Part shown: one piece after another, positions 1 through 30,179 of the stretch
How positions within the stretch are numbered: position 1 is the first letter of the stretch
Layout: each line of letters opens with the position of its first letter
From: a virus
Strand: one strand, 5' to 3'
IMG/VR virus record: IMGVR_UViG_3300042539_000517
Coordinates: 1-30,179 of that record
Length of the DNA: 30,179 nucleotides
Notes under the pieces: model-generated
Database searches by the model: none
Seen by the model: the letters and a program-made list of their open reading frames with translations, nothing else
What the model was told of the DNA's origin: nothing
Program-made: the position numbers and the translations under genes

Positions 1-1236
1 CTGCGTGTAAGTATCGCTTACTTTTACGTTAACCCATTTTTGAACATGTGCTAAAGAAACTGCACAATGGTCATGCTTTTGTGCAAGGTCTACGTGTATA
101 AAATATTCTTTATCTGGGTCTGGTGCGAACCAATTTTCAAATCTTCCAAATTGATCAATAGCAACTGCTGTGTTATTAAATGCTGTTTCTATTTTTTCTC
201 TTGATTTAAAAAATGCATCTACTGCGTCTGAAGGCATGCAGGCAAACCTTCCTAATGCATCCATAGAGTTTTTATAAAATGCTACTTTAAAATCATCAAT
301 GCTTCTAGTTGGATTAATTTCCCAAGTTGGACGCTTTAATGCGTATACTTTTGGAATAGAATAAGAAAGTATATGGTCTTCTTCCCATTCAACTACAAAC
401 TCATTACCTTCAGTTCCATCTGGTAGGTCCAGGTCCATTTTAAAATTATGGCTTCTTACTACAGTTTCTTTTTCAGCAATAACAGATTCATAAAATTTTT
501 GTATAGGATCATTTTTAAATCTTGGAAAAGAAAGTAATATTACTTTGCCAAAGTCTGGAAAACGTGAATCTACTGATGCCCTGTACATTTCATATATAGC
601 GTCTGCAGTTTTAGCTTGATCGTGTCCAGTTGTATTTTCTGTGGCAAATCCTGAAATCTCATCAAGGATAACAACAATAACGTTATATCCTTCCCAAGCC
701 TCACGCTCAGAGTGACCAGAATGAACTGTAATAGATTTATCAAACTTCATTTCGGAAGCTTTGTCTGTGTATTTTCCAGTAAACCATGGAGACTTTTCAA
801 TACGTGTCTTAAAACCTTTAAAGAAAACATTGTTTGCTTGTTGTGCGTTAATAGCAATATTTAAAATATCAATTGCATCTCCTGGTGGTTTCCCATAATA
901 TGACGCTGGGTCCTTTAGGCATAATAACAAATACACAATATAAGCTGTTGCAATTGTTGAGCAGTAGTCTTTGCCAGAACCTTTACCAAGTTGAGCAATT
1001 ACTTCGTTGGCTGTTTGCTTAAATACTCTAGAGCCTTCTTCTTCTCCAAATAATTTAATTAATGTAGACTCTTTATATATTTGAGATGACTTTTCAATTA
1101 GTGTATATTGATAATTTGAAAGTGGTGGCAAAGCTAAGTAATTAGGGCTTGTAACAAAAGTTTGTAGGTCTACTGGTCTTTCTTCAAACTCTTCTCCGTC
1201 AAGGATATCAATGAGGTCGTTAAAATTAAGATCCAT
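1..1236 (-). CDS. terL: Terminase large subunit (partial, C-terminus beyond window edge)
   Basis: This is the ATP-driven DNA packaging motor and headful or cos nuclease of the phage. The reading frame is open for 412 codons from the ATG at 1236 to the window edge, so the C-terminal nuclease half is missing. The ATPase domain shows a Walker A-like loop at residues 84-90 (GKGSGKD) and a Walker B at 186-193 (VIVVILDE) with the catalytic Asp-Glu pair. A likely coupling motif lies at 234-240 (LLSFPRF). The RNase H-like nuclease begins near residue 380 with HVDLA, whose Asp383 would be the first metal ligand. The Walker A loop ends in Asp instead of Ser/Thr, which is unusual for P-loops but fits variants I associate with some phage terminases. 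The start overlaps the small-subunit gene by 11 bases, as expected for a terS-terL pair. The assignment is secure; the subfamily is not resolved. Confidence 0.93.
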   Translation of the reverse strand, partial: MDLNFNDLIDILDGEEFEERPVDLQTFVTSPNYLALPPLSNYQYTLIEKSSQIYKESTLIKLFGEEEGSRVFKQTANEVIAQLGKGSGKDYCSTIATAYIVYLLLCLKDPASYYGKPPGDAIDILNIAINAQQANNVFFKGFKTRIEKSPWFTGKYTDKASEMKFDKSITVHSGHSEREAWEGYNVIVVILDEISGFATENTTGHDQAKTADAIYEMYRASVDSRFPDFGKVILLSFPRFKNDPIQKFYESVIAEKETVVRSHNFKMDLDLPDGTEGNEFVVEWEEDHILSYSIPKVYALKRPTWEINPTRSIDDFKVAFYKNSMDALGRFACMPSDAVDAFFKSREKIETAFNNTAVAIDQFGRFENWFAPDPDKEYFIHVDLAQKHDHCAVSLAHVQKWVNVKVSDTYTQ

Positions 1237-1762
1237 TTGCCTCCTGAATTATCTCAATTGGCTCTACTACTCCTGTAATCTGAGACAGTCTTCTTGCTAC
1301 ATCCATTTTGCATTTTGGACAAGAGGCCGTAACTTCTTTTAATATTTTAACTAAAATATCTTGCTTATGTTCTGTTTGTGCAATTTGATCTGCCATCTCG
1401 GCATTATCTAATAGGCCAACCTCTTTAAGCATGGCAATTCTTTTAGTTTCAATATCTGAAATTAATTTAAGGGCATTGGCTTTAACATTTAATTGGCCTG
1501 CCTGATCTGCATCCTCTACTGTTTTCCATGCCTCTTTAATTAACATAGAGTAATGTTGGTCCGCTCCTGAGATAGCTTCCTTAGCCCGTTCCTTAGAGCT
1601 TGTATCGTTGTATACGACGGTTTTCCACTCGTCTATAAGTTCTAGTACGTCTGAACGTTTATAGCCCGTTAGAGAGGCAATCTGGGTCGGATTGTTGCCC
1701 TTTAAAAGTTCGGCAACAACTTTATTCATTCGATCAAAATGATCTGATAATTCAATTTCCAT
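1226..1762 (-). CDS. terS: Probable terminase small subunit
   Basis: This 178-residue protein most likely recognises phage DNA for packaging. Residues 23-47 form a helix-turn-helix (NPTQIASLTGYKRSDVLELI), and the middle (60-145) is strongly helical, which suits oligomerisation. A CPKC pair at 148-151 near the C-terminus could hold a metal, but no second Cys pair is present to complete a ribbon. The assignment rests on size, the N-terminal HTH and its position directly upstream of and overlapping the terminase large subunit. The ATG at 1762 has no Shine-Dalgarno sequence. It sits about two bases downstream of the predicted start of transcription from the promoter at 1771-1799, so translation may be leaderless. 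It could instead be an unrelated HTH regulator, but the gene order argues against that. Confidence 0.72.
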   Translation of the reverse strand: MEIELSDHFDRMNKVVAELLKGNNPTQIASLTGYKRSDVLELIDEWKTVVYNDTSSKERAKEAISGADQHYSMLIKEAWKTVEDADQAGQLNVKANALKLISDIETKRIAMLKEVGLLDNAEMADQIAQTEHKQDILVKILKEVTASCPKCKMDVARRLSQITGVVEPIEIIQEANGS

Positions 1763-1770
1763 ATATATGT

Positions 1771-1799
1771 ATTATAATTCTAGTTGACTAAAAAGTCAA
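1771..1799 (-). promoter_or_regulatory. Sigma70-type promoter for the terminase genes
   Basis: On the minus strand there is a -35 box TTGACT (1799-1794), a 17-base spacer and a perfect -10 box TATAAT (1776-1771). The predicted transcription start is near 1764, two bases before the terS ATG. The -35 box forms one arm of a perfect 6-base inverted repeat (1784-1799). Confidence 0.8.
1784..1799. repeat. Inverted repeat over the terminase -35 box (candidate operator)
   Basis: TTGACT and AGTCAA are perfect inverted arms separated by four bases. One arm is the -35 hexamer, so a dimeric protein bound here would occlude RNA polymerase. It could also act as a weak hairpin in read-through mRNA from the upstream genes. 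No second copy was noticed in the window. Confidence 0.4.
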
Positions 1800-2119
1800 T
1801 TAGATTTGGCTATTTTATATAATATTAGGTAGCCAATTAAGTCATCTATATCATTATCTCCAGCAAATCCTTTATTATTTTTTACTCTATTTAATTTATC
1901 ATCAATTCTTACCTTTAATTGCTCTGTTGAGTCCGCCGTTGAAAATATTCTAATTGGCTCTAAGGCTGAATTGCCATAGGATATATTTTTTTCAATTAAC
2001 ATTTGAGCAATTTCTAAACAAGAATTTAATATTTTATTTCCAGCTGGGGCGCTGACTGCATGTAAGTATAGGTCTTCGTATCTAAATTCTTTTACATCTC
2101 TAAATACTGGCTTTAACAT
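1796..2119 (-). CDS. DUF1599/Nmad1-like small phage protein
   Basis: This 107-residue protein has the pattern of the DUF1599 family, also called nucleotide modification associated domain 1. A helix with KNISYGNSALEP (about residues 44-55) is followed by EQLKVRIDDKLNRV (66-79) and a C-terminal DIDDLIGYLILYKIA helix. The family is known from phage genomes and was linked by comparative genomics to base modification, but I know of no reaction proven for this type. It starts at a TAATG junction with the nucleotidyltransferase gene upstream, so it belongs to the sugar cassette operon. The terminase -35 box overlaps its stop codon. Family assignment is from remembered pattern only. Confidence 0.55.
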   Translation of the reverse strand: MLKPVFRDVKEFRYEDLYLHAVSAPAGNKILNSCLEIAQMLIEKNISYGNSALEPIRIFSTADSTEQLKVRIDDKLNRVKNNKGFAGDNDIDDLIGYLILYKIAKSN

Positions 2120-2784
2120 TACGCATCCATTTCTTTATATAATTGTTTTAATCCTCTTAGCGTTCCAATATCCATATACTGTCCGCCTGGTCTTACCGCC
2201 TTAATATTAGAACCCCTAGATATCCATTCCTTTAATTGTTTTCCTGGATGATCTAGTGTTGTATCTATGTATCTTATCATATTCTTTTGGAATAGCATAG
2301 TGCCCCACATATCTGGGTAATCACAATTATCTACCTTGTCTTCTGAACCAATTACTTTATCTTGGGATACTAAAACTTGACCGACACGTCCCTTTAATAT
2401 TTCTCCGCATTCCCAAATTCCTAGAACAAGGTCGGCAGTATTGTCTTTAAATAGAGGCTTGTATATATTTCCAGGTGCATTTAATATATATGTATCTGGC
2501 ATTCCAATAAGCACTGTATCGTTATACTCGCCCACCATAAACTTTACTGCATCTGACATTGTTGAAGGCTCACGAACAATTAGTTTAATATTCATGTCCA
2601 TATTTTGAATAATTGGAACCCACTCAGCTCTTGTAGATACTCTAACCTCATCACACACTTCAAGCATTTGTTCTACGTGCCATTGTAAAAGAGATCTTTC
2701 GTCTGATATAGGTAAACAAAATTTAGGAATGCCACCAATTCTAGAAGCTTTTCCAGATGCTGGCAATACTCCTATAACACTCAT
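2119..2784 (-). CDS. Sugar-phosphate nucleotidyltransferase
   Basis: This enzyme probably activates a sugar phosphate with an NTP to give an NDP-sugar. The N-terminus carries the nucleotidyltransferase signature LPASGKASRIGG followed by PKFCLPI. A GMPDTY segment provides the metal-binding Asp near residue 97, and a late MDIGT motif is typical of glucose-1-phosphate thymidylyl/uridylyltransferases. I chose the ATG at 2784 (221 residues) because it makes an ATGA overlap with the stop of the glycosyltransferase gene. An ATG at 2796 would add four residues but has no better ribosome site. Adjacent to a GT32-type transferase, it likely supplies that enzyme's donor. It is shorter than cellular homologues and lacks a C-terminal left-handed beta-helix. 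Confidence 0.82.
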   Translation of the reverse strand: MSVIGVLPASGKASRIGGIPKFCLPISDERSLLQWHVEQMLEVCDEVRVSTRAEWVPIIQNMDMNIKLIVREPSTMSDAVKFMVGEYNDTVLIGMPDTYILNAPGNIYKPLFKDNTADLVLGIWECGEILKGRVGQVLVSQDKVIGSEDKVDNCDYPDMWGTMLFQKNMIRYIDTTLDHPGKQLKEWISRGSNIKAVRPGGQYMDIGTLRGLKQLYKEMDA

Positions 2785-3542
2785 TCTTTTTCCCATTCAT
2801 GAGGATTAAATCCATTAGGATAAGATTCATTTACACGAGGATCTTTTTTCCAAGCAATCCATCCTGCTTCTCTGTCATCTCCCCAATAAAGATGGACTAC
2901 ATCTTTATCTAATAGCCTTCTGGCTTCTTCTCCACAAAGAATTTTTACTTTATTTTCTTTTAGAAAATCCATTTCCATAAGTTCTGGGGCCCACTCATTG
3001 ATATGTTTTTGATAAGGCTCAACGCCTAATTTTTTATATAGTGCATCTGTAAACATTTGAACATCAGTATAGTAATGAACCATATGATTATGTTGAATAA
3101 TTCCTTCAGAACATCTTTCAACACAAAGGTCTATTGCTGCCTTTAGTAGCGGATGTCCAGCTTTAGCGGCAATTGTTTGAGTTGCTAGCCATGGGGTATC
3201 TCTTTCGATATCTAAAATCATATCGTATTCAGGGCTTAACCAAGTATCTACTGGAGTCTTGCAGTGTGTGTCCATGTCTGTATATATCCCACCGTGAATA
3301 TAAAGAATAGCAAATCTCCATAAGCCAGCTTTCATTACTCCTAAAGGCAGGTTCACATAGGTCTCATATGTTTTTGAGTCGAAGTGTTCCTTAAAGAAGT
3401 TTTCCCTGTCTTGTCCACTCATGTAGCCATAAGCCCATCCTGGATTTTGATGAGTCCATGTCCCTACGCTTTCTTTAGCGTAAATTGGCAATTCATCAAA
3501 AATTGTTTCGTAAGTCTGCCAGATCTTTTTTTCTATACTCAT
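2781..3542 (-). CDS. GT32/OCH1-like glycosyltransferase
   Basis: This 253-residue protein is a probable retaining glycosyltransferase that moves a sugar from an NDP donor. It opens with KKIWQTYET and has the core LWRFAILYIHGGIYTDMDTHC at about residues 74-94. The YTDMD element holds the metal-binding DxD (Asp89, Asp91) characteristic of the Gly_transf_sug group that includes OCH1 and capsule enzymes. No membrane segment or signal peptide is seen, so it acts in the cytoplasm. A strong ribosome site (AAAGGAGATAAT) precedes the ATG. It overlaps the nucleotidyltransferase by four bases, pointing to a shared pathway. The acceptor (phage DNA base, virion protein or host glycan) cannot be read from sequence. 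Confidence 0.85.
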   Translation of the reverse strand: MSIEKKIWQTYETIFDELPIYAKESVGTWTHQNPGWAYGYMSGQDRENFFKEHFDSKTYETYVNLPLGVMKAGLWRFAILYIHGGIYTDMDTHCKTPVDTWLSPEYDMILDIERDTPWLATQTIAAKAGHPLLKAAIDLCVERCSEGIIQHNHMVHYYTDVQMFTDALYKKLGVEPYQKHINEWAPELMEMDFLKENKVKILCGEEARRLLDKDVVHLYWGDDREAGWIAWKKDPRVNESYPNGFNPHEWEKE

Positions 3543-3543
3543 A

Positions 3544-3690
3544 TTATCTCCTTTTAATTAATCCAAACTGATCCAGATATCTTTGTATTGTCATAGCAGA
3601 GACACTACACTCTATAGCAATTTCAGTAACAGTTTTCTTTTGAACAATATATCTACGATATAGCCAGTCTTTGCTTTGATATAGCTTCAT
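3544..3690 (-). CDS. Small helix-turn-helix protein (48 residues)
   Basis: This short gene begins with ATG at 3690, overlapping the stop of the RuvC-like gene as ATGA, and ends one base before the glycosyltransferase start. The product begins MKLYQSKDWLYRRY, and its second half, TVTEIAIECSVSAMTIQRYL, is a clear helix-turn-helix of the resolvase/transposase-like type: the stretch resembles an isolated C-terminal DNA-binding domain. It may regulate phage genes or act as a recombination accessory factor. Its last codons contain the ribosome site for the next gene. Size alone makes it easy to miss; the tight junctions on both sides support it as a real gene. Confidence 0.75.
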   Translation of the reverse strand: MKLYQSKDWLYRRYIVQKKTVTEIAIECSVSAMTIQRYLDQFGLIKRR

Positions 3691-4253
3691 CGTTTAGTTA
3701 ACACCTCATTTGAATAATGTGCGATGCCAAATGCATCTGCTACGTCAAAATCTGTTAATGATAATTTATATTTATTATTAAAATAATCTACAGTTCTTTG
3801 TTTACGCATATTGCGTAATTGATTCTTATACCAAGAATCTGCATAACCAGGATTTTTTAATCTTATTGCAGACTTTTCATCTTTCGTTGGATTTTTGTTG
3901 CCAATGAACGCCTGCCACGAGGATGGGCTAATAGTAATAACCTTAGCGCCAGTAGACATAAGCTCAGCAATAACAACTCCATATACATATGATAATTTTA
4001 TCACAGCATCAGGTGATCTGACAAGTATTGCTCCTTCTACTACAATATAATCTGACTTTAAATTATCTAACATTGCTGCCACTTTAATTTTAGCATCATG
4101 TATTTTTTCATATATGTCTGCGCCAGATAATTCAATTTTTCCCCACTTTAACGGAATATTATTTTCCATTAAACAAAACGCAACTGAGGTAGTAGAGGCA
4201 TCTATGCCTAGTACACGATATGCTTTTGTTTTAACTAGGCTAGCTAAGTTCAC
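3687..4253 (-). CDS. RuvC-like Holliday junction resolvase
   Basis: This 188-residue protein has the RNase H-like fold residues of RuvC. They are Asp18 in LGIDAST, Glu73 in YIVVEGAI, and Asp170/Asp173 in TDFDVADAFGIAHY. It would resolve branched DNA during recombination and before packaging. The start is a GTG at 4253 that overlaps the zinc-finger gene by 14 bases; no clear Shine-Dalgarno is seen, so translation is likely coupled. It sits downstream of a Cas4-like nuclease in a recombination block. The length is close to cellular RuvC. Substrate preference cannot be judged, and a role in debranching replication intermediates is equally possible. Confidence 0.82.
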   Translation of the reverse strand: MNLASLVKTKAYRVLGIDASTTSVAFCLMENNIPLKWGKIELSGADIYEKIHDAKIKVAAMLDNLKSDYIVVEGAILVRSPDAVIKLSYVYGVVIAELMSTGAKVITISPSSWQAFIGNKNPTKDEKSAIRLKNPGYADSWYKNQLRNMRKQRTVDYFNNKYKLSLTDFDVADAFGIAHYSNEVLTKR

Positions 4254-4518
4254 CTAATATACCCCATATCATTTTTTTACTTTCATATGTTATATTTTTT
4301 TCACATGTAGCACAAATATCATTTTGATTATATCTACTTAGTTTTGTTTTACAATGTTTACAAGATCTAACTGCGCCATTCTTAATAGCTTTTTTTTCGT
4401 AATACTTTTCCATAATTCTTTTGTTGGTTGCAATTCTGCAACACTCATCAGTACAATATTTTTGATTATGTGTTTTTGGATTAAAGTCTTTATTACATTC
4501 TTTATTTAAACAAATCAT
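4240..4518 (-). CDS. Two-zinc-finger small protein
   Basis: This 92-residue protein carries two cysteine groups. The first is C3-x4-C8 with C22-x3-C26 (and C27), within a KYCTDEC segment resembling treble-clef fingers. The second is C53-x2-C56 with C69-x2-C72. A basic helix of about 25 residues (30-50) separates them. Binding to DNA or to the neighbouring nucleases is likely but not shown. It starts with an ATGA overlap on the end of the Cas4-like gene. I do not recognise a named family. Confidence 0.7.
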   Translation of the reverse strand: MICLNKECNKDFNPKTHNQKYCTDECCRIATNKRIMEKYYEKKAIKNGAVRSCKHCKTKLSRYNQNDICATCEKNITYESKKMIWGILGELS

Positions 4519-5300
4519 ATTTTAGGAACCTCATATTGATCTATTTGTACTGTTCCTGTTAGGCCTGAATAGCATTCCTTTTTAATTGGACAATAGGTAC
4601 AAGGCATTTTAGATTTAGATGATCCCTTCGGGCGCATTGGTAGGTCTCCGTCTTTAAAATTATCCCAGACCTCACACATCCATAAAAAAGTATCTTCAAT
4701 AATTTTAGTATTTTTTTCATTCATTGAAACTGGTATTACTATAAGCTCTTGGGTGTTTTTGTTTTCATACAAAAAGAATCCTTCTTTAGCATTTTTTAAT
4801 TTCATATAAGTTAACAGTTGAAGCAAATGATTTGCAGTCGGCTTCATCTCTGATTGTCTTCCATCCCAAACCTCTTGTTTGGCAGTTTTAATTTCACCAA
4901 TTACTGTTTCATTATCATATTCCATAATTAAATCTATAAAGCCACGGATTGGAGGATATTCATTTACTATCTCTTCTTCTTCCGCTCTCCATTCTGGCAT
5001 TGTTTTAATTAAATTTTGTAGTCTTTCATGGGCTTGCGTACCTTGTGCCATGTTGGCAACTGCAACAGCATCGTTGTCGTCAATAAACATTGCTCCAGAA
5101 AAAGCCATGTACCAATATCTTGGGCAAGTCCCATGACCATACCCTAAAGAACTTGGACTAAAAGACTTCTTTGTCATTTCTCCATCAGCACGTTTTGTAT
5201 TTCTATATGATTCATCAAGCAATTGTGCAAATCGTTCTGGGTCAAAATGCTTTCCCGTATGTTTTTTAAATTTAAGATTTTTTACTATATCTCTACCCAT
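4515..5300 (-). CDS. Cas4/RecB-like PD-(D/E)XK exonuclease
   Basis: This 261-residue protein matches the Cas4-like branch of the RecB nuclease family. It has a lone Cys59 in the GTCPRYWY segment, His91, Asp123 in GFIDLIM, Glu136-x-Lys138 in GEIKTAK, and the Gln161 motif QLLTYM. The C-terminal triple C234-x2-C237-x5-C243 together with Cys59 would bind an iron-sulfur cluster. The whole catalytic set is intact. Phage members of this family act as single-strand exonucleases or recombination nucleases, and no CRISPR locus is present here. It starts at a TAATG junction with the upstream gene and is followed by zinc-finger and RuvC-like genes, so a recombination or end-processing role fits best. Confidence 0.85.
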   Translation of the reverse strand: MGRDIVKNLKFKKHTGKHFDPERFAQLLDESYRNTKRADGEMTKKSFSPSSLGYGHGTCPRYWYMAFSGAMFIDDNDAVAVANMAQGTQAHERLQNLIKTMPEWRAEEEEIVNEYPPIRGFIDLIMEYDNETVIGEIKTAKQEVWDGRQSEMKPTANHLLQLLTYMKLKNAKEGFFLYENKNTQELIVIPVSMNEKNTKIIEDTFLWMCEVWDNFKDGDLPMRPKGSSKSKMPCTYCPIKKECYSGLTGTVQIDQYEVPKI

Positions 5301-5635
5301 TATGAGCTATACCTAACGACATACTTAAGTGCATCTACAAGTTTGTCTATAGACTCCTTTGCTGAATAATAAATATTTTTCTTATTGTTGTTTACAGTTC
5401 CTGCTTTATCTTTTGCAATAGTAGAATATACTGACGCCATCATAGAAAATTTAGTTGACATAGCTTGAAGCTCTATAATTAAATATGGTGCTTTAGCAGA
5501 TGGAACATCTGGGTTCATTAATAACTTTACTACAATAGCCAACGCTTTATCTAACTGCTCATCATTCATGTACTCATGAAGATCGTTAAACTCAGTAATA
5601 GAATTAATTAACTCTAATGTGTTTTTATCTTCCAT
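5300..5635 (-). CDS. Conserved-looking helical phage protein, function unknown
   Basis: This 111-residue protein is almost entirely helical by composition (for example ELINSITEFNDLHEYM and the C-terminal SIDKLVDALKYVV). It has no cysteines, signal peptide or catalytic motif that I can see. It lies between a 41-residue gene and the Cas4-like nuclease, joined to both by one-base TAATG overlaps, so it is probably translated with them. A partner or adaptor for the recombination nucleases is possible on position alone. I do not recognise the family. Confidence 0.7.
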   Translation of the reverse strand: MEDKNTLELINSITEFNDLHEYMNDEQLDKALAIVVKLLMNPDVPSAKAPYLIIELQAMSTKFSMMASVYSTIAKDKAGTVNNNKKNIYYSAKESIDKLVDALKYVVRYSS

Positions 5636-5760
5636 TATTTATCCTTTTTTACTTTATATGGACCAAGATCGGCTTTAATAGTGCCATCTTTTCTAAGTCT
5701 TATAATTCTACCATTTTTAATAATTGTTTTATTAAAAGGTATTTTATTATTGCTTCCCAT
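5635..5760 (-). CDS. Small basic protein (41 residues)
   Basis: The ATG at 5760 opens a 41-codon frame that ends in TAATG, shared with the next gene. It overlaps the upstream nuclease-like gene by 14 bases. The product is lysine-rich (NKTIIKNGRIIRLRKDGTIK) with a beta-strand pattern reminiscent of a short KOW/SH3-like strand pair, but no family is recognised. It fills what would otherwise be a 111-base gap in a tightly packed operon, and the stop-start coupling is the main evidence that it is real. Confidence 0.6.
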   Translation of the reverse strand: MGSNNKIPFNKTIIKNGRIIRLRKDGTIKADLGPYKVKKDK

Positions 5761-6061
5761 TTTTATCCTCCCAGCATTCTACTAATTGTTCTAGCAAAGC
5801 CCATTCAATTACTGCCAGCCTGATTTTGCTACTAGATGGGCCAAGGATGAGTTTGAGTACTGGATTCTTATCCCTACTAACTTTAAAAGTATCTGTACAT
5901 ATCTTAGCCCAAATACTTTTTGAAATAGAGATTGATTTTTCGTACTCTTTATAATCCACCACAAAATTTTTCCATTGAGCGTCACCTTTTTGATAATCAC
6001 CACGTCCACTATTTTTTTGTTGTCTTGCGCCATCTCTTTTAGCCTCTGATCTTTCTGACAT
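5747..6061 (-). CDS. Probable PD-(D/E)XK Holliday-junction-resolvase-like nuclease
   Basis: This 104-residue protein shows the compact pattern of Hjc-like/VRR-type nucleases. A basic N-terminus with SGRGDYQKGD (residues 18-27) supplies acidic ligands Asp22 and Asp27, then VDYKEY gives Asp36-x-Lys38. A following ISISKSIWAKICTD helix resembles the segment after the catalytic strand in this fold. It would cleave branched DNA or DNA ends. The gene begins at 6061 just after the stop of its predecessor's neighbour in a string of small genes downstream of recA. The protein is small, and the motif is read by eye, so another PD-(D/E)XK role or an inactive relative is possible. Confidence 0.55.
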   Translation of the reverse strand: MSERSEAKRDGARQQKNSGRGDYQKGDAQWKNFVVDYKEYEKSISISKSIWAKICTDTFKVSRDKNPVLKLILGPSSSKIRLAVIEWALLEQLVECWEDKNGKQ

Positions 6062-6252
6062 TAGCCATTAACCTTAAATTGATTGTCATGTCCATCTGGA
6101 CATTTCCAAGAAATAGTAAATGTTGCTGGATCCCAAAATGCTTTTTCTGCATCTTTATCACACTTAGAACATGGCTTTGTTCCAGGTATTTCTTCAACTC
6201 CGTTTTTTTGTAAAATTTCAGGTTTATCAAAAAACTCTTTAAGATTTGGCAT
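6061..6252 (-). CDS. Small zinc-ribbon protein (63 residues)
   Basis: This short protein has C28-x2-C31 and C51-x3-H55 (KCPDGH), a plausible single zinc site in a ribbon fold with WDPATFTISW strands between. The ATG at 6252 overlaps the recA end by 14 bases and has a good ribosome site (TTAAGGAT). The competing frame over the same bases (start 6230) lacks a ribosome site and is rejected. It ends with TAATG into the nuclease-like gene. The function is unknown; its place between recA and a nuclease suggests a DNA metabolism partner. Confidence 0.65.
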   Translation of the reverse strand: MPNLKEFFDKPEILQKNGVEEIPGTKPCSKCDKDAEKAFWDPATFTISWKCPDGHDNQFKVNG

Positions 6253-7243
6253 TTATATCCTTAACTAGTTTATCAACAACCTTTGGATTTTCTTTTAAAT
6301 ACGCAACTGCTTTAGCACGACCTTGAAATCTTTCTCCATTAACTGTATACCAAGCGCCACCTTTTTCTACAATGCCACACATTTCTGCAACATCTAAAGA
6401 TTCTCCTACTTGATCTACTCCTAAAGTTTCTCCTTGGTAATAAAAATCATATTGTCCAGACAAATTTGGCGGACCAAGTTTATTATAATCAATAATCCAA
6501 TTAACTGGTCTTCCAACTCTTTGTTCAATAACTTTATCTCCGACTTTGACGCCGTCTTTAATAGCGTTAGCCTCAGCTTCAGAAGACCAAAGTTTAATAA
6601 CAGTAGAAGAAAAGAATTTTACTGCCATTCCTCCTGTTGGTATATGTGAAGCATGCATGGATCCAAATTGATTTCTTTGTTGAGAAATTAAAACAAGTAA
6701 TGTATTTTTATTAGCATAATTTAACATCTTAACTGCATGTGTCATATCTTTTGCTTCTGCGCCTATTTGTTTTGTATCCTGCAAATCTTTTAATTCATTT
6801 CCATCTTTTTCAAAATAAATTGCTGGCAGCAATGCCGAGATAGAGTCTACAACAATAATGTCAACTTCTGCTTCCATTAATTTTGTTGCAACATCTACCA
6901 TATCATTTACTGTTTTTGCGGATGAGTATATTAATTTAGATGAGTCTACCCCAAGTTTTTCTGCCCACGATTGATCATATGATGCCTCTGCATCTATCCA
7001 TGCACAAGACTTGCCTTCTTTTTGCGCCATAGCAATCATTTGTAAACAAAACGAAGATTTACCAGCAGACTTATTGCCCCAAACCAATACCTGTCTACCA
7101 AAACCTAGTCCACCTTTTAACGCCATGTTTAAACCAATACTTGGAGTAAGTTGTTTTTCTACTTTTATATTTTGTGCTGACTGTACTCTTGCTCTTGTTT
7201 TTGGATCTAATTTTGATAATATATCATCTATTAAAATTGTCAT
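6239..7243 (-). CDS. recA: RecA recombinase
   Basis: This 334-residue protein is a RecA family strand-exchange ATPase. The Walker A loop is GNKSAGKSS at residues 56-64, and the Walker B is IIVVDS at about 129-134, followed by the SALLP segment. An ISQQRNQFGSM stretch matches the conserved region after the L1 loop. The C-terminus is slightly shorter than in bacterial RecA. It would coat single strands for recombination-dependent replication and repair, together with the ssDNA-binding protein and the nucleases encoded nearby. An AGAGAGAAG ribosome site precedes the ATG, and an extended -10 element (7267-7275) lies just upstream. It belongs to the phage branch near UvsX/RecA; I cannot say which is closest. 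Confidence 0.92.
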   Translation of the reverse strand: MTILIDDILSKLDPKTRARVQSAQNIKVEKQLTPSIGLNMALKGGLGFGRQVLVWGNKSAGKSSFCLQMIAMAQKEGKSCAWIDAEASYDQSWAEKLGVDSSKLIYSSAKTVNDMVDVATKLMEAEVDIIVVDSISALLPAIYFEKDGNELKDLQDTKQIGAEAKDMTHAVKMLNYANKNTLLVLISQQRNQFGSMHASHIPTGGMAVKFFSSTVIKLWSSEAEANAIKDGVKVGDKVIEQRVGRPVNWIIDYNKLGPPNLSGQYDFYYQGETLGVDQVGESLDVAEMCGIVEKGGAWYTVNGERFQGRAKAVAYLKENPKVVDKLVKDINAKS

Positions 7244-7370
7244 TGATCTTCTCTCTACGTATACTCATTATATCATTAAAATAAGGATTTACTTCTTTAT
7301 AGCAAAAGTCATTTGATCTATTATTTAAAATAGGAGTCAAAGGATCATCAATTTGATTCTGTAGCAACAT
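7224..7370 (-). CDS. Small protein overlapping both neighbours (48 residues)
   Basis: The ATG at 7370 opens a 48-codon frame that overlaps the end of the upstream gene by 23 bases and the recA start by 20. It fills the whole interval between them. The product contains KEVNPYFNDIMSIRREKI, an acidic then basic amphipathic segment that I associate with small conserved actinophage proteins, though from memory only. The ribosome site is weak (AATCAGG), so coupled translation is likely. The extended -10 element proposed for recA lies inside its coding sequence (codons for FNDIM), so the two readings compete for the same conservation. Confidence 0.6.
   Translation of the reverse strand: MLLQNQIDDPLTPILNNRSNDFCYKEVNPYFNDIMSIRREKINDNFNR
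7267..7275 (-). promoter_or_regulatory. Extended -10 promoter element before recA
   Basis: TGATATAAT on the minus strand fits TGn-TATAAT. A start near 7260 would give a 17-base leader carrying the recA ribosome site. No good -35 box is seen. The surrounding 13 bases, TTAATGATATAAT, are identical to those before the ssb gene. It lies within a small coding frame, so coincidence is possible. Confidence 0.4.
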
Positions 7371-7584
7371 CCTGATTATCAGTCGGTTGTTCAATTTTCT
7401 CCTTTAATTGAAATACAAATTCTTTTGTTTCTTCATTGTATTCAACATTTAAACCTTTTTCTTCGGCACCAGCATTAATAAAAATATCAATTGGCACATT
7501 AACTACTTTTTGATTTTCTAAAATAGCTAATAAAATTTTTGTAATATTCATAGATTGAAATATTTCATTTGGATTTTGTGTCAT
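7348..7584 (-). CDS. Small acidic phage protein, function unknown
   Basis: This 78-residue protein starts with an ATGA overlap on the end of the DnaE gene. It begins MTQNPNEIFQSMNITKILLAILE, a helix, continues with VNVPIDIFIN and EEKGLNVEYNEETKEFVFQLKE, which look like beta strands, and ends in an acidic tail. There are no cysteines or catalytic motifs. Genes with this helix-then-strand pattern occur beside polymerase genes in related phages as I recall them, but with no known role. Position and translational coupling to dnaE suggest a replisome accessory protein. Confidence 0.65.
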   Translation of the reverse strand: MTQNPNEIFQSMNITKILLAILENQKVVNVPIDIFINAGAEEKGLNVEYNEETKEFVFQLKEKIEQPTDNQDVATESN

Positions 7585-10500
7585 TTTATTTCCTTTATCA
7601 TTAGGGTTCCATCTTCTAATTTTGATAGAACGGGTTTGCTTTTCATTCCTTCACGCATTCTTGCTAACACCTTAGCATACATTGCTGGGAATGCTATTGC
7701 TCGTGTGAGCTGTTTATTTTTATCTGTCATAACAATATGCGCCATTGTTTTGCCAGCTTTAGTTTTATATGGATTAAAGTTAATAACTAATTGTTCGTCA
7801 TCTTCTAAATCATATTCTTTTCTATATAAATAGTCTACAAAAAGATCTGACCCATTTGGATCTATATCATTTACTTTAATATACCTTGCAATACGATTAT
7901 CTCCAACAAGAATAAAATACATCTGCCCTGTTTCAATTTGCGTCTGCTCATTATGGAATAAACCTATTGATCCAGTTTCATCTACTAATTCTACTCTTGC
8001 CCACCCAGTACCACGCTTAATACTTTTAACCATTCCAAACATTGGGAATGATCCTAAATCATCAAAATCTTGAATTGGTTTTGCTTGAGCTTTAATTCTT
8101 GGTGGTATTGATTCTAAATTAAATGTAGGAATACCTAAGTATTCGTAGTAGTTTTCTTTTTCCTTACCGTCTCTGAGATTGTCCTCAAAAGCAGCACCGC
8201 CAATAGCATTAAGAGCAGATACAGCCCTACTGTTAATCCCGCTGCCTTTCGCAGAGGCTTTTTGTACGAAATCGGAATAATTGGCATATGGCCTTCTTTC
8301 TATAATTTTATTTGCAATACTGTCTGAGATAAATTTAACTTCAGCTAAACCAAATTGAATTGCTTTTTCTTTTAATGAAAAATATACATCTGACTCATTA
8401 ATGTGTGGCAGCAATACTTTAAGATTTAATCTTTTAGCCTCAATTAAATATTCTGTTCTTTTGTCTTTATCGTTTTCGTTTTTAAGAATTGAAAAAATAA
8501 ATTCAAGCGGGTAATAATGTTTAAGCCAAGCCGTATAATAACTAAGCATGGAATAAGCAACAGCGTGACTACGATTAAAAGAATAACCTGCGTGAGCTTC
8601 AAAATCATGCCATAGGGATTCCGCTTTCTTTTTAGAAATGTGTTTTGAAGCCCCATTAACAAATTGATCCTTGAACTGGTCGAACTCTTTTGCATCTTTC
8701 TTCTTTCCAATAATCTTGCGGACCTTGTCAGCCTCTGACCAAGACATACCACCTAAATGTACGCAAGCCTGCATAACCTGCTCTTGATATATGATAACAC
8801 CATATGTATTCTCAGTAAAAGGTTTCATTATTTCATGAACATAGCTAACTGCTTCTAGGCCATGTTTTCTACTAATGTATGAGGCACCCACTGTATTCAT
8901 TGCTCCTGGTCTAACTAAAGCGTTAGATGCAGCAAGGTCTTCAAACTTGTCTACTCCCATTTTAATTAATAGATTTGTATAGGGAGTTGCTTCAGCTTGG
9001 AATACTCCTTTTGTGTATCCTTCGCTCAATGTTTTATAAACATCTTTATCATCAAATGGTAAACTAGATAAAACAATTTCTTTATTGTGTCTTTCTTTAA
9101 CTGCTTTTATTGTATCTGAAATTACTGATAATGTCTTTAATCCTAGAGCATCTAATTTAATTAAACCAATATCTGCTACAGTATCCATATCGTAAGCAAC
9201 AACTGGTATTCTTCCTGAAACTTTATCTTGAGCATCCTCACGAGATTCAATAGGTGCAAAATTTCTTAAATCATCTTTTGCAACTACAACTCCAGCAGCA
9301 TGAACTCCAACGCTTCTAATCTTTCCACGTAATCTTTCTGCAAGCCATACAACTTCTGGATACTTCATTCTAAATTCTTTTGTGTTAGGAGACTCTATAA
9401 AATCTTCAAATGTATCAATTGATTTCATGGCACGATTAACATCTGAAAGCGGGACCATAAATACACGAGCAGCGTCTCTAACAACACCCTTGTCTTTAAA
9501 ATAAGTATAGGTTGAAATAGAGGCTACGTGCTTAAATTTCTTTTTAAGATAGTCTTTAACCTCTTTACGGCGACGATCTTCAAAGTCAGTATCAATATCT
9601 GGGAAGTCATTTCTTTCAGGGTTAATAAATCGGAAAAACAATAGGTCATATTCAATTGGATCTACATCGGTAATTCCTAGCGCATAACATACTAGTGAGC
9701 CTGCAGCAGATCCACGTCCAGGACCAACCATAATATTATTTTCTTTAGCCCAATTAATCATATCGGCTACAACTAGAAAATAAGAAGCAAATGATTTATC
9801 TTTAATTATTTCTAACTCTTCAACTAATCTTTGCTCATATGTATCATTGCCTAGCCATGACGAGGTCAGGTGTAGTGTTTCTAGGCCTTTGAAGGCCATC
9901 TGGGAAAGCTTTTCATCTGCATCTGTCTTAGGTACTGGCAGGAGGTCTAGACCCCTGTTAAAATCGTATTCTCCAATTTTTTCAGATATCTCAATAGTAT
10001 TATCATAAATGTCTGTTCGTTTAATATTACATTTATTAAAATCAGATTCTATTTCTTCTCTACTCTGAATAAATAAATTGTAATTTTGAAATGATATTCT
10101 TCTGTCTGGATAAAGATAATTAAATCTATCTAACATATTATTCATATTTCTAGACATTTCAAAGTCTGCTTCTTTATCTGATTTAGGTGATGTAGACAAT
10201 ATAAGCATTGCCTCTTCTAATATTTTATCTTCACCCTTAGCATAATGAGCATCACCTGTTGCCACTGGCTTTATATCTAGTTTATCCGCTAATTCTAACA
10301 GCTTACTATTTATTTCTTCGGGGTTATGAGATTGAACTTCAATATAAAAATCTTTGCCAAAAGTTTTCTTAAAGTCTTTAAGTATATTTTCCGCTTCCTC
10401 AAATTCTCCTTTTTCAATGCATTTACTAATAAGGCCGTTAAGGCATCCAGAAAGAACAATAATATCTTCTGCATATTCTTTTAGTACCTCCCTATCAATT

Positions 10501-10862
10501 CTAGGCTTGTGATAAAATCCTTCGTTCCAAGCCAACTCTTGAAGTATGTTTATATTCTTTAAACCGTTTTGATTTTTAGCTAATAAAATAATGTGATTGT
10601 ATGCCTGGATACTTTTATCTGTTTTTGAAGATCTATCAAATCTATCTGTTGGGGATATGTATGCTTCTACGCCAAGTATTGGCTTAATGCCAATTTCTTT
10701 ACAAGCCAATTGCATTTCTCTGTGTGAAGCCAATGTGCCATGATCTGTTATAGCAATAGATGTTTGGCCAGCATCTTTTGCAGCCTGTGCTAACTCTAGT
10801 GGAGAATTTAATCCATCCATAAGGCTGTAGTAGCTATGTACGTGAAGATGTGTAAAACTCAT
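7581..10862 (-). CDS. dnaE: DNA polymerase III alpha subunit (DnaE-type)
   Basis: This replicative C-family polymerase has 1093 residues from the ATG at 10862, which forms a TAATG junction with the gene upstream; an in-frame start at 10880 is less likely. The N-terminal PHP domain keeps what looks like the full metal set: His7, His9, Asp16, His41, Glu66, His90, Cys140, Asp204 and His206. The finger/palm signature GPGRGSAAGSL is at 380-390, the catalytic PDIDTDFED at 421-429 and the third acid Asp571 in KLDALGLKTL. A helix-hairpin-helix (INSRAVSALNAIGG) and a C-terminal OB-like region follow near 860-1000. No separate epsilon-type exonuclease gene was seen in the window, so proofreading may depend on the PHP domain. 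It replaces the PolA-type enzyme most phages carry. Confidence 0.95.
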   Translation of the reverse strand: MSFTHLHVHSYYSLMDGLNSPLELAQAAKDAGQTSIAITDHGTLASHREMQLACKEIGIKPILGVEAYISPTDRFDRSSKTDKSIQAYNHIILLAKNQNGLKNINILQELAWNEGFYHKPRIDREVLKEYAEDIIVLSGCLNGLISKCIEKGEFEEAENILKDFKKTFGKDFYIEVQSHNPEEINSKLLELADKLDIKPVATGDAHYAKGEDKILEEAMLILSTSPKSDKEADFEMSRNMNNMLDRFNYLYPDRRISFQNYNLFIQSREEIESDFNKCNIKRTDIYDNTIEISEKIGEYDFNRGLDLLPVPKTDADEKLSQMAFKGLETLHLTSSWLGNDTYEQRLVEELEIIKDKSFASYFLVVADMINWAKENNIMVGPGRGSAAGSLVCYALGITDVDPIEYDLLFFRFINPERNDFPDIDTDFEDRRRKEVKDYLKKKFKHVASISTYTYFKDKGVVRDAARVFMVPLSDVNRAMKSIDTFEDFIESPNTKEFRMKYPEVVWLAERLRGKIRSVGVHAAGVVVAKDDLRNFAPIESREDAQDKVSGRIPVVAYDMDTVADIGLIKLDALGLKTLSVISDTIKAVKERHNKEIVLSSLPFDDKDVYKTLSEGYTKGVFQAEATPYTNLLIKMGVDKFEDLAASNALVRPGAMNTVGASYISRKHGLEAVSYVHEIMKPFTENTYGVIIYQEQVMQACVHLGGMSWSEADKVRKIIGKKKDAKEFDQFKDQFVNGASKHISKKKAESLWHDFEAHAGYSFNRSHAVAYSMLSYYTAWLKHYYPLEFIFSILKNENDKDKRTEYLIEAKRLNLKVLLPHINESDVYFSLKEKAIQFGLAEVKFISDSIANKIIERRPYANYSDFVQKASAKGSGINSRAVSALNAIGGAAFEDNLRDGKEKENYYEYLGIPTFNLESIPPRIKAQAKPIQDFDDLGSFPMFGMVKSIKRGTGWARVELVDETGSIGLFHNEQTQIETGQMYFILVGDNRIARYIKVNDIDPNGSDLFVDYLYRKEYDLEDDEQLVINFNPYKTKAGKTMAHIVMTDKNKQLTRAIAFPAMYAKVLARMREGMKSKPVLSKLEDGTLMIKEIK

Positions 10863-11068
10863 TAGTATCCGCCTAAACAAATATTTCTTGTGTGACTAAG
10901 CCTAGTTTTAGTTATTGTTTTTTTACTTGGAGCATGTAGTACATCTAGGCAAGTACTGCATTTGTAACTCCACTCTTTAGCAAAATAATCGTATATTGCT
11001 CCAGATAATTTAAGATTTCTATTTCTAACAAACTCCATAAATGGGTCTGGTATTTCGTAATTTTGCAT
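10862..11068 (-). CDS. Small protein preceding DnaE, function unknown
   Basis: This 68-residue protein has one Cys pair (CSTC, residues 37-40) and a basic C-terminus (KKTITKTRLSHTR). A further Cys lies near the end, so a degenerate zinc site is conceivable. The ATG at 11068 has no ribosome site and coincides with the predicted transcription start of the promoter at 11075-11103, so it is a candidate for leaderless translation. Its stop forms TAATG with dnaE, which makes it the lead gene of the polymerase operon. No family is recognised. Confidence 0.65.
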   Translation of the reverse strand: MQNYEIPDPFMEFVRNRNLKLSGAIYDYFAKEWSYKCSTCLDVLHAPSKKTITKTRLSHTRNICLGGY

Positions 11069-11074
11069 GTATTG

Positions 11075-11103
11075 ATTCTACTAAATAAAATAGGGGATGG
11101 CAA
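11075..11103 (-). promoter_or_regulatory. Promoter for the polymerase operon, nested in a terminator
   Basis: The -35 box TTGCCA (11103-11098), a 17-base spacer and the -10 box TAGAAT (11080-11075) each match consensus at five of six positions. Counting from the -10 box, +1 falls on the A of the ATG at 11068. The -35 box overlaps the loop and 3' arm of the terminator hairpin at 11093-11114. Confidence 0.6.
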
Positions 11104-11114
11104 TAGCCACCCCC
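11081..11114 (-). terminator. Intrinsic terminator after the ssb gene
   Basis: On the minus strand a 9-base-pair stem (11106-11114 with 11093-11101, one G-U pair) closes a four-base loop and is followed by the T-rich stretch TATTTTATTT. It lies 12 bases after the ssb stop and before the polymerase operon. The T-tract is interrupted by A, so termination may be partial. Confidence 0.75.
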
Positions 11115-11126
11115 CAGATTATTAAA

Positions 11127-11795
11127 TTACCACTCTACGCTACCTGATGAGCCTTGAGTTTCCTCATTATTGCTATCTCCCATATAAAAAGCTTCTTGCT
11201 CTGCATACGGAACATGCCTTACGGCAGTTTTTTCAAGATCAAACAATTCAAGCGCTGCAAAATCAAAAGGTGTCTCATCTTTTGCTAACGGGATTATTGT
11301 ATAACTTGTATCTGTCTTACTGCCATTTCTTTTAATACGCCACATTAAATTTGTAATGCTTCCCATTTCACCAGCATACTCAATAAGGGTAGGAGTAATT
11401 GTTTTTCCACTGGTTCCTTGAGATAGTATTGCAACGTATGGCTCGTTCTTTCCATCATCAACTAATACATTTATATAAATACGTGTTCTGGCTTTCCATC
11501 CAGCCTTTGGATCTTTGCGATGTTGTTCGTTAGCCCAGTCACGTCCTTCTGTTTCCATTGTGTCTAAAGCTTTACGTCTGTAATCTTTTGGGTTTGTGTG
11601 CTCTAATGCAATAAATCCGCATCCAAGTTTGTCATTATAGTTGGGAGAATCTGCATCCAACTCTTGAAGAAATCTAACCTTTACGCTTTCTCCGTCTTCA
11701 ATTTTTAACCAACGACCTTTGTTGTCTTCTCCACCTGAATATACAGGTTTGTCTAACGCTTTGTTTAGGTCTTTTAGACCCTTTACTATACTCAT
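11127..11795 (-). CDS. Probable single-stranded DNA-binding protein
   Basis: This 222-residue protein has a basic N-terminus (MSIVKGLKDLNKAL), then WLKIEDGESVKVRFLQEL, and a beta-rich core with ARTRIYINVLVDD and TNLMWRIKRNGSKTDTSYTIIPL. An acidic, flexible tail ends in aromatic Trp. This matches phage SSB proteins of the gp32-like group I recall from actinophages, in which the acidic tail recruits partners. It would protect unwound strands for RecA, DnaB and DnaE. A strong ribosome site (AAAGGAGATAAA) precedes the ATG, and it appears to be a single-gene unit between an extended -10 element and a terminator, consistent with high expression. There is no catalytic motif, so the assignment rests on the overall pattern and its location. 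Confidence 0.7.
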   Translation of the reverse strand: MSIVKGLKDLNKALDKPVYSGGEDNKGRWLKIEDGESVKVRFLQELDADSPNYNDKLGCGFIALEHTNPKDYRRKALDTMETEGRDWANEQHRKDPKAGWKARTRIYINVLVDDGKNEPYVAILSQGTSGKTITPTLIEYAGEMGSITNLMWRIKRNGSKTDTSYTIIPLAKDETPFDFAALELFDLEKTAVRHVPYAEQEAFYMGDSNNEETQGSSGSVEW

Positions 11796-11836
11796 TTTAT
11801 CTCCTTTGGTGATGGTATATATCCATCTGTACGGTT

Positions 11837-11845
11837 ATTATATCA
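11837..11845 (-). promoter_or_regulatory. Extended -10 promoter for the ssb gene
   Basis: TGATATAAT (extended -10) lies 42 bases before the ssb ATG, directly after the primase stop codon. The leader of about 35 bases carries the strong ribosome site. The -35 region (AATACA at 17 bases) matches at only three positions, as is usual for extended -10 promoters. The downstream terminator supports an independent ssb transcript. Confidence 0.6.
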
Positions 11846-12841
11846 TTAATTCCAGGATTTGTATTCCACATCAGAAACTGCATTCTTGATACAAGATTGA
11901 ATTTCTGCTTCGGTCATGTCTCCTGAATCTTTTGCGTCATGAGGATATATCTTACCATAAGTATAAGATGCCCACAAGATGTCTTTATTCTTTAATTTAT
12001 TAGAAATTGATATTCCTAATTCTCTACCAGCCTGATCTGCGTCCGTCATGATTGTAATTTTATTAAAATATTTATTTAATAGATTAATGTTGTCTGGTGA
12101 CATATGACCGCCAAGAGTGGCAACCACGTTTGGAAAACCAGATTGATGCACACGGATTGCATCAAAGCTTGATTCTACAATTATTACATGATCGCCAATT
12201 TTCTTGGCACGATGTATATTAAATAAAGTTTTATTTTTGGGAAGGTTGGTGCTATTCTTAAATCTTTTTTCTGTAATAGATCTTCCTACTAATCCAACTG
12301 GGGTGCCGTCTGGGCTATGCACTGGAACGGTTACCATGCCTTGAGATTCGGAATATCCTAAATTAAAATGAGACATTGAGTTATGGTTAATTCCACGAGA
12401 TTCAAAGTAGTCTCTTGCTTCTTTACTAAATGTAAGTCCTAAAGATAGATCTTCTAATTTTTTACTATCAAATTCTATAAACTCTGGTTTATCCTCAAAC
12501 ATCTTATTTAGAACTTCATCAAAGTCGTCTAATGCTTGTGATTCTTTTGAAGAGACTAGTCTAATTGCTTCAAAGTCATTCTTGTTTGTAATTTTTTTAA
12601 TTAGCTGAATTATGTTGCCAGTTTCTCCACAGGCTGGATTGAAGCAAAGCCATGCCCCATTTTCTTCGCTAATATAAAAACTTGGACTATGTGTATTGTT
12701 ATGAAATGGACAATATACAACTAGGTTATTATTAGACTCACTAATTATCCTTAGACCAATTTCTTTTACTATTGATTTTATATGGTTAGGTGCATATTGC
12801 GTGGAACTAATTTGCCTTGTGTTATTCCCTCTGCTTGCCAT
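11846..12841 (-). CDS. dnaG: DnaG-type primase, short form
   Basis: This 331-residue primase makes RNA primers at the fork. A CHC2 zinc-binding domain contains Cys44, His47, Cys66 and Cys71 (CPFH, CFNPAC). The TOPRIM core shows Glu223 (IIVESSFDA) and Asp267/Asp269 (IMTDADQAGRELG). The C-terminal helicase-interaction domain of cellular DnaG is absent, so it is about half the usual length. I chose the ATG at 12841 because GGAAGGCGGAAAG lies at the right distance. A longer frame from a TTG at 12892 has no ribosome site and would overlap the upstream gene more deeply. It works with the DnaB helicase two genes upstream. Confidence 0.88.
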   Translation of the reverse strand: MASRGNNTRQISSTQYAPNHIKSIVKEIGLRIISESNNNLVVYCPFHNNTHSPSFYISEENGAWLCFNPACGETGNIIQLIKKITNKNDFEAIRLVSSKESQALDDFDEVLNKMFEDKPEFIEFDSKKLEDLSLGLTFSKEARDYFESRGINHNSMSHFNLGYSESQGMVTVPVHSPDGTPVGLVGRSITEKRFKNSTNLPKNKTLFNIHRAKKIGDHVIIVESSFDAIRVHQSGFPNVVATLGGHMSPDNINLLNKYFNKITIMTDADQAGRELGISISNKLKNKDILWASYTYGKIYPHDAKDSGDMTEAEIQSCIKNAVSDVEYKSWN

Positions 12842-13077
12842 GCTTTCCGCCTTCCCGTATATATTCCATGAAGAGTCATTAAAAACTTCCAAGTTGTACC
12901 CGTAAATTCTACCGAAAATGCGGTGTCTATGTCAAGTATCCTAGAGTACCCAATGTCTCTCATTTTATGAGTTAACATATTTTCATATTGATTTTTAAGT
13001 CTAATGATGTCTGAATCATCTTTAAACTCTACGTCAATTTGAAATCTTTTAATTGGTTTGTGGTGGTACATAATCAT
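12778..13077 (-). CDS. Unknown protein between DnaB and primase
   Basis: This 99-residue protein overlaps the end of dnaB by 29 bases and the primase start by 64. Its pattern, RFQIDVEFKDDSDI, then a helix, GYSRILDIDTAFSVEFTGTTWKFLMTLHGIYTGRRKAWQAEGI, looks like a real alpha/beta domain and not a shadow frame. I recall similar small proteins between helicase and primase genes in actinophages, without a function. The start may be the ATG at 13077 or the third codon at 13071. Position suggests a primosome accessory factor. Confidence 0.65.
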   Translation of the reverse strand: MIMYHHKPIKRFQIDVEFKDDSDIIRLKNQYENMLTHKMRDIGYSRILDIDTAFSVEFTGTTWKFLMTLHGIYTGRRKAWQAEGITQGKLVPRNMHLTI

Positions 13078-14287
13078 ACAATTCTTTGATAATACCTCTG
13101 TTAATATCCCAATCTAAATGAAAATCAAACTCATGACCATGACGATTTTTTCTAGAAACAATTTCAATTAAATTAGTTCCTGGATATCTATGAACAGCCA
13201 TAGCCATATCAGCATCATATTCAATAGCTTTAGACCATGCAACTTGACTCATCATTGGCGGATTGTCTTGATCAGAAATATCATCTGCGGTTGCTGCGGT
13301 AATATCTATGACTGGTATGTTATTTGTTACAGCCAATAACTTAAATTCACGAGATACGTTTCTATTTCTTTCTACTTCAGAATTGCTTCGTTTATTGTCA
13401 TTAAACAATTGATGATAATCTAAGATAACTAAATCTGGTTTATGCTGATCAATCTTACCCTGAATAGTTGCTGGAGTTACATCTCCTGCTCCCTCATTTG
13501 ATACTAAAACAAAACTATTTTTACCTTCAAATTTTTTCTTACCCCATGACTTAAAGTCATCAATGTTAATGTCACCTTTTGATAAATCACTTGCTTTAAA
13601 TAAACCTGATCCAAGCATTGTGTAAATACGATCACGCATATTTTCTGGAGACATTTCAAGAGAGATAATCATTGGCTTAAATCCTTGCTCCCATGCTTTG
13701 CATGCAAGGTACGAAGTAAACCATGTCTTACCTTTTCCTGGCCAACCAATTGCAACAATTAAATGTCCTGGAGCCATGCCAGTTGGGTATGCTGTATCAA
13801 TTGCTTGAAACCCTGTTTTAATTCCTGGACTTCCACCCATTACTAATGATCTATCTTTAACAGACATAAAGTGTCTTTCTGCTGCATCTAAGTCTGTGAC
13901 ATCTAAGTCTCTTACATTGTTTGTAAATCTAGAAAGACTAGCAAGTTTGCTTTGCATGTCTGCCAATACTCTAGATGCTGCATCTTCTTTTAGTGCAGAG
14001 CCACCTTGAAGAATAATGCTTTTTAATCTTGCTGACAAATATTCATTTTTTAATTTATCTAAATAATATCCAGTTTCAGCTTTTGCATTTAAGTCTGGTT
14101 CTAGGTCTTTAAACTTTTCTTGCAATACTCCAATTTCAGGAACTGCTTTAAACTTATAATAGTATGACTTTAAGCCTTCCCATATATCTCTATGTGAAGT
14201 AAATAGGTCATCAACGTTATCTGCAAGCAATGTGCTGATGTCTTTGTTTTTACATACTGCCGATATTAACGTTGCTTCTGTATTCAT
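13049..14287 (-). CDS. dnaB: DnaB-like replicative helicase
   Basis: This 412-residue RecA-fold hexameric helicase has Walker A GWPGKGKT at 181-188, the SLEMSPENMRDR segment typical of DnaB at 209-220, and Walker B LVILDYHQLF at 286-295. The N-terminal 120 residues are helical and resemble the DnaB amino domain that contacts primase. It lies upstream of the primase gene in the same transcript. Its start forms an ATGA overlap with the gene at 14284-14604, which might encode a loader. The C-terminal part contains a plausible arginine-finger region (AVHRYPGTN, SRKNRHG). Confidence 0.9.
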   Translation of the reverse strand: MNTEATLISAVCKNKDISTLLADNVDDLFTSHRDIWEGLKSYYYKFKAVPEIGVLQEKFKDLEPDLNAKAETGYYLDKLKNEYLSARLKSIILQGGSALKEDAASRVLADMQSKLASLSRFTNNVRDLDVTDLDAAERHFMSVKDRSLVMGGSPGIKTGFQAIDTAYPTGMAPGHLIVAIGWPGKGKTWFTSYLACKAWEQGFKPMIISLEMSPENMRDRIYTMLGSGLFKASDLSKGDINIDDFKSWGKKKFEGKNSFVLVSNEGAGDVTPATIQGKIDQHKPDLVILDYHQLFNDNKRSNSEVERNRNVSREFKLLAVTNNIPVIDITAATADDISDQDNPPMMSQVAWSKAIEYDADMAMAVHRYPGTNLIEIVSRKNRHGHEFDFHLDWDINRGIIKELYDYVPPQTN

Positions 14288-14604
14288 TCGTTTTCGCCTT
14301 CTACTAATTTTTTAGTTGCTTCTTGAAGAATGCGACGATTTGTTTTATCCTTCTTAATTTCTCTTTCCATTATATCAATTTTATCAAAGTTAAAAAAGAA
14401 AAACTGTAACGGATGTCCGTTTTTCCCTGTGATAAAATAATACTCTATCAGCTCTTTTGCACGACTATATCCCACGCTATCAATTACATCTTGCATTGCC
14501 CATTTTTCTCTATATTTATTTAACGATGGCATCTTGCCATATTTGTTTTGATACATATTTTGATATATGCTTAATAGAATATAGGGCTCTTTGCTATTTG
14601 CCAC
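14284..14604 (-). CDS. Unknown protein upstream of DnaB (helicase loader candidate)
   Basis: This 106-residue protein is mostly helical. It contains KWAMQDVIDSVGYSRAKELIEYYF followed by HPLQFFFFNFDKID and a charged C-terminal helix. No P-loop is present, so it is not a DnaC-type ATPase loader. The gene directly precedes dnaB with a four-base overlap, which is where small non-ATPase loaders or replisome organisers are often found. That role is inference only; I do not recognise the family. Confidence 0.65.
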   Translation of the reverse strand: MANSKEPYILLSIYQNMYQNKYGKMPSLNKYREKWAMQDVIDSVGYSRAKELIEYYFITGKNGHPLQFFFFNFDKIDIMEREIKKDKTNRRILQEATKKLVEGENE

Positions 14605-14797
14605 TCTTTAACTCTTTTTCTATATCTTGAGTTTTTTCTATTAATTTATCTTCAACAAATTTATATACTCTTTCAGTAGCATCATTAACAGTTTCGCCAT
14701 CTCTAACAGAGTCTTCTACTCCAACTCCAATTTTAATACTTTCAAAATTACCAAGATTTCTAGTAAATGATAAATCTATTTTAACTACTGTTTTCAT
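14594..14797 (-). CDS. Small protein, function unknown (67 residues)
   Basis: This protein has a beta-strand beginning (MKTVVKIDLSFTRNLGNFESIKIGVGVED) and a helical, charged end (NDATERVYKFVEDKLIEKTQDIEKELKSG). The pattern is common among small phage proteins in replication operons, as I remember it, with no known activity. The ATG overlaps the stop of the 36-codon zinc-finger gene (ATGA), and its own end overlaps the next gene by 11 bases, so it is surely translated as part of this operon. Confidence 0.65.
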   Translation of the reverse strand: MKTVVKIDLSFTRNLGNFESIKIGVGVEDSVRDGETVNDATERVYKFVEDKLIEKTQDIEKELKSGK

Positions 14798-14904
14798 TTA
14801 TGCTCCGCCTTTCTATGCCTGCTTAAAGTATCGCTTCCAAAAATAGCCCAGCGTAATTCTATTTCTTTGTTGCAAATATCACATACAACAAATCTACTAG
14901 ACAC
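14794..14904 (-). CDS. Small C2H2-like zinc-finger protein (36 residues)
   Basis: A GTG at 14904 shares its G with the upstream TAG stop (TAGTG) and opens a 36-codon frame ending in an ATGA overlap with the next gene. The product has C8-x2-C11 and H30-x4-H35, spaced like a single C2H2 finger (CDICNKEIELRW, then SRHRKAEH). A GGCGGAG sequence lies just before the start. It fills the only apparent gap in this stretch. Actinophages often carry such single-finger miniproteins. The role is unknown, with DNA or RNA binding likely. Confidence 0.65.
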   Translation of the reverse strand: MSSRFVVCDICNKEIELRWAIFGSDTLSRHRKAEHK

Positions 14905-15383
14905 TACTCCGCCTTCCATACTGGTACGAATCCAGAGTCGGTCTTAGTATACAATATAATATTGTTTTTGAGAAGTGCCCTAAGTTCTGCCTTAGAAGGT
15001 ATATTTTTTGTGTAACCAGCTTCTAATATATATTCATGTAATTTAAGTATGTCAGATTCACTAAGCATAAACTTAGACCACCTGCTACTTGGATTGCTTA
15101 TTGGATATACTCTTTGAGGCTTTTGTATTTTACCCTGCAAAATGTATTCTTCTATTGTTACTTTGTGTCTACCTAATATTTGACCAACTTGTTTTATAGT
15201 ATAAGCAGTTTCCATATTTTTTTCGGCATCGGAGTACGAGTACATTACCCTTTTTTTATCTGGGTAGCACCATGCAACAATTTCATCTTTAGCCCTAGAC
15301 AATCTAATTACTTTATGTAATTTATTGTTTAAGAAGAAATAGAGAAATTTTTTGCGTACTCTCGATCTTTTTTTTCTAACCAT
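14904..15383 (-). CDS. Helix-turn-helix DNA-binding protein
   Basis: This 159-residue protein has a very basic N-terminus (MVRKKRSRVRKKF) and a MerR/excisionase-like helix-turn-helix at about 60-90 (YTIKQVGQILGRHKVTIEEYILQGKI). A second helical segment (MLSESDILKLHEYIL) follows near 107-121. It may regulate phage genes or act as an architectural factor in replication. The start overlaps the upstream zinc-ribbon gene by 55 bases, which is large for this genome. A start at residue 47 or 57 would remove the overlap but has no better ribosome site. There is no integrase nearby, so a true excisionase is unlikely. Confidence 0.7.
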   Translation of the reverse strand: MVRKKRSRVRKKFLYFFLNNKLHKVIRLSRAKDEIVAWCYPDKKRVMYSYSDAEKNMETAYTIKQVGQILGRHKVTIEEYILQGKIQKPQRVYPISNPSSRWSKFMLSESDILKLHEYILEAGYTKNIPSKAELRALLKNNIILYTKTDSGFVPVWKAE

Positions 15384-15514
15384 TTTCCAAATCTATTCGT
15401 TTCTTTATTGATCATCCATCTTTTTCCGCATAGGAGACAAAAAAGCTCTACGTGCAATTTTTGGGAAAAAACTCTATCTACAAAAACTCTGCCGTTGCAT
15501 TTTGCACACCACAT
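15329..15514 (-). CDS. Small zinc-ribbon protein (61 residues)
   Basis: Two CxxC knuckles, C3-x2-C6 (CAKC) and C26-x2-C29 (CLLCGKRW), make a canonical zinc ribbon, followed by a basic helical tail. The ATG at 15514 forms a one-base overlap with the stop of the phosphoesterase gene, so translation is coupled. Proteins of this size often bind nucleic acid or serve as transcription or replication adaptors. No family can be named. Confidence 0.7.
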   Translation of the reverse strand: MWCAKCNGRVFVDRVFSQKLHVELFCLLCGKRWMINKETNRFGKWLEKKDREYAKNFSISS

Positions 15515-16329
15515 TATAAAGTAAACAACTTTCCGTCAACAACACAAGTATACTCTGGAGATACGTGAATCATGTTAACGTGTGGATATTTGCCACCTTC
15601 AATATGTGCTATGGCAAATCCTTTTTGCCAATCGTGATGCTGGGTGTACTTCATTCCTGGTCCCTTTTCATCGCACATATGACCAATCTCATATCCACGC
15701 AAAGTTTCCCCCTTGCCTTTATTTCTTAATTCATAAGTAACTAAATGAGATGCAATCCTATGAGAATGTCCTCTAATTAAAGATACTTGTAGATCTTCCA
15801 TGTCTTTTCTAACCGACCCTGTTGCTGAAATTGAAATTCCATGATGGACGTGGATATCTCCAAAACGTTTCTTTGGCAATTCATTATAATAAATATAATC
15901 ATATCCTAATGAATCTAAACTCCATAAAGCTTCTGGGGTAACATGCTTTGCATATTCAGGAATTTTCTTATCTAAATAATCAAAAATTCTAATATCATGA
16001 TTTCCTAACGCTGAGAATAGCTGTGCGTTGGGAAGCATCTTTCTTGTTCTTTCATAAAATTCACGGGCACCACTTGCCTCAAACTTCATGTCTTTTAGCA
16101 TTAACTCTAAATCATTTGTTACGTCGTCATTCTTGTATGCCTTTAAAAACTCTGTTGGCTTTCCTTCTGTAAATCTACTGTAGCAGGCCTGATCATCTGT
16201 GTCGCCAAGATAGTCTACAACATCTGGCTTAAACCACTTCATAACCTTAAACCAAAGCTCAATCATTTTATCATCTTGATATGGAAATTGCTGATCCGAT
16301 GACAGCATCCACTTTAAATCATTAGACAT
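15514..16329 (-). CDS. Calcineurin-like metallophosphoesterase
   Basis: This 271-residue protein carries most phosphoesterase motifs in order. They are GDTDDQ (42-47), GNHD (109-112), HVHHG (160-164) and GHSHR (187-191). The first motif is D12-x-Q14 where the family norm is D-x-H, so one metal ligand is replaced by Gln. It would cleave phosphoesters; the substrate may be DNA ends, cyclic nucleotides or RNA and cannot be deduced. It leads the replication operon, directly behind the promoter-terminator element at 16341-16412, with a TTAAGGAT ribosome site. Being the first early gene suggests a role soon after infection, for example nuclease-like processing or counter-defence, but that is speculation. 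Confidence 0.85.
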   Translation of the reverse strand: MSNDLKWMLSSDQQFPYQDDKMIELWFKVMKWFKPDVVDYLGDTDDQACYSRFTEGKPTEFLKAYKNDDVTNDLELMLKDMKFEASGAREFYERTRKMLPNAQLFSALGNHDIRIFDYLDKKIPEYAKHVTPEALWSLDSLGYDYIYYNELPKKRFGDIHVHHGISISATGSVRKDMEDLQVSLIRGHSHRIASHLVTYELRNKGKGETLRGYEIGHMCDEKGPGMKYTQHHDWQKGFAIAHIEGGKYPHVNMIHVSPEYTCVVDGKLFTL

Positions 16330-16340
16330 TTAATATCCTT

Positions 16341-16370
16341 AAATTAAAAAAGTCACGGTTTCGTGACTTT
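16341..16370 (-). terminator. Intrinsic terminator or attenuator at the tail/replication boundary
   Basis: A perfect 9-base-pair stem (AAAGTCACG with CGTGACTTT, 16349-16370) with a GTTT/AAAC loop is followed on the minus strand by TTTAATTT. It starts only about eight bases after the predicted start of the promoter at 16385-16412. It therefore acts on read-through from the tail genes and on that promoter's own transcript. Confidence 0.8.
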
Positions 16371-16384
16371 ATTGAACATGCTAT

Positions 16385-16412
16385 ATTTTAACATATTCTT
16401 ATAACCTGTCAA
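16385..16412 (-). promoter_or_regulatory. Promoter immediately upstream of a terminator hairpin
   Basis: The -35 box is a perfect TTGACA (16412-16407). A 16-base spacer leads to TAAAAT (16390-16385), preceded by TGT to make an extended -10. Transcription would start near 16378 and meet the 16349-16370 hairpin at once, giving either a roughly 35-base RNA or read-through into the phosphoesterase and replication genes. Confidence 0.7.
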
Positions 16413-16415
16413 GCA

Positions 16416-16841
16416 TTAAATAGTTTTAAGTTGAGTTGCTATCCAATTAACACTTATTGTTGAAGTGGTTGTTTTATTGCTTACCGCATATATTGTTCCG
16501 CCTGTTTTATCTGTATTTAAAACTGCCGATACGGATACATTTCCTGTTGTAGAAGTTAAAGCCTGTGCCATTGATGCAACAAATCCAGTATCTGTACCTG
16601 CTGTAAATGACGGAGTAAATGTTACTGATACGGATGCTGGAGTTGTGCCTTTTAATATTATTGATGCTGTGCCTTGATCTGTGACCGCTACTCTATTTTT
16701 ACCGCTAGAGTCTTTTGTAGCATTTAATAAGCTTGTAGATTTTGTAAAAACATCTGTTAAATTATCTTGTAATTGATTTAAATCATTTGGGTCAAATGGG
16801 GCACCCTCATTAAATGTTACAACTTTCCAATTTGCTGCCAT
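16416..16841 (-). CDS. Small structural protein, probable fibre or head decoration
   Basis: This 141-residue protein begins MAANWKVVTFNEGAPFDPNDLNQLQDNLTDVF, a segment resembling the start of phage fibre proteins that list Asn/Gln-rich helices. It continues with Ser/Thr-rich beta structure (ASIILKGTTPASVSVTFTPSFTAG, GNVSVSAVL). It has no Cys and no enzyme motif. A good ribosome site (TAGGAGAAAA) precedes the ATG. It is the last gene of the accessory tail block, just before the promoter-terminator. A virion surface role fits composition and place, but no family is identified. Confidence 0.6.
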   Translation of the reverse strand: MAANWKVVTFNEGAPFDPNDLNQLQDNLTDVFTKSTSLLNATKDSSGKNRVAVTDQGTASIILKGTTPASVSVTFTPSFTAGTDTGFVASMAQALTSTTGNVSVSAVLNTDKTGGTIYAVSNKTTTSTISVNWIATQLKTI

Positions 16842-17245
16842 TATAAATTTTCTCCTAATTCATGTGAATTTATTTCCGATTCGCTTACTTCTACAATATT
16901 AGACCTATTAAGTCCATATTTAGAAAATGAATCTGGGTTCACAATATGACGCTTTTTATTTTGCGATATTAAATACATTTTACCATCTGCAATGTTCTTG
17001 ATCAAAGCGCCGTCTCTAAACCCTAATTTACCAGACTGCTTAATTAAAGATAAGGCAGACTCTGTAGCATTTACTGTAGTAAAAGACCAAGACTCCTCTG
17101 CTCTTTTAGATATCAACTTGTATCTCTTTCCGTCTTTAATCCAGTAAGTACCCTTGTCTGTTTTAACAGCAATTCCTGAAGGGAAATCAGTCGGAGAGGT
17201 TATTAAGATGCTCTGAGTATTCTTCTTTTGCTTGATCTTTAGCAT
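16841..17245 (-). CDS. YLI/GKKR-repeat protein, probable virion or surface-binding role
   Basis: This protein holds two related beta repeats. The first has AVKTDKGTYWIKDGKRYKLIS, and the second has GALIKNIADGKMYLISQNKKRHI, followed by a VSESEI element. The second follows the DG-x-LIK...YLI-x-GKKR pattern seen in surface and cell-wall-associated bacterial proteins. I place the start at the ATG at 17245 (134 residues). The frame stays open to 17320, but that extension is the alternative frame of the coiled-coil gene at 17187-17375. Even so, the two overlap by 59 bases. A host-surface or glycan contact is plausible given its place beside tail fibre genes. Confidence 0.6.
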   Translation of the reverse strand: MLKIKQKKNTQSILITSPTDFPSGIAVKTDKGTYWIKDGKRYKLISKRAEESWSFTTVNATESALSLIKQSGKLGFRDGALIKNIADGKMYLISQNKKRHIVNPDSFSKYGLNRSNIVEVSESEINSHELGENL

Positions 17246-17375
17246 TTTCCTTTTCCACAAGTTGTGTAATTTCTGCACGTAATATTGCAATTTGAGTTTC
17301 ATAATTTGACACCAATTCACCTATTCTTTGTTGCAACGCTGTAATGACTAAGCTTGCTTTATTCTCCTGGTTCAT
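17187..17375 (-). CDS. Small coiled-coil protein (62 residues)
   Basis: The protein is a single predicted helix with a heptad-like pattern from residue 8 to 48 (VITALQQRIGELVSNYETQIAIL and onwards) and a charged end. It overlaps the gene upstream by 17 bases and the repeat protein downstream by 59. Such short coiled coils in tail regions can trimerise fibres or act as chaperones. There is no family match that I can name. Confidence 0.55.
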   Translation of the reverse strand: MNQENKASLVITALQQRIGELVSNYETQIAILRAEITQLVEKENAKDQAKEEYSEHLNNLSD

Positions 17376-17583
17376 TTGTTACCTTTTCTAATTCGCTTTG
17401 TAATGCTTGTTTTTTTGCAAATGCATTTTCTAGCTGTAATTCTAAAGCATCTACTGAGTCTTGATTAATTGGAGTCACTGCGGACTCTTGAATAATTAAC
17501 ATATTTATATTAAAAATATTATTTACAATGCTTTTTAAGTGCACATTAATAATATCAATTTTTTCTTGTTTTTCTAAATCCAT
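17359..17583 (-). CDS. Small coiled-coil protein (74 residues)
   Basis: Two helices are evident, EKIDIINVHLKSIVNNIFNI near the start and SVDALELQLENAFAKKQALQSEL near the end, with a short Pro-containing turn between. It begins at a TAATG junction with the Cys-cluster gene. Together with the following 62-residue protein it forms a pair of small helical proteins next to the fibre genes, perhaps structural or chaperone components. The function is unknown. Confidence 0.6.
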   Translation of the reverse strand: MDLEKQEKIDIINVHLKSIVNNIFNINMLIIQESAVTPINQDSVDALELQLENAFAKKQALQSELEKVTNEPGE

Positions 17584-17858
17584 TAAATAACATCCTTAGT
17601 CTCTGTTACTGGTCCCCATTTTCCGAGAGGGCATCCAGCATGAGGAAGCTTTGCTTTTTCTGTCATAAAGCATCCACACTTTTTGCAAGTTTTTGTTGCT
17701 TTAATTAATGACGGACAATTTAAACAATGGTTTTCATATCTATATTTAAATGTATCATCATCTACTCTTCCAATTTTTGGATTTAATAAATCCCAGGGTC
17801 TAACTTTATCCCCAGCATTTTTTTCTTTCCATATTTGAAAAGGTGTTTTTTGTGACAT
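17583..17858 (-). CDS. DUF6171-like cysteine-cluster protein
   Basis: This 91-residue protein contains C45-x2-C48, C58-x2-C61-x-C63 and C76, in the context HCLNCPSLIKATKTCKKCGCFM and CPLGKWGP. This matches a small zinc-binding family that I recall as DUF6171, which occurs near tail fibre genes in many phages, including marine ones. The six cysteines could bind one or two metals. It may be an accessory of fibre assembly, but the role is not established. It sits between two short genes in the operon driven from 18112-18140. Confidence 0.65.
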   Translation of the reverse strand: MSQKTPFQIWKEKNAGDKVRPWDLLNPKIGRVDDDTFKYRYENHCLNCPSLIKATKTCKKCGCFMTEKAKLPHAGCPLGKWGPVTETKDVI

Positions 17859-17860
17859 TG

Positions 17861-18091
17861 CTATTCCGTTGGCTCTGTTATTTCTTCTGGCTTTGGACCA
17901 AATTCATTTGTTTCTGAATTATAAGTAGATCCTACCTGAACAATTCCATCATCTGTAATTAATTGTCCAGTAACATTTTTAATAATTGGATTGCTTGTAA
18001 ATATTGCACCTAATCTTTCATCTGTGTGCAAAATATCTATTACTTCTCCGTCAATAATAAATGCTATTTTAACTGGTGGTAATTCTGGCAT
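17861..18091 (-). CDS. Small tail-region protein, function unknown (76 residues)
   Basis: The product has a beta-rich first half (VKIAFIIDGEVIDILHTDERLGAIFTSNPIIKNVT) and an acidic, Pro-rich C-terminus (PKPEEITEPTE). I recall similar short proteins at this place in phage tail regions, with no known function. It is the first gene after the strong promoter at 18112-18140 and has an excellent ribosome site (AAGGAGGAAC). That argues for high expression, consistent with a virion or assembly protein. Confidence 0.65.
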   Translation of the reverse strand: MPELPPVKIAFIIDGEVIDILHTDERLGAIFTSNPIIKNVTGQLITDDGIVQVGSTYNSETNEFGPKPEEITEPTE

Positions 18092-18111
18092 AGTTCCTCC
18101 TTGTTTCTTAT

Positions 18112-18140
18112 ATTATACATAATCTATGTATATTTGTCTA
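18112..18140 (-). promoter_or_regulatory. Strong promoter for the accessory tail genes
   Basis: TAGACA (18140-18135, five of six matches), a 17-base spacer and TATAAT (18117-18112) form a near-consensus promoter. Its spacer and -10 box contain a perfect inverted repeat (18114-18132). Transcription would start near 18105, leaving a 14-base leader with the ribosome site. Confidence 0.8.
18114..18132. repeat. Inverted repeat overlapping the -10 box (candidate operator)
   Basis: Perfect 8-base arms TATACATA and TATGTATA are separated by three bases and lie between the -35 box and the -10 box, covering four bases of the latter. A dimeric repressor could bind here. AT-rich palindromes also occur by chance in such a genome. 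Confidence 0.4.
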
Positions 18141-18146
18141 CAGCGA

Positions 18147-20552
18147 TTAGGCTGAGAAATTGTCTAACGTACTACCTTGATTTTCTGTTGCTGTCATTGC
18201 AATTACTCCAACAGCTGTTCCCTTAGACCCTGAATAAGTATAATTTGCTGCTCCAGAAAGTCCTCCAACCCACCCAATTCCAGAAATTGAGTCTCCTAGG
18301 GTTGTTGCAGAAACTTTAGTTATTGGTACGTAATATATTGTACTATATGCGGTTCCAGGTTCACCTGTAAATGTGGCTACGGTTTGTGATGAAATTAAAG
18401 TAGGAGTTCCGCTAGTAAACTGGTACATTTTTACTTTTGAATTATATGTATATTTAAATGTATTAACTTCTTTTACTGCATTATAGTATTTTGTAGTTAC
18501 TTGAGTTGTAATATCTTGTCTTACTTTATATTTATAAGTTATAGTAGTAACATCTTCATAAGCATTTGTTGACCATGTATATCCTTGTTGTCTAATTGCA
18601 TAAGTATAATATGTTATTGTTTGATTTTGATAAGCATTAGTTGAATAACTATAAGCTTGTACTCTAACTGAATAGCTATAGCTTGTTGTTGTTGTGGTTT
18701 GAGATTCATTTGTTGACCAGCTAGAGGTTGTTGTTGTTACACTTTGTCTTACAGCATAACTATTTGTTGTAGTACTATTTGCTCGACATATTGTATAATT
18801 ATATCTTAACCTATCTCCAGTTCCAGATGTTCCAGTAAATGAACATGCCAGCCCTACTCTACTTGCGTTACAACTTCCCGTTGATTGTGTTGATGCAAAT
18901 GTACCTGATCCAGTACATGAATAAGATGTTGAAGTGCTAGGAGAACATGCACCGCATCGGTCTCCAGCATTTGGTCCAGTATCTGGACAAGATGTTGAGC
19001 TGCTAGAACCAGTACAAAGATTTGAAGTTGATGTAGATGAACTACATGATGAACATCTTTGCCCAACAGAACTTCCAGTACCTGGGCAAGATCCTCCAGA
19101 TCCAGATCCAGAACAAGTTATTGATGTAGAAGAGTCTATGTTTAAAGAACAAGATCCACATCTATCTCCTACGTTTGGTCCAGTATCTGGGCATGAACTA
19201 GTTGTAGTAGAACCACTGCATGATGCAAAAGAGTTACAAGCACCACATCTTTGTCCTACAGAACTTCCAGTACCTGGGCAAGATGTTGAGCTATCAGATC
19301 CAGAACAGGTTAATACAGAAACTGTTTCTGGTTCTCCAGAACATGATCCACATCTATCTCCTACGTTTGGTCCAGTATCTGGGCAAGATGTAGAAACTTG
19401 TGATCCAGTACATACTGCTGTGGAATTACAGGCGCTGCATCTTTGTCCAACACTACTTCCAGTACCTGGACAAGAGCTCCCAGAGCTAGACCCAGAACAA
19501 GTTAGTACAGAAGATGTGCTTGAAACTTCTTGACATACTGTACATCTATCTCCACCCAATGATCCAAAATCTGGACAGGTTGATGTAGTAACATAGATTT
19601 CTCCAGTAGGACATTGACTAGTTGTTACATTTGTTGTTGATGTGGTACATGCACTACATCTTAATCCAACATCGTTAGATGTATATCCAGGAGATTGTGG
19701 ATTTGAACCTAAAGTTGCTAAGGGTGGACAATCTTCTGTTTCTGGATTTAATACATAAGTTATATTACTATCACACTCATAACTAAATGCTTGTTCGGAT
19801 ACATATTCATAATCTGGTACTACTGACCAAAAAGAAGAAGTTGAGTCTACCCATACTGCTACTCCTAAACCGCCACCAAAAGTATCAACAGAAACTGATT
19901 GATTACTGTTTACAGAATCAACTGTTTTCATAGGATAAGAAGATCCAGAATTATTTACTGCTCTACTTCCATTTACACTCCATGTAGCATTACTTCTTGA
20001 CGGTCCACTGTAAATAAATCCACTACTTGCTGTACCTAAACCACTTGCAACAGTTCTATTAAAATTGTCTTCTAAAGATGGAAGGTTTGCTTCTATTGGT
20101 GGAGTGCTGTAATAATAGTATGTTTCATTATCTACTCCAAGCACTTCATCTCTTGCATAAAAATAATATTGTGGTACGGTTGCGTCATACTGGGTAATTG
20201 TATATGGATTTGTAGCGGTTATATTACCACCGCTAGGATCAGTAGTCGATGCTGATACTTGTTCTGCAACTTCGGTTGTATAAAATATTCTAGTAATTAA
20301 TGAATTATAATTGCTGTATGTTCCAGAAGATCTGGTTACTGTTGTACCAACTCTACCAGTTCCAGTTAATGTAGGCCTAGTTATTTGTATTGGTTGATTT
20401 GAACCACTAAATGTTTTTTTCCATAAAGTAGAAGTAACTTTAACGTAAACATTGTTTACCGCTTTCCATAATGTAGGAGTTACTTTAACATATACTTTAT
20501 TTACCTGTTTCCATAAACCACTGGTAACTTTAACATAAGCTTTTGCTGACAT
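18147..20552 (-). CDS. Large repeat-rich tail/fibre protein with four-Cys array
   Basis: This 801-residue protein is built from several repeat types. Residues 5-49 hold three 15-residue units of the form YVKVTxTLWKxVN, a signature I associate with actinophage tail proteins. Residues 160-246 resemble a laminin-G/lectin-like sandwich. Residues 260-589 contain 36 cysteines. Six units at 352-536 have exactly the spacing C-x8-C-x10-C-x2-C, alternating CPGTGSSVGQRC and CPDTGPNVGDRC types with a 64-residue period. Residues 600-680 hold Tyr/Thr/Ser-rich repeats with a 24-residue period (STN at 613, 637, 661). A Gly/Ala-rich C-terminus follows. It starts at a TAATG junction with the FN3 protein. A receptor-binding or adhesive role is inferred; the array may form disulfides or bind zinc. 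Confidence 0.75.
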   Translation of the reverse strand: MSAKAYVKVTSGLWKQVNKVYVKVTPTLWKAVNNVYVKVTSTLWKKTFSGSNQPIQITRPTLTGTGRVGTTVTRSSGTYSNYNSLITRIFYTTEVAEQVSASTTDPSGGNITATNPYTITQYDATVPQYYFYARDEVLGVDNETYYYYSTPPIEANLPSLEDNFNRTVASGLGTASSGFIYSGPSRSNATWSVNGSRAVNNSGSSYPMKTVDSVNSNQSVSVDTFGGGLGVAVWVDSTSSFWSVVPDYEYVSEQAFSYECDSNITYVLNPETEDCPPLATLGSNPQSPGYTSNDVGLRCSACTTSTTNVTTSQCPTGEIYVTTSTCPDFGSLGGDRCTVCQEVSSTSSVLTCSGSSSGSSCPGTGSSVGQRCSACNSTAVCTGSQVSTSCPDTGPNVGDRCGSCSGEPETVSVLTCSGSDSSTSCPGTGSSVGQRCGACNSFASCSGSTTTSSCPDTGPNVGDRCGSCSLNIDSSTSITCSGSGSGGSCPGTGSSVGQRCSSCSSSTSTSNLCTGSSSSTSCPDTGPNAGDRCGACSPSTSTSYSCTGSGTFASTQSTGSCNASRVGLACSFTGTSGTGDRLRYNYTICRANSTTTNSYAVRQSVTTTTSSWSTNESQTTTTTSYSYSVRVQAYSYSTNAYQNQTITYYTYAIRQQGYTWSTNAYEDVTTITYKYKVRQDITTQVTTKYYNAVKEVNTFKYTYNSKVKMYQFTSGTPTLISSQTVATFTGEPGTAYSTIYYVPITKVSATTLGDSISGIGWVGGLSGAANYTYSGSKGTAVGVIAMTATENQGSTLDNFSA
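18945..19499. repeat. Tandem 192-base repeats encoding the four-Cys units
   Basis: Within the large tail gene the coding DNA repeats with a period of 192 bases (64 codons). One 41-base stretch is identical at 19153-19193 and 19345-19385, and related copies of another stretch lie near 19054, 19247 and 19439. Each period encodes one pair of four-Cys units. Confidence 0.85.
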
Positions 20553-22516
20553 TAGGCCCAGCTAACCCATAGATCTCCAACAACTCCTACTGTTTCACCA
20601 GGAGCATTCGTTCTTGTTCCGTAATAAACTCCAAGGCCTCTTTTTAACATATTATTATTATACGGATCTGCAACAACCATTCTTTGTCTTGCGGCAGCAC
20701 CATATCCTTTACTGGCAGGATAAGCGGGATTTTGATAATCTGTGATACTTGTACTTGGCACACCACTACTTCCATTTAATAAACTTGATGTTGCCGTTAC
20801 AGCATTTCCTAGCGTAGGAATATTATATATTTTTAAACCACCTGTACTTAATTCTATTTGTGATCCACCTAAATATCCATTGTATGCAGAACCATCTTCT
20901 TCTCCGCTAGTAATATCTGCTGGTAAGACTCCTGAATATAATGTTATTACTCCAGTAGCATTTATAGATTCAATTTTTGTATTTGAATCTCCAATTCTAA
21001 ATTTTGTAGTATTCCATACATTGTCAGTACTTCCTTCTACTAATGTAAAAGAAGATCCTGTAATTGTTGAACCAGTTATATTTCCAGACATAGATAAATG
21101 TGAGTCTCCAGCTCCAGGAGATGCTGTTAATGTAAATTTACCAGTTGGAGATCCGCCATTATAATGAGATATAGAAGAGGGAGTTAGTCTAAAATGATAC
21201 CCAGAACTACTTCCTAAAAATATATTTGGATCTGTTCCGCTATTTATCTTTAAAGTTCCTGTAGAGTTTTGTAAGTAAGACTCTCCTAAATTCCATCCAC
21301 CAATATCACCATATGTTGCTGTAATATATCCGCTATTAGATACACGGAATGGGGCGCTTAAATAGTTAGCATTTCCTAACCAGATTCCAGTTGCTGGCAC
21401 GGCTTTAAATATTGTGTTGCCTGATCCTATTTCTAAATCTCCAGTAAATGTTCCAGATCCTTTTATTGCAAGTGTGCCAGTTGTTCCACTTGTTAAATAC
21501 TCTAATAATTTTGTAGTTCCGTCTGTTCCGTAAATAATAAATGGGGAAGAGCTTCCAGATATAACAACTCTTTGTCCGCTACTAACTCCTGCTGTAATTG
21601 AATTATCTGCAGTTAATGTACCCGTGCTTATTTCGCTTGCTGGTAGCTTAGATACAGTTATTGGATTTCCATCTGCAGAAACTGGTTGTCCATTTGCAAC
21701 CCCACTAGCATTTATTGTATCTATTTTAATATAGTATGGAACTCCATACTGTAGTGTTGCGCTAGTTGATTTATTAATAATAGTTCCAACACCTATTGAA
21801 ACTTTATTTGAGCCATTAGCAAAATTTAATGTATGAACCCAGTTATCGTTACTTGGTGTAAAGTTAGATGCTGTTCCTATAAATACTTTTGCTCCAGCAA
21901 AACTACCTTTAGTAAAGTCTACTGGGTCGCCATTTGTATCTAAACTTTTACCGCTCCATTCAACAATAACAGAAGCTAGTCCTGCAGTTACTATTGGTGT
22001 GTCTGGATCTTCTGGAGATAAAACAATTTCTCCAACTGCTGGAACCAATATTGACCTTGGTAAACTTACTGCAGATCTACTTCCATAATTTGATATAGCA
22101 TATAATGCTACTGCATACTCTCCTGCTGGTGCTGCAATTGTTTGTGTGCCTGCAGCTTTAAAACTTCCTGCTGGCTTTGTTCCATCGAATGGAGAACCAT
22201 CAATATATATATCAATTCTATCTATATTTGTAATTGCTCTGCCAGCTGCATCATTTCCGTTCCAAGTTATTTTAATTAAACCTGGCTCTGCAGTTACACT
22301 GCCAACTGGTAGGTCTGGAGTTCCTGGAAGAGTTTCTCCTGGAGTAGTTAAAACTTTTGATGCAGACCATAATCCAAATGTTCCATCTTTATATTTCCAT
22401 CTAAGTTGAATTGGGTAGTTTGTATTTAATTCAAGATCTGTAATAGTTACGACAAAATAATTACCGTTTTCTGCGGCAACTGAGGTGTCTTTTAATAAAT
22501 CTTGATATGCTGCCAT
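20552..22516 (-). CDS. FN3-containing minor tail/fibre protein
   Basis: This 654-residue protein has an N-terminal strand pattern like part of a fibronectin type III domain (VVTITDLELNTNYPIQLRWKY, residues 22-42). Two further FN3-like domains follow at about 66-155 and 160-290. From about 297 the sequence changes to repetitive Gly/Ser/Thr strands (GSGTFTGDLEIGSGNTIF, GDIGGWNLGE, and ITGSTITGSSF), typical of tail spikes and central fibres. There is no enzyme motif. It probably projects from the tail tip and contacts the host. The neighbours are another minor tail protein and the Cys-array protein. The start in mid-domain is odd, but the ATG at 22516 lies only one base after the previous stop, so it is likely correct. 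Confidence 0.75.
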   Translation of the reverse strand: MAAYQDLLKDTSVAAENGNYFVVTITDLELNTNYPIQLRWKYKDGTFGLWSASKVLTTPGETLPGTPDLPVGSVTAEPGLIKITWNGNDAAGRAITNIDRIDIYIDGSPFDGTKPAGSFKAAGTQTIAAPAGEYAVALYAISNYGSRSAVSLPRSILVPAVGEIVLSPEDPDTPIVTAGLASVIVEWSGKSLDTNGDPVDFTKGSFAGAKVFIGTASNFTPSNDNWVHTLNFANGSNKVSIGVGTIINKSTSATLQYGVPYYIKIDTINASGVANGQPVSADGNPITVSKLPASEISTGTLTADNSITAGVSSGQRVVISGSSSPFIIYGTDGTTKLLEYLTSGTTGTLAIKGSGTFTGDLEIGSGNTIFKAVPATGIWLGNANYLSAPFRVSNSGYITATYGDIGGWNLGESYLQNSTGTLKINSGTDPNIFLGSSSGYHFRLTPSSISHYNGGSPTGKFTLTASPGAGDSHLSMSGNITGSTITGSSFTLVEGSTDNVWNTTKFRIGDSNTKIESINATGVITLYSGVLPADITSGEEDGSAYNGYLGGSQIELSTGGLKIYNIPTLGNAVTATSSLLNGSSGVPSTSITDYQNPAYPASKGYGAAARQRMVVADPYNNNMLKRGLGVYYGTRTNAPGETVGVVGDLWVSWA

Positions 22517-22517
22517 T

Positions 22518-23645
22518 TTAGTTCCAGTCTAGGTCTAGTTTATATTCTATATCCAAGGATCTACCAGCAATTTTTTTAATTCCATAAAAAGATCCACTAC
22601 CAGACACTGTTGCAGTATTATTTTTTGAAAGAGTTACCGTATTATTTAATATACTTGAAATTAATGTGTCAGACGCTATTCCAGTTCCAGAAACTGGTTG
22701 TCCTACAAATAAATTATTTATTGATCCAACCGTTATAGTATTTTGTCCAGATGTTCCAGATATTGATGTTGAATTAATAACAACAGATCTACTAATTAAT
22801 CCAAAGAATGGATCAAAAGTATCTTCATCGTTAATTCTTAATCCATCAAAGCCAACATATGTAGTAGAACTTCCAGATGGGGTTATTGTAATTCCAATTT
22901 TATTAATAGATGATTTGTCTGGTGCTGACACGCTTGCTCCAGCAAAAATTAAAGACATTGGGATGTCGCTTGTAATAGTATGTCCTAAGCTAGATGGTGC
23001 GCTTATTTGATACTGAAAATACTGAGTAGGAGAACTATAAAGTCTAATCTTAATAGAACTTAAATTCGCATCTAATTTGTTGTATGCTAATCTTAAAGTA
23101 TCATTTGCACTATACCCAGATAAATCAATTGGTGAAATGTTATAAAAATATTCATTTGATGCTGATCCGTCTGACTGCATTACTACTAAGTTATTTCCTA
23201 TTCTTGGATTGTCAGTAGAAAAATCTGCTTTAAATAAATCCTCGTCAGTCCAATCTAAATAGCTAGAAAAATCTGTTAAAAATTTACTATCAAAATTATT
23301 TATAGAAGAACGAGTTGATGGATATAAACCTATTTCATTAATATGTCCCTCTACATCTTGTGGTATAGATGTTTTAAAAATTGCAGAATATGTAGATGCT
23401 CCATCTACTGTCTGTATGTCAGATGATCCAAAAAATACTGGCACTCTGTAGAATTCAAATCCAAGTTTGGTGTCATTTTCTGTGGCAGATATATAATCAA
23501 TTCCTACCGCTATATCTTTTTTTAAATTAGATACATTACCAGCAATTGTATTTGTTAAAAATCTTTTACCAAATTTTGTAATAACATTTGAAGAACGGGC
23601 AATTTCTTTTCCGTCTTGATAGTATATATATGTTCCTTTAATCAT
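22518..23645 (-). CDS. Minor tail protein
   Basis: This 375-residue protein begins MIKGTYIYYQDGKEIARSSNVITKFGKRFL, followed by repeated beta-strand segments. A HINEIGLYPS element around residue 105 is reminiscent of tail-collar and fibre proteins. Residues 285-360 form a Gly/Ser-rich strand region (SGTSGQNTITVGSINNLFVG). A ribosome site AGGAGAAAA precedes the ATG. It lies between two other minor tail genes and upstream of the FN3 fibre, so a baseplate or fibre-attachment role is likely. No specific family is recognised. Confidence 0.65.
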   Translation of the reverse strand: MIKGTYIYYQDGKEIARSSNVITKFGKRFLTNTIAGNVSNLKKDIAVGIDYISATENDTKLGFEFYRVPVFFGSSDIQTVDGASTYSAIFKTSIPQDVEGHINEIGLYPSTRSSINNFDSKFLTDFSSYLDWTDEDLFKADFSTDNPRIGNNLVVMQSDGSASNEYFYNISPIDLSGYSANDTLRLAYNKLDANLSSIKIRLYSSPTQYFQYQISAPSSLGHTITSDIPMSLIFAGASVSAPDKSSINKIGITITPSGSSTTYVGFDGLRINDEDTFDPFFGLISRSVVINSTSISGTSGQNTITVGSINNLFVGQPVSGTGIASDTLISSILNNTVTLSKNNTATVSGSGSFYGIKKIAGRSLDIEYKLDLDWN

Positions 23646-23652
23646 TTTTCTC

Positions 23653-24447
23653 CTAAATTGGTGTGGAATATGCAGAGGAATATTCCGTTCCGTTTGTTCC
23701 TGTTACTACAGCTTTTACTCTGAGCCATCTAGATGAAGATGTTGCTAATGTGTCTCCGTCTCGTGAGTCTACCCTATAAGTTTTTATAACATTGCTACTT
23801 CCAATATTATTTGAATTTGTTGTAGAGTAAGTTTTTGATCCACTGTTTAAAGCAGTGGCGGATGATCCACTTGATGAACTTATTATCCAATCATATCTTA
23901 CACTTGAATATGATCCAAGTCCAGAAACATTGTCCCATCCCCAAGAAATTCTTGTCCCATCTCTTTTAAAGTATACAGAAGGTACGCTGGGGGTCGGAGT
24001 AACAAATGGAACAGATAAAGATGATTTGCTTGCAACTTGAACAATTGTAGTAGGATTTGATATTCTAACATCTACCCCATCTACATTAGTTTTATTTTGG
24101 CTTGAATTTCTAACTCTTAATATAGCTCTAACCTTTTGAACTTTTGTTGCAATGTCATAATATGGTTCATAAGTTATACTTTCTATATCTGAAAGCTCTG
24201 GTATATCCAATAGATCTTCTAGTGTTGGAGTGTCCGTTAATGTGCCACCATCTTCGTTTACATAGCCTGATGCCCCAGATGAATACAAGTTTGCGGTTAA
24301 ATATTTAGAGTAATCTATTCCGCTTCCCTTTAATATTAAATATGTGCCTGGAAATGCTAGTACTGTTTCTGGGCTGGAATCGGTAAGAACAAAGACTTGA
24401 CCTCTATTAAGGTCACTTACACTTAGTCTTTTATTTGGAGTATTCAT
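23653..24447 (-). CDS. Minor tail protein with FN3-like C-terminus
   Basis: This 264-residue protein starts MNTPNKRLSVSDLNRGQVFVLTD. Its last 110 residues have the strand pattern of an FN3-like domain (SVYFKRDGTRISWGWDNV to SSRWLRVKAVVTG). The middle contains an acidic stretch (TLEDLLDIPELSDIES). The ATG at 24447 has no ribosome site and is about two bases from the start predicted for the promoter at 24456-24464, so it may be leaderless. It lies between hub and fibre genes and is likely a structural tail-tip component. Confidence 0.65.
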   Translation of the reverse strand: MNTPNKRLSVSDLNRGQVFVLTDSSPETVLAFPGTYLILKGSGIDYSKYLTANLYSSGASGYVNEDGGTLTDTPTLEDLLDIPELSDIESITYEPYYDIATKVQKVRAILRVRNSSQNKTNVDGVDVRISNPTTIVQVASKSSLSVPFVTPTPSVPSVYFKRDGTRISWGWDNVSGLGSYSSVRYDWIISSSSGSSATALNSGSKTYSTTNSNNIGSSNVIKTYRVDSRDGDTLATSSSRWLRVKAVVTGTNGTEYSSAYSTPI

Positions 24448-24455
24448 ATCTTTTT

Positions 24456-24464
24456 ATTATACCA
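24456..24464 (-). promoter_or_regulatory. Extended -10 promoter in the tail operon
   Basis: TGGTATAAT fits TGn-TATAAT and lies in the 25-base gap between two tail genes. The upstream -35 region is poor. The expected start, about 24449, leaves a two-base leader before the ATG at 24447. Confidence 0.5.
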
Positions 24465-24472
24465 TTTTAAAA

Positions 24473-26152
24473 CTATAAGGTTCTACAGGTAATTGATGTC
24501 TCCAATCCTTCAGAAAATGAATGTCTTACTTCTGTAACAATAAAATTCTCTGTTCCAGCAAGTCCTTGGTATGTATTTTTAATTGAGACTATATCTCCGA
24601 CTGAAACTAGAGGGTTTCCAAAGATTGTCATATTGACAATTCTTCCTTTATTTATAACATTTGATTTAATCCAATTAGCAAGAGATTTTACATCTGATTC
24701 GTTTTGCAACCAACTAGAAATAAATACTGCTGGTTCTTTTGTTACATAATCATTTAGCTCATCTGTGACATACTCTAGATCTCCTGAACTACCTAAGCTG
24801 TTTCCTAATAAAAGAAATGATGCTTCTGCTCCATTTGATAGCGGAATTGTTTGTGAAGTATTATTCATAACAAATATTTGTGACCCAAAATTAGAAATCT
24901 TTTTGCCAAGTATTTTTGCAAAAGGATTTATTCCAGTACTCCACATTGTTGGATAAGCTGGCCTTTTATTAAAGGATACGTCTCTTTTAATAATTTCTCT
25001 TACCACTGTTCCAAATTCGTCTACGGCTACTGCCTTTTTGTTATTTGCTGCTATCTCGTCAGCTTGATAGTTACTCATATAAATTAAATCGCCATATGAT
25101 GCATTTATTAAATCGTTATTAAATTGACCTTGATATATATTTAATTCTGAAAGCCTGTCGTTATACTGAAATGGCGTTAGGGTATTGGCATATGCATAGT
25201 CAAAGGCAACTTCACCTCTAGTGCAAACTAATCCAATTTTTTTGCTAGGAGGCAGAATTATTGATTTATATTTATCTATTTTATTATTTATTTTATATGT
25301 AGTATCAGTTACTGTAATTCCGTAACCATTTATAAATGCAGTAATGGTAACAGATTGATTATCTACCTTAACCTTAACGTCAACATTATATGTTCTTCCG
25401 CCAAATATTCCTTCTATAGTAGACTCAGTTCTTGTCCCAACTTCTTTTAATGGTGTTTTAGTGTTACCTATCCATTTTTCAATTCTTACAGATTTTTTAT
25501 CTAAGATTGCAGACGCTGAGGAGGTGGACTCCATAATTATATAATACCCAGATGTTGCTGCTTCATTTAAAAAGAATCCTACTCCACCAGCATGCAATGT
25601 ATTTTCTAAAGTGTCTTTCATTATTAAACTTGTTCCAAAAGAAAAATATCCAGTATTATATGAATCTCCATTTGTTGTAGATACGGTTTTAGTAGTTGGT
25701 ATTGTTAAAGAGTCAAAATTTCTATAAAAAACTGCAGACTGTTTATTTTTATATTGTGCAGCAGTTACTGCTAGCTGTAAGTATGATTTACTAACTTTAA
25801 AATCTTGCCTTGTTGAAGAAACTGTTTGCCCACCGTAACTAGATGTAGTACTAAAATTTTTTCTCCAAGTAAACCTACTATCGGGCACAAATCCATTTAA
25901 GGATGGCACCAAAACTAGTTGATATGAAGTTCCACTTTTTAAGCCAGTTACAGTAATAGATTTGCTTGATGTTGGTGGGTTTGAAGGAACATCAAAATTT
26001 TGAATCTGTGTATACCCGCTATCTAATATTTCATTTATTATAACGTTATAATTTGTAGGATCACTTAATCCTGGATATGTTGTTACCGTAATTATTGCGC
26101 CAGTTTCGGAAGGCTCTATGCCTGGATCAAAAATTGATGTATACGTACTCAT
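24473..26152 (-). CDS. Tail hub/minor tail protein with lectin-like insert
   Basis: I start this protein at the ATG at 26152 (559 residues), which forms an ATGA overlap with the stop of the gene upstream; an in-frame start at 26173 would add seven residues. An FN3-like N-terminus (to about residue 100) is followed by a central concanavalin-like region (about 120-320, with GGVGFFLNE and KKIGLVCTRGEVAFDYAYA). The C-terminus has GNPLVSVGDIVSIKN and SFSEGLETSITCRTL, as in the hub (gpD/gp27-like) proteins of phage tails. It probably forms part of the tail tip and binds a glycan through the insert. Confidence 0.7.
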   Translation of the reverse strand: MSTYTSIFDPGIEPSETGAIITVTTYPGLSDPTNYNVIINEILDSGYTQIQNFDVPSNPPTSSKSITVTGLKSGTSYQLVLVPSLNGFVPDSRFTWRKNFSTTSSYGGQTVSSTRQDFKVSKSYLQLAVTAAQYKNKQSAVFYRNFDSLTIPTTKTVSTTNGDSYNTGYFSFGTSLIMKDTLENTLHAGGVGFFLNEAATSGYYIIMESTSSASAILDKKSVRIEKWIGNTKTPLKEVGTRTESTIEGIFGGRTYNVDVKVKVDNQSVTITAFINGYGITVTDTTYKINNKIDKYKSIILPPSKKIGLVCTRGEVAFDYAYANTLTPFQYNDRLSELNIYQGQFNNDLINASYGDLIYMSNYQADEIAANNKKAVAVDEFGTVVREIIKRDVSFNKRPAYPTMWSTGINPFAKILGKKISNFGSQIFVMNNTSQTIPLSNGAEASFLLLGNSLGSSGDLEYVTDELNDYVTKEPAVFISSWLQNESDVKSLANWIKSNVINKGRIVNMTIFGNPLVSVGDIVSIKNTYQGLAGTENFIVTEVRHSFSEGLETSITCRTL

Positions 26153-28191
26153 CCTATTAAAATCCCTGTCCATGAATAACTTGAAGATGGTGCGCCACTA
26201 TAATTATGTGCAGCAGCAGTAGTTCCTAAAGCGCCTCTTGTTTTAATTCTATATCTACCATTTGGTTTTATATTTATTTGAAGAGTTGTGCCTGTCGGTG
26301 GTTTTGATAAAGCAGTATATTTACTTAAATCAGATGCAGATTCTATCCATATGTTTACAGGGTTCGTTCCATTATTTAAAACAGTGCCGTTAATTGCATC
26401 TGTAACCGTGGTGTTTGTTGTTTCTGATGGTATGTACTGATACCCCATTGCATCGTATTCAATAATTTCTGAGTCTACTAAAAAGTATCCTTCAAAATTA
26501 AATCCAGATATTAATTTATTATATACACTGGGTCCAGATAAATCAATTGCAATATTGCTATTACCAGAAGCATTTAGTGACTCTGTAAGTCCGCCAGCAA
26601 TTATAAATGACTCTGAGGATTGCCACAAAGGGTCTGATGATTGTAAATACTCACTAGTTGTTGGAGTACTCCATCTTATTTTAACTTGGTTAGCAGAAGG
26701 CATTTCTTTTTTAGAAAAATCAATTATATTTGGCAAATAGCTTCCTACTGCTTCTTGATAAAAATTCCAATCTTTTGTTGTTCGTGAATACATATAGTTT
26801 CTGCTATAAAATTGTAATACGTTGTTTTCATCTATAATAGCATTCATTTGGATATCTCTACACAACTCTTGAAGGTATTCCCATACTGTTTTTGATCCGT
26901 CTGTCCAAAAATAATTAATTAATGGAACAGAAGAATCTGATCCAGCAGATAAATTAAATTTATAATTAGTATACCCAACTGAATCTAATAGCCTTCTAAT
27001 AATTGCAGTGACTGGATAGGATTCGCATAATATGTCTGGGCATATTACTTCCATTAAATATTTTGCTGAGTCCAGGGCTGTAAGTGAGACCTCTCCCTGA
27101 TTAGAAATGCTAAACTCATTTATATAAAACTGACCTTGGATAATTTTATCGTATTTATCTTCACCTTCTGTTATTAAACCATTTGAATGATATATTTTAA
27201 AAAATGGAATTATTTTTGCATTTTTGTCCATATATATTAAAGATGAATTTAAAGCAACACTTCTATTGTATGGAATATATTGTAGGGTGCCTTGATCATA
27301 TTTAGCTAAATTTAAGTTAATACTGTTTGCTGTTATTTTTCCAACTGGAAGTAGCTCTTCTGAACTTGATGAAGACTCTTTGCTAATTTCAAATGATACT
27401 ACATCTGAAGAAATATCTTTTATCCACCTGGCCGATACTTCGGTTACTCCTATTATCTTACCAGATCCAGCGCTTGGAGTGGTAACTGTTATTGATTTGA
27501 TGGCTATTGGATCAGCAAAATATTGTGGCTCTGACGGTACTGTTGCAGACCATGTGCCTGTATTGTAATATAATTCAACTAAACCATTGGCTGGTGTTGT
27601 AAGTGTAGTAGCAATAGTTTCTTCTGTATTGTTTGACTTAACTATTTTAACCGTATATGTTGATGGAAGACTGTGTGTGCTTTCAAACTTTAAAACTATT
27701 TTATTTGTTAATGCATATTGAGTAAGATTAGTTAAATAATTAATAGTAATATTTACACCAGTATTTTGTGGGGTTACCCAGTATTTATAATATGTGCTTT
27801 CTCCTGGGTAATATATTCTTGGTTGTGATTCTGGATACGATACTGATCTGTAATTAGAAAAAGTGTTTTTTTGTATTTCTGTTGGTCCACCGTTTGCGAC
27901 TGGTTTTTCTAAAATAAAATATTTAATTCCAGATGCTACTGGTCTGAACGGTTTGACAATTGAGTCTACAGGAAATAATTTTTTATATGGATTTGGCCTA
28001 CTGCTTGGCCAAGTAGATTGCCCGATAGCGTCTACAATTTGTGAAGTATAAGATGTGTCTGCTATATTATTAGAAGCAGAAACTCCATCTAACATTGTAT
28101 TCATATTATATTCAATATAGCATCCAGAATTAATTTTAATATTTGTACTATTGTATAATAAAGTTTTTAAATTTTCTGATCCTGCTATCAT
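26149..28191 (-). CDS. Large minor tail/baseplate hub protein
   Basis: This 680-residue protein lies directly after the small distal-tail-type protein. Residues 330-480 contain features of tail hub proteins: FYINEFSISNQGEVSLTALDSAKYLME, VTAIIRRLLDSVGY, then FWTDGSKTVWEYLQELCRDIQMNAIIDENNVLQFYSR, which is the usual switch to the second hub barrel. The N-terminal 280 residues are beta-rich with a possible carbohydrate-binding-type module (YYKYWVTPQNTGVNITINYL). It is partnered with the following protein, which also has hub features, so the two may together form the tail tip. Confidence 0.72.
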   Translation of the reverse strand: MIAGSENLKTLLYNSTNIKINSGCYIEYNMNTMLDGVSASNNIADTSYTSQIVDAIGQSTWPSSRPNPYKKLFPVDSIVKPFRPVASGIKYFILEKPVANGGPTEIQKNTFSNYRSVSYPESQPRIYYPGESTYYKYWVTPQNTGVNITINYLTNLTQYALTNKIVLKFESTHSLPSTYTVKIVKSNNTEETIATTLTTPANGLVELYYNTGTWSATVPSEPQYFADPIAIKSITVTTPSAGSGKIIGVTEVSARWIKDISSDVVSFEISKESSSSSEELLPVGKITANSINLNLAKYDQGTLQYIPYNRSVALNSSLIYMDKNAKIIPFFKIYHSNGLITEGEDKYDKIIQGQFYINEFSISNQGEVSLTALDSAKYLMEVICPDILCESYPVTAIIRRLLDSVGYTNYKFNLSAGSDSSVPLINYFWTDGSKTVWEYLQELCRDIQMNAIIDENNVLQFYSRNYMYSRTTKDWNFYQEAVGSYLPNIIDFSKKEMPSANQVKIRWSTPTTSEYLQSSDPLWQSSESFIIAGGLTESLNASGNSNIAIDLSGPSVYNKLISGFNFEGYFLVDSEIIEYDAMGYQYIPSETTNTTVTDAINGTVLNNGTNPVNIWIESASDLSKYTALSKPPTGTTLQINIKPNGRYRIKTRGALGTTAAAHNYSGAPSSSYSWTGILIG

Positions 28192-28665
28192 TTAAACCTC
28201 TACCAGGGTTAATGACACACTCCAAAATGGCTGAAGTCCTCTTTTTGATACAGAAAAATTGCAATCTCCAAATACAACCGCATATTCTTCATAACCAGAA
28301 GACTCTTGATTTGAACCATTTTTTGCTAAATTAACTCTTATATTAAAAGAAGATTGTCCTTCTGCACTATTGTAAAATGACCTTAAATCTTCTGCTCCCC
28401 AAGCTCCGTCTACAGTTAAAGTTCTATATGATGGCAGCATTTCCCATGATAAAGAAAATATTTTCTTATCTGCAATAAAAAATTTTCTTAATAACCCATT
28501 AGCCATTCTTGTGCTTTTTTCAATTCTTTCAGTACTAATATCAAATGCAGATCTATTGTGCTCTGTCACCTTGTTGTATTTAAGAGTTCCATTTCCACCA
28601 TTTTGCGATAAGTCATATCCTCTTATCTGTAAAATTGATCCTCTTGGCATTGATATTGTACTCAT
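28192..28665 (-). CDS. Distal-tail-type protein
   Basis: This 157-residue protein follows the tape measure gene with a four-base ATGA overlap, the standard place for a distal tail or minor tail protein. The sequence has RKFFIADKKIFSLSWEMLPS, DLRSFYNSAEGQSSFNIRV and a terminal WSVSLTLVEV strand. Together these resemble the beta barrel that makes the tail-tip ring. No Cys pairs or enzyme motifs are seen apart from a single CNF segment. The family cannot be named with certainty. Confidence 0.65.
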   Translation of the reverse strand: MSTISMPRGSILQIRGYDLSQNGGNGTLKYNKVTEHNRSAFDISTERIEKSTRMANGLLRKFFIADKKIFSLSWEMLPSYRTLTVDGAWGAEDLRSFYNSAEGQSSFNIRVNLAKNGSNQESSGYEEYAVVFGDCNFSVSKRGLQPFWSVSLTLVEV

Positions 28666-30179
28666 GCTATTACCTTACTTGGCCCTTGTTTTGATTGCAT
28701 TCTTCTCATTCTTTCTTCAATTGTTCTTGCAACATCGTCCGCTGTTAATTCTGTTCCATTAAGTGTAACATTTATATTGTATAAAGCATTTGATGTAGAT
28801 GCATGTCCAGCATCACTCATATTAACTCTTCCGCCCATATTCATTCTAGGTATACTGTATTTAGTTGCAATTCCGCCTGCTGACATTTTATTAATTCCGT
28901 CTAAGAAAGAAGTTCCAACTGATTGAACTGCTGCTGCTCTTATTACATACTCACCATTTGAAAGCATGGCTGGAATTGAATCTGAGGTTCCAGTTCCTGG
29001 TCCAGACACCATGCCTGCGGTAGCATATTTCTTTACAAATCCGCCCATTGCAAAATTAGATTTTTTAGAACTAGCATTACCAATTAATGTTGTGCCTATT
29101 GTATTGGTATTAGTATTCCATTCATAAACCATTCCGCCTGGTGTTTCAATTCCATATGCTTTATCACCATATTTAAATAATTTATAGGTTTTATTTCCAA
29201 CAGTTGCATGACCAGTATCCCTAGCAGAAAGTGCTTTTATTCCTGCAGATTTAATACTTCCTGAATTTGTATAATTTTGAATTGTTCCTACAGCGTATGT
29301 TCCGCCAGCTGCAGTTGTTGCACCAGCATTTTGAGTCTGACTTTGTGTTGGTGTATAGGTTTTACCTGGTTGATTTTTTAATACTTCAAGTATTTGTTGT
29401 AATACTAAAAGTTGTTTACCAGCTATAACCTCTGACCCTTTATTTAAAGCACCTAATAAAGCATTTCCTTGTACAGACTCTGTGTTTATTTTTCCAACAG
29501 TAGTTTGACCGTCTTCACGAGTTATATTTTGAACAGATCCTGTTACTCCTAAATCTTTTAAGTATTTATTTCCTCCTGGTGTTCTTTCTAATTTTTTAAT
29601 TAAATCATTTAATTGAGTAAGTGCTTCTTCTTCTGTTATGTTTTCTAAAGCCCTGTTTTTGTAGACAGTTTGAATTTGTTGATAAATTCCTGTAAGTGGG
29701 GATTCTTTTGGCTTTGCTGTTGAAGCTGCGTTGCTTACTGCTGTAGATTTTTTATTTAAAACATCTATTTGTGCCTGCAGGGCATCAATCTTAGATTGTA
29801 CTGCCTTGTCTATTGCATCTTCTGCTACCTTTAATTGTTGTGCTCCAACAAGTCTTTGAATACTAATTTGTGCTTGTGCGGCACCAGCCATATCACCTTT
29901 AGCAAGAGCTGTTTGATAATTTAATTGCTCTTGCTGTATTTGAAGCTTAATATCTTCAGACTGTTGCTGATCTCTTAAAGCTTTCTTTCTTTCATCGCCT
30001 TCTTTTTTAATTTGTTCAATTTGTTTATTCTTTAAGCTAATTTGAGTTTCAAGATTTTGAATTGCTGTTTTGCTTGCAGTTGCTTGTTTTTTATTAAAGG
30101 CGTCAATGTCTTTGGCCATTTTTCCAGTTAAGGAATTTCCTTGAGCTTCTTTGCTTGTAACATCTAATAATTTGTTGTA
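28662..30179 (-). CDS. Tail tape measure protein (partial, N-terminus beyond window edge)
   Basis: The frame is open to the right window edge (505 residues visible), so the internal ATG at 30119 is not the true start. Residues 20-150 form a long charged coiled coil (NLETQISLKNKQIEQIKKEGDERKKAL, for example in pieces). Towards the C-terminus comes the tape measure signature GPGTGTSDSIPAMLSNGEYVIRA, preceded by GGFVKKYATAGMV. It sets tail length and likely moves DNA or the tail tip during infection. It is followed by the distal-tail and hub genes in the usual order. No lytic enzyme domain is visible in the portion present. Confidence 0.9.
   Translation of the reverse strand, partial: YNKLLDVTSKEAQGNSLTGKMAKDIDAFNKKQATASKTAIQNLETQISLKNKQIEQIKKEGDERKKALRDQQQSEDIKLQIQQEQLNYQTALAKGDMAGAAQAQISIQRLVGAQQLKVAEDAIDKAVQSKIDALQAQIDVLNKKSTAVSNAASTAKPKESPLTGIYQQIQTVYKNRALENITEEEALTQLNDLIKKLERTPGGNKYLKDLGVTGSVQNITREDGQTTVGKINTESVQGNALLGALNKGSEVIAGKQLLVLQQILEVLKNQPGKTYTPTQSQTQNAGATTAAGGTYAVGTIQNYTNSGSIKSAGIKALSARDTGHATVGNKTYKLFKYGDKAYGIETPGGMVYEWNTNTNTIGTTLIGNASSKKSNFAMGGFVKKYATAGMVSGPGTGTSDSIPAMLSNGEYVIRAAAVQSVGTSFLDGINKMSAGGIATKYSIPRMNMGGRVNMSDAGHASTSNALYNINVTLNGTELTADDVARTIEERMRRMQSKQGPSKVIA

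Follow-up and report, generated by a model that had tools for sequence, protein, structure and literature searches.

Lectin-like tail tips and disulfides in phage tails are both already known. DGR-diversified phage receptor-binding proteins display a variable host-contact surface on a conserved scaffold, and CBM66 and GH43 domains occur free-standing or linked to enzymes. The tip C-terminal domain (CTD) of the central fibre protein gp20 of phage Douge binds mycobacterial surface glycans, and the fold of this CTD (residues 689–878; PDB 8ZDP and 8ZDQ) resembles that of the BppU CBM, according to the part of the report available (PMC13033339). Phage Milano has a disulfide-rich tail and receptor-binding proteins with jelly-roll C-terminal domains; in the available part of its description the bonds link different tail proteins, and a cysteine-rich array within one loop is not described there (PMC10811340). 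A conserved tail-tip jelly roll that carries differing cysteine-rich segments, putatively folded as knobs, at one site is the new element presented here, and the libraries and literature listings searched yielded no example of it. Cysteine- or disulfide-rich inserts in phage tails are likewise undescribed in the titles and starts of abstracts among the matches listed from open-access PMC text.

The stretch of DNA analysed (the window) is a virus fragment of 30,179 bases. Its gene order, with a tape measure gene, minor tail protein genes, the gene for the cysteine array and then replication genes, is the same in NootNoot, a Streptomyces phage of the Stanwilliamsviridae that served as the one reference genome for this comparison. 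At the place of the array gene, NootNoot encodes a minor tail protein of 2000 aa that contains 3 cysteines. A DnaB-type helicase, a primase, DnaE and RecA of the window were confirmed by Pfam, and a phosphoesterase and an SSB, without a Pfam match, were assigned only by eye at places matching NootNoot. The window terminase gene shares ~71% DNA identity with those of Streptomyces phages across 635 bases, and a 680-aa tail protein has homologues (minor tail proteins) in 127 Streptomyces and 3 Rhodococcus phage records. In terminase similarity and tail-to-replication gene order the window record thus corresponds to a Stanwilliamsviridae-like actinophage. WhiB, which serves as an actinophage marker according to the available parts of two reports (PMC6802176, PMC10202952), scored above the cut-off in 15 of 30 records of relatives (7/14 plus 8/16) and in 13 of the 14 records longer than 60 kb; the 30 records were chosen by us and include some near-duplicates and L070 (see below), and the window fragment is without WhiB. 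Together, WhiB and synteny indicate that the hosts are actinobacteria. Adjoining genes at 2119–3542 of the window (minus strand) encode an NTP-transferase-like protein (NTP_transf_3) and a DXD glycosyltransferase (Gly_transf_sug), as assigned using Pfam.

The array gene (18147–20552, minus strand, as are all features of the protein given below) encodes an 801-aa tail protein and stands last among the large genes of the tail module; its neighbours match tail PHROGs. As originally predicted, all 36 cysteines of the protein lie within residues 260–589, i.e. exactly positions 19775–18786, and six consecutive units (residues 352–536; 18945–19499) keep the exact spacing C-x8-C-x10-C-x2-C, with starts at residues 352, 381, 416, 445, 480 and 513 and the end at residue 536. 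Shuffling of residues 260–589 gave no exact unit in 19,915 of 20,000 trials, one unit in 85 and never more than one. The less regular units noticed on both sides were recovered as well, with spacings of 14-23-2 from residue 260, 11-10-2 from residue 314 and 14-8-18 from residue 546. Two types of unit alternate, separated by linkers of 5, 11, 5, 11 and 9 residues, and the double unit is seen as a 192-nt tandem repeat by TRF. When copies of the unit are compared in pairs, third codon positions make up the largest class of differences in 13 of 15 comparisons, which shows that the repeat is a constrained duplication and not a fresh one. Seven other tail genes were counted, six with 0–2 cysteines and one with 4. 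An ORF of 199 aa on the strand opposite the array (18934–19533, plus strand) is probably a by-product of codon usage in the repeat. Near the array gene, a 91-aa protein (17583–17858, minus strand) with 6 cysteines in the pattern CxxC...CxxCxC has a sub-threshold Pfam match to DUF6171.

No described family with the spacing of the array had been known when it was first noticed, and searches bear this out, having revealed no significant Pfam or PHROGs match but only scattered sub-threshold ones. The window protein and its relatives L054, L020 and L007 matched no Pfam family at E 1, and L003, L069 and L066 gave one sub-threshold match each. No PDB sequence search gave a significant match (best E 0.024, to an antibody chain), small cysteine-rich folds being able to escape profile and PDB sequence searches. 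The window protein found nothing among phage records at E 0.01, and no tblastn match in 50,697 phage records fell below E 0.07 when the window protein, L020, L054, L122 and L134 whole, the C-terminal domains of L131 and L088 and the joined window jelly roll were used as queries (limits E 0.01–10). The match at E 0.07, to an endonuclease/methyltransferase region of Mycobacterium phages, was judged to be due to chance, and one at E 0.08, which involved 46 N-terminal residues of L122, to be due to chance or N-terminal only. Of two scans of genome contigs, one gave nothing and the other only a match of 27 residues in a MAG of Bacteroidaceae (L047), at a site that no plus-strand ORF longer than 150 aa crosses. 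The sole clear match within a family member is that of L131 residues 402–503 to phrog_6977 (minor tail protein), outside the jelly roll; L122 and L109 have weak N-terminal matches in PHROGs or Pfam.

The window protein begins with three 15-aa repeats of the form YVKVTxxLWKxVNx (residues 1–45; 20418–20552), encoded by 45-nt direct repeats that are kept in relatives, and this part is possibly an attachment region. The domain that follows (residues 52–155; 20088–20399) is conserved in relatives and has no Pfam match; by eye, we take it to have an Ig-like fold. On either side of the array, relatives share two conserved halves, which according to the models very probably make up a single jelly roll split by a long insertion. 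The N-terminal half of this putative ConA/CBM66-like domain comprises residues 156–250 (19803–20087) and the C-terminal half residues 701–801 (18150–18452; end ...STLDNFSA), both being recognised by the family HMM and by fold matches that span the insert. The insertion, in one hairpin of the jelly roll, occupies ~450 residues (~251–700, with a precision of ~10 residues; 18453–19802) at a position common to 46 proteins, and in structure models long predicted strands flank it on both sides. Its cysteine-rich part is followed by a returning segment rich in Tyr, Thr and Ser and free of cysteine (residues 590–690; 18483–18785), for which AlphaFold predicts some strands with very low confidence.

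An AlphaFold model of the window protein based on six sequences was poor (mean pLDDT 31), with pLDDT above 50 only around the strands at residues 240–260 and 693–712 and in the sheet after them. Its best structural matches were to Douge central fibre gp20 and CBM66, at a Z of 6.8, a level that unrelated models also reach and that alone is not convincing. A no-template model of L069, a relative of 343 aa with a short insert, had a pTM of 0.47 and a mean pLDDT of 44; pLDDT was 23–38 in the first 60 residues (the start of the N-terminal half), mostly 50–82 in the later jelly-roll blocks and about 23–29 in the insert, whose fold was not resolved. This model matched GH43 beta-sandwiches with Z 11.6 (160 aa), CBM66 with Z 11.3 (134 aa), Douge central fibre gp20 with Z 10.7 (146–152 aa), the Douge BppU CBM with Z 9.6 and plant lectins with Z 9.2–9.7, the top values lying above the Z of 7–8 that is typical when there is no clear match. 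Z was at least 8 for 291 of 997 aligned chains, with both halves aligned and the insert omitted. Among the 50 matches listed, the alignments run from residue 12–21 to residue 343 and yet cover only 134–168 residues; hence the insert lies outside the fold. The fold matches point to a lectin-like scaffold, the two-sheet beta-sandwich of the ConA/CBM66 type being recognised at fold level only and on an L069 model of moderate-to-low confidence. With the joined jelly roll as query, neither profile nor single-sequence searches linked it significantly to any known family. Four joined jelly-roll sequences found nothing in Pfam at E 10, and the jelly rolls of 16 lineage members matched five Pfam families, one member each, with a best E of 0.026. 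Foldseek in BFVD returned six proteins of uncultured Caudovirales at E 1.3e-8 or better.

The Douge CTD is thus a jelly roll of the same fold class, and, as far as the available text describes it, it shares with the window protein a C-terminal location on a tail-tip protein, an actinobacterial phage and a likely glycan-binding role. It differs in that no sequence similarity to the present family was detected, and in that the word 'disulfide' is absent from, and a cysteine-rich insertion is not mentioned in, that text (PMC13033339). CBM66 of Bacillus subtilis and the C-terminal beta-sandwich of GH43 resemble the family in fold, with the best Z among the matches listed (11.1–11.6); however, judged by their chain ranges, they are domains of ~160–210 residues with no room for such an insertion.

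A small group of relatives (L001–L009, L017–L022, L054/L055, L066, L069 and, doubtfully, L070) emerged from scans that used the array or halves like those of the window. A scan with the N-terminal half of distant members gave 76 loci with 43 distinct tails, all from uncultivated phages; some of these are near-identical, and five (L071, L072, L074, L100 and L110) are contigs already present in the smaller group. At least 6 cysteines follow the start of the jelly roll in each of the 43 tails. Cysteine-rich arrays had been considered rare in phage tail fibres, which holds for the isolate records searched but not for uncultivated phages, given 43 distinct relatives that are all cysteine-rich. The 43 tails, the window protein, L002, L003 and L007 make a set of 47, in which L003 and L110 represent the same group, so that it is safer to count by lineage. 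The family HMM for the C-terminal half was detected in 46 of the 47, and L121, whose contig ends before that half, was dropped. The remaining 46 proteins belong to 20 lineages and keep both jelly-roll halves, with the insert at the same site. The inserts are 88–528 residues long and contain 6–44 cysteines. The jelly roll ends no more than 9 residues from the C-terminus in 46 of 46 proteins and the parts N-terminal to it vary from 13 to 497 residues, which argues that the jelly roll and the insert are one terminal module placed on different proteins.

Lack of conservation of the cysteine spacing in homologues had been named as grounds for rejecting the original prediction. The exact spacing is indeed not conserved, with six units in L002 and seven in L003, both close relatives, two in the distant L054, whose array is 51% identical to that of the window, and none in L007 or L020; the cysteine-rich insert itself recurs. 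Within a highly variable set of inserts, the exact spacing represents one local form, multiplied by duplication. Other inserts have 20-residue two-cysteine repeats CPSGGSLSGSTC (L134), C-x15-CC (L092), CNC repeats (L076), CYQT and CNPYN micro-repeats (L117), C-x13-C-x2-C (L095) or C-x16-C-x13-C-x2-C (L066). A protein encoded in a record with WhiB (L070; 4980–6194) has a related N-terminal half and no cysteine insert; its profile match covers 37 columns only, with a probability of 76, and this possible insert-free form is, with so short a match, a lead and not proof of an ancestral state.

A similar arrangement, as a works-like analogy only, is seen in bovine ultralong CDR-H3, in which a conserved beta-sandwich bears a long hairpin insertion with a disulfide-rich knob, and the number and pattern of cysteines are variable. 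According to the available text, these loops reach up to ~70 aa and are diversified in antibody genes, and they are not homologous to the phage inserts (PMC5994613). The YxYxY feature of the bovine stalk is present in only part of the phage family: alternating aromatic residues of this type occur in the ascending strand in 14 of 46 proteins and in the descending strand in 13 of 46, which rules out a general alternating-tyrosine stalk.

The number of cysteines in the insert is even in 46 of 46 inserts, delimited by our own boundaries, and in all 20 lineages defined at 60% jelly-roll identity, which would have a chance of 2^-20, or ~1e-6, if the lineages were independent. The jelly-roll core contains no cysteine, except for one in a single lineage (the L086 group). 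When cysteines were counted from the jelly roll to the C-terminus without regard to insert boundaries, so that the single core cysteine of the L086 group was included, the number was even in 42 of 46 proteins and 19 of 20 lineages (binomial p 2e-5), and at 50% identity in 13 of 14 lineages (p 9e-4); duplication of even units maintains parity, and the p-values therefore overstate independence. Other dereplicated ORFs of the same loci gave 16 even and 10 odd counts at 4 or more cysteines, 6 and 4 at 6 or more, and 4 and 0 at 8 or more. An earlier, cruder control gave 5 even and 6 odd counts at 4–5 cysteines and 6 even and no odd at 6–9, and a wider ORF list for it includes a family paralogue and a 7-cysteine ORF; both controls are small, above all at high cysteine counts. 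Only multiples of four occur in 12 of the 20 lineages and other counts are included in 8, approximately what pairs alone would give. Counts that are always even and often not multiples of four (6, 10, 14, 22, 26, 30, 34 and 38 are all present) argue for disulfides rather than four-cysteine zinc sites. Thus, of the roles first proposed, disulfide bonding is the one now favoured, and the insert cysteines are predicted with good confidence to be paired.

A zinc-binding rod with one zinc ion per four-cysteine unit, also among the roles first proposed, would fit folding in the reducing cytoplasm, and all-cysteine zinc sites exist. The 36 cysteines of the window array can be divided into nine groups of four, eight of which end in CxxC, and the six regular units of the array have the groups of four and the fixed spacing of a zinc array. 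The family does not: besides the counts, the C1–C2 and C2–C3 spacings differ widely among relatives, and the window array contains no histidine. Such a rod is accordingly improbable.

Inserts usually diverge faster than the scaffold. The jelly rolls of L082 and L090 are 97% identical and their inserts 63%; for L082 and L085 the values are 75% and 27%. In 14 pairs, which were our choice and are not all independent, dN of the insert exceeded that of the N-terminal half in 12, and dN/dS of the insert was below 1 in all 14. The inserts are therefore coding and under purifying selection, and positive selection on the insert is not supported on average. A higher dS in several inserts suggests exchange. 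These data, with the architecture recurring in 20 lineages and the gene present on other contigs with its frame intact, refute for practical purposes an origin of the array in a frame or assembly error or in low-complexity noise, even though repeats are prone to assembly error and an antisense ORF overlaps the array. The RVT_1 reverse transcriptase was found in none of 26 records, some of them fragments, and a DGR origin of the variation was rejected; the family also differs from DGR-diversified proteins in that it varies in length, repeats and cysteine pattern.

Two comparisons are exceptions, the insert being 75% and the scaffold 65% identical between the window and L003, and the array 51% and the C-terminal half 30% between the window and L054. 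Better conservation of the window array than of the C-terminal half in some distant pairs would suit a disulfide-stabilised spacer, which stiffens or extends the tail tip without itself contacting the host, as would the Ser/Thr/Gly-rich composition, the tandem repeats and the wide range of insert lengths. On the other hand, the insert starts and ends at one and the same hairpin, which suggests that it projects sideways and does not join two domains; it lies within the C-terminal domain in all 46 proteins, and it is the divergent part in several pairs with near-identical scaffolds. A spacer is therefore considered unlikely, with a chance clearly above that of the zinc rod.

The best reading of the module, and one that we hold to be moderately probable, is a variable disulfide-rich knob on a lectin-like tail-tip scaffold that contacts the host. 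Computed support for it comes from the split in the jelly roll, an insertion site that stays the same, cysteine counts that are always even, an insert that is constrained as coding sequence and usually diverges faster, and the place of the module at the C-terminus. The array gene would encode the tail-tip, receptor-contact protein of an actinophage, its position at the tip being suggested by synteny and the C-terminal location of the module. Models and alignment suggest an insert that projects sideways at one hairpin of the C-terminal ConA/CBM66-like jelly roll: the strands of this hairpin would leave the sandwich as a ribbon, and the very long inserted segment would fold back as small units to give a finger or knob on the tip. 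Cysteine parity speaks strongly for disulfides within the chain, and the cysteines would be oxidised after the protein has left the reducing cytoplasm. With the scaffold kept, the knob may grow, shrink or be replaced through tandem duplication and probably exchange, resulting in differing surfaces. Host contact is reasonably probable by analogy with the Douge tip and from the variability of the insert, and the knob probably touches a glycan or protein of the host envelope, alone or with the lectin face.

Alternatively, the disulfides could act as a redox latch that keeps the tip closed until their reduction or reshuffling at the cell surface triggers ejection. Thioredoxin-family genes are present in 4 of 14 records of relatives (L017, L020, L022 and L069), but thioredoxin is common in phages and none was found in the window record, which is a fragment; glutaredoxin was above the cut-off in none of the 14 and below it in one. 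In the available description of Milano the bonds of its receptor-binding proteins join different proteins (PMC10811340), whereas the even counts here suggest pairing within the chain. The latch is thus as doubtful as the zinc rod.

If the knob reading is right, uncultivated phages, for the most part with actinobacterial hosts, possess a receptor-contact module for which the searches of isolate records and family libraries found no counterpart, and tail tips would be diversified via swapped disulfide-rich loops on a constant scaffold. It would then have to be explained how phage proteins that are synthesised in the cytoplasm gain as many as 22 disulfides. Thanks to the even-cysteine rule, the presence of disulfides can be tested directly, and the inserts could supply natural disulfide-rich binders.

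Two further family loci differ in context. One phage (L131) has two adjoining family paralogues (1446–3230 and 3510–5849) with 8 cysteines each. In L122, the gene for the family member (4869–6539) lies upstream of an ORF (9169–10263) that by eye resembles a contractile sheath and has a weak PHROG match, of unknown function only; from this context, the module may be present in myophages too.
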